Made by a program: the position numbers and the translations under genes
Part shown: piece after piece, positions 1-64,000 of the stretch
How positions within the stretch are numbered: the first letter of the stretch is position 1
Layout of the letters: the number at the start of each line of letters is the position of its first letter
Assembly: GCA_024742735.1 (NCBI GenBank)
Contig: JANSXV010000002.1
Location: 513,909-577,908 of the forward strand
Source of the DNA: Alphaproteobacteria bacterium
GTDB lineage: Bacteria > Pseudomonadota > Alphaproteobacteria > Caulobacterales > Maricaulaceae
DNA: 64,000 nucleotides
Direction of reading: 5' to 3'
The notes under the pieces: generated by a model
Database searches by the model: none
What the model was told of the DNA's origin: nothing
What the model saw: the letters and a program-made list of their open reading frames with translations, nothing else

Positions 1-122
1 CCCGCCCCGTTCGGGCCCACGAGCGCGACGACCTCGCCGCCCTCCACCGACAGCGAGACATCGCTCAGCACGGTCTTGCCGCCGAGCGTGTGAGTGACGT
101 GTCTAAGGTCCAGCAGGCTCAT
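1..122 (-). CDS. btuD: Cobalamin ABC transporter ATP-binding protein, N-terminal fragment
   Basis: The first about 40 codons of an ABC ATPase read leftward out of the window. The peptide starts MSLLDLRHV and runs to a VGPNGAG segment, the beginning of the Walker A loop, where the window ends. It would couple ATP hydrolysis to substrate import through the permease encoded just upstream. Its ATG overlaps the permease stop by four bases (ATGA), so the two are translationally coupled. The cobalamin assignment rests on the operon (riboswitch, TonB receptor, binding protein, permease), not on this fragment itself. Confidence 0.85.
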   Translation of the reverse strand, partial: MSLLDLRHVTHTLGGKTVLSDVSLSVEGGEVVALVGPNGA

Positions 123-1108
123 GCGCCCAGCCTCGCGCTGCGTGCGGCGATCCATATGAAGGCCGGCGCGCCTATGAGAGCCGCCGCCACGCCCAGGCGC
201 AATTCCTGGTCCAGCGGCGCGACCCTGAGCGCCGTGTCGGCGAGCAGCAGGATCAAGCCGCCGAGCAGCGCGCCGGGCACGATCACGCGGGCCGGATCAT
301 GGTTCACGAAGGGCCGCATCAGGTGCGGCGCGACGATGCCGACAAAGCCGATGACCCCAGCCACGGCCACTGAAGCTCCGGTCAGCAATGCAGCCCCGGT
401 CACGATCAGCAGGCGCGTGCGCGCCACGTTGGCGCCCAGGGTCTCCGCGGTCATCTCGCCCAGGGTCAGGGCGCGCAGGCCCGGCGCAGCGAGCGCGATC
501 AGACCGGCTCCGGCGATCCAGAACGGCGCGGCGAAGGCCAGATCGATCGCCGAGCGATTGGCCACCGAGCCGAGCATCCAGGTGATCAGGTCGGACAGGG
601 CGAACGGGTTGGGCGCCAGATTTATGGCGAGCGCGGTCAGCGCTCCGGCGAAGCTGGACAGGCCGACGCCGGTCAGGATCAGCTGGACCGGGCTGATCCG
701 GTCCGCGCCCGCGACGGCGAGCACCGCCGTGGCCAGCAGGGCGAACACGATGGCCAGAACCGGCGCGGCGAAGGCGCTGATCGCGGCGAGGCCGAAATAG
801 ATGGCGATCACCGCGCCCAGCGCCGCGCTCGCCGAGACGCCCAGCACGCCGGGGTCAGCGAGCGGGTTCCTTAACAGGCCCTGCAGCGCCGCGCCGCTGG
901 CGCCCAGCGCTGCGCCGGTGCAGAAGGCGGCGAGCGCGCGGGGCAGTCGGATCTCCCAGATTATGACGCGTGCACTGTCAGAACCGGTCAGCGTCAGGCC
1001 GCCGAGCGTTTCCCCCAGACCCATGGGCGACGTCCCGGCGAGCAGGGCCAGAAGCAGCGCGGCGAGGCTGGCCGCGGCGAGCGCCGGGGTGACCGCGATC
1101 CGGCTCAT
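119..1108 (-). CDS. btuC: FecCD-family ABC transporter permease, probable vitamin B12 importer
   Basis: A 329-residue hydrophobic protein, the usual size for BtuC/FecC/FhuB-type permeases. It has many membrane segments and the family signatures RLPRALAAF near residue 55, a GAALQG stretch near 72, and a FVGIVAPHLMR motif near residue 255 that contacts the ATPase. It should form the homodimeric inner-membrane channel for cobalamin. It overlaps the upstream binding-protein gene by four bases and the downstream ATPase gene by four bases, so expression is coupled. FecCD permeases also carry siderophores and heme; cobalamin is preferred because of the riboswitch at the head of the operon. Confidence 0.9.
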   Translation of the reverse strand: MSRIAVTPALAAASLAALLLALLAGTSPMGLGETLGGLTLTGSDSARVIIWEIRLPRALAAFCTGAALGASGAALQGLLRNPLADPGVLGVSASAALGAVIAIYFGLAAISAFAAPVLAIVFALLATAVLAVAGADRISPVQLILTGVGLSSFAGALTALAINLAPNPFALSDLITWMLGSVANRSAIDLAFAAPFWIAGAGLIALAAPGLRALTLGEMTAETLGANVARTRLLIVTGAALLTGASVAVAGVIGFVGIVAPHLMRPFVNHDPARVIVPGALLGGLILLLADTALRVAPLDQELRLGVAAALIGAPAFIWIAARSARLGA

Positions 1109-1956
1109 GGCGCGGCCTCACCGGGCGCGATGGCCGTTGCGGTCAGGGCGGCGTTCGCATGCTCGCGGATGCGCCGGGCGGCGGCGGCGAGAGTCCAGCT
1201 GGAGCAGGACACATCCGCACCGTCCAGCTCGATCCGGGTCGAGCGTTCGAACAGGTCCTGGAAGACCGGGTGGCGGCCCATGGACCAGCTGTCGACCGGC
1301 GCGCTGGCGCCGTCGAAAAAGGCGGTGACGACCAGATCGGGCTCCTGATCGATCAGGCCTTCCAGCGGGAGGCTGCGCCAGCCCGCCGCGCCGTCCCGCG
1401 CGGCGGCGTTCTCGAAATTCGCCGCCTGAAGCAGGGCGTCGATCATGGTGCCGGACCCGGCGGTGACGCCGGAGGGGGTCATGTAGAGGGCCGACAGGCG
1501 CGGGCCGTCATCGGCGGCGGCCAGGTCAGCCTCCATCTGGGCGATCAGAACCTCGCCGCGGTCAGGATGGCCAATCGCGTCGGCGGCCCGGCGGACCATG
1601 GTGCGCACGGCGTCAAAGTCGTTCGCATAGCCCAGATCATGCACATCCACGCCCAGCCGCGCGAAATAGCCTCGTGCCCGCGCGCCGCCGCCATAGCTGC
1701 GAACCACCAGATCGGGATCGAGCGCCAGCACGTCTTCAGCCGCGTCGCGCACGCGCGGCAGGCCCGCCGCGCGCTCGCGCAGGGCTGAATGGGCGTCGCC
1801 GGCCTGGACCGAGACCGCCAGGATCTGGTCCGGGTCGGCGAGCGCCAGCACGTACTGGTCGGCGCAATAGTCCAGCGAGACCACGCGCGGCGCGTCCTGA
1901 CCGGCGCCGCCGCCGGTCAGGAGCGCGAGGGCAAGAAGGCCGGCGCCAAGACCCAT
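1105..1956 (-). CDS. btuF: Periplasmic cobalamin-binding protein, BtuF-like
   Basis: A 283-residue protein with an N-terminal signal segment (LLALALL) followed by the RVVSLDYCADQ start typical of class III (helical backbone) binding proteins. It would bind corrinoid in the periplasm and deliver it to the permease. The fold features visible are the N-lobe PDLVV segment, a central linker and a second PDLVV segment near residue 210. The start ATG overlaps the TonB-receptor stop (TGATG), and the 3' end overlaps btuC. Cysteines are present in the mature part, but there is no lipobox. Substrate is inferred from the riboswitch-controlled operon. Confidence 0.85.
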   Translation of the reverse strand: MGLGAGLLALALLTGGGAGQDAPRVVSLDYCADQYVLALADPDQILAVSVQAGDAHSALRERAAGLPRVRDAAEDVLALDPDLVVRSYGGGARARGYFARLGVDVHDLGYANDFDAVRTMVRRAADAIGHPDRGEVLIAQMEADLAAADDGPRLSALYMTPSGVTAGSGTMIDALLQAANFENAAARDGAAGWRSLPLEGLIDQEPDLVVTAFFDGASAPVDSWSMGRHPVFQDLFERSTRIELDGADVSCSSWTLAAAARRIREHANAALTATAIAPGEAAP

Positions 1957-3881
1957 CAGCGCGCCTCCGGCCGCCAGCGCAGCCCGATCGTCACCGCGCG
2001 CGGGGCGCCGGCGAAGGAGGCGGGCTGTTCATAGGTCTCATCCAGCAGGTTGGTCGCCGACAGGAAAAGCTGTGCGCTGTCGCCCAGATCCAGCGTGCCG
2101 GTCAGGTCCACGGTCTGATATCCGTCGATAATCTGGCCTGAGGCGATGAAGAAGCCGGCGTCGTCATAGGTCACGTCGCGGCGCTCGCCCACATGGTTGT
2201 AGCGCACGGTGAGGGCCGCGAAATCGCTGGGCCGGACCACCGCGCGCGCCGACCAGGCGTGCCCGGGCCGGCGCTGCAGCCGGGCGCCGGTGTCGGCGTT
2301 GATCGCGTCGGTATACGTGTAGTCTGCGGCCAGGGTGAGCGCGTCGATGGGCGTCCATTCCGCATAGGCTTCCCAGCCGGACAGATCGGCCTGGCCGATA
2401 TTCCGGTTGGTCCCTGTGAAGGTGGTGAAGTCGAACACGTTTTCGATCAGATTCTCCACCGCGCCGTCATACCAGGCCGCGCCGAACGCGACGGTCTCAA
2501 GCGTCGTATCGAAGCCGATCTCGACCGTCTCGCCCTCTTCCGGTTCCAGGTCCGGATTGGGCGTGACGAAGGCCGAGCTGGCGAAGCGTTCCGACAGGGT
2601 CGGCGCCTTGAAGCTCGTGCCATAGCTTGCGCGCAGGCGCGTGGAGAGCGCGGGCAGGGCGTAGACCGCCCCGATATTGCCCGTCGTCTGGCCGCCAAAG
2701 GCTTCGTAATCGTCGTACCGGGCTGAAGCGGTGACCGTCAGCGCCTCGGTCAGGCCGCCCTGGACTGCGGCGTAGAGCGAGACGGTGTCTTCGGAAACGC
2801 TCAGCGGATTATTGAAGGCGGTGTCGGTGTCGATGCGCTCATCCTGCCAGTCGAGTCCGGCGCTGATCAGCGGGTCGATCAGGACATCGGCGCCCCGGGG
2901 GCGCCAGGCAAGGCTCGCCTGGGCGAAGTCGCGCTCGGCCTCGTAGGTGTCGGTGATCGCCGCCCCGTCGAGGCTTTCCAGATCATAGATCACCTGCCCG
3001 CCCCGTATCCGGGTCTCCAGCGCGCCGTTCGGCGTCGCCCCGTGAAGACCCAGAGCCCAGAGCGTCTGGTCATCGCGCGTCTCGAGGTCAGGATCGTCGG
3101 CGCGCTGGAAGCCGGTCGGTCCGCCGGAGAAGGTGTCGAACTCCGACACCGCTTCACGGCGGCGGATGAGGGCGTCGAGGCGGAGGCTGTCGGTCAGGTC
3201 GATCTCGCCACTGGCGGTGATCACGTCGACGCTGGCGCCGTCCGGGTCGCCGGTCGCCGTGGCGATGCGGGCCGGCGTGACGTCATAGCCGTCGCTCTCA
3301 AACGTCTCGGCCGTGATCACGCCGCGAACCCGCTCGCCGCCATAGCCTGCACCGGCGAGCGCCCGGATCGTGTTGAACTCGCCGACGGACGCTTCGGCGA
3401 AGGGCTGGAAGCCGGTCTCCGGGGCCGAGCGCGGCAGGATGTTGATCACCCCGCCGATGGCGTCCGAGCCATAGAGCGAGGACAGCGGTCCGCGCACGAT
3501 CTCGATCCGGCCCGCATCGCCAAGCAGGTCGGAGCCGAAATTGAACACGCCCGTCGCGGTGCTGGGATCATTCAGGCGGATGCCGTCATAGAGGGCGAGC
3601 GTGTGCTTGGAGTTGGCGCCGCGGATGAAAACGCTGGTCAATGAGCCTGCCGGGCCGTTCTGCACGGCGGACACGCCTGGCTCGTCCTTCAGGAGGTCGG
3701 CGAGGGTGGCGACGCCGTCCAGTTCGATCTCCTCGCGGTCGATGATCGAGACGCTGGCGGGCAGGCGTTCAGCGGCGCTTTCCGCCCGTATCGAGGTGAC
3801 GGTGATGGTGTCGGTCTGGCTGAGCGCCGGAGCGGTTAGAAGCGCAGTCAGCGCCGCGCCGGCGCAAAGGGTCGGTCTCAT
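1956..3881 (-). CDS. btuB: TonB-dependent cobalamin receptor
   Basis: A 641-residue outer-membrane receptor. It has a signal peptide (LCAGAALTALLTAPALS), a TonB-box-like DTITVTS just after it, a plug domain (about residues 40-150, with VFIRGANSKHTLALYDGIRLND) and a 22-strand barrel ending in LRWRPEAR. About 610-640 residues is normal for BtuB. An in-frame extension to 4202 is rejected because it runs through the riboswitch; the ATG at 3881 follows a GGGAGAC ribosome-binding site and begins a proper signal peptide. It heads the btuBFCD operon, with one-base stop/start overlap to btuF. Expression should be shut off by adenosylcobalamin. Confidence 0.92.
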   Translation of the reverse strand: MRPTLCAGAALTALLTAPALSQTDTITVTSIRAESAAERLPASVSIIDREEIELDGVATLADLLKDEPGVSAVQNGPAGSLTSVFIRGANSKHTLALYDGIRLNDPSTATGVFNFGSDLLGDAGRIEIVRGPLSSLYGSDAIGGVINILPRSAPETGFQPFAEASVGEFNTIRALAGAGYGGERVRGVITAETFESDGYDVTPARIATATGDPDGASVDVITASGEIDLTDSLRLDALIRRREAVSEFDTFSGGPTGFQRADDPDLETRDDQTLWALGLHGATPNGALETRIRGGQVIYDLESLDGAAITDTYEAERDFAQASLAWRPRGADVLIDPLISAGLDWQDERIDTDTAFNNPLSVSEDTVSLYAAVQGGLTEALTVTASARYDDYEAFGGQTTGNIGAVYALPALSTRLRASYGTSFKAPTLSERFASSAFVTPNPDLEPEEGETVEIGFDTTLETVAFGAAWYDGAVENLIENVFDFTTFTGTNRNIGQADLSGWEAYAEWTPIDALTLAADYTYTDAINADTGARLQRRPGHAWSARAVVRPSDFAALTVRYNHVGERRDVTYDDAGFFIASGQIIDGYQTVDLTGTLDLGDSAQLFLSATNLLDETYEQPASFAGAPRAVTIGLRWRPEAR

Positions 3882-4044
3882 AAACGTGTCTCCCGTCGGC
3901 TCCGCAGCGAGCCTTGCGCAGCCGGTCAAAAGCGACGGCGCTGATCTGCGGAACAAGACGGACGCCCCACAGCGCTCACGCGCCTGATGACGTCGCTTCT
4001 GACGGAAGAGTCTTCCGCGTCCTGACGGCGTGCTCCCGCACCGC

Positions 4045-4235
4045 GAACGAGCGACCGCGCCGGCAGGTCTCCTGGCTTGCAGGTCATCGCCCCTATGCTG
4101 CGCCGCCTTCCCGGATCGCAGATCCAGTGGCTGTGTGGCGCTGGGCTCGCTGCTCACAGTAGCGGGGACTGCTCCGGACTTGGACGGCCAGGCCGTCCGC
4201 ACCGGTATTCCCTTTTCACTCCCTCGCGGGAGAAC
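4045..4235 (-). promoter_or_regulatory. Cobalamin (B12) riboswitch
   Basis: Read on the minus strand, the region holds the conserved B12 box GCCAGGAGACCTGCC (4062-4076). It also has the upstream core GGGAATACCGGTGCG near 4197-4211 and the CCCCGCTACTGTGA segment near 4155-4168. These are the hallmarks of the AdoCbl riboswitch. It sits about 165 bases upstream of the btuB start. A GC-rich leader with stem-forming sequence follows and may act on transcription or on the btuB ribosome-binding site; the sequence does not decide which. Confidence 0.95.
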
Positions 4236-4285
4236 CGTCGCGTCTGCTTGCTTAGTCGCAGGCGCAGGCGGGCGTCAAGAAAACC

Positions 4286-6214
4286 CTACGCCGTGAAGGG
4301 CGGTTTCTGGCGCGGCTTTTTCGCTTCGACCGCCCGGTCTTCGGCCTTGTCGGGGTAAATCAGCGAGAGCGTGGAGCCCAGCGTGTAGTAGGAGCGCAGG
4401 AAGCGGAAACCCATGTAGAGCGGCAGGATCGGCAAGAGGTCCAGCCGGCGCCAGATCGCAAGGACGACGAAGGCGAGCACGAAGGGCATGCCCAGCACCA
4501 CCGCCACTACGGTGGCGAAGCCGGGGTGGCCGTACACGCCGCCGAACAGGAAAAACACGATCAGCCCGTAGATCAGCAGCGGCGTCATCATGGCCCGCCG
4601 CGCGCCATTCAGAAGCGTGAAGGGCAGCACGACATTGCCGATGATGGAGCCGTTGCGGAACAGGACCGTGCGATTATGGGCCGTCACGTGATAGAGCGAA
4701 CGGAACCAGCGCGTGCGCTGCTCGCGCAGGAAGGCCACCGTGTCCGGGGTCTCGGTGTAGAATTTCGCCTTGGGGTCGGAGACCATGCGGTAGCCGAGCG
4801 AGGTCATGGCCAGCGTGATGTCGGTGTCTTCGCCGTTCATGCCCTCGGTGAAGCCGCCCGCCTCGTCCAGGGCGGCCATGCGGTAGATCACGAACATGCC
4901 CGGCAGGCCGAAAATGCCGCCGAACGCCCCGAAGCTGACCTGCACGAAGCCGTGGCGCAAAAGCACCTCGATGGCGCGCACCTTGGACAGGAGGCCTTCG
5001 CCTTCGTGGGGCAAAGGCAGGCCGCCCACCGCGCCGACCTTGCGATTGGCGAAATGGCGCATGGCGACCCGGATCGCGTCGTCGCCGATTTCGGTGTCGG
5101 CGTCGATGCGCACCACGAAGTCTTCCTCGACCAGATCAAGGCCGCGATTGAGCGCGCGCGCCTTGCCGGGAATGTCGCTGGCGTCGACGATGAAGCTGTC
5201 GATATTCGCGCACCCTGACAGCACCGCCTGCGCCAGCGCTGCGGTCTCGTCGGAGGAGCAATTCTCCATCACGATGACGCGCACCGGCCCGTCATAGCGC
5301 TCAGCGGCGCGATTCACCGCTTCCAGCGTCTGCTTGATCTGGTGAGCTTCGTTGTGAGCCGGGATGAGCACGCTGACCGGCGGGGCGAACTTGCGCCGGC
5401 GCGAGAGCATGTTTCGGATCCAGCCCAGGAAGGCCAGCTGGCCGGTCATGACCTGCTGGGCCAGGAACACGCCGGGCCCCATCCCGCCCAGAAGCGCGAT
5501 GGAGCGGACATATTCGGCTTCGGCCTCGAACAGCACCGCGACCACGATGGCGATGACCGCGGCGATCAGGCCCACGGCGAAGACCAGAGCGTACTCGTAG
5601 AATTTGCCGGTCCGCAGGTTCGCAACGCCGGAGTCCACCGGAAGGCGGGCGTTGTTCAACAGGGTGTGCGGGAAGATCGCGAGCCCCGCCATCCCTACGA
5701 GGAATTGCTGGAAGTGGATGGGCCAGACGGCGTTGGCGAAGCGCCAGCTCGCCCAGCTCGCCCCGTCCACGACGGCGCAGGCGAGCGCGAACTTGAACAG
5801 GAACAGGAGCGCCAGCTTCGACCGGGTCAGCACGCCGCCATAGGCGAAGATGGCGTAGGTCAGGAAGAAGCTGAGCAGGAATGTGCGCACCGGCAGGACT
5901 TCGTTCGCCCGGTCGGCGCTGAATCCGACGAAGTCGCGCGGCAAGGTCAGGCCGAGCTGGGCCGCCATCACCTCGGGCAGCGCCAGGAGGATGATCGAGA
6001 TGAACGCGAAGGCGATCAGGGCGGTGTCCTGGATCACGCGGGGCCGGGCCACCGAAACGCCCTGGGGCGCGGAGTCCACCGAGCGGAAGAAGTCCGCGCT
6101 GCGCCCCTGGGAATCCAGCTTCGCCGGCCCTGGGCCCTTGCGATCCTTGACCTTGTCAGGCCGTGGCGGCGCCGGCGGCGCCTGTGTCCCGGTCTTGTCT
6201 GTTTCGTCGAGCAT
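4286..6214 (-). CDS. Membrane-embedded family 2 glycosyltransferase (probable exopolysaccharide synthase)
   Basis: A 642-residue inner-membrane protein. About six hydrophobic segments (residues 63-265) precede a GT-A domain beginning PPVSVLIPAHNEA near residue 278. The processive-synthase motifs are complete: DAD (371-373), GED (461-463) and QRTRW (499-503, the QxxRW acceptor/chain motif). More membrane segments follow (520-620). It resembles cellulose, PNAG and hyaluronan synthases in plan but has no C-terminal PilZ domain, so direct c-di-GMP control as in BcsA is not evident. It is divergently transcribed (166-bp gap) from an outer-membrane barrel gene and a BcsB-like gene, suggesting a synthase-dependent polysaccharide system. 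The sugar is unknown. Confidence 0.85.
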   Translation of the reverse strand: MLDETDKTGTQAPPAPPRPDKVKDRKGPGPAKLDSQGRSADFFRSVDSAPQGVSVARPRVIQDTALIAFAFISIILLALPEVMAAQLGLTLPRDFVGFSADRANEVLPVRTFLLSFFLTYAIFAYGGVLTRSKLALLFLFKFALACAVVDGASWASWRFANAVWPIHFQQFLVGMAGLAIFPHTLLNNARLPVDSGVANLRTGKFYEYALVFAVGLIAAVIAIVVAVLFEAEAEYVRSIALLGGMGPGVFLAQQVMTGQLAFLGWIRNMLSRRRKFAPPVSVLIPAHNEAHQIKQTLEAVNRAAERYDGPVRVIVMENCSSDETAALAQAVLSGCANIDSFIVDASDIPGKARALNRGLDLVEEDFVVRIDADTEIGDDAIRVAMRHFANRKVGAVGGLPLPHEGEGLLSKVRAIEVLLRHGFVQVSFGAFGGIFGLPGMFVIYRMAALDEAGGFTEGMNGEDTDITLAMTSLGYRMVSDPKAKFYTETPDTVAFLREQRTRWFRSLYHVTAHNRTVLFRNGSIIGNVVLPFTLLNGARRAMMTPLLIYGLIVFFLFGGVYGHPGFATVVAVVLGMPFVLAFVVLAIWRRLDLLPILPLYMGFRFLRSYYTLGSTLSLIYPDKAEDRAVEAKKPRQKPPFTA

Positions 6215-6380
6215 GTCCGCCCCTCGCCCGAAAATCGCCTGATCCGCGCCCTAACGCGTCCCCAAACCGGGCCTAGCCTTCAGTATTAAGGAATTGTTTA
6301 CCCGTGAATAGGGCGGGGTTAGGGTCGCAATTGTGGCCGTGCGGCGCCGGGAAGCGCATCAGGGGCCGAGGGGAAGACAG

Positions 6381-7316
6381 ATGAACACCAAAACCTGGAT
6401 GAGTGTGAGCGCGGCCGCCCTGGCGGTTGCTGGCGGTGCGGCGGCGGAGGCGCAGGACGGCCGGTTCGAGCTGCGGTCCGACACCATGATCGCGCGAGCC
6501 GATCCGTTCGCGCCCGACGAGGAACTGCTGACCCCGCTGGGCGCGCCGTTCGATCTGGAGACCGGGTTTGACTCCAACACCTGGGCGCGCTGGGTCCAGC
6601 CGCTGGAAGGCCGCAAGGTCCTGCGGTTTGAGCAACAGGTGCGCGTGCGCGCCTATTTCGACCGGGACGAGCTGAATTCCATCCTGCTGACGCCGCGGGT
6701 TCAATACTGGGACACCACGGCCGACAATCGCTTCCAGTTCCGCATCTACGGCGCGTATTCCCATCTCACGCGGGATGGCGACACCCAGTGGACGCGGCCT
6801 GAGACCGAGGTGCAGCTGCGCTGGCGCCCGAACGGGACCCGGACCGCGGAGACCGTCGCCCGGGTGCGTCTGAACGCCTATGATTTCGAGGACGCGGCGC
6901 TGCAGGGTCTGGACTCCACGCGCGTGCGTTATGGTCTCGAGCAGTTCTTCCGGACCGAGGACGAGTCTCTCCAGCTGCGCCTGTCGGCCTTCTTCGAGAC
7001 AGCCGACGCCGACCAGGCCCGCTTCAGCTTTGAAGAGGTGCGCACGCGCGCCGAGGTCGCGTGGCGGCCTGACGACAAGACCGTGGTGATCGCCGGCCTG
7101 GACTATCGTGATCGCGATTATGACGCGGCCTTCGGCGGCGCTTTCCCTCAACCGCGCGCCGATCAGCGCTTCACAGGCGATATCCGCGTGGAGCGCGAAA
7201 TCTCCGAGCGCATCACCGCCTTTGCGGCGGCGGGCTATCTGGACAATGAGTCCAACATTTCCCTGCGCGATTATGCCGGGGAGACTTTCCAGCTCGGCTT
7301 CCGCGTCGAGTTCTAG
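6381..7316 (+). CDS. Outer-membrane beta-barrel protein of the exopolysaccharide locus
   Basis: A 311-residue secreted protein. The ATG at 6381 is preceded by GAGGGGAAG and begins a clear signal peptide ending near AEAQ. An upstream in-frame start at 6333 is disfavoured because it lacks a signal. The mature protein alternates polar and hydrophobic residues with many aromatic girdle residues and ends in a phenylalanine (VEF), the BAM recognition pattern. No TPR repeats are present, unlike BcsC or PgaA. It could be the export pore for the polymer made by the divergent GT2 synthase. That role is inferred only from position between the synthase and the BcsB-like gene. Confidence 0.7.
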   Translation: MNTKTWMSVSAAALAVAGGAAAEAQDGRFELRSDTMIARADPFAPDEELLTPLGAPFDLETGFDSNTWARWVQPLEGRKVLRFEQQVRVRAYFDRDELNSILLTPRVQYWDTTADNRFQFRIYGAYSHLTRDGDTQWTRPETEVQLRWRPNGTRTAETVARVRLNAYDFEDAALQGLDSTRVRYGLEQFFRTEDESLQLRLSAFFETADADQARFSFEEVRTRAEVAWRPDDKTVVIAGLDYRDRDYDAAFGGAFPQPRADQRFTGDIRVEREISERITAFAAAGYLDNESNISLRDYAGETFQLGFRVEF

Positions 7317-7412
7317 GCCTTAACTCAAAGCGTTGACATCGCCCTGCATCCGAAACGCACGCGCCTGCGTAGCGTTCACCATGCCCTGCGTCAGGGCCGA
7401 AGCCACGTCACC

Positions 7413-7484
7413 CGCCCCAATCTCGCCCCAATACGGCCCGCGCAAAGCCCCGTTCAGACCATGGGCGGGCCGTATTGAGGGGCG
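7413..7484. promoter_or_regulatory. Direct and inverted CGCCCCAAT motifs upstream of the BcsB-like gene
   Basis: The 261-bp gap 7317-7577 contains CGCCCCAAT twice, 11 bp apart (7413-7421 and 7424-7432). It also has an inverted near-copy (ATTGAGGGGCG, 7474-7484). The second copy and the inverted copy are part of a longer hairpin: 7424-7440 pairs with 7466-7484 (12 contiguous base pairs, then six more after a two-base bulge) around a 25-base loop. The 11-bp phasing suggests a protein-binding site. An RNA structure between the barrel and BcsB-like genes is equally possible. Confidence 0.45.
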
Positions 7485-7577
7485 AAACCTGACAGGGTGA
7501 AAGGTCCGTTAACGCGGGAAGCGCCGCAGGGGTGGCCGAAACAGGCATTGCGTTGACCGGACAGGGGAGCTGAAGAC

Positions 7578-9515
7578 ATGAAGACCAACCGTGAATACAA
7601 GCGCCGTTTCCCATGGTTCTCCGCCTCGCTGGGCGTGATCGCCCTTGCAAGCGTGGCGACCCTGTTCGTCTCCGGCCAGCTCAACGCCGGCCAGGGCGAA
7701 TTCGGTCTCTTCGTCACGCGCATGGTCGACCGGATCACGACCGCCCAGGCCGGCTTCAATCCCGAAGGCAGCCACGCCGTGACGTTCGCCGATGGCGGAC
7801 AGAGCGACGGCCTCGTGGTCTCCGGTTTCCCCTCCTACGCCTCTGCAGACCTGTCTCTGGTGCGCGACCAGGAGCCGCGCGCCGTGCGTCTGGTGCTGCG
7901 CGGCGAGCAGGACGTCTCCTCCGAAGCCGTGACGGCTCTGCGCGTCACCGTGAACGGGCGCCGTGTGATGGAGCGCGTGCTGAGCCCGGGCCGGCGCGAC
8001 TTCAACTGGGTCTTCGATCTGACTGAGGAGCTGGCCGGCGAGCCGGATGCCCGCGTGGCGTTCCAGCTGCTGGGCGATCTGCCTGAAAACATCTGCCACA
8101 ATGATCGCTCCATGGGCGCGGTCATCGCCTTCGCGCCGGAATCCGGCCTGGAGATCGAGCTCGACGGTCCGCTGACCTCTGTGCGGGACGTGCTCGCGCT
8201 GACGCCGCGCGATGTGACCATCGCCACCGCCGAAGGCGACGCCTGGTTCGAAACCGCCGTCCGCCTGGGCGCCCGCCTGACGCGTCAGGGCTACCGGGTG
8301 ACCATGGTGGATATGAACGAGGCCGCTGAAATGGCCTCGCCGGGTCTGCGCGGCCTGTTCCTGGTCGGCGCCCCGGAAAGCCTGCAGCGGGCCGGCTTCA
8401 ACCCTGTGCGCGAGCGCGCCCCGGCCGGCGCCGGCCTGTGGCGGCGCGCCGGGTCGACCATGGTCGCGGTCATGGATGCTGAACGCATCGAGACGGTGCG
8501 CTTCCTGACCAGCGAGCTGGCCTCCATCGCGCGCTCGGACTCTGTGGATGCGGTCGTGTTCGACCAGCGCAGCAATAATCGCGGCCTGGCCTCGGTGGAG
8601 CGCTTCGGCGTCGACACCTCCATCCAGCGCATCGCCGACAGCCGGGAATGGCGCTTCGATTACTCGCTGTCCCAGACGCCGGGCGGTCTGCTGCCCGAGG
8701 CCCTGGCCGTCGATCTGCGCCTGCCGGAAGGACCTGAAGGCTTCACCAACATCGCCCATGTCGAGCTGAACGGAGAGTTCATCGACTCCCGCCGCCTGCA
8801 GCCGGGCGTGGAGAACCGCTACGCCGTGGCTCTGCCGCCGGAGCGTCAGGCCGTGAGCAACGAGATCGCCGTGGTTCTGCAGCGTCACCGCGATGACGGC
8901 GGCTGTGAAATCAGCCAGCAGCGCTATCCGGTGCAGCTGACGGCCGACAGCGGCCTGGTCTTCGCCCGCGGCGCCGGGGCGGCCGGCTTCACCGCCCTGC
9001 CGACAGCCTTCGCCGAGGGCGTGATGGTGCGCGCGCCGGAAGGTCTGAGCGGACCGGGGCGCCTGATCGCCGCGCGCGTTGCAGCCGAGGCTGTGGCCCA
9101 GTTCGTGCCCGTGGATGCGCCGCTGCGCTTTGACTTCGTGATGAGTGAGAATGGCGAGTCCGGTCCTGTGGACGGTCCCTTCCTGGCTGTGAACACCCAG
9201 CCGGTCAACGCCAGCGCGGCTCTGCGCGTCTATGCCGACCGACTGGTCATGGACAGCCGGGGCGGCCAGGGCGCGGATGTGCGCGCGCTGTCGGATCTGG
9301 CTCTGGTCCAGACCGGACGCGCCCGGCTCAATCCCGGCGCGCCGGAGGATCAGGCGCGCTTTGCGTCCGGCCTCATCGTCCATGCGATCGACTCCGCGCC
9401 CTCGCTCGCCGGAGCCCGCTTCGGACGGGACTTCGTGGCCATTGTCCACGCGGATGGCCAGTCGGTGACGCCGGCGACGGCCTCGCTGGACGGGCTTGAC
9501 CGGGCGCTGCCGTAA
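7578..9515 (+). CDS. BcsB-like periplasmic polysaccharide co-synthase protein
   Basis: A 645-residue protein with an N-terminal membrane anchor (about residues 14-34) and a long periplasmic region. It has the two-fold BcsB plan: a carbohydrate-binding-like module with ALRVTVNGRR (near 115) and a CHNDRSMGAVIAFAPES segment (near 175), then a second with VELNGEFIDSRRL (near 395), SNEIAVVLQRH and a cysteine-containing GCEIS stretch before another DSGL. Classical BcsB partners cellulose synthase BcsA and carries a C-terminal membrane helix; here no C-terminal helix is visible. It likely guides a polymer from the GT2 synthase through the periplasm. Start ATG 7578 follows GGGGAGC. Assignment is by recognisable motifs and context. 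Confidence 0.65.
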   Translation: MKTNREYKRRFPWFSASLGVIALASVATLFVSGQLNAGQGEFGLFVTRMVDRITTAQAGFNPEGSHAVTFADGGQSDGLVVSGFPSYASADLSLVRDQEPRAVRLVLRGEQDVSSEAVTALRVTVNGRRVMERVLSPGRRDFNWVFDLTEELAGEPDARVAFQLLGDLPENICHNDRSMGAVIAFAPESGLEIELDGPLTSVRDVLALTPRDVTIATAEGDAWFETAVRLGARLTRQGYRVTMVDMNEAAEMASPGLRGLFLVGAPESLQRAGFNPVRERAPAGAGLWRRAGSTMVAVMDAERIETVRFLTSELASIARSDSVDAVVFDQRSNNRGLASVERFGVDTSIQRIADSREWRFDYSLSQTPGGLLPEALAVDLRLPEGPEGFTNIAHVELNGEFIDSRRLQPGVENRYAVALPPERQAVSNEIAVVLQRHRDDGGCEISQQRYPVQLTADSGLVFARGAGAAGFTALPTAFAEGVMVRAPEGLSGPGRLIAARVAAEAVAQFVPVDAPLRFDFVMSENGESGPVDGPFLAVNTQPVNASAALRVYADRLVMDSRGGQGADVRALSDLALVQTGRARLNPGAPEDQARFASGLIVHAIDSAPSLAGARFGRDFVAIVHADGQSVTPATASLDGLDRALP

Positions 9516-9623
9516 ATCCCTGCGCTTTCACCGGGTGTTAACGCTTTTGCAAGGCCCGGCGTATGACCTCTTGAAGAGGTTAAGGAACAGGGACGGCCTG
9601 GTGATTCGCCAGGCCCGCACGCC

Positions 9624-10631
9624 ATGCAGCAGGTCAACCAGGACGCCGTTACGGCGGAGCAAGGCGAAACCGCCTTCATTCTGCAGCTGCGTCCCGCCAT
9701 CCCCCCCGGCGCGGATCCTGCGGTGCTGAGCACGCAGATCGACCAGTTCGTGCGGCTGTATCTGGGCGCATGCACGCTGGATGAAGCGCGCTTTGCCCAG
9801 CTGGAGGCGCTGACCTGGGCGATCAGCGCATCGCCCGGGGCTGCGGGCGCTGTCGAGGAGATCCGCGCGGATCTGGCCGAGACCCTGTTCGGCGCCGCCG
9901 GCGGCGATCATGTCCGGCTTGTGCGCGAGGACGATCATGACGCCGAGCCGGACGCTCCCGAAGTCGCCGAGCCGGGCCCGGTTGAGGACCCCTTCGCCGG
10001 ATGGGAGCCCGCCAATTCGTCCGCCGCGACCCGTGCGGCCATGGAGGGCTCCTCGGACGTTCTGGACCTGGACGCGCCCGATCTTGATATCGTGGATGCA
10101 GACATTCTGGAGGTGGACGCCTGGTCGGTGGACACTTCCGTCACGGCGCCGCCTGACGATGACGTGTTCGATATCGAGTCCGGCTTCGAGACTGAAGCCG
10201 AGCCGGCTGAGCCCAGCTTCGACACGCTGACCGAAGCGCCCGAGCGCTCGGGTCAGACCAACGGCGACATCGCCGCCGAGCTCGCCGCGTTCCGTGCGGA
10301 GATGCGTGAAATCGCCGCCGGCATTCCGGCGGACGCCGGCTCAGGCGCGCTGGATCAGTTCCGCGCCGAGCTGGACTCCATCACCGGCGCGCTGGGCCAG
10401 CGTGTCGACGGCGCCGCCCAACGGATCGAATCCGCTGCGGACCGTGTCGCCGACACGGTCGCCTGCCTTCCTGACGCCGAACGCATGGCCGGCGCGGTGG
10501 AGCGGGCCGAAGCCAGCGCCCAGCTCATGGAATCAAGCGTGCGCGAGGCCGTCGAGGCGCTCACCGCCGCCTTGAAGGCCATGAACGGAGCCGCCCCCGG
10601 TGGGGAAAGCCAAGCGGATTTCGGGGCTTAG
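9624..10631 (+). CDS. Acidic protein with C-terminal coiled coil, unknown function
   Basis: A 335-residue protein that I do not recognise. Residues 1-90 look globular. About 95-200 is a strongly acidic, low-complexity linker rich in D, E, P and A. Residues 210-330 form heptad-like helix (ELAAFRAEMREIAA, then repeated Q/R/E/A patterns), probably coiled coil. There is no signal peptide, so it is probably cytoplasmic. It follows the BcsB-like gene by 108 bp on the same strand and may be an accessory or scaffold of the polysaccharide machinery. The ATG at 9624 has no good ribosome-binding site; an inverted repeat CCTGG/CCAGG lies just upstream at 9597-9613. Confidence 0.6.
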   Translation: MQQVNQDAVTAEQGETAFILQLRPAIPPGADPAVLSTQIDQFVRLYLGACTLDEARFAQLEALTWAISASPGAAGAVEEIRADLAETLFGAAGGDHVRLVREDDHDAEPDAPEVAEPGPVEDPFAGWEPANSSAATRAAMEGSSDVLDLDAPDLDIVDADILEVDAWSVDTSVTAPPDDDVFDIESGFETEAEPAEPSFDTLTEAPERSGQTNGDIAAELAAFRAEMREIAAGIPADAGSGALDQFRAELDSITGALGQRVDGAAQRIESAADRVADTVACLPDAERMAGAVERAEASAQLMESSVREAVEALTAALKAMNGAAPGGESQADFGA

Positions 10632-10712
10632 GCCGCCTGGTCGCTTTTTGCTATTCATGACAGAACGGTAATGTTAGCGTTCTCCTCAACAATAAGGCTT
10701 GGGGAGGCCGTC

Positions 10713-10916
10713 ATGCGTTTTTTAACTGGGTTCGCTGCGATAGGTTTGCTGGCCGGAACATATCTTGTGTGTCCGGCGGCGCTTCGCACCAGCATCAACG
10801 ACACGCTGACACCGGATGCGCAGACGCTTGTGGAGGTGCGCGAAGGCATCGATGCGATCATGCGCCATCTGGACGGCCCGGGCGACATGGGCCCGGACGC
10901 ACCCGTTCGTTCATAG
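10713..10916 (+). CDS. Small secreted or membrane-anchored protein, 67 aa
   Basis: The ATG at 10713 lies 5 bases after GGGGAGG (10701-10707), a far better start than the in-frame ATG at 10671. The product begins MRFLTGFAAIGLLAGTYLVCP, a signal or anchor helix, followed by about 45 mostly polar, acidic residues with a VREGIDAIMRHL helix. No family is recognised. It ends 17 bp before the convergent DUF1295 gene. A real short gene is supported by the ribosome-binding site and the signal-like N-terminus. Confidence 0.6.
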   Translation: MRFLTGFAAIGLLAGTYLVCPAALRTSINDTLTPDAQTLVEVREGIDAIMRHLDGPGDMGPDAPVRS

Positions 10917-10933
10917 TCACCTTGGTGATCTGA

Positions 10934-11731
10934 TCACGCGTCCCGCTTCGGCGGACGTGGAATGAAGCTGGAGGTTCGCGCCACATAGGCGTCGTAGCCC
11001 TTGCGCCGCTTCTTCAGTCCGCTTTCCAGCAAGGGCGCGCCGGACCAGCGCGTCAGGGTGAAGGTCAGGAAGATCGGCCCCACAACGGCGAAGAGGCCGG
11101 GGACCGTCTCCGCGCCGATCAACCAGATCCCCCACCAGGTCGCCGCTTCACCGAAATAATTCGGATGGCGCGACCAGGCCCACAGCCCCTTGTCCATCAC
11201 CTGTCCGGCATTGGCGGGATCGTGCTTGAACGCGGCGAGCTGGGCGTCGGCGACCGTCTCATAGACGAGCCCGAAGATCGCAAGCGTGATCCCGGCCCAG
11301 GCCACCGGTCCGAATCCGGCCTGGGCTGAGACCTGCCCGAGCTGAGCGGGCAGGGCCGTGACCCACAGCAGGAGCGCCTGGGGCAGGAAGACGAACAGCG
11401 CCGTCGTCTTCCAGAACGGCCAGGAGCGTTTCTCCCGCGCGCTCGCCAGCAGGGCTTCATAGCGTGGATCAGCCCCTTCGCGCCGCCAGCGCAGGAACAG
11501 GTGAAAGCCCAGGCGCAGACCCCAGACCGTCACCAGCCCCGTAATCACCAGCTGGCGCGTCTCCCAGCCGTCGGCCAGCGCGAAGCTGGACAGCGCCATC
11601 ACCGTGATGCCGAACGCCCAGAATGCGTCCACGAAGCTGGGATCGCGGGTCATCTGGGCGATCACCCAGAGCCCCGCGAACAGCGCCACGGCGATGGCCA
11701 GATTGGCGGCAAGGAGGGAGACAGGATCCAT
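10934..11731 (-). CDS. DUF1295 family membrane protein (steroid 5-alpha-reductase-like)
   Basis: A 265-residue multi-pass membrane protein. It carries DPSFVDAFWAFG near residue 30, the WGLRLGFHLFLRW segment near 75, and the HPNYFGEAATWWGIWL motif near 185, which together define the DUF1295 family related to the C-terminal reductase fold of 3-oxo-5-alpha-steroid 4-dehydrogenases and isoprenylcysteine methyltransferases. Substrate is not known for bacterial members. It ends near the convergent small gene at 10916 and starts 75 bp from the stop of the YeeE/YedE-like gene upstream, so it may be the last gene of that operon. Confidence 0.85.
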   Translation of the reverse strand: MDPVSLLAANLAIAVALFAGLWVIAQMTRDPSFVDAFWAFGITVMALSSFALADGWETRQLVITGLVTVWGLRLGFHLFLRWRREGADPRYEALLASAREKRSWPFWKTTALFVFLPQALLLWVTALPAQLGQVSAQAGFGPVAWAGITLAIFGLVYETVADAQLAAFKHDPANAGQVMDKGLWAWSRHPNYFGEAATWWGIWLIGAETVPGLFAVVGPIFLTFTLTRWSGAPLLESGLKKRRKGYDAYVARTSSFIPRPPKRDA

Positions 11732-11805
11732 AAAAGGCCTTCGGGCTCAGTCTGACGTACAACGGATACTGAGACTTAGACCATGGGCGCGGCCCTGTCG
11801 CGCCT

Positions 11806-12243
11806 TCAGGCCGTCTTCGGCGCCAGGCGCTGGGCGATCAGCCAGCGCCAGGCGAGAATGCCGGTCACCATTGCGATGAGGAAGATGAAGACCTCGCTTC
11901 GCCCCAGCGCCGCGGCGCTGATGGCCGGTCCCGGGCAGAAGCCCGCCAGCCCCCAGCCTGCGCCGAACATCGCTGCGCCGCTGATCAGGCGCGGGTCGAT
12001 ATCGGTTGCAGCCGGCCACTGGAATTTCGCTTCGAACAGGGGATGGCCCATGGCCCGGACCAGGCGATACCCGATCCCGGTGACGACCAGCGCAGACCCC
12101 ATGACGAAGGCGAGGCTGGGGTCCCATGTTCCGGCGACGTCCAGGAAGTTCTGCACCTTGGCCGGATTGATCATGCCGGAGATGACAAGGCCGAGCCCGA
12201 AGATCAGGCCGGCGGCGAAGCTTGACGCGATGCGTGCGATCAT
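11806..12243 (-). CDS. YeeE/YedE family membrane protein, second half
   Basis: A 145-residue protein with four predicted membrane helices and the family motif GFCPGPA near residue 105. With its upstream partner at 12253-12678 (9-bp gap) it forms the split YeeE/YedE pair (PmpA/PmpB-like) known from BigR-controlled sulfide-detoxification operons. YeeE in other bacteria imports thiosulfate through conserved cysteines; here a single cysteine in the motif fits that role. It probably moves a reduced sulfur species across the inner membrane. Start ATG 12243 is preceded by AGGAGG. Confidence 0.85.
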   Translation of the reverse strand: MIARIASSFAAGLIFGLGLVISGMINPAKVQNFLDVAGTWDPSLAFVMGSALVVTGIGYRLVRAMGHPLFEAKFQWPAATDIDPRLISGAAMFGAGWGLAGFCPGPAISAAALGRSEVFIFLIAMVTGILAWRWLIAQRLAPKTA

Positions 12244-12252
12244 GACGACCTC

Positions 12253-12678
12253 CTAAACGACGTGCCGGATGACGAAGACGGCCGCCGCGCCGGCCGCCAT
12301 GAAGGTGAGGGTCGCCACGATCCCCCGGGCGGAGAAGCGTGAGATTCCGCACACGCCGTGCCCGGAGGTGCAGCCCGAACCCAGCTGGGTCCCGATCCCA
12401 ACCAGAAGACCCGCCGCGATCAGAAGCCCGGTCGTGGCCGGGATCTGGACCTCGATGCGCGGTCCGAACGCCATGTAGGCGAGCGGGGCGATGACGAGGC
12501 CTGCGATGAAGGCCGCCCGCCAGGCGCGGTCGGCGACGCCTGGGCCGATCAGGCCTCCGGCGATGCCGGAAATCCCCGCGATGCGACCGTTCGCCGCCAT
12601 GAGAATGACGGCGGACAGCCCGATCAGGCCGCCGCCGATGAGCGCCGAAACCGGCGTGAAATCAGTTGTGTAATCCAT
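12253..12678 (-). CDS. YeeE/YedE family membrane protein, first half
   Basis: A 141-residue four-helix membrane protein with the signature GSGCTSGHGVCG near residue 105, containing two cysteines typical of YeeE/YedE sulfur transporters. The ATG at 12678 (MDYTTDF) is preferred; the in-frame ATG at 12723 would add a very basic, unconserved leader. It is transcribed divergently from the ArsR-type regulator gene, with the palindromic operator at 12800-12819 in the shared gap. A single repressor could therefore control both directions. Confidence 0.85.
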   Translation of the reverse strand: MDYTTDFTPVSALIGGGLIGLSAVILMAANGRIAGISGIAGGLIGPGVADRAWRAAFIAGLVIAPLAYMAFGPRIEVQIPATTGLLIAAGLLVGIGTQLGSGCTSGHGVCGISRFSARGIVATLTFMAAGAAAVFVIRHVV

Positions 12679-12799
12679 GGTTCCAGGTCGTCTCCTGCGT
12701 GTGACCGAGCGCCGCATGCGCACTTTGTCCTATGGCGAGTGGGGATATTTTGAGTTTTCCTCACCGGCGAAGGGGTTGCATTCCGGCCTTTCAATTATC

Positions 12800-12819
12800 A
12801 ATTATCGAAAGTGATAAAT
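12800..12819. promoter_or_regulatory. AT-rich palindromic operator of the BigR/SqrR-type repressor
   Basis: AATTATC-GAAAGT-GATAAAT (12800-12819) is an imperfect inverted repeat with seven-base arms and one mismatch, in an unusually AT-rich stretch between divergent genes. A further ATTATCA copy lies just before it (12794-12800). BigR/SqrR repressors bind AT-rich imperfect palindromes over their own promoter, and persulfide formation on the repressor releases it. Assignment is by position, symmetry and the neighbouring regulator. Confidence 0.6.
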
Positions 12820-12891
12820 GATGAGCCGGAAATCAAGCCCCGAATGACCGGGCGGCTGAAACCCCGGCGCCGAACCAAGGAGGAGGCCGCC

Positions 12892-13233
12892 ATGGACGGC
12901 CAGATCAATCTGGAGGAGCTGCGCGAGCGCGCCGGCGAGGTGTCCGGGCTCCTCAAGCTCATGGCCAACCCCAGCCGCCTGCTCGTCGCGTGCGAGCTCA
13001 TGGAGGGCGAGCGTTCGGTCTCCGAGATCGAGGCGCGCACCGGCGTACGCCAGCCCAACCTGTCCCGCGACCTCGCCCGGCTGCGCGCCGAAGGCCTTGT
13101 GACCACGCGCCGGGAGTCCAAGCAGGTCTTCTACTCCCTCGCCGATACCCGCATCCAGGCGCTGATGGAGGCCCTGTGCGCGGCCTTCGGCGCCGATCTG
13201 AAATCCCCTGAGCTGCAGGAGCAACACTCATGA
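12892..13233 (+). CDS. bigR: ArsR-family persulfide-sensing repressor, BigR/SqrR-like
   Basis: A 113-residue winged-helix regulator beginning MDGQINLEELRERA. Family marks are LMANPSRLLVACELMEGERSV, the recognition helix RQPNLSRDLARLR (residues 53-65) and the wing RRESKQVFYSL. Two cysteines, C34 and C96, sit where BigR and SqrR carry the pair that forms an intramolecular tetrasulfide or disulfide in response to reactive sulfur. The ATG at 12892 follows AAGGAGG (12877-12883); an in-frame ATG at 12811 lies inside the operator and is disfavoured. The gene overlaps the persulfide dioxygenase gene by four bases. Confidence 0.85.
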   Translation: MDGQINLEELRERAGEVSGLLKLMANPSRLLVACELMEGERSVSEIEARTGVRQPNLSRDLARLRAEGLVTTRRESKQVFYSLADTRIQALMEALCAAFGADLKSPELQEQHS

Positions 13234-14099
13234 CCCAGACACCCGACGTGAAGATGTTCTTCGACGAACCGACCTTCACCTTCAGCTATGTCGTGTCCGA
13301 TCCGGCCACGAAAAAGGCCGCCATCGTGGACTCGGTGCTCAATTATGATCCCAAGTCCGGGCGCACCTCCAAGGAGGGCGCCGACGCGATCATCGCCTTC
13401 ATCCGCGAGCAGGGCCTGGAGGTGCAGTGGATCCTGGAGACCCACGTGCACGCCGACCACCTGTCGGCTGCGCCCTATCTCAAGGAGCAGGTGGGCGGAA
13501 CGCTCGCCATCGGCTCGAACATCAAGACCGTGCAGGACGTGTTCGGAAAGGTGTTCAACGCCGGGACCGAGTTCGCCCGCGACGGCTCCCAGTTCGACCA
13601 CCTGTTCGAGGACGGCGAGCAGTTCGCGCTGGGCTCGATCCAGGCCCGCGCCATCCACACGCCCGGCCATACCCCGGCCTGCATGACGTATCTGATCGGC
13701 GATGCCGGGTTTGTCGGCGACACGATCTTCATGCCTGACTTCGGCACGGCGCGCTGCGACTTCCCGGGCGGGGACGCGCGCACGCTGTACCAGTCCATCC
13801 AGAAGATCTTCGCCCTGCCCGACGAGACGCGCCTGTTCATGTGCCATGACTACAAGGCGCCGGGCCGGGACGAGTTCGCCCACCTGACCACCGTGGGCGA
13901 GGAAAAGGCGAAGAATATTCACGTGGGCGCCGGCAGGAGCGAGGACGATTTCGTCAAGATGCGCACCGAGCGCGACGCGACGCTGGACATGCCCGTCCTG
14001 ATCCTGCCGAGCGTTCAGGTGAACATGCGCGCCGGCCACCTGCCGCCCAGGGAAGGCAATGGCGTCAGCTATCTGAAAATCCCGCTCGACGCGCTTTGA
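13230..14099 (+). CDS. MBL-fold persulfide dioxygenase (ETHE1/Blh-like)
   Basis: A 289-residue metallo-beta-lactamase-fold enzyme. The metal motif is THVHADH (71-77), followed by the HTPGHTPACM segment near residue 145, GDTIFMPDFGTARCDFPGG near 165 and the late CHDY histidine near 208. This is the pattern of glyoxalase-II-like ETHE1 persulfide dioxygenases, which use one iron to oxidise glutathione persulfide to sulfite. It is coupled by ATGA overlap to the BigR-like repressor, the same arrangement as bigR-blh. It should work with the downstream SQR domain, which produces persulfide from sulfide. Product assignment is strong for the fold and good for the reaction. Confidence 0.88.
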   Translation: MTQTPDVKMFFDEPTFTFSYVVSDPATKKAAIVDSVLNYDPKSGRTSKEGADAIIAFIREQGLEVQWILETHVHADHLSAAPYLKEQVGGTLAIGSNIKTVQDVFGKVFNAGTEFARDGSQFDHLFEDGEQFALGSIQARAIHTPGHTPACMTYLIGDAGFVGDTIFMPDFGTARCDFPGGDARTLYQSIQKIFALPDETRLFMCHDYKAPGRDEFAHLTTVGEEKAKNIHVGAGRSEDDFVKMRTERDATLDMPVLILPSVQVNMRAGHLPPREGNGVSYLKIPLDAL

Positions 14100-14180
14100 T
14101 CTGACGCCGAACCCAAGCGCCGGGCGGCTCGACCCGCCTGGCGCCGCACCCATAAAAGACCCGTCCGGGGAGGACTCGCC

Positions 14181-15935
14181 ATGGACCTGAAACGCATCTC
14201 GCCCTTCTTCACCGCCAGCCCCCAGCTCAGCCCCGCCGACGTGGGCGCAGCGGCGAGCCTGGGGTTCAGGGCGATCGTCAACAACCGCCCCGACGGCGAA
14301 GGCGACGATCAGCCGAAGTCTGAGGAGATCGAAGCCGCGGCCCGGGCCCATGGCCTCGACTACCGTCACATCCCGGTCGTGGGCGGCCAGATCTCCGACG
14401 CGGACATCGCCGCCTTCCAGACGGCGATGGAGGAGGTGACCGGCCCGGTTCTGGCCTTCTGCCGGACGGGGACGCGCTCGACCACGCTGTGGGCGCTGAG
14501 CGAAGCCCGCCACATGTCCGCAGACGCCCTGATCAAGGCGGCGGGCGAGGCCGGCTATGACCTGTCCGGCCTGCGCGCGAGGCTCGAGTCCCGCCTGGCG
14601 GCTCGAACGGGCGCCGGGGCGTCTGAAACGCCGGCGGCGCCGGAGCGCAAGTTCGACGTGGTCGTCGTCGGCGGCGGCGCGGCGGGAATCAGCGCCGCGG
14701 CGAGCCTGCTGAACCGGCGGCCTTCGGCGAACATCGCCATCGTGGAGCCGCGCGAGGATCACTTCTACCAGCCCGGCTGGACCCTGGTCGGCGGCGGGGT
14801 GTTCGACCGCAAGGACACGCGCCGGCCCATGGCTGAACTCATGCCGGAAAAGGCGACCTGGATCCGTGCAGCGGCCTCGGGTTTCGATCCCGAGCATCGC
14901 GCGGTCATCCTGGAGGACGGGACGCGCCTGTCCTATGACGTGCTGATCGCCGCGCCGGGCATCAAGCTGGACATCGACCAGATCGACGGCCTGCGCGCGT
15001 CTCTGGGTCATAACGGCGTGACGTCGAACTATCTGTTCGATCTCGCGCCCTATACCTGGGACCTGGTTCAGGCCACGCGCTCGGGAACCGCGCTGTTCAC
15101 CCAGCCGCCCATGCCCATCAAGTGCGCCGGCGCGCCGCAGAAGGCCATGTACCTGTCCTGCGACGCCTGGCGGCGAAAGGGCGTGCTGTCCGGCATCGAC
15201 GTGCAGTTCCACAACGCAGGCCCGGTCCTGTTCGGCGTGCCCGACTATGTGCCCGCCCTCATGGAGTATGTGGAGCGCTACGGGATCGATCTGAATTTCG
15301 GGTCGAAGCTTGTCGCGGTGGACGCCGACAGCCGCACGGCGGTGTTTGAACAGGCCGGCGAGGACGGTCCGGTGCGCGTAGAGCGCAGCTTCGACATGAT
15401 CCATGTCACACCGCCCCAGACTGCGCCGGACTTCGTGCGCAACTCGCCTTTGGCGAACGAGGCGGGCTGGATCGACGTCTCTCCGGAGACCCTGCAGCAT
15501 GTGAAGTATGGCAATGTCTTCGCCCTGGGCGACGCCTGCTCGGCGCCGAACGCCAAAACCGCTGCGGCGGTGCGCGCCCAGGCGCCGGTCGTGGCCGAGA
15601 ACGTCGCGCGCGTGCTCGACGGCAAAGCGGCGCGGGCGGTGTATAACGGCTACGGCTCCTGCCCGCTCACCGTGGAGCGCGGCAAGATCGTGCTGGCCGA
15701 ATTCGGCTATGGCGGCAAGCTGCTGCCGACCTTCCCCGACTGGCTGGTGGACGGCAGGAAGCCCACCCGCGTGGCCTGGTTCCTGAAGGAGAAGATGCTC
15801 CCCGGGATCTATTTCGACGCCATGCTCCAGGGCAAGGAGTGGCTCATGAATGTCGACTTCCTCGACCATGACCCGACGCCGCGCGACGCCCCGGAGGCGT
15901 GCGGGGAGCAGGCCAAGGCCGGCAAGGCGGCGTGA
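14181..15935 (+). CDS. DUF442-sulfide:quinone oxidoreductase fusion
   Basis: A 584-residue two-domain protein. Residues 1-110 form a DUF442 (Blh-type) phosphatase-like domain with the CRTGTRS loop (C94, R99), close to rhodanese/dual-specificity phosphatase active sites. After a short linker, residues 157-560 form a type II SQR-like flavoprotein. It has the dinucleotide motif VVVGGGAAGIS, a cysteine in PIKCAGAPQK, the second FAD motif GNVFALGDACSAPNAKTAAA, and a C-terminal GSCPL cysteine. It should oxidise sulfide at the membrane, passing electrons to quinone and sulfur to a thiol acceptor, with the dioxygenase encoded upstream consuming the product. The N-terminal domain may handle persulfide transfer; that is inference. 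Confidence 0.85.
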   Translation: MDLKRISPFFTASPQLSPADVGAAASLGFRAIVNNRPDGEGDDQPKSEEIEAAARAHGLDYRHIPVVGGQISDADIAAFQTAMEEVTGPVLAFCRTGTRSTTLWALSEARHMSADALIKAAGEAGYDLSGLRARLESRLAARTGAGASETPAAPERKFDVVVVGGGAAGISAAASLLNRRPSANIAIVEPREDHFYQPGWTLVGGGVFDRKDTRRPMAELMPEKATWIRAAASGFDPEHRAVILEDGTRLSYDVLIAAPGIKLDIDQIDGLRASLGHNGVTSNYLFDLAPYTWDLVQATRSGTALFTQPPMPIKCAGAPQKAMYLSCDAWRRKGVLSGIDVQFHNAGPVLFGVPDYVPALMEYVERYGIDLNFGSKLVAVDADSRTAVFEQAGEDGPVRVERSFDMIHVTPPQTAPDFVRNSPLANEAGWIDVSPETLQHVKYGNVFALGDACSAPNAKTAAAVRAQAPVVAENVARVLDGKAARAVYNGYGSCPLTVERGKIVLAEFGYGGKLLPTFPDWLVDGRKPTRVAWFLKEKMLPGIYFDAMLQGKEWLMNVDFLDHDPTPRDAPEACGEQAKAGKAA

Positions 15936-15997
15936 TCAACAATGCAGAAAGGCGAACGCCCCGACTGTGCCGGTTCCTCGAATGAAGTCTTGATACT

Positions 15998-17749
15998 GTG
16001 AATTTTAAACGCTTCTTCCCGATTCTGGACTGGGGCCGCCGTTATGACGGCGAGGCTTTCTCCAATGACCTGATGGCCGCGGTGATCGTGACGATCATGC
16101 TGATCCCGCAATCGCTGGCCTACGCCCTGCTGGCGGGACTGCCGCCCCAGGCGGGGCTCTACGCCTCCATCCTGCCGCTGGTGGCCTACGCCATCTTCGG
16201 CACCAGCCGGGCGCTGGCGGTGGGGCCGGTGGCGGTGGTTTCGCTCATGACGGCGGCCGCCGTCGGGCAGGTCACCGAAGCCGGGACCATGGGCTATATG
16301 GTGGCGGCGGGCACGCTGGCCTTCCTGTCAGGGATATTCCTGATGGTCATGGGCGTGTTCCGGCTGGGCTTTCTGGCCAACTTCCTGTCCCACCCGGTCA
16401 TCTCCGGCTTCATCACCGCTTCGGGAATCATCATCGCGACCAGCCAGCTCAAGCATGTGCTGGGGATCGAGGCCCACGGCCATAACCTGCTGGATCTCCT
16501 GATCAGCCTGGGCGCCCATATCGGCGACATCCACTGGATCACGTTCGCGATCGGGGCGAGTGCGGCCGCCTTCCTGTTCTGGGTGCGCTCCGGGCTGAAG
16601 CCGCTGCTGAAAGGCTTGGGGGTCCCTGCGCGCGCGGCTGACATTCTCACCAAGGCCGGGCCCGTCTTCGCCGTGGCGGTCTCCATTCTGGCTGTGATCG
16701 GCCTGGATCTCGGCGAGAAGGGCGTGGCGCTTGTGGGCGCTGTGCCTCAGGGCCTGCCGCCCTTCACCCTGCCGGATCTCAGCTTCGATCTCGTCGCGTC
16801 CCTCGGCGCTGCGGCGGTGCTCATCTCGATCATCGGCTTTGTCGAGAGCGTCTCGGTGGCCCAGACCCTGGCCGCCAAGAAGCGTCAGCGCATCGATCCC
16901 GATCAGGAGCTGGTGGGCCTCGGCGCGGCCAATGTCGCCTCCTCCTTCTCCGGAGGTTATCCGGTGACCGGCGGTTTCGCGCGCTCGGTCGTCAATTTCG
17001 ACGCCGGCGCCCAGACGCCTGCGGCGGGCGCCTTCACCGCTGGAGGCATCACGCTGGCGACGCTGTTTCTCACCCCGCTCTTGTTCAACCTGCCGGTGGC
17101 GGTTCTGGCCGCGACGATCATCGTCGCGGTGCTCAGCCTCGTGGATTTCCGCGCTTTGGGCCGGGCCTGGCGCTATTCCAGGACCGATTTCGCGGCCATG
17201 GCGACGACCATCGCCCTGACTCTGGGGCTGGGCGTGGAGACCGGCGTGACCGCCGGCGTGGTCCTGTCGCTGGCCCTGTTCCTGTACCGCACCAGCCGGC
17301 CGCATACCGCAGTGGTCGGTCAGGTCGCGGGCACCGAGCATTTCCGCAATATCGACCGGCACTCGGTCATCACCTGCCCCACGGTGGTGACGCTGCGCGT
17401 GGATGAAAGCCTCTACTTCGCCAACGCCCGCTATCTGGAAGACCGCGTCTACGCCCTGGTGGCGGACAATCCGGGGCTGAAGCATTTCGTCCTCATGTGC
17501 CCCGCGGTGAACGATATCGACATCTCCGCGCTGGAGAGCCTTGAGGCGATCAATCAGCGCCTGGCTGATTCCGGCGTCAGTTTGCACCTGTCTGAAGTGA
17601 AGGGGCCCGTCATGGACGCCCTGAAGCGCTCCCACTTCCTGGAGGAGCTGACCGGCGAGGTTTTCCTGAGCCAGTACGCGGCCATGGCCGCCCTGGCGCC
17701 GGAGACGGTGGCCCGGGCCCGGGGCGAGGCGGCTGCTGCGGCGCAGTAG
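15998..17749 (+). CDS. SulP family inorganic anion transporter with STAS domain
   Basis: A 583-residue transporter. About 12-14 membrane segments (residues 25-430) include the SulP signatures LIPQSLAYALLAGLPPQAGLYAS near residue 40 and SFSGGYPVTGGFARSVVN near 315. A C-terminal STAS domain (about 450-560) has DINDIDISALESL-like sequence. The start codon is GTG at 15998; the nearby ATG at 15982 reads into a stop after three codons. Lying 62 bp after the SQR fusion in the sulfide regulon, it likely moves sulfate or sulfite, the end products of persulfide oxidation. Bicarbonate and other anions are also carried by this family. Confidence 0.9.
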   Translation: MNFKRFFPILDWGRRYDGEAFSNDLMAAVIVTIMLIPQSLAYALLAGLPPQAGLYASILPLVAYAIFGTSRALAVGPVAVVSLMTAAAVGQVTEAGTMGYMVAAGTLAFLSGIFLMVMGVFRLGFLANFLSHPVISGFITASGIIIATSQLKHVLGIEAHGHNLLDLLISLGAHIGDIHWITFAIGASAAAFLFWVRSGLKPLLKGLGVPARAADILTKAGPVFAVAVSILAVIGLDLGEKGVALVGAVPQGLPPFTLPDLSFDLVASLGAAAVLISIIGFVESVSVAQTLAAKKRQRIDPDQELVGLGAANVASSFSGGYPVTGGFARSVVNFDAGAQTPAAGAFTAGGITLATLFLTPLLFNLPVAVLAATIIVAVLSLVDFRALGRAWRYSRTDFAAMATTIALTLGLGVETGVTAGVVLSLALFLYRTSRPHTAVVGQVAGTEHFRNIDRHSVITCPTVVTLRVDESLYFANARYLEDRVYALVADNPGLKHFVLMCPAVNDIDISALESLEAINQRLADSGVSLHLSEVKGPVMDALKRSHFLEELTGEVFLSQYAAMAALAPETVARARGEAAAAAQ

Positions 17750-17915
17750 CGGTCTTCGCAATCGCCGCACATGCTTCATGGAAATTTCACAAATGGCCCG
17801 CCGGGCCTGTGCAATGCCGCAACACGTGCTCAACGCGTTGATATTTTTTGACTATCGGTGCATCGCATCGCGGCGCGGGATTGAAATCGGGTGCGGTCGG
17901 CGACCTTCGCGGGCT

Positions 17916-17955
17916 CTGTCATGGCTTCGTCACCGAACTGCGACCTGCACGTAAC
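17916..17955 (+). promoter_or_regulatory. Pho-box-like tandem repeats upstream of the lipoprotein/TonB receptor/T2SS unit
   Basis: The 305-bp gap 17750-18054 holds no gene. Within it CTGTCAT-ggct-TCGTCAC (17916-17933) has the 7-4-7 layout of a PhoB site (consensus half-site CTGTCAC). The 11-bp period continues: CTGCGAC (17938-17944, 5/7) and ACGTAAC (17949-17955, 4/7). A GATGAT -10-like hexamer follows at 17959-17964. This suggests phosphate-starvation control of the downstream unit. The first two half-sites match best; the last is weak. Confidence 0.5.
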
Positions 17956-18054
17956 AAAGATGATGTGAGTTCCCTCCCGAGCGACCGAGCACCGCGAGTC
18001 CGGTGTGTCGGCGTGTCCGTTTTCTTGGGCCATTAATCTCCTCGGGGGTTCTTC

Positions 18055-20913
18055 ATGACGACCATGTCCACCAAGCTTAAGCTGATGCTGGCCGGCGCGT
18101 CCTGCGCCGTTATCGCGGCCTGTTCGCAAGCCAGCATTTCCTCTCCCGGCGAGCAGAACCAGGTTCCGCCGCCGAACAATGGCGGTGGCGGCGGTTCCAC
18201 CGGCCAGACCTACAACCTACTCCCCGCGGGCGGCTGCGCCACGGGCACGGCGTCCAACACGATCGCGGTCGCCGGCACCAATGACAGCGTGCAGGCCTGT
18301 GTGCTGACCGGCAACTACACCCAGGACGTCACCCTGACGTCTGACGGCGTCTACTTCCTGAACGGCCCGGTCTTCTTCGGCGAAGACGCCGGCAGCGACG
18401 TGGCGAACCCGAACCCGAACGCATCTTCCGCCACCCTGACGATCCCGGCTGGCGCGACTGTCGCTGGTTCCGGCGGCGGCGATTACCTCGTCATCGCGCG
18501 CGGCTCGCAGATCGACGCGCAGGGCACCGACTCCAGCCCGATCGTGTTCACCTCGCTGCAGGACATCGTGGCGACGCAATCCGGCAACCCGCGCGACGGC
18601 GACGACACGGCCCGCGGCGAATGGGGCGGCCTGATCCTGAACGGCCGTGCGCCGATCAACGTCTGCCTTGACGGCACCGCGACACGCGGCAGCGTGAATT
18701 GCGAATCTGAAGGCGAAGGGTCTTCGGGCCGCTATGGCGGTGATAATCTCACCGACGACTCCGGCACGTTGCGCTACGTGCGTCTCCAGTACGCCGGCTT
18801 CGAAGTCACCCCTGACAACGAGCTGAACGGTCTGGCGCTGCAGGGCGTGGGGTCCAACACGCTGCTGGAATACATCCAGATCCACAACAATTTCGATGAC
18901 GGCATCGAATTCTTTGGCGGTACGGTCGACGTGCGTTACCTGGTCCTGACCGGCAACCGCGACGACAGCTTCGACTACACCGACGGCTGGCAGGGCAACG
19001 CCCAGTTCATCGTGCTGACCCAGCGTGGCGACGCCGGCTCGGGCGACCCGCGCGGCATGGAAATGGACAGCCGCTCCGGCGACGGCAACGTGACGCCGCG
19101 CTCCAACCCGACCATCTCCAACTTCACCGCCATCGGCTCGGCCGACGTGAACGGCGGCGTGAACTCTGACGACGGCATGCTGATCCGCCGCGGTTCCGCC
19201 GGCGACTTCTGGAACGGCATCGTGGTCAACTTCGGCAGCTCCTGCCTGGACGTCGACGATGCGGAAACCGCCGCCCAGATCGGCGGCGAGCTGACCATGC
19301 GCTCGGTCTTCCTGGACTGCGACGGCAACGAGCTGGACAGCGACTCCGACACGTTCGAGACCCAGCTGTTCTCGACCGATCCGAACAACACGATCGGGAA
19401 CAACACCATGGCCGGCATCTTCCCGGGCCCGGTCGAGCAGGCGGTGACCGCCGCGGATCCGACGGTGCTGGGCGGCTTCTTCACGCCCGCCAGCTATCTC
19501 GGCGCGTTCGGCCCGAACGAAGACGCTTCGAGCTCCTGGGCCACGGGCTGGACCTTCGGCCTGCTTCCGGATCCGGGTTGCCCCACCGGCACGACCGAAC
19601 AGCCCCAGACCATCGGCGGCCAGCGTGTCTGCCTGCTGACCGGCAACATCACCAGCGATGTGCGCCTGACCCGCGGCAATCTTTATGAGCTGTCCGGTCC
19701 GGTCTTCGTGGGCGTGGACCGCGGCGCTGACCCGGCCAACCCGCTGCCGTCCGGCATCGAGGCGTCCCTGACCATCGACGCGGGCGTCACGGTGTTCGGT
19801 TCGACGGGCGGCGACTACGTCGTCGTCACCCGCGGCTCGCAGATCTTCTCCAACGGCACGGCGGCCGCTCCGGTCGTCCTGACCTCGCGGGATGATGTCG
19901 AGGGCCAGAACACCCAGGGCAATGAGCGCGGTCAGTGGGGCGGTCTCGTCCTGAACGGCCGTTCGCAGACCAATGTCTGCCTCGACGGCACCGCGACCCC
20001 GGGCTCGGTGGATTGCGAAACCGAAGGTGAAGGCTCCTCGGGCCGCTACGGCGGTGAGACGCTCGACGACGACAGCGGCCAGATCCGCTACACCCGCGTT
20101 CAGTACGCCGGCTTCGAAGTGACGCCGGACAACGAGCTGAACGGCATCGCGCTTCAGGGTGTGGGCAGCGGCACCGAGCTGGAATTCATCCAGATCCACA
20201 ATAACTTCGACGACGGCATCGAGTTCTTCGGTGGTTCGGCGAACATTCGCTACCTGGTCCTGACCGGCAACCGTGACGACAGCTTCGACTTCACCGACGG
20301 CTGGCAGGGCGCGGCCCAGTTCGTGATCATCCAGCAGTCCGGCGACGCCGGCTCGGGCGACCCGCGCGGCTTCGAGCTCGACAGCCGTTCCGGCGACGCT
20401 GACCGTCTGCCGCGTTCGGTCGCCAACATCTCGAACTTCACCGCCATCGGCGTGCGCGGTTCGGTGAACTCCGACGACGGTCTGCTGATCCGCCGCGGTA
20501 CGGCCGGCAACTTCGTCAACGGCATCGTGGCCGACTTCGAGGCCTCCTGCCTGGACATCGACGACTCCGAGACGTTCAACCAGTTCACCCTGGGCAACCT
20601 CTCCATCGACTCGGTGCTGATCGATTGCCCGACCCCGCTGGACAGCGACGGCGACACGTTTGAAGCGAGCGTCTTCGGCGCGGATCCGAACAACACCAAT
20701 GTTCAGACCACGCTGAGCGGCTTCTCCTTCATCCCGCAGGCTCTGATCGCCAACAACAACGCCACCGGCGTCGTGCCGGGTGCGGCTGAGGCGGCGGTGA
20801 CGGCTGTCGATCCGACCACGATCGATCCGTTCTTCATCGCCGCGCCGTATATCGGCGCCGTCGAGGACGCCAACGACACCTGGTACCAGGGCTGGACCTT
20901 CGTCCAGCAGTAA
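18055..20913 (+). CDS. Large internally duplicated surface/exported lipoprotein
   Basis: A 952-residue protein with a lipoprotein signal (AGASCAVIAAC, lipidated C about residue 23), then a flexible P/N/G-rich linker. Two copies of a roughly 438-residue module follow, offset exactly 1314 bp. Both contain WGGLxLNGR, CLDGTAT, EGEGSSGRYGG, QYAGFEVTPDNELNG, IHNNFDDGIEFFGG and LTGNRDDSFD. The short repeating N/D/G-rich strands suggest a parallel beta-helix. Cysteines are conserved between the copies. It is followed by a TonB-dependent receptor and the full T2SS operon, so it is a good candidate T2SS substrate and partner of the receptor. No enzymatic function is apparent. Confidence 0.8.
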   Translation: MTTMSTKLKLMLAGASCAVIAACSQASISSPGEQNQVPPPNNGGGGGSTGQTYNLLPAGGCATGTASNTIAVAGTNDSVQACVLTGNYTQDVTLTSDGVYFLNGPVFFGEDAGSDVANPNPNASSATLTIPAGATVAGSGGGDYLVIARGSQIDAQGTDSSPIVFTSLQDIVATQSGNPRDGDDTARGEWGGLILNGRAPINVCLDGTATRGSVNCESEGEGSSGRYGGDNLTDDSGTLRYVRLQYAGFEVTPDNELNGLALQGVGSNTLLEYIQIHNNFDDGIEFFGGTVDVRYLVLTGNRDDSFDYTDGWQGNAQFIVLTQRGDAGSGDPRGMEMDSRSGDGNVTPRSNPTISNFTAIGSADVNGGVNSDDGMLIRRGSAGDFWNGIVVNFGSSCLDVDDAETAAQIGGELTMRSVFLDCDGNELDSDSDTFETQLFSTDPNNTIGNNTMAGIFPGPVEQAVTAADPTVLGGFFTPASYLGAFGPNEDASSSWATGWTFGLLPDPGCPTGTTEQPQTIGGQRVCLLTGNITSDVRLTRGNLYELSGPVFVGVDRGADPANPLPSGIEASLTIDAGVTVFGSTGGDYVVVTRGSQIFSNGTAAAPVVLTSRDDVEGQNTQGNERGQWGGLVLNGRSQTNVCLDGTATPGSVDCETEGEGSSGRYGGETLDDDSGQIRYTRVQYAGFEVTPDNELNGIALQGVGSGTELEFIQIHNNFDDGIEFFGGSANIRYLVLTGNRDDSFDFTDGWQGAAQFVIIQQSGDAGSGDPRGFELDSRSGDADRLPRSVANISNFTAIGVRGSVNSDDGLLIRRGTAGNFVNGIVADFEASCLDIDDSETFNQFTLGNLSIDSVLIDCPTPLDSDGDTFEASVFGADPNNTNVQTTLSGFSFIPQALIANNNATGVVPGAAEAAVTAVDPTTIDPFFIAAPYIGAVEDANDTWYQGWTFVQQ

Positions 20914-20924
20914 GGGCCGCTCAG

Positions 20925-20950
20925 GTCCCGGCCGCACACGCGGCCGGGAC
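20925..20950 (+). terminator. Strong intergenic stem-loop after the lipoprotein gene
   Basis: An 11-bp perfect GC stem (GTCCCGGCCGC / GCGGCCGGGAC) with an ACAC loop lies 12 bases after the lipoprotein stop. There is no U-tract, so it may be a partial terminator or a 3' mRNA-stabilising hairpin. Either would give more lipoprotein than receptor message. Confidence 0.55.
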
Positions 20951-20995
20951 CCGACGCTCTCACGCTTAGCGATGCAATCGAGATTGGGGATTAAA

Positions 20996-23659
20996 ATGAA
21001 CGGCAACCGCATCGCGCTTACGGCGGCCCTCCTGGCGACGACAGGGCTTGTCCCCGTCAGCGCCGCCTACGCGCAAGATTCTCAGGCCGCGGCTCAGGCC
21101 GACCAGGTCGAAGACACGATCGTCGTCCGCTACCAGTACGTCCCGGACGACAAGCGGGTCACGTCTGAAGTGTCCAGCTTCCTGTCCGCTGACGACATTG
21201 CTGTCACGGGCGACTCCGACATCGCGTCCGCGCTTGGACGCATTACGGGCCTTTCGGTCCAGGACGGCCGCTTCGTCATCGTGCGCGGCCTGAACGAGCG
21301 TTACTCCAACACGCTGATCAACGGCTCGCCGCTCGCCAGCCCGGAACCGTTCCGCCGCGCCGTGCCGCTGGACCTGTTCCCGACCAGCCTGATCAGCAAC
21401 GTGCTGGTCCAGAAGACCTTCTCGCCGCAGTTCCCGGGCGAGTTCGGCGGCGGTCTGGTTCAGATCGAAACCTCGGCCCTGCCGGCTGAAGGCTTTTTGG
21501 AGCTGGGCTTCAGCTTCGCCGCTGACACCGCCACCTCGTTCGACGACGGCCTGATGCACGACGGCGACAACCTCGACTATACCGGTTTCGGCGGCAGCCT
21601 GCGTGACTTCCCGCGCCAGTATCTGGACATCTTCAACACCCAGAATATCGGCAACCAGGATCCCACGACGCTCGCTGAAATCGGCCGTGCGCTGCCGAAC
21701 TCCCAGCTCTGGGTGGTTCAGGAAGGCGATGTCCCGGGCGATGTCGGCTTCGATATCTCGCTGGGCGACCGGTATGATTTCGACGGCTTCTCCATCGGCG
21801 TGCTGGCCTCTGTCGGCTATGACAACTCCTGGCAGACCCGCGAGGGCGTTCGCGCCACGTCGCGCTTCCAGGGCGACGGTCTGGCTCCGATCCAGCAGTT
21901 CGACCGGTACAGCACCGAGAACACGATCGAATCCAACGGTCTGTTCAGTGTCGGGCTCGAGACGGGCAATCACGAGCTTCAGGCGCTCGCCCTCGTGCTG
22001 CGCTCCTCTGACAAGGGCACGCAGATCCAGCAGGGCTTCGATGAGACCGGCAACACGGTCCGCGAAGACCAGACCTCGTGGTTCGAGCGTCAGGTCTACA
22101 CCTACCAGCTGTCCGGCGAGCACCTGTTCGAGAGCATCGGCCAGGGCCTCGAGATCGAATGGCGCGCCTCCACCGCGGACGCGTCGCGGGAGGCTCCCAA
22201 CCAGCGCCGTGCGCGCTACCGGGTGACCAATCCGAACGATCTTCCGCAGAACTACGATTATGTTCTGCTGGGTCAGCGTACGGGCAACACGATCTCGTTC
22301 TCACGCGTCGACGAAGTCACCGAGGATCTGGGCATCGACTTCACCCTGCCCACGACGATCCTGGGCCGCGATGTGGAGTGGAAGGCCGGTTACTCGACGC
22401 TGTCGCGTGAGCGCACGGCGTACTCCCGCCAGTTCTTCTTCGACGGCTCCATTCCGGCCGGTCTGAACGGTTCGCGCATCGACTATGTGCTGGCCGATCA
22501 GAACATCCTGCAGTCGCGCTTCTTCCTGCGCGAAGTGGGCGGTCTGGCCTTCCCGGAAGCTTACCGGGGCGAGCTGGAGGTTGACGCGGCCTATGTGGGC
22601 GCCGACGCCGAGCTGACGCCGTTCCTGCGCGCGGCCTTGGGCGTGCGTTTTGAAGACGGCGAGCAGACGCTGGAATCCTTCGCCTACCCGGTCCAACCGA
22701 CGGCGGGCAACCCGGACGGCATCAATCCGATCACGCCGATCGCCGAGGACTATGTCCTGCCGGCGGCGACGCTGACCTGGACGTTTGCAGACAACCTGCA
22801 GCTCCGCCTGGGCTATTCGGAGACGATCACGCGTCCGCAATTCCGTGAGCTGGGCTTCTCCCAGTTCGTGGACACCGACACCGACGAGCTGTTCCAGGGC
22901 AATCCGTACCTGATCAACAGCGAGCTGACGAACTACGACGCCCGCCTGGAATACTATTTCGGCCGGGATCAGTTCGCCACGGTGGGCGTGTTCCACAAGG
23001 AAATCGAAAACCCGATCGTCGAATATCTCCTGCCGACCGGTGAGAACCTCTCGACCTCCTTCATCAACGCCCCGGAAGCCACGCTGACCGGTTTCGAGGT
23101 GGAGTATGAGAAGCGCTTCGATCTGGCCGACTGGTTCGACGGCGACTTCTGGTCCGATGCGGAACTCTTCATCAAGACGAACTACACCTACACCTCGTCC
23201 GAGATGAGCGTCAGCGCCAACGACCAGGTCATCCTGGCCGCCGGCGTGGGCGGTGTTCCGAGCCCGGATCCGCGTTCGGCCGCCGGCTTCATCGCCGATG
23301 GCCAGACCCTGCAGGGTCAGTCCGAGCACCTGGCGAACTTCCAGATCGGCTGGGAAGACAGCAATAGCCGCACGGCGCTGCTGTACACCTACACCGGCGA
23401 GCGCACCCGCGCTCTGCAGAACCTGGCGCCGGGCGAAGAGCAGCCCGAAATCATCGAGCAGCCGCCCCAGCAGCTGGATCTGGTGCACTCGCGCTTCTTC
23501 GAGGCCGCTGACGGCGGCGAGTACTCGCTGCGCTTCGCGGTCCGCAACCTGCTCGGCGAAGACTACGAGGCGTACCAGGAACGTGGAGGCGATCGCCTGA
23601 TCGTGGACTCCTACGAGATCGGTACGACCTTCTCGATCAACGTGTCGCGCACCTTCTAG
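20996..23659 (+). CDS. TonB-dependent outer-membrane receptor linked to the T2SS operon
   Basis: An 887-residue receptor. The ATG at 20996 (MNGNRIALTAALL) starts a signal peptide ending AAYAQ and follows GGGGATTAAA; the in-frame ATG at 20972 has no signal. The plug (about 40-160) contains DTIVVRYQYVP, SDIASALGRITGLSVQDGRFVIVRGLNERYS and FSPQFPGEFGGG. The barrel ends INVSRTF with terminal phenylalanine. This plug type (RxxSNTLxNGSPLASPEPFRRAVPLDLFP) matches a class of alphaproteobacterial receptors, and the ligand is unknown. The position between an exported lipoprotein and gspC suggests lipoprotein and receptor act together, as SusD-SusC do in Bacteroidetes, although the sequences are unrelated. 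Confidence 0.88.
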   Translation: MNGNRIALTAALLATTGLVPVSAAYAQDSQAAAQADQVEDTIVVRYQYVPDDKRVTSEVSSFLSADDIAVTGDSDIASALGRITGLSVQDGRFVIVRGLNERYSNTLINGSPLASPEPFRRAVPLDLFPTSLISNVLVQKTFSPQFPGEFGGGLVQIETSALPAEGFLELGFSFAADTATSFDDGLMHDGDNLDYTGFGGSLRDFPRQYLDIFNTQNIGNQDPTTLAEIGRALPNSQLWVVQEGDVPGDVGFDISLGDRYDFDGFSIGVLASVGYDNSWQTREGVRATSRFQGDGLAPIQQFDRYSTENTIESNGLFSVGLETGNHELQALALVLRSSDKGTQIQQGFDETGNTVREDQTSWFERQVYTYQLSGEHLFESIGQGLEIEWRASTADASREAPNQRRARYRVTNPNDLPQNYDYVLLGQRTGNTISFSRVDEVTEDLGIDFTLPTTILGRDVEWKAGYSTLSRERTAYSRQFFFDGSIPAGLNGSRIDYVLADQNILQSRFFLREVGGLAFPEAYRGELEVDAAYVGADAELTPFLRAALGVRFEDGEQTLESFAYPVQPTAGNPDGINPITPIAEDYVLPAATLTWTFADNLQLRLGYSETITRPQFRELGFSQFVDTDTDELFQGNPYLINSELTNYDARLEYYFGRDQFATVGVFHKEIENPIVEYLLPTGENLSTSFINAPEATLTGFEVEYEKRFDLADWFDGDFWSDAELFIKTNYTYTSSEMSVSANDQVILAAGVGGVPSPDPRSAAGFIADGQTLQGQSEHLANFQIGWEDSNSRTALLYTYTGERTRALQNLAPGEEQPEIIEQPPQQLDLVHSRFFEAADGGEYSLRFAVRNLLGEDYEAYQERGGDRLIVDSYEIGTTFSINVSRTF

Positions 23660-23688
23660 GACGCACCACGCACGATCAGCGCATGACG

Positions 23689-23724
23689 GCGGGGCGGGCT
23701 CTCTCGACAGAGGGGCCGCCCCGC
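23689..23724 (+). terminator. GC-rich stem-loop between the TonB receptor and gspC
   Basis: GCGGGGCGG (23689-23697) pairs with CCGCCCCGC (23716-23724), and an inner CTCT/AGAG stem tightens the hairpin. Only TT follows, so termination is probably partial. It would lower expression of the gsp genes relative to the receptor. Confidence 0.55.
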
Positions 23725-23812
23725 TTGCGCATTCAAGAGCGTTAAACGCCAGGTCATCACAGCGCCCTCTGGACGCTTTCCTTCGCAACCCGGACATGAT
23801 TGAACACAAACC

Positions 23813-24688
23813 ATGATCCAGGCCCCCAACGCCGCCGGTCCGTCCCGGCCAAGCTTCGCCCCGGCCGCGCTCGCTGCGCGGGCGGTGGAGATCGGCCTGG
23901 TCGCGCTGCTCGCCTGGATCGCGGCCCAGGCGCTCTGGTTCGCCGTCTACGGCACCGACGCCCTTGATCTCACCGTCGAGGCGCCGGCGGGCGCCGCTGA
24001 TCCGGTTCAGGCCGGGCTTGACCGGACAGGCGTTGCGACCGGCCTGTTTGATGCGCTCGACGGCGCCGTGCGGGTGGCCGAGGCGGTACCGGAGACGCGG
24101 CTGAACATGACCCTTCGCGGCGTGCGCAGCGGCGTGAACGGCTCGGCCGTCATCGAAACCCCGAACCAGGGCCAGCGCTCCATTCCGGTCGGCGGCGAGA
24201 TCGCGCCGGGCGTGACTTTGGTGGCCGTGGAGGATGAGCGTGTCATCATCAATCGCAGCGGCGCGCGTGAAAGCCTGTTCCTGACCGAGGCCGCCGCCCG
24301 GCGCGCCCGCGAGCAGCGTGACCGGCCCCAGCCCGCGCCTGCGCCGGCGGTGAGGTCAGCTGACGCGGCCAACGTGCTGAGCGGTCAGCCGGACCTTGAA
24401 CTCGCCCGCCAGCTGGACCGGGACGACTGGATCAACGGGCTGCGCCTGGAGCCGGCGCTGGAGGGCGGGCGCCTGACCGGCATGCGGGTGCGGGACAGCT
24501 CGGCGTCCGATGTGCTGCGCGCCTCCGGGCTTCTGCCGGGCGACGTGATCACCCGGCTCAACGGAGAGCCGCTGACCAGCGCGGACGCCGCGGCGCGGGC
24601 CCTGCGCGGCCTTGAAAGCGCAGACCGGGTCGCCGTGACGGTGCGCCGGGACGAAGAAGAGATTAGGTTGACGGCGCCTCTGCCCTGA
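23813..24688 (+). CDS. gspC: Type II secretion system protein GspC
   Basis: A 291-residue inner-membrane protein: cytoplasmic N-terminus, one membrane helix (about 28-48), an HR domain near 80-170 (TLRGVRSG, GSAVIE, IPVGGEI, VTLVAVEDERVIINRSG) and a C-terminal PDZ domain (about 205-288, GLLPGDVITRLNGEPL). GspC links the inner-membrane platform to the GspD secretin and takes part in substrate selection. A PDZ in place of a coiled coil marks the classical Xcp/Out type. A six-codon mini-ORF (ATG at 23796) ends by ATGA overlap exactly at the gspC start and could couple translation. Confidence 0.9.
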   Translation: MIQAPNAAGPSRPSFAPAALAARAVEIGLVALLAWIAAQALWFAVYGTDALDLTVEAPAGAADPVQAGLDRTGVATGLFDALDGAVRVAEAVPETRLNMTLRGVRSGVNGSAVIETPNQGQRSIPVGGEIAPGVTLVAVEDERVIINRSGARESLFLTEAAARRAREQRDRPQPAPAPAVRSADAANVLSGQPDLELARQLDRDDWINGLRLEPALEGGRLTGMRVRDSSASDVLRASGLLPGDVITRLNGEPLTSADAAARALRGLESADRVAVTVRRDEEEIRLTAPLP

Positions 24689-24730
24689 GGGGGCGGCGCG
24701 CCGGCGACGGGACCGGGGATGGGAGAGACC

Positions 24731-26719
24731 ATGAGGGGCCTGATGAACACGCTGTCTGCGCTGATGCTCGCCGCTGGCCTGATGGCCGCCGCAGCGTTGA
24801 CGCCGGCGATGGCGCAGGATGACCGCCAGACGCTGAATTTCCGTGATGCGGAGATTGGGGCGGTGATCGACGACGTATCGCTGCTGACTGGCTACACCTT
24901 CATCGTGGACCCGGACGTGCGCGGCCGGGTGACCATCACCTCCCAGGCCGCTCTCACACCTCAGGAAGTGTTTCAGGTCTTCCTGTCGACCCTGCGGGTC
25001 AACGGCTACGCCGCCGTGCGCACCGCGCCGGGCGTCTTCCAGATCGTCCCGGAGGCCGAAGGCGCGCGCGCCGGCGCCCCGGTGCGCAGCGCCACGCGTC
25101 AGAACGAGACTTTCCTCACGCAGGTTTTCCGCCTGCGCAACACCGCCGCGCGCGACGCCGTACGCGCCATCGGCCCCATGATCAGCGCGTCCGGCGCCGC
25201 GAACGCAGTGGAAGGCGGCAATCTGATCGTGGTTGTGGATTTCGCCTCGAACGTGGAGGCTGTCGGCGAAGCGTTGCGGGCCATGGATGTGGACAATTCC
25301 ACCGTAGAAATGGTCGTGCTTGAGAACATTCCGGCCGAAGACCTGGTCGCCATTGTTGAGCGCCTGCGCACCCGCACCGCCCAGGGCGAGGAGGATCGCG
25401 CGTTCGCCGTGACCGTCGCCGCAGTGCCGGCGTCCAATGCGCTGCTCCTGCGCGGCGATGCGCGCGCCGTCGGCGAGATGATCGCGCTCGCCCGGCGCAT
25501 CGATGCGGTCAGCGCCTCGAACCAGAGCTTCCGCGTGATCTATCTCGACCATGCCGAAGGCGAGGATCTGGTGCCGATCCTGGATCAGTTCGCCCAGGCC
25601 CTGTCGCCGGGCGAAGGCTCGGCCCGCCAGGTCAGCATCGCTCACCACCAGCCCACCAACGCCATCATCATCAACGCCGATCCGGATGTCCTGCGCGAGC
25701 TGGAGCAGGTCATCGGCCGTCTCGACGTGCGCCGCCCCCAGGTCCAGGTGGAAGCGATCGTGGTGGAGGTCTCCGACCAGGCCGCCCGCGATCTGGGCGT
25801 TCAGTTCCTGCTCGCCGGGTCGGGCGATGACGCGCCCTTCGCCTACACCCGCTACGGCGACCAGCGCGCGCCCGACCTTCTGGCCCTGACCGGCGCCCTG
25901 GTGACCGACAGCTTCTCAGGCGACGCGACCGACAGCGGCCAGCTCAGCCTGCGCGATCTGGCGCTGTCCTCGCTGCTGGGTTCGCGCGGCGGGGCTTTGG
26001 GCTTCGGGGTCCAGGACGGCGATGACGGCACCCTGTTCGGGCTGGTGCTCAATGCGCTGGATCAGGACACGGAAAGCAATGTCCTGTCCAAGCCGCAGAT
26101 CATGGTCCTCGACAATGAAGAGGCGAGCCTCATGGTGGGTCAGGAAATCCCCATCACGACCGGTGAAGCGCTGGGGTCCAACAACGCCAACCCGTTCCGC
26201 CAGATCGAGCGCGAACCGGTCGGCGTCCAGCTCTATGTGCGCCCGCAGATCAATGATGGCGACACGATCCGCCTGCGCATCCGGCAGGAAGTCTCGTCCA
26301 TCCAGGGACCGGTCAGCGCGGACTTCCAGGAGCTGATCACCAATCAGCGCGAGATCGAAACGACGGTGCTCGCCGATGATGGAGAGATCATCGTGCTGGG
26401 CGGGCTGATCGAGCGCGACGAGCAGATCCTCAATGACGCCGTTCCGGGCCTGTCGAGCCTGCCCGTGGCCGGGCGCCTGTTCCGCAGTGAAAGCCGGTCC
26501 GAGACTCGGCGCAATCTCATGGTCTTCATCCGCCCGGTGATCGTGCGCGACGCCGCCGATGTGCGCCGGGTGACCCGGGACAGCTATGACTACGCGGTCG
26601 GCCAGCAGCGTGAAGCCAGCGGCGGACGCTCCAGCCTCCAGGACATGGTTGATGTGATGCTGGGCGGCGCGGATCCGTTTGCGCGGCCTCTGCCGGACGC
26701 TGAAGGCGGGGACGAGTAG
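24731..26719 (+). CDS. gspD: Type II secretion outer-membrane secretin GspD
   Basis: A 662-residue secretin. The ATG at 24731 follows GGGAGAG; an ATG at 24719 is in frame but sits before the ribosome-binding site. A signal peptide ends AMAQ. The N0 domain (TLNFRDAEIGAVIDDVSLLTGYTF) spans about 30-105, and N1-N3 repeats (VFRLRNTAARDAVRAI, VVLENIPAEDLVAIV, VIYLDHAEGEDLVPIL) span about 125-330. The secretin core, with SNVLSKPQIMVLDNEEASLMVGQEIP and VPGLSSLPVAGRLFRS, ends near 605. The S-domain tail after 610 is short, so the pilotin requirement is uncertain. It forms the multimeric exit channel. Confidence 0.95.
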   Translation: MRGLMNTLSALMLAAGLMAAAALTPAMAQDDRQTLNFRDAEIGAVIDDVSLLTGYTFIVDPDVRGRVTITSQAALTPQEVFQVFLSTLRVNGYAAVRTAPGVFQIVPEAEGARAGAPVRSATRQNETFLTQVFRLRNTAARDAVRAIGPMISASGAANAVEGGNLIVVVDFASNVEAVGEALRAMDVDNSTVEMVVLENIPAEDLVAIVERLRTRTAQGEEDRAFAVTVAAVPASNALLLRGDARAVGEMIALARRIDAVSASNQSFRVIYLDHAEGEDLVPILDQFAQALSPGEGSARQVSIAHHQPTNAIIINADPDVLRELEQVIGRLDVRRPQVQVEAIVVEVSDQAARDLGVQFLLAGSGDDAPFAYTRYGDQRAPDLLALTGALVTDSFSGDATDSGQLSLRDLALSSLLGSRGGALGFGVQDGDDGTLFGLVLNALDQDTESNVLSKPQIMVLDNEEASLMVGQEIPITTGEALGSNNANPFRQIEREPVGVQLYVRPQINDGDTIRLRIRQEVSSIQGPVSADFQELITNQREIETTVLADDGEIIVLGGLIERDEQILNDAVPGLSSLPVAGRLFRSESRSETRRNLMVFIRPVIVRDAADVRRVTRDSYDYAVGQQREASGGRSSLQDMVDVMLGGADPFARPLPDAEGGDE

Positions 26720-26722
26720 CGC

Positions 26723-28210
26723 TTGGGAAGCCCGATCGCATACGCCTTCGCCCGGGAAAAGGGCGTCGCCCTCCAGGACGGGGATGCGCCGGCCTTCCTG
26801 CTGCGTGAAGGTGCGGATCCGGCCGGTCTGATCGAGGCGCGCCGGGCCGCCGGCGCGGCCTTTCCGGTGCGCCGTCTGGACGCGCGCAGCTTCGACAGGG
26901 CGCTGTCGGATATCTACGCCTTTGACGGGCTGGCCGCCTCGGCCGCGAGCCAGGAGGACGAGGAGGGCCTGTCCAGCCTCACCGAGCTGATCAACGACAT
27001 CCCCAAGACCGAGGACCTGCTCGACAGCGCCTCGGACGCGCCCATCATCCGCCTCATCAACGGCCTGATCGCCGAAGCGGTGCGCGCGGGCGCCTCGGAC
27101 GTCCATGTCGAACCGTTCGAGGAGCGGGTGTCCGTGCGCTTCCGCGTCGACGGCGTGCTGCGCGAAACGCTGAGCCTGTCTTCCCGCCTGGCGCCGCCTC
27201 TGATCAGCCGGATCAAGGTCATGGCGCGCCTGGACATTGCGGAAAAGCGTGTGCCCCAGGACGGCCGTCTGACCCTGACCCTGGCGGGCAAGGGCGTGGA
27301 CGTGCGCGTCTCCACCCTGCCCTCGCGCTATGGCGAACGGGTCGTGCTGCGTCTCCTGGACAAGGAGAGCGCCCGCTTCTCCCTGGAAGATCTCGGCATG
27401 GCGCCGGCCCAGCTGAACGACTTCCAGCGCGCGCTCGCCCAGCCCAACGGCATCGTGCTGGTCACCGGCCCGACCGGAGCGGGCAAGACCACCACGCTCT
27501 ATGCCGGCCTGAACCTCTTGAACGACCAGACCCGCAACATCCTCACCGTGGAGGACCCGGTGGAGTACGCGGTGGAGGGCGTGGGGCAAACGCAAGTGAA
27601 CGCCAAGGTCGGCATGACTTTCGCTGCCGGCCTGCGCGCCATCCTGCGCCAGGACCCTGACGTGGTTATGGTCGGCGAAATCCGCGACAGGGAAACCGCC
27701 GAGATCGCGGTGCAGGCCTCGCTCACCGGCCACCTGGTGCTGTCCACCGTGCACACCAATTCCGCCGTCGCGGCCATCACGCGCCTGCGCGATATGGGGG
27801 TGGAGAGCTATCTTCTGGCCTCCACGGTCAGCGCGGTGCTGGCTCAGCGCCTGGTCCGCCGGCTCTGCCCGGCCTGCAAGGAGGCTTACGAGCCTGACGA
27901 GGCCGAGCGCCGCATGCTGGAACTGCAGCCTGGCGAGGACGCGACGCTGTGGCGGCCTCGGGGCTGCGACGCCTGCGGCGGGACCGGCTATGCCGGACGG
28001 CGCGGGGTCTATGAGATCGTGGTCATCGATGACGCGCTGCGCACGCTGATCCATGATGATGCACGCGAGAGCGCCATGGCGGCCGCCGCCTTCAAGGCGC
28101 GCGACACGCTCTGGCGGGCCGGCGTGAAGCTGGCGCGCACGGGGGAAACCAGCCTTGCCGAAGTGATGCGGGTCTGCCGGGAGGACGCCGAGCGCGATGG
28201 CGGCGTTTGA
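26723..28210 (+). CDS. gspE: Type II secretion ATPase GspE
   Basis: A 495-residue traffic ATPase with Walker A GPTGAGKTTT (249-258), an Asp box around VEDPVEY (near 281), Walker B RQDPDVVMVGEIRD (near 310), a His box (LSTVHTN) and a zinc tetracysteine (CPACK ... CDACGG) near 385-430. The N-terminal N1E domain is short (about 70 residues). The start is a TTG at 26723: the stop of gspD is in the same frame one codon upstream, and no earlier start exists. It powers pseudopilus assembly on the cytoplasmic face. Its 3' end overlaps gspF by 14 bases. Confidence 0.93.
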   Translation: MGSPIAYAFAREKGVALQDGDAPAFLLREGADPAGLIEARRAAGAAFPVRRLDARSFDRALSDIYAFDGLAASAASQEDEEGLSSLTELINDIPKTEDLLDSASDAPIIRLINGLIAEAVRAGASDVHVEPFEERVSVRFRVDGVLRETLSLSSRLAPPLISRIKVMARLDIAEKRVPQDGRLTLTLAGKGVDVRVSTLPSRYGERVVLRLLDKESARFSLEDLGMAPAQLNDFQRALAQPNGIVLVTGPTGAGKTTTLYAGLNLLNDQTRNILTVEDPVEYAVEGVGQTQVNAKVGMTFAAGLRAILRQDPDVVMVGEIRDRETAEIAVQASLTGHLVLSTVHTNSAVAAITRLRDMGVESYLLASTVSAVLAQRLVRRLCPACKEAYEPDEAERRMLELQPGEDATLWRPRGCDACGGTGYAGRRGVYEIVVIDDALRTLIHDDARESAMAAAAFKARDTLWRAGVKLARTGETSLAEVMRVCREDAERDGGV

Positions 28211-29423
28211 ATACGAAGCCCTCGACGCGGCGGGCAAGCGCACGCGCGGCCTGCTCAGCGCCGACAGCGAAGCCGCCGCACGGCGCGAGCTGCGCCGGCG
28301 CCGGCTGGCGCCGCTATCGGTCAGCCGGGCCGATCAGGGCGGGGCGGGCGCCCGGGACCTCATGGGTCGCCTGTTCGGTCCGCGCCCGATCAACGCCCGC
28401 GAGCTCATGGGGATCACCCGCCAGCTCGCCACGCTGATCGGATCGGGCATGCCGGTGGAGGAGGCCGTGGGCCTGGTCGGCGGTCAGGACGCCAGTCCGG
28501 CGGCGAGCCGCGTGCTCATGAGCGTGCGCGCGAAGGTCACCGAAGGCGAACGCCTGTCCGACGCCATGGCGGCGGAACCGGGGAGCTTCCCGCCCGTCTA
28601 TCGCGCCATGGTCGCGGCGGGTGAAAGCGCAGGCGGCCTCGGCCTCGTCCTGGACCGGCTGGCGGATTATCTGGAAAAGGCCGACGCCCTGAAGCGCAAG
28701 GTCGGGACCGCGCTGATCTATCCGTCCGTGCTGGGCGTGGTGGCGCTGGGGGTCATCGTCACGCTCCTGACCGTGATCGTGCCGCGCATTTCCGAACAGT
28801 TTGAGTCCATGGGGATGAGCCTTCCGGCCATCACCCGGTTCATGATCGCGCTGTCCGGGTTCCTCGCGGCCCATGGTCTGACCCTGGCCGCGATCCTCGC
28901 TGTTGTGATCCTCGCCGGCGGGCTCGCCCTGCGCCAGGAGGCCGTGCGCAAGCGCGTCCACGCCGCGCGCCTTTCCCTGCCGGCGCTCGGCGGATTCGAG
29001 CGCAAGGTGGAAGCGGCCCGCTTCGCGCGCACCATGGGCATATTGATCGCCTCGGGCGCGGTTCTGCCCGACGCCCTGCGCGCGGCGAAACGCGCGGCGG
29101 GCAATCTGGTGTTTCAGGATACGCTCGGCGGCGTGATCGAGCAGGTCGAGACCGGGCGGGGCCTGGCCGACGCCTTGCGCGGCGCGCGCGTGTTTCCGCC
29201 CATCATGGTCTACATGATCGCCGCCGGAGAGCGCTCGGGCCGGCTGGCGGAAATGTTCGAGCGCTCGGCCGAACACCTGGAAGCCGATATCGACGGCGCC
29301 GTGACGGCAGGTCTGAGCCTTCTGGAGCCGGGCATCATCCTGGCCATGGGCGGGATCGTCGTCCTCATCGTGCTATCCATCCTCCTTCCGATCCTGCAGC
29401 TGAACACGTCGGTTCTGATCTGA
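28197..29423 (+). CDS. gspF: Type II secretion inner-membrane platform protein GspF
   Basis: A 408-residue polytopic protein with the N-terminal YEALDAAGKRTRGLLSADS motif and two homologous T2SSF domains (about 70-195 and 275-398). These carry ITRQLATLIGSGMPVEEA and AARFARTMGILIASGAVLPDAL, and each is followed by membrane helices. It is the platform core contacted by GspE. The gene overlaps gspE by 14 bases and precedes gspG by 24 bases. Confidence 0.93.
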   Translation: MAAFEYEALDAAGKRTRGLLSADSEAAARRELRRRRLAPLSVSRADQGGAGARDLMGRLFGPRPINARELMGITRQLATLIGSGMPVEEAVGLVGGQDASPAASRVLMSVRAKVTEGERLSDAMAAEPGSFPPVYRAMVAAGESAGGLGLVLDRLADYLEKADALKRKVGTALIYPSVLGVVALGVIVTLLTVIVPRISEQFESMGMSLPAITRFMIALSGFLAAHGLTLAAILAVVILAGGLALRQEAVRKRVHAARLSLPALGGFERKVEAARFARTMGILIASGAVLPDALRAAKRAAGNLVFQDTLGGVIEQVETGRGLADALRGARVFPPIMVYMIAAGERSGRLAEMFERSAEHLEADIDGAVTAGLSLLEPGIILAMGGIVVLIVLSILLPILQLNTSVLI

Positions 29424-29447
29424 CCGAACCAACTGGAGACTCACGCC

Positions 29448-29915
29448 ATGCCCCTGATCCGCCCCCATGACGCCGACGCGATTGACGATCGTGAAGCCGG
29501 TCTGTCGCTGATCGAGATCATGGTCGTCATGGTGATCATCGGTCTTCTGGCCACGATCATCGTGATCAACGTCCTGCCGACCCAGAACCGCGCCATGCTG
29601 GAGAAGGCCCGCGCCGACGTGGGCCAGCTGGAAAACGCCGTGGAGATGTACCGGCTGACCCTGAACCGCTACCCGACCACGGAGGAAGGCCTCGACGCTC
29701 TGGTCACTGCGCCGGACGATCCGCGCGACGCCCAGCGCTTCCCCGAGGGCGGCTTCATCAACCGCCTGCCCGAAGACCCCTGGGGCAATGCGTACCAGTA
29801 TCTCTATCCCGGAGAGCATGGCCGGTTCGACGTCTGGTCCTGGGGTGCGGACGGGCGCTCGGGCGGCGAGGGTGAGGACGCCGATATCGGCAACTGGGAT
29901 CCTGAAGACGCGTGA
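29448..29915 (+). CDS. gspG: Major pseudopilin GspG
   Basis: A 155-residue pseudopilin with an unusually long 18-residue leader ending EAG; cleavage would fall before LSLIE, with the conserved glutamate at +5 (residue 23). The hydrophobic helix IMVVMVIIGLLATIIVINV follows, then the GspG C-terminal marks LNRYPTTEEGLDAL, LPEDPWGNAYQY and the calcium-binding-loop-like WSWGADGRSGGEGEDADIGNW. It polymerises to form the pseudopilus. No prepilin peptidase (gspO/pilD) gene is in the window. It overlaps gspH by four bases. Confidence 0.95.
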   Translation: MPLIRPHDADAIDDREAGLSLIEIMVVMVIIGLLATIIVINVLPTQNRAMLEKARADVGQLENAVEMYRLTLNRYPTTEEGLDALVTAPDDPRDAQRFPEGGFINRLPEDPWGNAYQYLYPGEHGRFDVWSWGADGRSGGEGEDADIGNWDPEDA

Positions 29916-30445
29916 GCTTGTCGCCCCGCCATAGTTCGCAGGCCGGCGTCTCCCTGATCGAGGTGCTGGCGGCCCTCGCCATCGTCGCGCTCATGGGCGC
30001 GGTCGCCGTGGTGATGCTGGATGCGCGCCGCACCGCGCTCGACGTCAGCGCCGAGCGCCTGACCCGCGCGCTGGCCGAAGCCCGTCAGGAGGCGCTGCTG
30101 TCGGGGCAGGTGATCGGCTTCTCCGCGGCGCCGGACTTTCGCGGCTGGGCGTTCCACGAATACCGCGCCGGGCGCTGGCGGGTGATCGCCGACCATCCCG
30201 CCCTTGAAGCCGTGCGCCTGCCCGACGGCCTCACGCTGGAGGCGCGGGCCGGCGCCCTTGCGGCGCGCAGCGAAGACGCGTCGGCGGACATCCCCCAGGT
30301 CTGGTTTGATCCCACGGGCTTCGACGCGCCCTTCACCTACGTGCTCGCCGATGACGAGGACGTCCGCCTCGTCGTGCGGCTGGATGACGGGCGGGTGCGC
30401 CTGGGTGCGGACGATGGGCGGGCGCTCGCGGAGTTCGACCGGTGA
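29912..30445 (+). CDS. gspH: Minor pseudopilin GspH
   Basis: A 177-residue pseudopilin beginning at GTG 29912, overlapping the gspG stop (GTGA). Cleavage is predicted after SQAG, before VSLIE, with glutamate at +5 and the hydrophobic helix VLAALAIVALMGAVAVVML. The C-terminal globular domain (about 75-165) has the GspH/FimT pattern, including GWAFHEYRAGRWRVI. It is a minor component near the pseudopilus tip. Confidence 0.85.
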   Translation: MSLSPRHSSQAGVSLIEVLAALAIVALMGAVAVVMLDARRTALDVSAERLTRALAEARQEALLSGQVIGFSAAPDFRGWAFHEYRAGRWRVIADHPALEAVRLPDGLTLEARAGALAARSEDASADIPQVWFDPTGFDAPFTYVLADDEDVRLVVRLDDGRVRLGADDGRALAEFDR

Positions 30446-30813
30446 CGCGCCAGCTCCCCTCAGACGCCGGCTTTTCCCTGGTGGAGATGCTCGCCGCCCT
30501 CGCCGTGCTGGCGGTGGCGGGGCTTGCTCTGATGAACGCCATGACGACCGGCCTACGCGCGGCGGGTCTGGCTCAGGAAACGGCGCTGGCCGGTCTCGCC
30601 GCCGACAATATCCTCGCCTTGCAGATCGCCGGTGAGAACGGCCAGACCCTGCGCGGCCGGACCGGACGCTACGAGCTCGCCGGCGCGGCCTATGACTGGC
30701 GCCTGACTGTGGAGGCCGCGCCCGGCGGGAGCCTTGATCAGGTCACGCTGGTCCTGGAGCGCGATGACAAGGAAGCCGCGCGCCGCGTAACCTTCGTGAG
30801 GCGGGACCGATGA
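30442..30813 (+). CDS. gspI: Minor pseudopilin GspI
   Basis: A 123-residue pseudopilin. GTG start at 30442 overlaps the gspH stop by four bases. The prepilin motif is DAGFSLVEML, with cleavage after G and glutamate at +5. The short C-terminal domain has the GspI layout AADNILALQ ... YDWRLTVEA. It nucleates the tip complex with GspJ and GspK. Size matches the family (about 120-130 residues). Confidence 0.88.
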   Translation: MTRQLPSDAGFSLVEMLAALAVLAVAGLALMNAMTTGLRAAGLAQETALAGLAADNILALQIAGENGQTLRGRTGRYELAGAAYDWRLTVEAAPGGSLDQVTLVLERDDKEAARRVTFVRRDR

Positions 30814-31457
30814 CCCGGCGCGAGGCGGGATTCTCCCTCATCGAAGTCCTGGTGGCGGTCGCCGTGTTCGCGGCGGTCAGCGCGATCTCGGTCGGCTTGC
30901 TGGCCGGCGCCTTGCGCTCGAAAGAGCAGGGCGAAGCCGCGCTGGAGCGCCTGGCCGCCGTTCAGCGCGCCAGCGCGCTTCTGCGTGAGGATATCGGCCA
31001 GTTCACGCCGCGCACCGCGCGCACCGAGGAAGGCTTTGTCGATCCGCGCCTGTTCGCCGCCGATATTGACGGGACCGAGCCGGTCCGCCGCGCCGGCGAC
31101 GCCCGCGAGATTCTGGTGCTCACCCGCACCGGCTGGGCCAATCCCGGCGGCGTGCAGCCGCGCTCGACCCTGCAGCGGGTCGCCTGGATCCTGGAAGACG
31201 ATGCGCTCTATCGCGAAGTGCGCGCCTATCCCGACGCCGCGCCGGGTCTGGAGCCGCGCCGCCAGCTGATCCTCGAGGGGCTGAGCGCGGTGAGCCTCGA
31301 CGTGCTGTCCGCCGGCGGCTGGTCCCCGCGGGCCCGCCTGATCGCCGGCGCGGAGACCGTCATGACCCCGCCCGACGCGGTGCGCCTGCGCTATGACCTC
31401 GCCGGTCTTGGCGCGATCGAGCATGTGGCGCTCAGCCCGTCGGCGGAGGCGCGCTGA
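30810..31457 (+). CDS. gspJ: Minor pseudopilin GspJ
   Basis: A 215-residue pseudopilin with the motif REAGFSLIEVLVAVAVFA (cleavage after G, glutamate +5). A C-terminal domain carries RASALLREDIGQFTPR, LVLTRTGW and LQRVAWILEDDALYREV, typical of GspJ. It is part of the GspI-J-K tip. Start ATG overlaps gspI by four bases, and the stop overlaps the gspK start by one base. Confidence 0.9.
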   Translation: MTRREAGFSLIEVLVAVAVFAAVSAISVGLLAGALRSKEQGEAALERLAAVQRASALLREDIGQFTPRTARTEEGFVDPRLFAADIDGTEPVRRAGDAREILVLTRTGWANPGGVQPRSTLQRVAWILEDDALYREVRAYPDAAPGLEPRRQLILEGLSAVSLDVLSAGGWSPRARLIAGAETVMTPPDAVRLRYDLAGLGAIEHVALSPSAEAR

Positions 31458-32461
31458 TGACCGGCGACCGAAAGCCCGACATGGAACGCGGCGCCGCGCT
31501 TGTGGCTGCGCTCATGCTGGTCGCGCTCATGGCGGCGGTGTCCGTCCAGCTGGTGGACCTGTCGCGCTTTGCGGTGTTCCGCACCGCCCATGCGTCCGAC
31601 CGCGCCGAGGCTTACTGGAGCGCTCTGGGCGCGCGGGAGTTCGCTGAAGGCGTCGTTCTGGCCACCGCGCGCGAGGAGGTGCTGCGCGCCGACCTGCCCT
31701 GGCTGCGCGAGGCGCAGGTCTTCCCGATTGAGCGCGGGACCATCACCGGCCGCGTGCGCGACGGCAATAACTGCCTCAATCTCAACGCGCTGGCGGTGGC
31801 CGGCGGCGCCGAAGAGGACGCGGTGTCCGGCTCGCCGGACGTGGAGCGCGCCCGCTCCATGTATGACCAGCTCATGCGGGCGATCCAGGCGCCGCCGGGC
31901 GCGGCCCAGCGCCTGAAGGCCCAGATCATCGACTGGATCGACGCGGACACGCGCCCCGAGCCCGGCGGGGCGGAGGACGAGACCTATCAGCGCTACATCC
32001 CGCCCTATCGCGCGGCGAACCAGCGCTTCTCCGAGCTTGAAGAGCTGCTGGCGCTCCCGGAGATGACGCCGGAGTTCTACGCCGCCCTGTCGCCCTGGCT
32101 CTGCGTGCGGCCGGCCGGCGCCCAGCCGGAGCTGAACGTGAACACGCTCCGCATCGACCAGGCGCCGCTTCTGTCGGCTGTGTTTGATGGGCGCCTCAGT
32201 CCCGCCGACGCCGAAGCGGTGCTTTTCCGCAGGCCGCCACGCGGCTATGACGCCGTGGAGGATTTCTGGGCCGATCCCCTGATCGCCCGGATCGAGCTTG
32301 AAGGCCCTGAGCGCGAGGCGATCACCGTGACCAGCCGATGGTTTGAAATGAGCGTCGAGGTGGAGCTCGGCGACGGCCGCTTCACGCTCAGCCAGCTGGC
32401 CGAGCTGACCGATGGCGGGGCCCTGTATCGCCATCATCAACGCTTTGGACCCGCCACATGA
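31457..32461 (+). CDS. gspK: Minor pseudopilin GspK
   Basis: A 334-residue pseudopilin, the large tip subunit. The leader motif is ERGAALVAALMLVALMA. As in other GspK proteins the +5 glutamate is absent, consistent with a position at the pseudopilus tip. The alpha-domain region contains CLNLNALAV and the later DWIDADTRPEPGGAEDE segment, typical of GspK and near its metal-binding loops. LNVNTL and a helix-hairpin-helix-like SPADAEAVLFRRPPRGY follow. It overlaps gspL by four bases. Confidence 0.9.
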   Translation: MTGDRKPDMERGAALVAALMLVALMAAVSVQLVDLSRFAVFRTAHASDRAEAYWSALGAREFAEGVVLATAREEVLRADLPWLREAQVFPIERGTITGRVRDGNNCLNLNALAVAGGAEEDAVSGSPDVERARSMYDQLMRAIQAPPGAAQRLKAQIIDWIDADTRPEPGGAEDETYQRYIPPYRAANQRFSELEELLALPEMTPEFYAALSPWLCVRPAGAQPELNVNTLRIDQAPLLSAVFDGRLSPADAEAVLFRRPPRGYDAVEDFWADPLIARIELEGPEREAITVTSRWFEMSVEVELGDGRFTLSQLAELTDGGALYRHHQRFGPAT

Positions 32462-33735
32462 GCGTGCTGGTCCTGACCCTGCCGGCGCAGGCCGGCGCTG
32501 ATCACGCCAGCTGGGCGCTGGTGGAGGACGAAGCCGTCCTGGCGCAAGGCGTGCTGCGCCCCGGCGAAGCCCCTGAGCTGCCCTATGGCGCGGCGCCGCA
32601 GCGGGCCGTGGCGCTTCTGCCCGCTGAGGCGGTGTTTCTGCGCCGGGTCAGCGTGCCGGGCGGATCCGAACGCGACGCCCGCCGGGCCGCGCCCTTCCTG
32701 ATCGAGGAACAGCTCGCCCAACCGCTCGAAGCGGTTTCGGTCGAAATCGGTCCGAAACAGCCGGATGGAACCCGCTTCGTGCTGGCCGTGGACAGCGCCC
32801 TGCGGGAAAGCTGGCGCAAATTTGCAGCCGGTTTGGGCGTGAAGCCGGTCCACGCCGTCCCTGACGCCATGACCATCCCGGGCCATGGCGCGGATATGGC
32901 GGTCTATGCGCTTGAGGGACGGGTCCTGATCCAGACGCGCGGCGGGGACCTGCATGCCGATCCGGACGGGGACGCAAGCGCACGTGACATGGAGGCGGCG
33001 GCGTCGGACCGACTGTTCGCTGCGCTCGAGCCTGAGCTCGCCGACCTGGTCCTGCCCGGCCTGTCCGCTCAGGTCCGCCCGCGCCGGGTGATCGTGACGG
33101 AAGGATTTGATCCCGCGCTCACTGCGCCGGACGACGCGCCCATCGCCCTGAAGCGCATGCCCGAGCCCGATCTGCGCCTGACGGCGGCGTCGGTTCCGCT
33201 GGAGGCTTTCGAGCGTCTGCCCGCCGCGCTCGGCGCCGGGCTCGCCTCGGGCTTTGACTGGGCGGAGACGCTGCGTCCCTGGCGCGCGGCGGCCGGTCTG
33301 GCCTTCGCCGCCCTGATCGGGCTGGCCGGCCTCAACGCGCTTCAGGCGAGCGTGCTGGAGCGCCGGGCGGAGGCCTATGAGCAGGCCCGGCAGGAGACGT
33401 TCCAGCAGGCGTTTCCTGACACCCGCCCTGTCAATATCGATGTCCAGCTGCGCCGGCGTCTGGCCACGGTCGGCGCGGCGGAGGGCGGCGGCGGCTTTCT
33501 GGAGCTGGGCGCAGCCCTGTCGGCGATCCTCGCCGATGTGGACGGGGTGCGGGTGGATTCCATCCGCTATGACGCCGAGCGCGGCGGCCTGGCCGTCAGT
33601 GCGCTCTATGCCGATTTCGGCGATTTCGAAGCGCTGCGCGCGGCGGCTGAGGCGCGCGACCTGATCCTGGAGGATGGCGGCGCCCGCCAGTCCGCAGACG
33701 GGGTCGAGGGTGAATTCACGGTGAGGCTGCCATGA
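32458..33735 (+). CDS. gspL: Type II secretion protein GspL
   Basis: A 425-residue bitopic protein. The cytoplasmic actin-like domain (about 1-270) binds GspE and includes FLIEEQLAQPLEAVSVEIG and the typical ALLPAEAVFLRRVSVPG. A single membrane helix lies at about 282-302 (GLAFAALIGLAGLNAL). The ferredoxin-like periplasmic domain (about 345-425) ends EGEFTVRLP. It anchors the ATPase to the inner-membrane platform with GspM. Overlaps: gspK by four bases and gspM by four bases. Confidence 0.9.
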   Translation: MSVLVLTLPAQAGADHASWALVEDEAVLAQGVLRPGEAPELPYGAAPQRAVALLPAEAVFLRRVSVPGGSERDARRAAPFLIEEQLAQPLEAVSVEIGPKQPDGTRFVLAVDSALRESWRKFAAGLGVKPVHAVPDAMTIPGHGADMAVYALEGRVLIQTRGGDLHADPDGDASARDMEAAASDRLFAALEPELADLVLPGLSAQVRPRRVIVTEGFDPALTAPDDAPIALKRMPEPDLRLTAASVPLEAFERLPAALGAGLASGFDWAETLRPWRAAAGLAFAALIGLAGLNALQASVLERRAEAYEQARQETFQQAFPDTRPVNIDVQLRRRLATVGAAEGGGGFLELGAALSAILADVDGVRVDSIRYDAERGGLAVSALYADFGDFEALRAAAEARDLILEDGGARQSADGVEGEFTVRLP

Positions 33736-34235
33736 GCTGGACCGACCGCCTCGCCCCCGCCCGGGCCGCCTGGGCCGAACGCACGGCGCGCGAGCAGATC
33801 CTGCTCGCCAGCGCGGCGGCGCTGATCATTCTGATTCTGGCCTGGTATGCGGTTCTCGCGCCCGCCATGAGCTGGCGCGCTTCAGCCCAGCGCGATTTCG
33901 TCCGCGCCGCCGAAGACTTCGAAGTGATGGTGGAAGGCACATCGCGCTATCGCGCGCTCTCGGCGGGCGCGGCTCAGGCCCAGCGTTCCGGCGCGCCGCT
34001 GAGAACCGTGATCGGCCGGACCGCCAATGCGCGCGGGATCGCCATCAGCCGCGTACAGCCGCTTGATGACGGCCGGCTCGGGGTCTGGCTCGACACGGTC
34101 CAGGCCGACGCCCTGATGGCCTGGCTGACCGAGCTCGCCGCCGAAGAGGGTGTGCGCGTGGATCGGGTGAGTCTGGACCGCGAGGGCGACGGCGTGGTGC
34201 GCGCCCAGCTCCTGCTGGCGGGAGGCGCAGCATGA
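33732..34235 (+). CDS. gspM: Type II secretion protein GspM
   Basis: A 167-residue protein with a short cytoplasmic N-terminus containing the family pattern ARAAWAERTAREQILL, one membrane helix (about 28-48) and a periplasmic ferredoxin-like domain (about 85-165). It stabilises GspL and the platform. Overlaps with gspL and gspN are four bases each, showing an uninterrupted operon. Confidence 0.88.
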   Translation: MSWTDRLAPARAAWAERTAREQILLASAAALIILILAWYAVLAPAMSWRASAQRDFVRAAEDFEVMVEGTSRYRALSAGAAQAQRSGAPLRTVIGRTANARGIAISRVQPLDDGRLGVWLDTVQADALMAWLTELAAEEGVRVDRVSLDREGDGVVRAQLLLAGGAA

Positions 34236-34972
34236 GGCGCCCGCTCCTGTTCATCGTGCTGGGCGTCGTCCTGTTCGCTGCGTTCGCCGTCGCAAACCTT
34301 CCGGCGCGCCTGATCTTCGACGCGGCGGCTGGACCCGCCGGCCTGCGGGCCGGGCTCGTTCAGGGCACGGTCTGGGATGCGACGATCCTGCGTCTCGACG
34401 CCGGCGGTCCGCCGGTGGCCGAAACCCGCGCGCGCCTGCAGCCGGGCGGATTGCTCGGCGGCTCGGCCCGGTTCGATGTGACGGTGCGTGACGCGACCGT
34501 TCGCGGGGAGGGGGTCGTGACCCTGCGGCCGGGCGGAGCCACCCTTGAGGACGCGACCGGCGTCATGGCCCTGTCGCGCCTGCCCCTGTCCTTCGCCGTC
34601 CCGCCGGGCCAGAGCGTTCAGGCCGACATCACCCGGATCGCCGTCGACCGCGATGGGACCTGCCTTCAGGCTGAAGGATCGCTGAGGACCGCCGCGCTGG
34701 CTGCGGCGGGGGAGTCCTTCGGGGCCGAGCTGCCGCTGCTGACCGGTGAGCTGCTCTGCGCCGGAGACCGCATCGCGGTTCAGATCGACGGCGCCAACGA
34801 CCGGCTGAGCCTGAGCGGACGCATTCGCCTGGAGCCAGCAGGACCGGCCTGGCGGATCGAAGCGCGCACCCGGGACCGCGAGGTCGTGGCCGCGCTCTCC
34901 CTGCTGGGCTTCGAACAGGACGGGCCCGATGTTTTCCTTCTGGACTCGCAGCGCCAGAACGCACAAGGCTGA
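34232..34972 (+). CDS. gspN: Type II secretion protein GspN
   Basis: A 246-residue protein with one N-terminal membrane helix (about 5-24) and a periplasmic beta-rich region bearing the GspN marks NLPARLIFD, GTVWDATILRL and a paired cysteine region (C147 and C172 by count). GspN is found in a subset of T2SS operons; its role is accessory or unknown. It overlaps gspM by four bases and precedes a small lipoprotein gene by 6 bp. Confidence 0.85.
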   Translation: MRRPLLFIVLGVVLFAAFAVANLPARLIFDAAAGPAGLRAGLVQGTVWDATILRLDAGGPPVAETRARLQPGGLLGGSARFDVTVRDATVRGEGVVTLRPGGATLEDATGVMALSRLPLSFAVPPGQSVQADITRIAVDRDGTCLQAEGSLRTAALAAAGESFGAELPLLTGELLCAGDRIAVQIDGANDRLSLSGRIRLEPAGPAWRIEARTRDREVVAALSLLGFEQDGPDVFLLDSQRQNAQG

Positions 34973-34978
34973 CCGCCC

Positions 34979-35455
34979 ATGAGATCCCTGATCGTCGCCA
35001 TTCTCGCCCTGGGCGCGGCCGCCTGCGTTTCGGGTCCCGGATCATCTTCAGGGACCCAGGCCTCTGCTGCGCCGGGTCAGCCGGTCTCCAGCCTGCCGCC
35101 GCAGACCCTGGCGCCGGGCTCGTGCGGACTGTTCCTGTTCGAACGCCGGGCGCCGCGCCGCTTTGTGATGTTCGAGGATCTGGCCGCGCGCACGGTCCAG
35201 ATCGTTCATGACGGCGAGATTTTCGAGCTGGGCGTCACTGAACATCGCGGCGCGCTGGTGACCGGCGAAAGCTTCCGCCGCGTCTATCTGGACCCGCGCC
35301 GCAATATCACCTTCACCCTGACCGGCGAAGTCGGTGAGGAGACCGGCTCCGGTCCCCGTCTCGAAGGCGTGCTTCTGGCCGTCCAGACGCTCGACGGCGG
35401 CCGGGTGGTGCGCCCGCTGGGCGGGGTTCGCTCCTGCGGGAATGACCGGGATTAG
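34979..35455 (+). CDS. Small lipoprotein at the end of the T2SS operon
   Basis: A 158-residue lipoprotein with signal [16 protein letters not shown] (lipidated cysteine 16), a serine/glycine linker and a compact beta-rich domain (about 45-155) containing [19 protein letters not shown] and two further cysteines. No family is recognised. It could be a pilotin for GspD or an accessory factor, since it lies 6 bp after gspN as the last gene of the unit; this is inference. Its 3' end overlaps the convergent gene at 35452 by four bases. Confidence 0.7.
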
Positions 35456-36027
35456 TCGGAGAAGGCGTCAGGCGCATCTTCGATCACCGGACCCGTCGCA
35501 TCGGCGGCGGGCGTTTCACCATTGGGATCGTCGTCTTTCGGCACATAGGTCAGAAGGCCCCAGTCCGCCCAGCTTTCGGTCTGCGGGTTCCATTGCTGGA
35601 AGTGCTGGATGACGTGGCCGTTGTCCTGCGGCGTCCAGGCGCCGCGGAAGTCGAAGCTGACCGGGCCGCCGGGCCGGGCGTAGGTGATCACACCCTCCAG
35701 CACCATGACGCCGTCTTCGTTGAGGCCGCCGGCATAGTCGATCTGATACCGGGTTCCGACCCAGAGCTGGCGCCACTGGCCGGTCTCGTTGTCGACCCAG
35801 TTCAGGCTGTGCCCTGTTCCCCCGTTCGCTTTCGTCCAGTGCTCGTGCAGGACGCATCCGTTTGCGCCTGGTTCGATCACGTTGGAGCCGCCAAAGGCGC
35901 CGTTCGCGGCGTAGACATTCCAGGCTCCGGTCCAGAAATCGAACTGGCGGTGAAGCGTGCTGTCTTCGCACGTGGGCGGACCGGTCTGCAGGAGAAGCGC
36001 GGCGGTGACGGTCAGCAGATCCAGCAT
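35452..36027 (-). CDS. Secreted DUF1579-like hypothetical protein
   Basis: A 191-residue protein with a short signal-like N-terminus ([13 protein letters not shown]). It has the [16 protein letters not shown] motif seen in many periplasmic lipocalin-like/DUF1579-type proteins, then beta-strand-rich sequence with GxxWxQ-like elements (TGQWRQLWV). The acidic C-terminus (about 165-191) is disordered. Ligand and role are unknown. It is a neighbour of a second protein of similar design at 36046-36615 (18-bp gap), so the two form an operon and may be distant duplicates. Confidence 0.65.
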
Positions 36028-36045
36028 GGAGTCTCCGTCAACGGG

Positions 36046-36615
36046 TCAGCCCTCGTCCGTCCAGTGGTCGGGAGTGCGTGGGCGCGGCGTCGTGGCGAGC
36101 GGGCGCAGGTGGACCGTCTGCCAGGGCGTGAATTCGCCGTCATCGGTGTCGAGCATCAAGATGCGATGCTCGATCGCGCCGTCCGCCATCGCCCGCCAGC
36201 TGACCTGTGCGGGACGGCTGGATCCGCCATTGATGAAATCAAGCCGGCCTTCCAGCACCAGGGCCTCGCCGGGACCTGGGCGTCCGTCCGCCTGCATGGC
36301 GACGCTGTCCCCGGCGAAGCTGTAGGACCAGACCCCGCTGAGCGGGTCGAACCGCAACAACCCGGCGCCGTCGCCCAGCGGAGAGACCGATTCTGCGACC
36401 CCGGTCTGCAGCTCCAGAAAGGCGCAACCGCCCCAGACCGGGCTCAGGCGCACCTCGCCGAAGGCCAGGTAGGCGCCGGGGTGGACCACGGCCCACTCGC
36501 CCGAAAGCCAGGCCGCGGCCTCGAAGTCTTCCGCCGTACAGCCGTCATAAGACGCCTCCGGACCCAGGGACGGTCCGGCCGCCAGGGACATCGCCAGGGT
36601 CAGGGTCACAAGCAT
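36046..36615 (-). CDS. Secreted hypothetical protein, lipocalin-like fold
   Basis: A 189-residue protein with a signal peptide ([14 protein letters not shown]), [12 protein letters not shown] near residue 36 and alternating beta-strand sequence ending in [13 protein letters not shown]. The WLxGxW start and overall length parallel the downstream gene at 35452. No function is recognised. The start at 36615 is chosen for the signal peptide; the frame stays open upstream to 37434, but that stretch is antisense to purA and is not credible coding sequence. Confidence 0.6.
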
Positions 36616-36741
36616 GCCGTCCTTCGCGTTTTGCTCAGCTTGCGCTCCCAGGCGCCGGGCGTCCAGCGCCTCGCTTGCCGCAACGGCGAAACCCGCGTAT
36701 GGCTCGGCCCCGGTTTTCTTCCGCCGGACGGAGTGTCTCCC

Positions 36742-38031
<1,290 letters not shown>

Positions 38032-38095
38032 GCCGGCGCGGCGTTAACGACTTCCCGTTTCCCTTCGCTGCGCGGACCTGCTATAGCCCGGCTCG

Positions 38096-38122
38096 CGCGT
38101 GGCGAACCGCCGCGCGTTTTTT
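38096..38122 (+). terminator. Rho-independent terminator after purA
   Basis: Stem CGCGTGGC / GCCGCGCG (one G-U pair) with GAACC loop is followed by six Ts (38117-38122). It closes the purA transcript 65 bases after the stop. A TATAG -10-like element lies shortly upstream (38081-38085), so attenuation of a helicase leader transcript is a second possibility. Confidence 0.75.
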
Positions 38123-38178
38123 GTTGCCGGGATGCACGCCTTCGCAAGGGTTGAGGCGCTCGATCCCGCGAAAGGTGA

Positions 38179-40167
38179 ATGATGGACTTCCCCAACTGCG
38201 TGCCCTCCGCGCTGGTTTCAGCGCTGGAGATGAAGGGCTATGCCGCCCTCACTGATGTTCAAACCGCTGTTCTGGCCGACGACGCCGCCGGCGCGGACCT
38301 TCTGGTCTCCGCGCGCACCGGCTCGGGCAAGACCGTGGCTTTTGGTCTGGCCATGGGCGCAGACCTTCTGGCCGGTCACGACACGCTGGGCTTCGCCGCC
38401 ACGCCGCTGGCCCTGGTGATCGCTCCGACCCGCGAGCTCGCCCTTCAGGTGGAGCGCGAGCTGACCTGGCTCTACGCCGACGCGGGCGGGCGCCTGGCCT
38501 CCTGCGTGGGCGGGATGGATGCGCGCAGCGAGCGCCGCACCCTGCAGCGCGGCGCCCACATCGTGGTGGGTACGCCGGGCCGCCTGCGCGACCATATCGA
38601 GCGCGGCGCCCTGGACCTGTCGTCGGTGCGCGCGGTCGTGCTCGACGAAGCCGACGAGATGCTCGATTTCGGCTTCAAGGAAGATCTGGAGTTCATTCTT
38701 CAGGCCGCGCCGGCTTCACGGCGCACCCTGATGTTCTCCGCCACCGTCTCCCGGCCCATCGCAGAGCTGGCGCGCTCCTATCAGCGCGACGCGCTGCGCA
38801 TCTCCACCGCCGGTGATCGCGGTCAGCACGCCGACATCACCTATCTGGCCCACACCGTGGCCGGTCATGAGCGTGAAGCGGCCATCATCAATGTCCTGCG
38901 CTATCACGACGCGGCGCGCGCCCTGGTGTTCTGCACCACGCGCGAAGCGGTCAATCAGCTGGTGATCAGGCTTCAGAACGCCGGGTTCTCCGCCGTGGCC
39001 CTGTCGGGTGAACTGACCCAGGCCGAACGCACCAAGGCGCTGGACGCCCTGCGCGACGGCCGGGCGAAGGTGTGCGTGGCCACGGACGTGGCGGCACGCG
39101 GCATCGACCTGCCGGGTCTGGATCTGGTGGTTCACGCCGAGCCGCCGACGAACGCCGAGAGCCTGCAGCACCGCTCCGGCCGCACCGGCCGCGCGGGCGC
39201 GAAAGGCGTCAGCGTGTTCGTGGTGGCCAGCTCGCGCAAGGGCCGGGTCATCCGCCTGCTGCGCGAGGCCAATATCGAAGCGGACTGGACCGAGGCGCCC
39301 GGCGCCGAGGACATCCGCGCGCGCGATACCGAGCGTCTGGCGAGCCTTCCGGCCTTCACCGCCGAGCTGGATGAAGCGCGTCTTGCTGAAGCCCGCGCCC
39401 TGATCGAACGCTTTGGCGCGGAACGTGTCGCTGCAGCGTTCCTGGCCGAGCGTGAAGCGAGTCTTCCGTCCGTCCACCAGCTCAGCCCCGCGCCGACCGC
39501 GCCGGGCAAGGCTGCGCGGGCCGAGCGGGCCTCGCGCCGCGACCGGTCTGACTTCGACGACAGCACCTGGCTGGAGGTCAATCTGGGCCGTAAGCAGCGC
39601 GCCGAGCCGCGCTGGCTGGTCCCGCTGATCTGCCGGGTCGGCGATGTGACCGGCGCCGATATCGGCGCGATCCGCATCGAGGAAACCTACACCCGCTTCC
39701 AGATCGCCGAGGACAAGCGCGCGGCCTTCATGGCGGCGCTCAAGCGTCCTCGCGACCGCGACGAGAATGTCCGCGTCACGCTGGCCGGTCAGTCCGGCGA
39801 GACCGCTGAGGCGGCGCCCGCGCGCCCTCCCGCGCCGGCCAGGGCCCGCACCGAGCGCCCGGCCAGGCCGGCTCATGAGCGCCAGCCCGAGCGGGCGCCG
39901 GAGCACAAGCCCGAGCCGAAAGCGGCCCGGACGGAGCGCAAGTCTGATCCCAAGGCTGAGCGGGCTGAGCCTCGCACCAAGCTGTATGCTGAAGACGGCG
40001 CGCCGCGCCCCAAGCGCCGCGCGCGTCCGGGCAAGGCGGAACGTCAGGTCATCAAGGCGGCGAAGTCGTCTCGCGAGACCCGGCCGGTGCGCGACTGGGC
40101 GCCCAAGGCCAAGCCTGCTGGCGATGCCGGTCCGAAACTGAAGCGGGTCAAGAAGCGCTCGAACTGA
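38179..40167 (+). CDS. DEAD-box RNA helicase with DbpA-type RNA-binding domain
   Basis: A 662-residue helicase. Motifs in order: Q motif region (LTDVQTAVL), I SARTGSGKT (near 50), Ia PTRELALQVE, II DEAD (near 161), III SAT, V ATDVAARGIDLPGLD, VI HRSGRTGRAG (near 336). A DbpA-like domain (about 455-530, RWLVPLICRVGDVTGADIGAIRI) gives rRNA-binding potential. The C-terminal 120 residues are a basic, A/P/E/K-rich tail, common in cold-shock or ribosome-assembly helicases. Probable role is 50S subunit assembly or RNA turnover. Stands alone after the purA terminator and converges with the MipZ-like gene. Confidence 0.93.
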   Translation: MMDFPNCVPSALVSALEMKGYAALTDVQTAVLADDAAGADLLVSARTGSGKTVAFGLAMGADLLAGHDTLGFAATPLALVIAPTRELALQVERELTWLYADAGGRLASCVGGMDARSERRTLQRGAHIVVGTPGRLRDHIERGALDLSSVRAVVLDEADEMLDFGFKEDLEFILQAAPASRRTLMFSATVSRPIAELARSYQRDALRISTAGDRGQHADITYLAHTVAGHEREAAIINVLRYHDAARALVFCTTREAVNQLVIRLQNAGFSAVALSGELTQAERTKALDALRDGRAKVCVATDVAARGIDLPGLDLVVHAEPPTNAESLQHRSGRTGRAGAKGVSVFVVASSRKGRVIRLLREANIEADWTEAPGAEDIRARDTERLASLPAFTAELDEARLAEARALIERFGAERVAAAFLAEREASLPSVHQLSPAPTAPGKAARAERASRRDRSDFDDSTWLEVNLGRKQRAEPRWLVPLICRVGDVTGADIGAIRIEETYTRFQIAEDKRAAFMAALKRPRDRDENVRVTLAGQSGETAEAAPARPPAPARARTERPARPAHERQPERAPEHKPEPKAARTERKSDPKAERAEPRTKLYAEDGAPRPKRRARPGKAERQVIKAAKSSRETRPVRDWAPKAKPAGDAGPKLKRVKKRSN

Positions 40168-40188
40168 TCGCGGACAGCCGGCCGCGCC

Positions 40189-40941
40189 TCAAAGCACGGC
40201 CGGCAGCCCCAGCCCGGTCAGCAGGGTCTGCATTTCATCGCGGGCCTTTCGGGCGGACTCCGGCACGTCGTCCAGTCCCGGCCTGAACAGGTCGAACAGG
40301 GTCAGCCCTTCTTCAAACAGCTCGCGGTAGAGCATGCGCTCGACCAGATGGCCGGCGATCTCGAAATCGCGCGCCTCAGCGAGCAGACGCAGACGGTCGC
40401 CGACCTTTCCGGCGTTGCGGCTGATCAGCGGTGAGACCCGGTTGACGACGACCCGCCATTCCAGCTTCGGGCGTTGACCGGCTTCCCGCCGCTCGCGGGC
40501 CGCCTCCATCTTCTGCCCCAGGGCGCCGGGGCGGCCTTCATCGTCGGCGATGGCGTTGAGATCCATCAGGCTTTCATTGATCGGCGTGACGACGAGCGTC
40601 GACAGGTCCAGCGCCGCATTGAGGCAGCGCCCGCCACCGGCCGGCGTGTCGATGATGACGCGCCGTCCCTTGTCGCGCTCGGCCTTCACCAGCTCGGTGA
40701 AGCGCTGCACCAGCGTCCCGTCGGGCTTTCTGGCGAGCGTCATGACGCTGATCGGCTCGCCGGCCTTGCCGTTCAGGCGCGCATAACGCCGTTCCAGGAA
40801 CCAGGCCGCACTGCGCTGGCCCAGATCGGCGTCGATGACGCTGGCCGACAGGCCCTGACGCTGGATGGCGGCGGCCAGATGCAGGGCGAGCGTGGATTTG
40901 CCCACCCCGCCCTTTGTGTTGGCGATCGTGATCACCTGCAT
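40189..40941 (-). CDS. ParA/MipZ-family ATPase
   Basis: A 250-residue P-loop ATPase with deviant Walker A NTKGGVGKST (8-17), ADLGQRSAAWFLERR (near 39-53, the MipZ-type switch region DLRQRT...F), IIDTPAGG (Walker B region) and C-terminal ERMLYRELFEEGLTLFDL. The last, and the NRVSPLISRNAGKVGDRL segment, closely follow Caulobacter MipZ, the division-site positioning ATPase that forms a ParB-anchored gradient inhibiting FtsZ. It is shorter than Caulobacter MipZ, lacks some of its insertions, and has no parB neighbour, so it is either MipZ or a paralogue. Confidence 0.75.
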   Translation of the reverse strand: MQVITIANTKGGVGKSTLALHLAAAIQRQGLSASVIDADLGQRSAAWFLERRYARLNGKAGEPISVMTLARKPDGTLVQRFTELVKAERDKGRRVIIDTPAGGGRCLNAALDLSTLVVTPINESLMDLNAIADDEGRPGALGQKMEAARERREAGQRPKLEWRVVVNRVSPLISRNAGKVGDRLRLLAEARDFEIAGHLVERMLYRELFEEGLTLFDLFRPGLDDVPESARKARDEMQTLLTGLGLPAVL

Positions 40942-41013
40942 GGAAAGCGTTCCCCCTTACGCCGGCGCCTGCGCCTGGACCGGTGCAAGGCGCGGGCCAT
41001 CGTGCCCGGAGGG

Positions 41014-42279
41014 TCAGCGTCCTGCAATGAACATCAAAGCAATTTCAGGCACGAAAGCGATGAGCAACAACCCGCCCAGCATCAGCGCGATGAAGGGCAG
41101 GACCGCCTTCACCACGGTCCAGAAGCTTTCCTGGAAGGCCGCCATGGCCACGATCAGGTTGAGCCCCAGGGGCGGGGTCAGATAGCCGATGCCCAGATTG
41201 ACGATCATGATGATCCCGAAATGAACCGGATCCACGCCGTTCGCCTCGGCCAGCGGCTGCAGCAGCGGGGCGAGCACCAGCGTGGCGGAACCGACATCGA
41301 TCACCATGCCCACCAGCAGGAGCAGGAGGTTGGAGAGCAGGATGAACTCCACCTTGCTGTCGATCAGCGTCGACAGGTCGGCGACCAGTTGTTGCGGCAC
41401 GCCCTCGGCGGTGAGGAACACGTTGAGCGAGAACGCAAAAGCGAGCACCGGATAGAGGCTGCCCAGCAGCTTGGCGCTGTCTGTCGTGACGGCCTTCAGA
41501 TCGGTGAAGGAGAGGTCGCGATGGAGGAAGACCTCCACCAGCACGGCGACCACCACGGCCACGGCGGCGGCTTCGGTCACGGTGAAGATCCCGCCATAGA
41601 TGCCGCCCAGGATGATCAGCGGGATCGGCAGGGCGAAGATCGAGCGGGAGATCGCACGTAAGAAGCCGGATATCCTCCAGCCGCCTTCACGCCGCTTGAA
41701 GTTCAGGATGAAGCCATAGGCCGCGAAGATCGCCACCAGCACCAGGGCCGGACCGATGCCGGCCAGGAAGAGCTGGGCGATGGAGACCTGAGTGATGTAG
41801 CCGTACAGGATCAAGGGAATCGAGGGCGGGATGATGATGCCCAGCACCCCGCCGGAGCACAGCGCGCCAATGGCGAAGCTCTTTGAATAGCCGCTCTCGA
41901 TCAGCGCCTTGTACATGATGCCGCCGACCGCCAGCAGCGTCACGGCGGCCGAGCCGGAAATCGCCGCAAACCCGGCGCAGCTCAGGACCGCCGCCAGCGC
42001 CAGTCCGCCGGGAACGGGCCGGGTGATCTCGCGCATGAGGTCGATGATGCGTTCCGCAATCGTACCCTTGGACATGATCGCGCCGGCCAGCACGAAGAGC
42101 GGGATCGCCAGCAGGACTTCCTGATTGACCGCGAACCAGACGTCATAGGCGGCGTATTCCGGCCGCCCGTCATTCCAGACCGAGTAGACGAACAGCGCCG
42201 CGCAGCCCAGCAGCACCAGCACCGGCTGGCGCAGCACCATCAACAGGACGATCAGTCCGACGAGAAGCCACATCTCCAT
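41014..42279 (-). CDS. dctM: TRAP transporter large membrane subunit DctM
   Basis: A 421-residue membrane protein with about 12 hydrophobic segments and DctM marks: the N-terminal MWLLVGLIVLLMVLRQPV start, GTIAERIIDLMREITRPVPGGLALA, SGSAAVTLLAVGGIMYKALIESGY, GGVLGIIIPPSIPLILYG and TPPLGLNLIVA near the C-terminus. It forms the sodium-coupled elevator for an organic acid substrate. Overlaps the DctQ gene by one base. Substrate unknown. Confidence 0.93.
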   Translation of the reverse strand: MEMWLLVGLIVLLMVLRQPVLVLLGCAALFVYSVWNDGRPEYAAYDVWFAVNQEVLLAIPLFVLAGAIMSKGTIAERIIDLMREITRPVPGGLALAAVLSCAGFAAISGSAAVTLLAVGGIMYKALIESGYSKSFAIGALCSGGVLGIIIPPSIPLILYGYITQVSIAQLFLAGIGPALVLVAIFAAYGFILNFKRREGGWRISGFLRAISRSIFALPIPLIILGGIYGGIFTVTEAAAVAVVVAVLVEVFLHRDLSFTDLKAVTTDSAKLLGSLYPVLAFAFSLNVFLTAEGVPQQLVADLSTLIDSKVEFILLSNLLLLLVGMVIDVGSATLVLAPLLQPLAEANGVDPVHFGIIMIVNLGIGYLTPPLGLNLIVAMAAFQESFWTVVKAVLPFIALMLGGLLLIAFVPEIALMFIAGR

Positions 42280-42815
42280 CAGGCGGGGTCCCCGTCATCG
42301 CGCTCGACCTCGTCCTCACGTTCAACGACGTCTTCCAGGTTCTCGCTGGGGCGAAGCTCAGGCCGCCCGGCATAGACCGCAAAGCGGATCATGTTTGTGG
42401 CGAAGGCGATGAAGATCATGGCTTGGAGCGTCCAGATCGGAAGGCGCAAAATCTCGGTCCGGTCGCCCAGCACGACGCTTTCCCAGACCATCCAGCCGGA
42501 CAGGCCGGCGAAGACCGCGAAGAAGGCGGCGGTCACAGCGCTCGACAGCCGGACCATGGCCGGCTCCAGCGCCTTGGGGATCAGCGCGTCGAACAGGCGC
42601 GGGCGCAGGTGTGCGCCGTGGTCGGTGGCCACGCCCACCCCGAACATGGCGACAGCCACCATGCCGATGACGGCGACTTCCGTGGCGCCGATGAGCCCGG
42701 TCATGAAGATGCGCCGGCTGATCACGTCGGCCATGAGCGACAACGCCATCAGAGCGAAGGCGAGAAGGCTCGCCCAGCGTTCAAACCTGGCGATCCCTCC
42801 TAGAAGCGCAGCCAT
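42279..42815 (-). CDS. dctQ: TRAP transporter small membrane subunit DctQ
   Basis: A 178-residue protein with four membrane segments, including RRIFMTGLIGATEVAVIGMVAV and the GAHLRPRLFDALIP loop typical of DctQ. The C-terminus is a charged tail rich in E, D and R. It scaffolds the large subunit. It overlaps dctP by 16 bases and dctM by one base. Confidence 0.9.
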   Translation of the reverse strand: MAALLGGIARFERWASLLAFALMALSLMADVISRRIFMTGLIGATEVAVIGMVAVAMFGVGVATDHGAHLRPRLFDALIPKALEPAMVRLSSAVTAAFFAVFAGLSGWMVWESVVLGDRTEILRLPIWTLQAMIFIAFATNMIRFAVYAGRPELRPSENLEDVVEREDEVERDDGDPA

Positions 42816-43906
42816 GATCCAGCCTCCCCGCCTGACGCATTGCGCCGGGCGAACGCGGCCTTGCCCGCTTCGATCCGGTCATAGACTTCGCGGGCCCGGC
42901 CGCCGATCGTTTCGACCAGGCGATCAACGACGTTCTCGGTCTGCGCCATCCAGGCTGCGCGGTCCTGCGCTGTCAGATCATGAACCTGGACGGGCTCGCC
43001 CGTCGTGGTCAGGAGGGGGCGGACCACCTCGCCCTCACGATTGGTCTGGACCCCGGCGCGCAGCCAGCCCAGCACCACATCGTCCAGCACGCGGACACCG
43101 GCGCGGGCCGAGGCCGGGCTGCCCCAGGCGCCGTCGATGGTCTGCTTCTGCGACGGCGTGGCGCTTTCATACCAGTCCTTGTTCAGGACGATCGCGCCGG
43201 TGTCATAGGAGTGATAGGTCAGCGTGAAATGGGCTGCGAGCTCCAGCGTGGCGAAGAAGTGGAAGACCGCGCTGGACAATCCGCCCTGCACCAGGCCCGT
43301 CTGAAGGGCGGGGATCACGTCGGCGATGCCCAACGGAATGGCGTCCATGCCGGCGGCTTCGCAGAAGAATCGCGCCGCCGCATTGGGGCTGGTGCGCATG
43401 CGCAGGCCGGCGGCCAGGTCCGGATGGGTCAGAGGGCGGTCGGCGAAGACATGGGTCCAGCCCACTTCAACCCATTGCAGAAGGCGCAGATTCTGCGCCC
43501 GCGCAAGCTCGTCGGTGATGTCGAACAGGTATTCGTCATAGACGAAGTCGACCTCTTCCCGGCTGGCGAACAGGTAGGGCGCCATGGCGATGGTCAGCTC
43601 GGGGATGGAGCTGGACAGGCCCTGCAGGCTCATCCCGCCCACATGGGAGCGGCCCCGGCGCAGATCGAAGAGCATGCGCTCCTCATCGCCCAGCTCGGCC
43701 TTGGTGAAATACTCGAAATCCAGCGCCGGATTCTGCGCAATATTGGTCTCGAAATTCGTCCACTGGGCGTCCCAGGGGGTGCGCGGCGGGGCCTGGGCGA
43801 CGGCGCGGCCATAGAGCACGTCCTCATCCCCACGCCGCCCGCAGGCCGACAGCGCGGGCAGGGCGGCGGCCGTTGCGGCCCAGCCGAGAAATTGTCTGCG
43901 GCGCAT
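42800..43906 (-). CDS. dctP: TRAP transporter substrate-binding protein DctP (Tat lipoprotein)
   Basis: A 368-residue binding protein. The N-terminus RRRQFLGWAATAAALPALSAC combines a twin-arginine motif with a lipobox, so it is probably a Tat-exported lipoprotein. DctP features include MAPYLFASREEVDFVYD, LLQWVEVGWTHVFADRPL, GLRMRTSPNAAARFFCEAAG (with the conserved arginine for a carboxylate ligand) and LNKDWYESATPSQKQTI. ATG 43906 follows GGGAGGCG. First gene of the dctPQM operon, divergent from the FAD oxidoreductase at 44054. The frame continues open far upstream, antisense to that gene, and is not real. Confidence 0.9.
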   Translation of the reverse strand: MRRRQFLGWAATAAALPALSACGRRGDEDVLYGRAVAQAPPRTPWDAQWTNFETNIAQNPALDFEYFTKAELGDEERMLFDLRRGRSHVGGMSLQGLSSSIPELTIAMAPYLFASREEVDFVYDEYLFDITDELARAQNLRLLQWVEVGWTHVFADRPLTHPDLAAGLRMRTSPNAAARFFCEAAGMDAIPLGIADVIPALQTGLVQGGLSSAVFHFFATLELAAHFTLTYHSYDTGAIVLNKDWYESATPSQKQTIDGAWGSPASARAGVRVLDDVVLGWLRAGVQTNREGEVVRPLLTTTGEPVQVHDLTAQDRAAWMAQTENVVDRLVETIGGRAREVYDRIEAGKAAFARRNASGGEAGSWLRF

Positions 43907-43968
43907 GAGCGGCGCCTCCCCTCGCGAGCTTGCGGTGCGCTCTTTTGACTGGCGCGTCCGTGCGTCTT

Positions 43969-43986
43969 CAAATGATATAACATTTG
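43969..43986. promoter_or_regulatory. Palindromic operator candidate between the TRAP operon and FAD oxidoreductase
   Basis: CAAATG-ATATAA-CATTTG is a perfect 18-bp palindrome with an AT-rich centre, in the 147-bp gap between divergent promoters. The ATATAA centre could double as a -10 element. No regulator gene is adjacent. Confidence 0.45.
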
Positions 43987-44053
43987 CAAACGGCCGCGAA
44001 CGCAAGCCGAGGCTACAGGTATTTGCTCCGCTCAGCGAGCAGGGGAGACCAGG

Positions 44054-45508
44054 ATGAGGATCAAGGCATTCACACGGCGCGGCGCGCTGGGGCTTCTGGG
44101 CGGAGCGTCCAGTGCGGCGCTGATCGGGTGCGGACCGCGCGGCGACCGGGGTGCACGGGACGCCGAGGTCATCGTGATCGGCGCAGGGCTGTCCGGGCTC
44201 AACGCGGCGATGATCCTGGCCGATCAGGGCATGGACGTGCTGGTGCTGGAGGCCTCGTCCCGCATCGGCGGGCGCATGAAGACGCTGGACGCCCTGCCGG
44301 GCCGGCCGGAAGCGGGCGGTCAGCAGGTGGGCGCGGGCTATGGCCGGGTGAGGGGGCGCGCGGCGGATGCGGGCCTGACCTTCGAGGACTTTCCGCCCAA
44401 TCGGTTCGGCGAAGTTCTGGCGATCGGCGATACGCTGATCCCCGCTGCGGAGTGGGCGAGCCATCCGCTCAACGCGCTGCCTGAGCCCCTGAAGCCCATT
44501 CCGCCGGGCCGGCTCTTCTTCTCCCTGGCCGCGCGCGCCAATCCGTTTCAGGACGTCTACGCCTGGATGGACGAGGCGGCGGGGGTCCATGATGTGCCGG
44601 CGCACAGCTGGATGGCCGGGCGCGGGGCCAACGAAGAAGCGCTGCGGCTGATGAATGTCTCGCTGAACGGGCGGGACCTGGCGTCCTACTCCATGATCAA
44701 CGTGTTCCGCTCCCTGGCGCTGTACACGCTGGAGCGGTCCATGGGGCCGTCCCAGGCCATCACCGGCGGGTCCCAGCGCCTGCCTGAGGCCATGGCGGAG
44801 AGCCTGGCGCGTCCGGTGCGTACCGGCGCGAACGTGGCCGCCATCGAAGCCGACGGGGCGGGCGCGCAGGTGCGGCTGGCGGGCGGGGAGACGCTGCGGG
44901 CCGACTTCGTGATCTCCACCCTGCCCTTCCCGGTCATGCGCCAGATCGGCGTGGAGGCGCCGCTGTCGGCTCTCCAGCGCGAGGCGGTCGAGGCCATGGC
45001 CTACACCCCCATCGTCCAGCTGCATCTGGAGGCGGAGACGCCGTTCTGGGAGGCCGACGGCCTGGCCCCGGAGATGTGGACGGACTCTCCCCTGGAGCGC
45101 GTCTTCGCGGGCCGCGCGGCGGACGGGACGCCCACGGGCATGCTCACCTGCTGGCTCGACGGGATGGGCGGGCTGTCGGCCTCCACGATGAGCGATGGGG
45201 AGCTCGAAGCGCTGGCGCAAGCCGAACTCGCCCGCCTGCGCCCGGCGAGCGGGGGCCGCGTGCGTCTGGCCCATGCCCAGCGCTGGACGCCCTATAACGC
45301 GCTCGCCGGCGGCGCCTACATGCACTACCAGCCCGGACAGGCGCCCGCCTGGGGCGGACAGCTGGCGACTCCGGCGGGCCGGTTGCATCTGGCCGGGGAG
45401 CATCTGGGCGTGCTTCATACCGGCATGGAGGCGGCCATGGAGTCCGGCGAGAACGCCGCCCTGGCGGTCCTCGACGCCGCCGCGCCCTATCCCGGCCGAG
45501 CGCAGTGA
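44054..45508 (+). CDS. FAD-dependent amine oxidase family protein, Tat-exported
   Basis: A 484-residue flavoprotein. The N-terminus has a twin-arginine motif (TRRGALGLLGG) followed by a lipobox-like SAALIGC. The Rossmann motif VIVIGAGLSGLNAA (near 38-51) with LVLEASSRIGGRM (FAD ribose glutamate and arginine region) follows. The C-terminal amine-oxidase segment GRLHLAGEHLGVLHTGMEAAMESGENAA closes the FAD site. Substrates of such enzymes are amines or amino acids. Divergence from a TRAP importer suggests that the transporter brings in the substrate or removes the product; that link is inference. Confidence 0.85.
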   Translation: MRIKAFTRRGALGLLGGASSAALIGCGPRGDRGARDAEVIVIGAGLSGLNAAMILADQGMDVLVLEASSRIGGRMKTLDALPGRPEAGGQQVGAGYGRVRGRAADAGLTFEDFPPNRFGEVLAIGDTLIPAAEWASHPLNALPEPLKPIPPGRLFFSLAARANPFQDVYAWMDEAAGVHDVPAHSWMAGRGANEEALRLMNVSLNGRDLASYSMINVFRSLALYTLERSMGPSQAITGGSQRLPEAMAESLARPVRTGANVAAIEADGAGAQVRLAGGETLRADFVISTLPFPVMRQIGVEAPLSALQREAVEAMAYTPIVQLHLEAETPFWEADGLAPEMWTDSPLERVFAGRAADGTPTGMLTCWLDGMGGLSASTMSDGELEALAQAELARLRPASGGRVRLAHAQRWTPYNALAGGAYMHYQPGQAPAWGGQLATPAGRLHLAGEHLGVLHTGMEAAMESGENAALAVLDAAAPYPGRAQ

Positions 45509-45581
45509 GCGCCGGGACCTCCCGGCGATGGGTCTTCAACAGGTCCCGGATCGCCTCCGGCGTCCGGGATAGGGGAGAGTG

Positions 45582-46328
45582 ATGATGATCAGTGTGAAGT
45601 CCGGCCTGTTGAGCGGGCTGGCCGCCCTCAGCCTCACCGCCTGCGCCAGCGCTCAGAGCGAGCCCGCCCCCGCCTTCGAGCCGGGCCGCGCCCCGGCCAT
45701 GGAGCGGCAGCTGGACTGGCTCACCGGCGCCTGGTCCAACGCGGCGCAGTACGCCGCCGCGCCCGACGCCCTCAAGCGCGAGCCGGCGGCGGGGCATCCC
45801 TACGACTGGCTGGACCTTCAATACGCCGAGTTCACCCGTATCGATGCGCCTCAGGTCGGCGATTACGTCGTGTATCTGGAGTGGCGCGCGGGCGGTCCGG
45901 ACGGGCCGGTCAGCCGCCAGCGCATCTGGTCCTTCCTGGCCGACGCGCAAGGCCGGCCGGCGGGCATGGACTTCTACACCCTGAACACTCCCGACCTCTA
46001 CGCCGGGCGCGCGCAACAGCCCTGGGTGTTCGCGGACCTGAGCCCTGAGGATCTCACCGGCTATCCGGACGGCTGCACGCTCTCGCACGCCTACCCGGCC
46101 TCGGTGGGGAGTTTCTACCGGCTGAACCCGGCGACCTGCACCATCACCGCGCGGTCCGGGCGCACCATGGCCCTGCGCGCCGACATCCAGCTCCACCCCG
46201 GACGCCTGACCTATTCCGAGGCCGGCGTGCTGGAGAGCGGCGACTACGCCTTCCTCGTGCCGGGCGGTGAGAGCTTCGGGTATGAGTTCCGGCCGGTGCA
46301 GGCGGGCGAGCCGGGCGCGACCCGCTAG
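45582..46328 (+). CDS. CpcT/CpeT-family lipoprotein
   Basis: A protein of about 248 residues with a lipoprotein signal (GLAALSLTAC). A domain follows with LDWLTGAWSNAAQYAA, VYLEWRAGGPDGPVSRQRIWSF and YPDGCTL, the pattern of the CpcT/CpeT chromophore lyase family. In cyanobacteria the family attaches bilins to phycobiliproteins; bacterial relatives without phycobilisomes have unknown function and may bind another hydrophobic ligand. The start is one of consecutive ATGs (45582, 45585) after AGGGGAGAG. The 3' end overlaps the convergent HTH gene by four bases. Confidence 0.75.
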   Translation: MMISVKSGLLSGLAALSLTACASAQSEPAPAFEPGRAPAMERQLDWLTGAWSNAAQYAAAPDALKREPAAGHPYDWLDLQYAEFTRIDAPQVGDYVVYLEWRAGGPDGPVSRQRIWSFLADAQGRPAGMDFYTLNTPDLYAGRAQQPWVFADLSPEDLTGYPDGCTLSHAYPASVGSFYRLNPATCTITARSGRTMALRADIQLHPGRLTYSEAGVLESGDYAFLVPGGESFGYEFRPVQAGEPGATR

Positions 46329-47305
46329 GACGCGGCCTCCGTCTTTTCCTCGGCCTCCGCCTCCGTCCAGCCCTTCACAGCGGCCATGCACGCCTCGAAC
46401 TTCTCCAGGTCGATGGGCTTGTGCACGCCGGTGAACCAGTCGGGGACGTCGCCGCGCTTGCCGCCCCATCGCTCGGGGTGGATGTAGCGCATCACGAGGT
46501 ATTGCACCGCCGAGATCCCCGGCGCCCAGTCGCCGGCGGCGATCCGCGCCTTCTCCGCGTCCGTCGCCTTGCGCCAGCCCCCGCCGGACAGGGCGAAGGG
46601 CGTCAGGTCCAGCCCGCGCACATCCTCCAGCCCGGTTTCAGCCTCGGCGCGCTCGTCCTGATCAAAGGCGTGGTAGACGAGCCCGCGAATGCGCCGCTCC
46701 AGCTCCGCGCGCGGATCATCGTCGGGGGCCGGCGCCACCTCCTCCGCCGCCGCCTTCGCTCCGGTCCCCGCCCCCGCCAGAACCTCCGCAGCCCGCACGA
46801 AGCGCTGGCCCAGCAGCAAGGCCTCCCGCGCCGCCCGCGCCCGGCCTTCAGCGGCCAGCGTCAACGCCCGCGCCATGAAGGCTTGTCCGGCGGAGCGCAG
46901 GGCGTCCGGGGTGAGTTGTTCCTGTCCTCCCTCGCGTCCGCTCGGTCGGTCCTCGCTTACGCGCTCGCAAGCTCGCGCTTCGCTGCGGGCGGGCGGTCGC
47001 CCTTGCGGACCCTGCGGGTCCGGAAATCCTGAATCCCCGGCCAAGCCCGGATGGGCGCAGAGCCGGGGCCTCCCTGCGAGCTCGCAACCACGTCCCGGGT
47101 CTTCGCCCGGGAATTCAGGAGCATTATCCCGCTCCTCCATATCCCCCAGCCGCCACCCGCCGCGCGCCGCCCATTGATAGAGGGTGGAGGCCGGAACCCC
47201 GGTCGCCCGCTCGATCCCGGCCATGGTGAAGCCTCGCGCGCGCATCTCCCGCGCTTGGCGCTCCAGAGCGGCGCGCTGCGCCTGTGATCGAGGTCGTCCC
47301 GGCAT
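46325..47305 (-). CDS. HTH protein with palindromic repeats in its reading frame
   Basis: A 326-residue protein. Residues 1-55 form a helix-turn-helix resembling phage terminase small subunit or transposase N-termini (ARGFTMAGIERATGVPASTLYQWAARGGW). Residues about 62-130 are encoded by dispersed palindromic repeat DNA (46930-47122) and read as G/P/R-rich low complexity. From about 131 on there are helical segments, then a conserved-looking C-terminal half with SAVQYLVMRYIHPERWG. The repeat insertion keeps the frame. Function unknown; a DNA-binding role is inferred from the HTH. It converges on the CpcT/CpeT gene. Confidence 0.55.
   Translation of the reverse strand: MPGRPRSQAQRAALERQAREMRARGFTMAGIERATGVPASTLYQWAARGGWRLGDMEERDNAPEFPGEDPGRGCELAGRPRLCAHPGLAGDSGFPDPQGPQGRPPARSEARACERVSEDRPSGREGGQEQLTPDALRSAGQAFMARALTLAAEGRARAAREALLLGQRFVRAAEVLAGAGTGAKAAAEEVAPAPDDDPRAELERRIRGLVYHAFDQDERAEAETGLEDVRGLDLTPFALSGGGWRKATDAEKARIAAGDWAPGISAVQYLVMRYIHPERWGGKRGDVPDWFTGVHKPIDLEKFEACMAAVKGWTEAEAEEKTEAAS
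46930..47122. repeat. Composite palindromic repeat inserted within the HTH gene
   Basis: The stretch contains three elements: a GCGCTCGCAAGCTCGCGC-type palindrome (about 46960-46978), a hairpin CGGACCC/GGGTCCG (47006-47022), and a larger inverted repeat whose ends are TCCTGAAT (47027-47034) and ATTCAGGA (47113-47120), with CCCGG-rich inner arms. It resembles the intergenic CCTGAATC repeats at 47574-48377 in design. It lies in frame inside the HTH gene, like Rickettsia palindromic elements in proteins. Confidence 0.65.
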
Positions 47306-47351
47306 GGGGGGAGTCTAAGGGCGGAAAGGGGGGCGGGGGATAAGGCGCTCC

Positions 47352-47552
47352 CCCTCTCCCCTCCTTGAGGAGGGGAGAGGGATGGGGTGAGGGGGTGAGC
47401 GCTGGTCGGCGTCAGCCGATCAATCGCCCCGGTGGGGCGATTGAAAGCCGCGAACGGGCCGGCAGGCCCCAAAAGACGGCGCCGCCTGCGTGACGCCTCA
47501 AAGCCTGGCGCCGACCCCCTCACCCCGACCCTCTCCCCCTATGAGGGGGAGA
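47352..47552. repeat. MITE-like element with inverted C/G-rich hairpins
   Basis: The left end is a perfect 13-bp stem CCCTCTCCCCTCC/GGAGGGGAGAGGG (47352-47381, TTGA loop). The right end is TCTCCCCCT/AGGGGGAGA (47532-47552). Sequences inside each end (47375-47395 and 47515-47538) are inverted copies of each other, GGGTGAGGGGG against CCCCCTCACCCC. A central perfect hairpin, CAATCGCCCC/GGGGCGATTG, lies at 47421-47443. No open frame with coding character. The design fits a non-autonomous mobile or REP-type element. Confidence 0.6.
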
Positions 47553-47573
47553 AGGGGAAGGCCTCCCCCCTTT

Positions 47574-48377
47574 GTCATCCCGGACGGTCGAAGGCCGATC
47601 CGGGACCCATGGCGCCGCCGTTCAAACTGGGTCCTGAATCAAGTTCAGGATGACGAAAGCGGGTGAGGGAGCGCGCAGCGCCAAGCCGCCTCCGCCCATC
47701 GCACAATCACCCCTGCACCTCCACCCCTCGTCATCCCGGACCCCGATCCGGGACCCACGGCGCCGCCGCTCAAACTGGGTCCTGAATTAAATTCAGGATG
47801 ACGAAAGCGGGTGAGAGAGCGCGCAGCGCCAAACCGCCACCGCCTCACCGCCCGTCTTCACCTCCACCCTTCGTCATCCCGGACTTGATCCGGGACCCAC
47901 AGCGCCGCCGCTCAATCTGGGTCCTGAATCAAGTTCAGGATGACGAAAGCGGGTGAGGGCGCGCGCAGCGCCAAACTGTCGCTGACCTAGCACGACACCT
48001 GCACCCCATCTCGCGTCATCCTGAACTCGATTCAGGACCCACAGCGCCGCCATCGAACCTGGGTCCTGAATCAAGTTCAGGATGACGAAAGCGGGTGAGG
48101 GAGCGCGCAGCGCCAAACCGCCTCCGCCCATCGCATAATCACCCCTGCACCCCACCCTTCGTCATCCCGGACCCCGATCCGGGACCCACAGCGCCACCGG
48201 TCAAACTGGGTCCTGAATCAAGTTCAGGATGACGAAAGCGGATGAGGGAGGGCGCAGCGCCAAGCCGCCTCCGCCAATCGCACCCCTTCTCCACCTCCAC
48301 CCTTCGTCATCCCGGACTTGATCCGGGACCCACGGCGCCGCCGTGGAAACTGGGTCCTGAACCAAGTTCAGGATGAC
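47574..48377. repeat. Six tandem cruciform-capable repeat units
   Basis: Units start GTCATCC at 47574, 47730, 47873, 48015, 48161 and 48306 (spacing 156, 143, 142, 146, 145). Each has a left arm with CGGACTTGATCCGGGACCC (itself a CCCGGA/TCCGGG palindrome), about 18 bases of CAGCGCCGCC-type loop, and a right arm with TGGGTCCTGAATCAAGTTCA ending GGATGAC. The two arms are also inverted copies of each other. Between units a conserved spacer of about 70 bp (GAAAGCGGGTGAGGGAGCGC and GCGCAGCGCC) repeats. Unit 4 has a CCTGAACTCGATTCAGG left arm. No gene is seen in 47306-48516. Confidence 0.9.
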
Positions 48378-48516
48378 GAACGCGGGTGAGGGAGAGCGGG
48401 GCGCCACACAGCCCGGTCACCGCTCCGCAGCGGGCCGAAGGCCAGCCTTGACGCGTCCGGCTTAAGCTGCGGGAGACTTGGCGTGGGGGTAGGGGTGTCA
48501 GTGAAAGCTGCGCCCG

Positions 48517-48735
48517 CTACAGATCGCCCCGCGCTGTCGCTTCGATTTCCTCGCCGTCACCATCGAGCGTGACCACGCGCCGATCATCGAACTCGCTGAC
48601 GCCTTGCGTTTTCCAAACGACGCCTTCGCCGCCATCGAACGCGATCTGGGCGGCTTCATCGGCGTTATCGGCTTCGACTTCCGCGATGTAGTCCACAAAG
48701 GCGTCGACGCGGGAGAGGACACGAAACTTGGCCAT
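48517..48735 (-). CDS. Small acidic protein of unknown function, 72 aa
   Basis: A 72-residue acidic protein starting MAKFRVLSRVDAFVDYIAEVEADNADEAAQIAFDG. The beta-strand then A/E-rich helix pattern resembles short accessory proteins that bear a YxxxVEAxxxxEA motif (DpnD/PcfM-like), but the match is too weak to name. It lies 61 bp downstream of the DpnI-like gene on the same strand and could be co-transcribed. ATG 48735 lies near GGAGCACG. Confidence 0.55.
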   Translation of the reverse strand: MAKFRVLSRVDAFVDYIAEVEADNADEAAQIAFDGGEGVVWKTQGVSEFDDRRVVTLDGDGEEIEATARGDL

Positions 48736-48796
48736 GGACGTGCTCCTTGATGATATGCTTGGAGCTTATCGCGCTCAGCATATGTTCGCCAGATGT

Positions 48797-49582
48797 TCAT
48801 GGCGTGAGCCGGTACCGCCCGCGCCCGACAAATTCCAGCCAGCCGCGATCGCGCAGCACCTGAAGCTGCTGGCGGATTTTTTCGCGAACGTGGCGGTTCT
48901 CGGGATAAAGCTCGCCGAGCGCCGGGGCGAAGCCGTATGCATCGTCGATGGTGAAATCAGCCCGGCCAAGCGCTTCGATCTGCGCCATGATCTCCACCAG
49001 CCAGCCGCGCGCGCCTGAACTTGTGTCTCGTAAGAAGGCGGTCTTACTCCACTTTTCGATCACGTCGCGCCGGTCCGCCGGAATGCTGTCACGCACGATC
49101 TGGATGCGCCCTGAAGGCGGCACCTTCTCAAGCAGTATATTGCATCCGACCCAGCCGGCCCGCCGGGCCGTTGGGGCGAGCGGCTTGCGCTTTTCGATCA
49201 GGTCGGCGGTGAAAAAGTGCTTGGGAACGACGATCAGATCGCTGACCGCCTGGCGGTCCCGATCATACCGCAATACGAAGAGGCTTGGGTTCGACGCCGA
49301 CGCCAAACGCTCGAGCATCGTCGCCCAGGCGCCGTCGAGCACCTTCCGCCCGATCTTCGTCTTCTGGGATTTCAGCTCGTAATCCTCACGGCACGACCCG
49401 CATAAGAGGTCGGCGACGGGGGCGTTGTTTGGATGGGCCTGCAGCCGATCCGCGCCGCACGCGGGACAGTAAAGCTCACGCTCCGCCCAGCCCTCGGTCC
49501 AGACGCGCGCCGACTGAGACGGGCTGTCAAACGGCGCCTGCGTCTCTTCGAAGCCGAGATTGAGATGCGATTTTTCCGACAT
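48797..49582 (-). CDS. DpnI-like methyl-directed restriction endonuclease
   Basis: A 261-residue protein that aligns along its whole length with Streptococcus DpnI (about 254 residues). An N-terminal catalytic domain has a zinc site C39-C42 and C61-C64 (CPACG ... CGSC) and the PD-(D/E)xK residues D58, E69 and K71 (PVAD ... ELK), with the spacing of DpnI D53, E64 and K66. KPLAPTARRAGWVGCNI is near-identical to DpnI. The C-terminal winged helix (VREKIRQQLQVLRDRGWLEFVGRGRYRL) reads methyladenine in DpnI. It should cut Gm6ATC and so attack Dam-methylated incoming DNA. No partner methylase is seen or needed. Divergent from the toxin-antitoxin-chaperone operon. Confidence 0.9.
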   Translation of the reverse strand: MSEKSHLNLGFEETQAPFDSPSQSARVWTEGWAERELYCPACGADRLQAHPNNAPVADLLCGSCREDYELKSQKTKIGRKVLDGAWATMLERLASASNPSLFVLRYDRDRQAVSDLIVVPKHFFTADLIEKRKPLAPTARRAGWVGCNILLEKVPPSGRIQIVRDSIPADRRDVIEKWSKTAFLRDTSSGARGWLVEIMAQIEALGRADFTIDDAYGFAPALGELYPENRHVREKIRQQLQVLRDRGWLEFVGRGRYRLTP

Positions 49583-49887
49583 GGCCTATCAGCGTGGGTA
49601 CGAAATCCTACGGAGATCATCGCCAGAAAGTGTTCGCATCGAGTGTCCAGCTGCATCCAGACACGCCCACTCAAACTCCGGACCTCTTGGCCATCGCTAA
49701 ACGCTTATAGTATTTTGGGGATTCAAAAGGGATTTACCGGCGCGTATGCTACCTTGTGCGGCCGGGCATCGGCTTATTGCTTGCCGATTAGCTTGAATGA
49801 TTGACAATTTACGCAACGCAAAGTTCGATTAATCTCAATCGCATGCGCGATTCGAGTGGGCATCCCAATGACAAACCTCTTGTCAAG

Positions 49888-49902
49888 GGTTAAGCTCTAA
49901 CC
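49888..49902. promoter_or_regulatory. Palindromic operator candidate of the toxin-antitoxin-chaperone operon
   Basis: GGTTA-AGCTC-TAACC is a perfect inverted repeat 17 bases before the toxin ATG, where HigA-type antitoxins usually bind. The gap 49583-49919 contains no other gene. A TTGACA -35 hexamer lies at 49801-49806, with GATTAAT as a possible -10 at 49827-49833. Confidence 0.5.
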
Positions 49903-49919
49903 TAACTGTGGCTGCTTAC

Positions 49920-50354
49920 ATGGCGAAGGCAATCAACCGAGATGTGAGCAAGCCGTGGTGCGTCGGGGCGACCTGCGACGTCTACTGGAATGAAAGCTAT
50001 GAGAATGAGTTCCGTTCTCGAAGGGTCGAACCGAAGAGCGCAGCAAAGCTCCAAGCGGTACTGACGCGCATGTACTGCGAGCATGGACCTGAAAACATAC
50101 CTGGTGGGTCAGAGCGATTGAACAGGAATGAAGGACGATATTTGGTTGGTGGAAAACGGCTTTTGGTCTGGGCGTTCAAAGATTTCCAACTCCGGGTCTA
50201 CGGAGTTGAAGGAAGCGTTCATGGAAAAAGGGCCTTCTTTGCCTCTGAGGTTGAGCCTCGAAAGAAAAAAGACGGGGCTGATCAAGCCCAACTAAAGCGC
50301 GCTGCTGAGCGTGCCGTAGAGTTGGCAGGGTCAGTTAAGGGGGGAAGCTTATGA
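49920..50354 (+). CDS. HigB-like (RelE/ParE superfamily) toxin of a TAC system
   Basis: About 144 residues from ATG 49920 (a GTG at 49908 in frame is possible). The second half carries KRLLVWAFKDFQLRVYGVEG, then GKRAFFASEVEPRKKKDGADQAQLKRAAERAVEL, which matches HigB/Gp49-like ribosome-dependent mRNA interferase toxins. The N-terminal 60 residues are less recognisable. The toxin comes first and overlaps the antitoxin by four bases, the HigBA order. Composition is clearly lower in GC than the chromosome, in keeping with horizontal transfer. Confidence 0.7.
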   Translation: MAKAINRDVSKPWCVGATCDVYWNESYENEFRSRRVEPKSAAKLQAVLTRMYCEHGPENIPGGSERLNRNEGRYLVGGKRLLVWAFKDFQLRVYGVEGSVHGKRAFFASEVEPRKKKDGADQAQLKRAAERAVELAGSVKGGSL

Positions 50355-50815
50355 TGGAGAATAAAATGGATGAGTTCGAACTGCTCGTTGCCGAGGAGGA
50401 GCTGATTGCGGACTGCCAGATGTACATTTACCTTCTGATGAAGGAGAAGAGAGTCAGTAAAGCCGATCTTGCTCGCCTCCTCGGTGTTTCGAAAGCTTCT
50501 GTCTCTCAGATGCTTTCCGCTGATTCGAATCTTACCCTGCGGAGTATCGCTCGCATCGCGGCGCTGCTCGGCGAGAAGGCCACTATCTGCGAACGGAAGT
50601 CCCGAGTTCATGTTGAGGACACGATCGGAGCGCCCGAGCAGCGAGGAGATCGAGGAAAGCGTTGGTTCGCTAAGGAAGCCGCTGAATTTGCGGAGCTTTC
50701 TCTTCTTAGTAGCAATCTCGCCAACGCGAATGACAATTATGGGACGGTTTGGGGCTTCGATGAACTCGACATCGCGCCTTCGCCTCGATCCAAGCCTAGG
50801 CTGACGGCCGCTTAA
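50351..50815 (+). CDS. HigA-like XRE antitoxin with C-terminal extension
   Basis: A 154-residue protein. A helix-turn-helix of XRE type spans about 32-75 (VSKADLARLLGVSKASVSQML, NLTLRSIARIAALLG). After it comes an unusually long tail (about 85-154) with aromatic/hydrophobic stretches (NYGTVWGFDELDI). In toxin-antitoxin-chaperone systems the antitoxin tail is a chaperone-addiction (ChAD) segment bound by SecB; this tail is the candidate. The ATG overlaps the toxin stop (ATGA) after GGGGGGAAGC, and the SecB-like gene follows after 3 bp. Confidence 0.75.
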   Translation: MMENKMDEFELLVAEEELIADCQMYIYLLMKEKRVSKADLARLLGVSKASVSQMLSADSNLTLRSIARIAALLGEKATICERKSRVHVEDTIGAPEQRGDRGKRWFAKEAAEFAELSLLSSNLANANDNYGTVWGFDELDIAPSPRSKPRLTAA

Positions 50816-50818
50816 AGA

Positions 50819-51277
50819 ATGACTGATCAAAAAGACAGCGCAGAGTTTGACCGTGACGAGTACAACCGCGCAGTTAAGGCTGCGCGGTTGCTTGACGTTG
50901 CACTCACAGCATCAGAATTTTCCGTTAAAGGTGAATATTTTTCCCCTAGTGAAACGCCTAGGCGGTTGTCGTCAGATTATACGCTTGTCGACTGCTCGTT
51001 TGATGGAAGTCACCTTATTTTGTTGGTCCGATTTGCCATTGAGGCAAAGGAGTCGAATAAAAAGCTTCTAAAATGCAAGTGTGATTATAATGTCATCTAC
51101 GCGTTCAACGAAGATGACATATCAGAACCAGCCGCTAAATCTTTTGGCAATCATATTGCTCAGTTCACCGCATACCCATACTTTCGGCAGCATGTTTCTC
51201 AGCTAAGTTGGGAATCGGGAGCTGATCTACCGATCCTACCCGTTTTGAAGCGCATGCCGATGAAAAAGAACGAGTGA
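50819..51277 (+). CDS. SecB-like chaperone of the toxin-antitoxin system
   Basis: A 152-residue protein. The SecB fold pattern is visible: a first strand region (LTASEFSVKGEYF), central strands (LVDCSFDGSHLILLVRFAIEAK, LLKCKCDYNVIYAFN) and the diagnostic late motif FTAYPYFRQHVSQLSWESGA with LPILPVL. This aligns with FALYPYIREYVYDLT and LPPLTL of M. tuberculosis Rv1957 and with LFPYAREC of SecB. It should bind the antitoxin tail and permit its folding, linking toxin control to protein-export stress. GC content is low compared with flanks. A second, housekeeping SecB would be expected elsewhere. Confidence 0.75.
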   Translation: MTDQKDSAEFDRDEYNRAVKAARLLDVALTASEFSVKGEYFSPSETPRRLSSDYTLVDCSFDGSHLILLVRFAIEAKESNKKLLKCKCDYNVIYAFNEDDISEPAAKSFGNHIAQFTAYPYFRQHVSQLSWESGADLPILPVLKRMPMKKNE

Positions 51278-51306
51278 GCCTGCATTGTCAGCTTCATGCT
51301 GGCTTC

Positions 51307-53535
<2,229 letters not shown>

Positions 53536-53659
53536 GGGGTCCCATATGGGCTGCGGACGACGGCGCGAACAGGGGCGATGTCTAAGGCTTGGTTAACGCT
53601 TGCCGGGCAGGATCGCAAAGCAAGCAGACGCGCTCACACCGCTGGATCCCGGGCCGCCC

Positions 53660-54184
53660 ATGTCCCAAGGCAGTTTCGAACGGATACGCGTCCTCATTCT
53701 GGAGGACAACGCGCACATGTCCACGATCCTGCGCACGATCCTTCAGGGGTTCGGCGTGCGCACCGTCGTGGAGGTCCGCGACGCCGCCGACGCCTTCGAG
53801 ATGATGCGCAGCGCCAACCCGGACCTCGCACTGGTCGACTACATGCTGGGCGATGTGGACGGTCTGGAATTCACCCGTCTGATCCGCACCGCATCGGACA
53901 GCCCGAACAAGTATCTGCCCATCATCATGGTCTCCGGTCACACCGACCGGACCAAGATCATGGAGGCGATCAACGCCGGCGTGAACGAGTATCTGGCCAA
54001 GCCGGTCCGTCCGGTGGACCTGTATAACCGCCTGGTGTCCCTGATCGAAAAGCCTCGCCGCTTCGTGAAGGCGCCGGCCTATTTCGGCCCGGACCGGCGC
54101 CGGCGCCAGGACCCGCGCTATAATGGCCCCTGGCGGCGCGCCAGCGACAATCAGGAGGGCGCGGAGGACGATCCGTTCGAATAG
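53660..54184 (+). CDS. Orphan single-domain response regulator
   Basis: A 174-residue protein: receiver domain (about 8-130) with acidic pair E15/D16, phospho-acceptor D60 in LALVDYML, switch S92 and K114 in LAKPVRP. The tail (about 133-174) contains FGPDRRRRQDPRYNGPWRR, a basic segment seen in alphaproteobacterial CheY-like orphans, then an acidic end. No output domain and no kinase gene nearby. The ATG at 53660 (MSQGSFERIRVL) is preferred over the in-frame 53600 start. Confidence 0.85.
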   Translation: MSQGSFERIRVLILEDNAHMSTILRTILQGFGVRTVVEVRDAADAFEMMRSANPDLALVDYMLGDVDGLEFTRLIRTASDSPNKYLPIIMVSGHTDRTKIMEAINAGVNEYLAKPVRPVDLYNRLVSLIEKPRRFVKAPAYFGPDRRRRQDPRYNGPWRRASDNQEGAEDDPFE

Positions 54185-54250
54185 TCTCCGCCTCAATTTC
54201 GCCCACGGCCGTGGTCCCGATGGCTGGATGACGTCAAACAGGATGGCTGC

Positions 54251-55408
54251 GTGAGCGTGCTTCGCCCCGTCTACATCACCGGAACCGGAGCGGTCCTGCC
54301 TGGAGATCCCGTCGGCGTCGACGCCATGGAGGACTATCTTGGCCGGGTCGGCGGCAGGGCTTCCGCGCTGGGCCGCCGCGCGCTGCGCTGGAACGGGATC
54401 GAGACGCGCCATTATGCGCTGACGCCGGACGGGACGCCGACCCACACCAATGCGGGGATGTGCGCGGATGCCGTTCGTGGTGCGGCCGAGGCGGCTGGCG
54501 AGCCCTTGTCCAGGCTGAACCATCTCGCCGCCGCGACCACGCAAGGCGATCTGCTCGTCCCCGGCCATGCCGCCCAGGTTCATGCCGCGCTGGCTTGCGG
54601 ACCGCTTGAGATCGCCAGCTTCCAGTCGGTCTGCGGGTCTGCCCTCATGGCGGCGAAGTCGGCCTGGCAGGCTGTGCGCACCGGCGAAGCCGGGACAGCG
54701 GCCGCATGCGCCGGGGAGCATGCGTCGCGTTGGTTCCGGCCCCACTTCTTTGAAGGGACGGCGCTGATCGACGCCAAGGGGCGCCTGGCGATGGAAGCGG
54801 AGTATCTGCGGTGGACGCTGTCTGATGGCGCCGGCGCGATCTGGCTGAGTCCCAAACCGGCGCAGGGCGCTGTGTCGCTCCGCGTCGACTGGATCGACAT
54901 CGTCTCGCTCGCGGACCGCTTCGATCCGTGCATGTGGGCGGGGGCGACAGAAGCCGACCGCCATGACCTGACGCAGGCCTGGCCGTTTCTGGGTCCTCAG
55001 GCGGCGTTCAGCGCCGGCGCCGTCGCCCTGCAGCAGGATTTCACGCTGCTCAAGACGATCATCCGCGCCTGGATCGGGGTGTATCTGGAGAAGGTCGACG
55101 CCGGGCGCATCGACCCCGCTGCGATTGATCACCTGCTGCTGCACTATTCAGCCAGGTCCCTGCGTGAGGAAATCGTGCGCCTGCTCACCGACACCGGCGC
55201 CATGATCGACGAGGCGCGCTGGTTCAATCCGCTGGCGCGCACCGGCAATATCGGTTCAGCTTCGATCTGGGTGATGCTCGACGCTCTGCTACGCGAACGC
55301 CCGCCGGAGCCGGGGCAGACGGTTCTCGCGGTCGTGCCGGAGAGCGGGCGCGGACTTGTGGGCTTTATGCACATGACCGCCGTCGATCAGAATGGAGAGA
55401 CATCATGA
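54251..55408 (+). CDS. KASIII (FabH-like) beta-ketoacyl synthase
   Basis: A 385-residue thiolase-fold protein with the KASIII triad C128 (SFQSVCGSA), H298 (LLLHYSAR) and N333 (RTGNIGSAS), so it should be an active condensing enzyme. It is longer than housekeeping FabH (about 320 residues) and lacks its usual ACP-binding sequence, fitting a specialised synthase. GTG start at 54251. It overlaps the next gene by four bases, in a three-gene cassette with a heme-oxygenase-like oxidase and an unknown protein. A role in making an unusual lipid or aliphatic product is inferred. Confidence 0.8.
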   Translation: MSVLRPVYITGTGAVLPGDPVGVDAMEDYLGRVGGRASALGRRALRWNGIETRHYALTPDGTPTHTNAGMCADAVRGAAEAAGEPLSRLNHLAAATTQGDLLVPGHAAQVHAALACGPLEIASFQSVCGSALMAAKSAWQAVRTGEAGTAAACAGEHASRWFRPHFFEGTALIDAKGRLAMEAEYLRWTLSDGAGAIWLSPKPAQGAVSLRVDWIDIVSLADRFDPCMWAGATEADRHDLTQAWPFLGPQAAFSAGAVALQQDFTLLKTIIRAWIGVYLEKVDAGRIDPAAIDHLLLHYSARSLREEIVRLLTDTGAMIDEARWFNPLARTGNIGSASIWVMLDALLRERPPEPGQTVLAVVPESGRGLVGFMHMTAVDQNGETS

Positions 55409-56100
55409 GCGTGCATGTTCACACCGGGGCCGATCCCGCCCGGCTTCAGTCCACCCTGCGCAAGCTCGCCATCGCCTGGACTGGGTTTGAAGCCCGGCTG
55501 GAGACCGCCCCCTTGATCCGCAAGCTCAATCGTGGCCAGCTGACCTTAGCGGACTACCAAGCCTTCCTTATCAATCTGCGTCAGCAGGTGGTCGAGGGCG
55601 CCTGCTGGATCTCCCGGGCGGCGTCCAACATCAGCGAGGACTATTTCGAGCTTCGCTCCACCCTGATCGGTCACGCCGCCACCGAGCACCGCGATTATCA
55701 CCTGCTGGAGCAGGATTTCGTCGCGGCGGGCGGAGCGATCGAGGACATCCGCACGGCGCGCAAGAATGTCGGGTCAGAGGCCCTGTCGGCGTGGATGTAT
55801 CATCAGGCGGGCCGGCCCGATCCGTTTCACTTGCTTGGCGCCATGTGGATCATTGAAGGGCTGGGCGCCCAGAAGGCCAGCGATTGGGGCGGGTCAGTGC
55901 TGCGCCAGCTCGACCTGCCGCAGGAGGCTGCGCGCTTCCTGCTGTATCATGGCGAAAATGACGGCGATCACATGGAGGAATTTCAATCCATGCTCGCCAT
56001 GACCCCGCTGGATGAGGCGCTGGAGGCGCGCATCGTGCGCTGCGCGGAGGTGACCGGGCGGCTCTACGCGCTTCAGCTGGAGGAGATCGAGCTTGCCTGA
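55405..56100 (+). CDS. Heme-oxygenase-like diiron (HDO) enzyme
   Basis: A 231-residue all-helical protein of the TenA/heme-oxygenase-like fold. Likely metal ligands are E94/H95/H99 in HAATEHRDYH, E151 in IIEGLGA and H182, D186 and H189 in HGENDGDH. The H-x3-D-x2-H spacing matches CADD-type diiron oxidases. Known HDOs perform fatty-acid decarboxylation to alkenes (UndA), C-C cleavage and N-oxygenation. With a KASIII encoded just upstream (four-base overlap), an acyl or beta-keto substrate is a reasonable guess. Exact chemistry unknown. Confidence 0.75.
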   Translation: MSVHVHTGADPARLQSTLRKLAIAWTGFEARLETAPLIRKLNRGQLTLADYQAFLINLRQQVVEGACWISRAASNISEDYFELRSTLIGHAATEHRDYHLLEQDFVAAGGAIEDIRTARKNVGSEALSAWMYHQAGRPDPFHLLGAMWIIEGLGAQKASDWGGSVLRQLDLPQEAARFLLYHGENDGDHMEEFQSMLAMTPLDEALEARIVRCAEVTGRLYALQLEEIELA

Positions 56101-57016
56101 TCAGCTTGGCCGCCGGTTCGATCCCGAGGCCTTCGACCCGAAGGACCCCGATCCCTGGCTGGCGCTTTATCTTGACACCAGCCTGCCCATCGATTACGGG
56201 GCCAAGGCGGACCTTCTCTCAGGGCATGACAGCTATTCGCGCCGCTTCCTGCTGCCGTTCCTGCGGCCTTTCGTGTTCGCCTTCTTCATCCTCGTCCATG
56301 TCCTGCGCCGGATTTTTCTGCGCTGGCCGAGCCTGCCGGGGCCGCTTCACAAGACGATCCACTGGGGTTTGAAGACGTTCGCCACGCCGGGCGCGAACCG
56401 GTTGATCCTGCGCCACTTCAATATCGGCACCGAGATCCTCGCCTTCATCAGGGCCAATGCCGGCCCGGTGGAGATCGAGAGTTTCCCGCTGCGCCCGCGC
56501 TCGCTGAAGGATCTGGAAGACAATGTCTTTCTCCAGCACGACCTGAACATCTACAATTTCATCATTGAGCTGAACCGGTCGCTGCGCGCGCAGGGCCGCG
56601 ATCTGAGCCCGCCCGACCAACTCGATCTGTCCATGATCACCGACGGTGCGTTCGAGTTCGAAGAGCTGCCCGACGGCCGGCTGAACTTCGTCGACATCCA
56701 GACCGCGATCGAGCTCTACACCCCGCTCTATGCGCTTTTCCTGCCCAAGAATGATTTCGTGCGCGCGGCCAATTCCCTGCAGCTCGATGAGACCATCGCC
56801 ATCTATATCGCGAAAATTCTGGGGACCGATTATCATCTCAGCTTCATCAAGAACGGTCACCCCATGGTGCCGCTGTCGACCTTTGAAGCCGGGCATCGCC
56901 TGATGCTCCACGGGCTGGACGCAGAAGGCATCCACGGCTGGCTGCGCCTGTTGAAGCGCCGTCAGGCCGCAGGCCTGCCGCTCGACCCGGCCAGTCCGCC
57001 AGGCGCTGTGGCCTAG
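56093..57016 (+). CDS. Unknown membrane-associated protein of the KASIII-HDO cassette
   Basis: A 307-residue protein starting at TTG 56093, overlapping the HDO gene by 8 bases. One hydrophobic segment (about 53-75, LLPFLRPFVFAFFILVHVLRRIF) probably anchors it to the inner membrane. The rest is soluble, with HFNIGTEILAFIRANAG, LQHDLNIYNFIIELN and NFVDIQTAIELYTPLYALFLP, and histidines and acidic residues that could be catalytic. I do not recognise a named family. Tight coupling suggests it acts on the same pathway. Its stop overlaps the convergent threonine aldolase end. Confidence 0.65.
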   Translation: MPDQLGRRFDPEAFDPKDPDPWLALYLDTSLPIDYGAKADLLSGHDSYSRRFLLPFLRPFVFAFFILVHVLRRIFLRWPSLPGPLHKTIHWGLKTFATPGANRLILRHFNIGTEILAFIRANAGPVEIESFPLRPRSLKDLEDNVFLQHDLNIYNFIIELNRSLRAQGRDLSPPDQLDLSMITDGAFEFEELPDGRLNFVDIQTAIELYTPLYALFLPKNDFVRAANSLQLDETIAIYIAKILGTDYHLSFIKNGHPMVPLSTFEAGHRLMLHGLDAEGIHGWLRLLKRRQAAGLPLDPASPPGAVA

Positions 57017-58035
57017 CCCTTTGCGGCTTTGAGCACCGCGTCGATTTCCGCGTCAGTCGTACACCAGCTCGCCACGAAGCGGGCTGAGCCGTCCGGCCAG
57101 GCGTAGAAGCCGGCGCCGAGGGCCTGCAGTCGCTCGGCGACCTCAGGCGACAGGCGGATGAAGACCTCGTTGCCGTCACACGGATGGGCCAGCTCGCAGC
57201 CGGGCAGGGTGGCGAGGCCGTCGGCGAGCCGCCGGCCGGACGCATTGGCGGCGCGCGCCAGATCCAGCCAAAGCCCGTCCTTCAGCCAGGCGTCGAACTG
57301 GGCGGCCACATAGCGCATCTTCGGCAGCATGTGCCCGGCGCGCTTCTGGCGGGCCTGAAGCTTTCCGAAACGGTCCATGACCGTGGGGAACAGGATCACA
57401 GCTTCAGCGGCGAGCGCGCCGTTCTTGGTCGCGCCCAGGCACAGCGCATCGACGCCGCGCTTCCAGCTCATCTCCGCCGGGGTGCAGCCGAGCGCAGCAA
57501 GGGCGTTGGAGAAGCGTGCCCCGTCCATGTGGATGCGCAGCCCCGCCTCTTTCGCCGGGCCGATCAGGGCGTCGAGCTCATCGCGCGTATAGGCGCCGCC
57601 GGACTCATTGAGCTGGGAGATCGACAGGACTTGCGGCGGCGTGGCGTGGACGAAGTCATCCGGCCACTCGGCAAGGGCCTGGGTCAGGGCATCCGGCGCG
57701 ATCTTCGCGTGGGCGCCGTGCAGGGGCAGCAGCTTGGCGCCGCCGGTGAAGAATTCCGGCGCTCCGCGCTCGTCGCGCTGAATATGGGCTTCGTCGTGGC
57801 ACAGGATCATGGAGTCCGGCTCGGCCAGGACGGACAGGGCGAGCGCGTTGCTCGCCGTGCCTGAGACGGTGAACAACACTTCAAGGTCTGTCTCGAACAG
57901 ATCCTTGAGCCGGTCCCTGACCCGGGCGCTGACCGGGTCGGCGCCATAGCTGGGCGCGAAGCCGTCATTGGCCGCGCCCATGGCGGCGAGGAGATCAGGA
58001 TGGGCGGGGGCGGTGGTGTCGGAAAGAAAGTTCAT
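57013..58035 (-). CDS. ltaE: Low-specificity L-threonine aldolase
   Basis: A 340-residue fold-type I PLP enzyme that splits threonine or allo-threonine to glycine and acetaldehyde. Marks include FLSDTTAPAHPDLLAAM, YGADPVSARV, the GTASNALAL phosphate-binding loop, HIQRDERGAPEFFTGG, HMDGARFSNAL and the Schiff-base lysine in LGATKNGALAAE. The ATG at 58035 begins MNFLSDT; the in-frame ATG at 58086 adds an unconserved basic leader. Confidence 0.9.
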   Translation of the reverse strand: MNFLSDTTAPAHPDLLAAMGAANDGFAPSYGADPVSARVRDRLKDLFETDLEVLFTVSGTASNALALSVLAEPDSMILCHDEAHIQRDERGAPEFFTGGAKLLPLHGAHAKIAPDALTQALAEWPDDFVHATPPQVLSISQLNESGGAYTRDELDALIGPAKEAGLRIHMDGARFSNALAALGCTPAEMSWKRGVDALCLGATKNGALAAEAVILFPTVMDRFGKLQARQKRAGHMLPKMRYVAAQFDAWLKDGLWLDLARAANASGRRLADGLATLPGCELAHPCDGNEVFIRLSPEVAERLQALGAGFYAWPDGSARFVASWCTTDAEIDAVLKAAKG

Positions 58036-58204
58036 GGCTCGCGCAGAGGAGCGGGTCCCGCCCGGCGCGTCAACGCGCTTGCGCAAGCCTCTTTCATGAC
58101 AGTCCCGCCTCGCGGGTGCGACGCCGCCATGACGAATTGCAAAAATGCATAGCCGATACCCGAAGCCGGTCCTTGCCGGGCGCCGGGCCGGAGGTCATAT
58201 ACGC

Positions 58205-58321
58205 CCCCGTAACGAACGCGGCCCTGCTGCTTTCGTTCCCCTATCGCCCATACCGTCTCCTCCCCGAATTGGTATGGAAGACTGAGCCGGTCACCGCCGA
58301 TGCGGGACCGGCTCTTTTTTT
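58205..58321 (+). ncRNA. Candidate small RNA with intrinsic terminator
   Basis: The 365-bp gap 58036-58400 contains a plus-strand unit not explained by a gene. A possible promoter TTGCCG (58173-58178) and TATACG (58198-58203) precede three stems: AACGAA/TTCGTT (58211-58237), ATACC/GGTAT (58250-58275) and a perfect 9-bp GAGCCGGTC/GACCGGCTC stem with T7 (58284-58321). No sense gene lies upstream on this strand, so the terminator must belong to a short RNA of about 110 nt. No known family was recognised. Confidence 0.5.
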
Positions 58322-58340
58322 GTCCCGACCCAGGTGCAAC

Positions 58341-58371
58341 AAAAAGGGCCCCGCCGCAGGTGCGGCGGGCC
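58341..58371 (-). terminator. Rho-independent terminator of dps
   Basis: On the minus strand GGCCCGCCGC/GCGGCGGGGCC with an ACCT loop is followed by TTTTT (58345-58341), 30 bases beyond the dps stop. Confidence 0.8.
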
Positions 58372-58400
58372 TTGCAGCCGGCTCGACCTGACTTGAGCGA

Positions 58401-58868
58401 TCAGCCCGCCGTGGCGCGCAGCATCCAGGCGGTTTTCTCATGGACGCTCAGACGGGGTGCGACGAGATCGGCCGTGGCCTCGTCGCCGTGCTCGCCAGCC
58501 AGCTTCAGAACCTCGCGGGCGGTGCGCACGACCTGCTCGTGTCCGGCGACGAGGTTCTTCACCATCGCATCGGCGTCCGGGGTCTTGGCGTCGAACTTGA
58601 TTGCTGCGCCTTTCGCCAGCTCGTCATAGGAAATCGGCGCCAGCTCACCCAGTGCGCGCACGCGCTCGGCGATCTCGTCGGTCGCCTGCCAGAGCTCGGT
58701 GTACTGCTCCTCGAACATGGCGTGCAGGTCGTGGAAGCGCGGACCCGTCACGTTCCAGTGATAGGCGTGGGTCTTGAAGTACAGCGCGTACGTATCGGCC
58801 AGAAGGCGGCCCACCGCGGCGGCCATCTCAGCGCGCTGGTCGGCGGTCAAACCCATATTGATATCCAT
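58401..58868 (-). CDS. dps: Dps family ferritin-like DNA-protection protein
   Basis: A 155-residue ferritin-like protein. The ferroxidase signature FKTHAYHWNVTGPRFHDLHAMFEEQYTELW is complete (H, H, D, E ligands shared between subunits). LVAGHEQVVRTAREVLKLA and a short C-terminus follow. It stores iron using peroxide and protects DNA in stress. ATG 58868 follows AAGGAGA. The frame remains open upstream to 59156, but that part is not credible. A strong terminator follows. Confidence 0.95.
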   Translation of the reverse strand: MDINMGLTADQRAEMAAAVGRLLADTYALYFKTHAYHWNVTGPRFHDLHAMFEEQYTELWQATDEIAERVRALGELAPISYDELAKGAAIKFDAKTPDADAMVKNLVAGHEQVVRTAREVLKLAGEHGDEATADLVAPRLSVHEKTAWMLRATAG

Positions 58869-58995
58869 AATGATCTCCTTTGAATTCGGTGTGATCGAAC
58901 AGGGCGGAGCATGCCGCCCTGCGCGGAAAAAATCCAATGAGGAATAGCGTTTGGAGCTATAGGCCCAATCTATGGCTCTCCGTCTGGCGGCAAGA

Positions 58996-60781
<1,786 letters not shown>

Positions 60782-60949
60782 TGCGATGCAGCATCCGGCG
60801 CGCCGCCGATCTTCGCAAGCGGCCGCCCGTAAATCGCCTCAATTGACCTTCGCTTCGCCCCAATCGCGCCCTTTCGCCGCCCGGAGCCGGTCTGATCGTT
60901 CATTCATCGCCGGTTCAACAAACCGGCCTTTGGAAAAGGGGAGACGATC

Positions 60950-61096
60950 ATGGCCAGGCGCAATTCCACCGGACCGGTGCTGGGTGTGATTCTCGCCGCG
61001 CTGTGCTTCGCCGCCGCCCTCTTCCTGTTCCAGGCCCACGCCGCCGCCGGAGACAGTGCGCTGTACATCGCGCAGAGTGTTTCATCGGCGCGCTAA
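60950..61096 (+). CDS. Small membrane or secreted peptide, 48 aa
   Basis: A short gene: ATG 60950 lies 5 bases after AAAAGGGGAG, and the product begins MARRNSTGPVLGVILAALCF followed by AAALFLFQAHAAAGDSA. The basic start, hydrophobic helix and AHA-A site look like a signal peptide or single-pass anchor, leaving only about 17 residues outside. The ribosome-binding site and codon choice favour a real gene. Function unknown. Confidence 0.55.
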   Translation: MARRNSTGPVLGVILAALCFAAALFLFQAHAAAGDSALYIAQSVSSAR

Positions 61097-61154
61097 GGCG
61101 CTCGCCACCGCCCGCCCGTCCGTCTAACCTCGCCAAGCAGTGTGGGGGCGGGTC

Positions 61155-61580
61155 ATGAGCGAATTTGAGTACGGCGTCCTGTTCGTGGAGTTTCTGAATA
61201 CGGCCAACGTCGTGTTCGCCAACTACATGACCCTGGTGTTCGCCGGGCTGACCGCCAGCTGGTTCCTCGCCCGGCGCATGACCCTTTCGGTCGCGATCTG
61301 TTTTCTGGCCTTGTTCACGCTTGGGGCGCTGGCGATCGGGACCGGCGTGTTCTTCGCCTTCGCTGATTTCTTCGCTCTGCAGGGCCATTTGCTGGACCAG
61401 GGTTCGCCGACCGGCGCGCTGGACTGGCTCGGCCCGCTGCGCACCGGCGACGCGGCCGGGCTTGGCGTCATACAGGGCCTGATGGCGAGCATCCTCATCT
61501 TCAGCTGGGCCGGGACGATCGCCTTCTTCTGGATCGTGCGCGCCTCAAAGCCGGCGGCGCCCGAAAGCGAACCGGTGTGA
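61155..61580 (+). CDS. Membrane protein of unknown function, 141 aa
   Basis: A 141-residue protein with four hydrophobic helices (about 18-36, 42-72, 93-105 weak, 110-133) and a short charged C-terminus. The start at 61155 (MSEFEYGVLF) follows GGGGGCGGGTC; an in-frame ATG at 61140 is possible. No conserved motif is recognised. It precedes the TonB-like proline-rich gene by 55 bp on the same strand. Confidence 0.6.
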   Translation: MSEFEYGVLFVEFLNTANVVFANYMTLVFAGLTASWFLARRMTLSVAICFLALFTLGALAIGTGVFFAFADFFALQGHLLDQGSPTGALDWLGPLRTGDAAGLGVIQGLMASILIFSWAGTIAFFWIVRASKPAAPESEPV

Positions 61581-61635
61581 AGCCTGTGCGCCAATTCATT
61601 TGAAGCTTGCGTCCGCCTCGTCCATGTCTTGAGGC

Positions 61636-62703
61636 GTGACCGCTTCATTCGCACTCCCCAGCGTCTCCGACGACTGGCGCGCACCCTTGCGCGATCCCGG
61701 CCTGCGACGCCGCGCCGGGGCGCTGGGCGTGGCGGTCGTCATGCATGCCGCGGCGCTGTGGGCGTTGATCGTCCTGCCCCCGGCCGTCCTGCCCCCGGTC
61801 GAGCGCGCCGCGGCGGCGATCAGCGTCAGGCTTTATACCGTGGCCGGCGGAGCCGACGCCGAATCCGACGCGCCCTTGTTCGAACCTCCCCTGGCAGGCG
61901 GTCAGACCGGCTCGGACGCCGGCGCTGCGGGCGGGAGCGAGGACGGAGCGGAGGATGGAACCGCCTCAGCCCGCGTCGAGCCCGACGACGCCGCGCTGGA
62001 CGAAGACACCGCGCCGCCGCCCGAGCCGGAACCGGTCGTGGAGAGCGAACCGGAATCCGCTGCGCCCCCTGACCCTGTGCCCGACCCGACCGCAGAGACG
62101 CCGGGCGACATCCTCACCGCGCCGGGCGGTCAGGCGACAGACGCCGCTCCAGCCGCCGCCCCGCCGCAGGCGTCCCGGCCTCAGCCCGCCCCGCCGCCGG
62201 CTCGACCCGCCGATCCCGGCGCCCCGGTCGCCACGACCCAGCCGCCGGCCGAGGCCGGGCCGGCGCCGGTCCGGCGCGCCGGTCCGCCGACCTTCGCGGA
62301 GATCCTCGCGCGCGCCGAATCCCGCCTCGATCCGGAGGATTTCCGCATGCTCGTCGACTTCGGCAGCGGCGTTCAGGCGACCGTCCGGGAGAATTTCTGC
62401 CTCTCCTCGGTGGACGCCAACCGGGAGGCCTTCGACTGCCCCGAAGGCGTGAATCCGGACTCCGCGCGCCTGGCGGAATACGGCCTCATGGGCCTTGGCG
62501 AAGAGCCGCCGGAATTCCTGGAGGACATGGACCGCCTGGCCTTCCAGCTCGCCAATATGGGCGCCGACGACAGCACCGTGCGCCGCATCCTCCTTTCCGT
62601 TCAGGAATCCCGACGCGAGGTCATCGAAGCCGGCCCCCTGCGCCGTCAGATGGGCCGCGACGGCGAACCGGAGAACGGGAATGACATTCCAGGGGCGCCG
62701 TGA
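61636..62703 (+). CDS. Single-pass protein with long proline-rich spacer, TonB-like architecture
   Basis: A 355-residue protein starting at GTG 61636. A basic N-terminus (RRRAGALG), one membrane helix (about 28-50, VAVVMHAAALWALIVLPPAVL), then about 150 residues of P/A/E/D-rich spacer with EPEPVVESEPES-like repeats recall TonB/TolA. The C-terminal domain (about 215-335) does not match TonB or TolA: it contains RAESRLDPEDFRMLVDFG, two cysteines (FCLSS, DCPEG) and RLAFQLANMG. It may span the periplasm to act on an unknown partner. The last codon meets the RHS remnant region. Confidence 0.6.
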   Translation: MTASFALPSVSDDWRAPLRDPGLRRRAGALGVAVVMHAAALWALIVLPPAVLPPVERAAAAISVRLYTVAGGADAESDAPLFEPPLAGGQTGSDAGAAGGSEDGAEDGTASARVEPDDAALDEDTAPPPEPEPVVESEPESAAPPDPVPDPTAETPGDILTAPGGQATDAAPAAAPPQASRPQPAPPPARPADPGAPVATTQPPAEAGPAPVRRAGPPTFAEILARAESRLDPEDFRMLVDFGSGVQATVRENFCLSSVDANREAFDCPEGVNPDSARLAEYGLMGLGEEPPEFLEDMDRLAFQLANMGADDSTVRRILLSVQESRREVIEAGPLRRQMGRDGEPENGNDIPGAP

Positions 62704-62754
62704 GGGGGGAGAAGCCGGCTGGGCCGCTTTCACGGATTTCGGTTTGTCAGGGCC

Positions 62755-63145
62755 TGTGCAGTTCCCGTCCGGCCAGCTCATCCGTTCGCGGCGGCCGGCC
62801 GCGTCGTAGAGATAGCTCACCGTCCCGTTGGGTCCGGCCTGGGACAGATGATCGCCCAGCGCGTTGAACGTGTTGGTGATCGTGCGCCCGTCCGAGGTGA
62901 CCGAGATCGGATTATTGTGCAGGTCGTAGGTATAGCTGGTGTCCGCCGTGCCTGAGGGCGCGTTCACGTTGGTCACCCGGCCCAGAGCGTCATAGGTGTA
63001 GACAAACAGCTCGTTGGAGCGCACCGGCGCGAGCTCAGACGGCCCACGCTGTCATAGGTGAAGATCTCGTCGTCATTGCCGGTGTTGGTTCCAGGAACCG
63101 TGGGATGGGCGTAGTCGATCTGGCTGATCCGGTCGAACCCGTCAT
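62755..63145 (-). pseudogene. Orphan RHS core fragment, frameshifted
   Basis: Read leftward, RHS/YD repeats are evident: YDGFDRISQIDYAHPTVPG, FTYDSVGRLSSR, then in another frame VYTYDALGRVTNV, YTYDLHNNPISVTSDGR, NTFNALGDHLSQ, YLYDAAGRRERMSWPDG. The frame changes near 63019-63036. There is no start and no proper end: homology begins exactly where the immunity-like gene stops and breaks at about 62755. It is a displaced piece of an RHS core. Confidence 0.8.
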
Positions 63146-63378
63146 AAATGGAAGGATAAGGCTCCGAGCAGGAAAACGAAACTTGCCCAAGCTGCCAGTC
63201 GATCAAACTTCCTAATTGCGGTTCCGTCCGTAGAAGTGCTTGCAAGCAAGATGATCCCAGATCCAAGCATACCGCTGCAGAACAAGAAGGTTGTGGTGAC
63301 AAGGCTGTCTGTCCAAATCCCGTTAACTACAAATGCAACGCACGCCAGAAGGCAAAAAACTGAGATACAGCGATACAT
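63142..63378 (-). CDS. Small membrane protein, candidate immunity to the RHS toxin tail
   Basis: A 78-residue protein starting MYRCISVFCLLACVAFVVNG (ATG 63378, after GAGGATG) with two to three membrane helices (about 4-20, 27-45, 60-77). It begins 13 bp after the toxin-tail stop, the normal place for an immunity gene in RHS loci, and its composition is low-GC like the toxin tail. Family not recognised; immunity is inferred from position. Confidence 0.5.
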   Translation of the reverse strand: MYRCISVFCLLACVAFVVNGIWTDSLVTTTFLFCSGMLGSGIILLASTSTDGTAIRKFDRLAAWASFVFLLGALSFHL

Positions 63379-63391
63379 CACATCCTCGTCA

Positions 63392-64000
63392 TTAAGGGCA
63401 CCGCGCTGGTGGAGGTGGAGGAGGCGGTGCAAGACCTACCGCAGCTAAGCCAACGCCGATTGGAACCATCATTGCGCCCCCAATCGTGCCGGCCCGACCG
63501 ATCAATTTCGTTAGTGGCGAAGCGTTAGCTGCCTCAGCAGCGAGACCCGCGCCAGCGGCGGCTGAACCACCGAGCACTACTGGACCTGTTACGGAGTTTG
63601 CGGTCTCCTGCATCGCGGCTCGATTACTGACAGCTAAATCATACCATGCCGGTGTATGATGCAGTCGCCCATCCGGTCCCCTCATGTAAGGATTTGGATT
63701 ACTAGTGTTGGTGCCTGGCGCATGCGGAACTGTTGTATAACCAGGAGGCTCGCCGTTCGGACCGCACTGCTTTTGCTCTTCCTCCCCTGCGTCACTATCA
63801 CCTCCGCCACCACCACCGAAATCGACGATGTCGATATCGAGCGGCGGTGGAACAAGGCTCGGATCAAAGAAGTTTATTCCGTCCCCATCAATGCATATCG
63901 CACCGGGCGGGCAATCATTGTCTGGACGCGTCCCGTGGATAATCACATCAGCTTTGCAACCACCTTGCCCATCGGGAACATCACCAGGCTCGCATACGAC
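63392..64000 (-). CDS. C-terminal part of a probable RHS/polymorphic toxin (5' end outside window)
   Basis: The frame is open to the window edge; about 202 codons are visible. The product has a cysteine-rich start (CEPGDVPDGQGGCKAD, CPPGAIC), a proline/aspartate/glycine linker (FGGGGGGDSDAGEEE), a YMRGPDGRLHHTPAWYDL segment, and a glycine/alanine-rich hydrophobic tail (about the last 65 residues) ending in a run of prolines. The hydrophobic tail could insert into membranes. RHS identity is inferred from the RHS core fragment downstream and the immunity-like gene; the core itself is not in the window. Confidence 0.55.
   Translation of the reverse strand, partial: VVCEPGDVPDGQGGCKADVIIHGTRPDNDCPPGAICIDGDGINFFDPSLVPPPLDIDIVDFGGGGGGDSDAGEEEQKQCGPNGEPPGYTTVPHAPGTNTSNPNPYMRGPDGRLHHTPAWYDLAVSNRAAMQETANSVTGPVVLGGSAAAGAGLAAEAANASPLTKLIGRAGTIGGAMMVPIGVGLAAVGLAPPPPPPPARCP

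Follow-up and report, generated by a model that had tools for sequence, protein, structure and literature searches.

A very likely toxin-antitoxin-chaperone operon with a SecB-like third gene in a Maricaulaceae genome

Introduction

The window, a stretch of 64,000 nucleotides that forms the end of its contig in a Maricaulaceae genome, holds three short adjoining genes, here called T, A and C, which raise the question of whether a SecB-like chaperone protects an antitoxin in this bacterium. Toxin-antitoxin-chaperone (TAC) systems form an established class of switches that sense phages or act in stress, of which few have been studied. It is proposed here that the three genes are very likely a TAC operon of the higBAC kind and that the operon is a divergent branch of the known TAC system, barely recognised by protein-family libraries.

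Results and discussion

Organization and genomic setting of the operon

The preliminary description had pointed to three tightly packed genes of low GC in the order toxin-antitoxin-chaperone, which was borne out. The ORFs of T, A and C are all intact, adjacent and on the forward strand (Table 1). T and A are 11 bases apart (+11) if A begins with the ATG at 50366 and overlap by 4 bases if it begins with that at 50351, and the gap between A and C is +3. Over 49908-51277 the GC content is 50.8%, whereas the preceding sequence has 67.9% and the following one 65.5%, and the 1-kb bins outside 49-52 kb, the last bin excepted, have 62.7-73.0%. The database copy of the window's own T protein (P0012, 144 aa) begins at the ATG at 49920. 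The identical gene order was found in 10 further loci, and the set is not a product of chance, since relatives of T (41-88% identity) and of C (31-88% identity) exist and the independently run profiles of both coincide.

Table 1. Features of the T-A-C locus (window positions).
Feature	Position	Strand	Evidence and remarks
T, predicted HigB/RelE-fold toxin	49908 (GTG) or 49920 (ATG) to 50354	+	ATG start gives 144 aa, a form shared by several close relatives
A, XRE (HTH_3/HTH_26) predicted antitoxin with C-terminal extension	50351 or 50366 (ATG) to 50815	+	HTH_3 3.2e-7, HTH_26 3.5e-7
C, SecB-like chaperone, 152 aa	50819-51277	+	Profile and predicted fold
Two short inverted repeats upstream of T, possible operators for A	49837-49852 (AATCGC-4-GCGATT); 49869-49885 (TGACAA-5-TTGTCA)		Sequence scan
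Most conserved T stretch, K87 to K116 (144-aa numbering)	50178-50267	+	Basic K87, R92, K115, K116; RVYGVEG and FF strands
Tail block 1 of A, GKRWFAKEAAEFAELSL	50654-50704	+	Identity 0.66 in five sequences (flanking linkers 0.45 and 0.31); aromatic and basic start; candidate chaperone-binding site
Tail block 2 of A, NDNYGTVWGFDELDIA	50729-50776	+	Aromatic and acidic, net charge -4; identity 0.72; 8 of 16 columns invariant in five sequences
C-terminal KPRLTAA of A, predicted ClpX-type C-degron	50792-50812	+	7 of 7 columns invariant (identity 1.00) in five sequences; most conserved A segment
YPYFR motif of C	51173-51187	+	PYFR in 19 of 19 alignment rows; YPYFR in 15 of 19, WPYFR in the other rows
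LPIL of C, aligned to LPPL of Rv1957	51227-51238	+	HMMER alignment

The operon is flanked by a DpnI-type restriction gene (48797-49582, reverse strand) and by uvrB (51307-53535, reverse strand). The former is intact and encodes a methyl-directed restriction enzyme (PF06044, 6.1e-67; DpnI_C, 1.1e-25; PADLOC mREase_II, 9.2e-90); it directly adjoins the TAC genes, placing two likely defence genes beside uvrB, and this neighbour makes a defence role here at most plausible. T, A and C are absent from 11 of 11 other same-genus uvrB loci, within the 1.5 kb covered. In four same-genus genomes the DNA similarity to the window stops within the final 25-50 bases of uvrB (window 51331-51355); left of this break, the roughly 18 kb examined beyond the uvrB end have no match to the window. 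The end of the similarity on the uvrB side thus marks a synteny break at the operon, as would be expected of an acquired segment. For A and C, the nearest relatives with a name belong to an Oceanicaulis sp. MAG of the order Maricaulales. Rfam (47000-54000) and tRNA (44000-56000) scans gave no match, and the minus-strand frames of 47645-48407 contain recurring peptides such as 'FVILNLIQDP' and 'RHPELDSGPRLSGGAVGPGS', from seemingly repeated DNA.

Distribution of the branch

The T and C profiles were run separately over 299 genomes of the order, C being found in 7 and T in 6; all six T genomes are among the seven and have T beside C, and in the seventh (L007) an ORF occupies the place of T but was not picked up by the T profile. 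One family had C in 3 of its 60 genomes, all three already counted, and nine other genomes of the window's genus had no match to the C profile. Two further T-A-C loci came from 385 genomes of the class, where one of the four C matches (L021) is a solitary SecB, and one more from Phenylobacterium deserti. On plasmids, C was found in 3 of 72,556 records, all from Sphingobium; two of these loci were read, one with T-A-C and one with a different pair before C, Sphingobium sp. TKS being left out. T had no match in plasmids and phages, and in the viral_contigs set the T pattern matched 16 stretches and the C pattern 10, none of them confirmed. The matches of C in phages are partial and weak (5 records; the best has E 2e-3 and spans 49% of the query). 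The one in Gordonia phage Agueybana (gp44, L092:2513-2776, E 2e-3) was not counted, being to a short hypothetical protein and possibly due to chance; gp44 sits between the immunity repressor and the integrase.

Where searched, the branch is thus rare and patchy, like mobile TA systems, with members in the order of the window, in the genus Phenylobacterium and on plasmids of Sphingobium. Annotation overlooks it because it is nearly invisible to family libraries. Among the matches listed, the literature on alphaproteobacterial TA systems with SecB-like chaperones, on addiction to chaperones and on TA or SecB in Oceanicaulis does not name it, and an earlier mention in TAC surveys is possible.

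The toxin gene

T was assigned 0 families in Pfam and NCBIfam, no curated HigB/RelE model matched it, and no match to such a toxin was obtained with PADLOC or PDB sequences. The same holds for its 23 aligned relatives in the HigB/RelE models of Pfam and in PADLOC, one of the 23 having a weak Ntox15 match (0.005). T is nevertheless predicted to have a HigB/RelE fold: the VIA fold search with the T model lists HigB/RelE folds and gives HigB1 of the Mycobacterium tuberculosis TAC as the best match, at 10% identity, whereas Foldseek with the same model found nothing at E <= 0.001 (best 0.021) and HigB1 was not among its best 50 rows. The earlier name HigB-like can therefore be kept for the predicted fold and not for the sequence; it rests on one predicted model and VIA-align.

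The best relative of T is 88% identical, while the T candidates in L002, L007 and L020 are known mainly by position (18-22% identity). In the alignment of 24 rows, G95 and K116 are invariant and K87, R92, Y94 and K115 are conserved in at least 90%, and this stretch may correspond to the RNase pocket, with putative equivalents of R68, R77 and K95 of HigB1. A TAC with a toxin of other chemistry than a HigB-type mRNA interferase, as in the ADP-ribosyltransferase CmdT, is unlikely; it would agree with the position of T outside the family libraries tried, with the weak Ntox15 match and with CmdC as the best PADLOC model of C.

The SecB-like chaperone

On its profile and predicted model, C is a SecB-family protein. 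The profile of C reaches solitary SecB, indicating distant kinship, and the model folds as SecB, its best VIA match being the chaperone of the M. tuberculosis TAC, at 16% identity. Window C itself has no match to Pfam SecB (PF02556) at E <= 1 or 0.5, and four of its relatives were likewise missed on rescanning; its best PADLOC model is CmdC, and its best relative is 88% identical. The SecB YPYxR motif attributed to the third protein is present as YPYFR. The alignment to Rv1957 also attributed to it is supported by HMMER and by the fold match, although window C alone reaches only E 0.69. In this alignment, LPIL of C takes the place of LPPL (L154-L157), which lines the pocket for Tyr114 of the ChAD tail in Rv1957 (PMC6377645; this and the other papers are cited from the parts available).

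The antitoxin tail

The HTH matches and an extension with conserved blocks confirm A as an XRE protein with a long C-terminal tail. Its best relative is 82% identical, and its best PADLOC model is PDC-M64B (1.4e-9), a candidate defence system component, in a match spanning the HTH part. Among window A and four close relatives, with segment borders drawn by eye on the five sequences, the HTH part has a mean pairwise identity of 0.80, and three linkers have 0.45, 0.31 and 0.44. Between these lie block 1 (peptide form GKRWFAKEAAEFAELS) and block 2 (peptide form NDNYGTVWGFDELDI), and such conserved islands within a drifting tail point to selected contacts.

The ChAD candidate of the preliminary description, NYGTVWGFDELDI at 50735-50773, falls within block 2. 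The HigA1 ChAD resembles published SecB-binding motifs, which have an aromatic and basic character and strongly disfavour acidic residues (PMC5105189). The acidic block 2 runs counter to this rule, which is a point against the TAC reading; from the sequence, either block 1 would be the main chaperone site or this chaperone-tail pair would use other chemistry. A speculative and rather doubtful extension is that a SecB-like clade beyond the reach of Pfam reads an acidic-aromatic block, V-W-[GA]-F-[DE]-E-[LV]-D-I, instead of an aromatic-basic one, breaking the SecB rule; such a pair would work without cross-talk with the SecB of the cell and might be transferable to other proteins.

The tail was also said to differ from known ones, which is true of its sequence when compared with the HigA1 tail. 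In the available part of PMC5105189, however, the ChADs of the TACs compared have no significant similarity to one another, so that mere difference is expected, and a new ChAD type claimed on this ground was rejected. The tryptophans W105 and W134 of A are 29 residues apart, as are W108 and W137 of HigA1 (PMC5105189); this shared spacing is probably a coincidence, being 29 in four of the five close sequences and 24 in P0032, as counted by eye.

The Ala-Ala end and its association with C

The genome encodes clpX, and KPRLTAA at the end of A is predicted from sequence to be a ClpX-type C-degron. The ChAD of HigA1 holds both the SecB site and the ClpX degron (PMC8165232), and LAA, a signal for ClpXP, is the ending of CmdA and of other TAC antitoxins (PMC11618068). 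The Ala-Ala end was therefore rejected as a new feature; with its tail blocks followed by this end, A has the expected anatomy of chaperone block(s) and then degron, as in the TACs of the literature.

The protein preceding the SecB-like one ends in AA in 12 of 12 TAC-type loci read, which comprise 11 with an XRE protein (the window, L002, L004, L006-L011, L019 and L020) and L001 with an unrelated winged-helix protein, and which are not all independent, L008-L010 being close. AA ends were counted in 15 of 327 background ORFs (a mechanical longest-ORF choice, >=150 aa, from the window and 20 stretches of 20 kb in six genomes). They were also found in 7 of 29 ordinary XRE proteins of relatives, a fairly common occurrence that weakens the test; these were the strongest HTH_3 matches in 29 of 30 loci (L067 left out), several of which look orthologous to one another. 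The alignment of A contains P0029-P0033, database proteins whose neighbours were not seen and which stand outside the 12-locus count; P0034-P0037, distant XRE proteins also seen without neighbours, were left out of it and end in AA, VA, VA and KP.

The L001 module (2911-5447, Sphingobium baderi plasmid NZ_CP128178.1) is a possible new kind of TAC with proteins of 417 aa and 245 aa and a SecB-like one. The 417-aa protein has no Pfam match and looks by eye like a carbon-nitrogen hydrolase (nitrilase) fold, and the 245-aa winged-helix protein, which matches MarR below the Pfam cut-off (9.6e-5), ends in DEDLAA. The first gene of the module occurs in 15 plasmid records, of which six besides that of L001 were read, from Bradyrhizobium, Methylobacterium and Rhizorhabdus. 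In these the winged-helix gene comes next, by eye no SecB-like gene follows (no PYFR-type motif), and the winged-helix partner has an AA end in 0 of 6, two of the six being near-identical; it is as if SecB and degron had arrived together in the L001 module. In Bradyrhizobium guangxiense, a plasmid-borne trio of nitrilase-like, winged-helix and unknown proteins is directly followed by a toxin annotated as HigB-family and an XRE regulator (L095:5566-6173).

These observations bear on the reading of T and A as an ordinary two-gene HigBA-like pair, with an export-type or general SecB paralogue merely adjacent downstream and no control over the antitoxin. Two-gene HigBA systems do work without a chaperone, and overproduced TAC-linked SecB proteins can substitute for export SecB (PMC5105189). 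This reading is nonetheless quite improbable, as C is the gene immediately after A in the 12 TAC-type loci read, the other C-profile locus read (L021) being a solitary SecB, the genome encodes its own solitary SecB elsewhere, A has a long tail with an invariant end, and the six L001-module relatives judged to lack a SecB-like neighbour also lack the AA end; the adjacency in the 12 loci is partly due to selection, since they were mostly found through C. Highly improbable is a decayed or silent copy without present function, with which the rarity in the genus and the scans of 49583-51340 would agree (no consensus sigma-70 promoter; promoter/terminator scan no better than shuffles), against the three intact frames, the close relatives of all three proteins and the conserved blocks alternating with variable linkers, which together with those relatives indicate selection.

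Proposed mechanism

For the TAC operon, the following mechanism is proposed by analogy. By binding an aromatic block of the A tail, C would mask the KPRLTAA end and maintain the fold of A, and A, sheltered in this way, would block T and likely repress the operon. When another client draws C off, the Ala-Ala end of A would be exposed and taken by ClpXP, and the freed T would likely cut mRNA on the ribosome, stopping growth or phage production. Triggers elsewhere are phage capsid or tail proteins in the characterised systems, and exported or aggregated proteins in the M. tuberculosis model; the operon is probably a defence or stress switch. If the chaperone dependence is true, the chaperone-tail pair would be a novel switch of protein stability, with a trigger, phage or secretion stress, that could be put to the test. 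With two differently charged tryptophan blocks beside a fixed Ala-Ala end, the A tail lends itself to a clean test of antitoxin choice by a SecB-like chaperone.

Comparison with known systems

The M. tuberculosis TAC (HigB1-HigA1-SecBTA, Rv1955-Rv1957) has the same gene order and is the best VIA match of both T and C, with structural-alignment identities of 10% and 16%, respectively. HigA1 has two tryptophan stretches in its C-terminal tail and a Val-Ala ClpX end (PMC5105189, PMC8165232), whereas the tail of A is unrelated in sequence and its block 2 is acidic. Solitary export SecB (PF02556) shares the fold of C and a distant profile kinship, but window C misses the Pfam model and the solitary SecB of the genome is located elsewhere. 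Hosts of TA-linked SecB outside the alpha-, beta- and gamma-proteobacteria mostly lack a solitary SecB (available part of PMC4257090), unlike the host of the window. The third gene of Caulobacter higBA is stated, in the available part of PMC13384398, not to resemble the chaperones.

The anti-phage higBAC of Escherichia coli C496, likened here by description, shares a HigB-type toxin, a HigA-type antitoxin and a SecB-like third gene, and in E. coli higBAC the lambda major tail protein is the client that draws C off A (PMC11980606). CmdTAC (PD-T4-9) of E. coli ECOR22, for which the T4 capsid protein is the client, is linked to the window by the PADLOC match of C to CmdC and by an antitoxin likewise with an Ala-Ala type ClpXP end (PMC11618068). 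Its toxin is an mRNA ADP-ribosyltransferase, whereas T has a predicted HigB fold, and CmdA, by its description, has two helices and a long stretch without structure, whereas A consists of an XRE domain and a tail.
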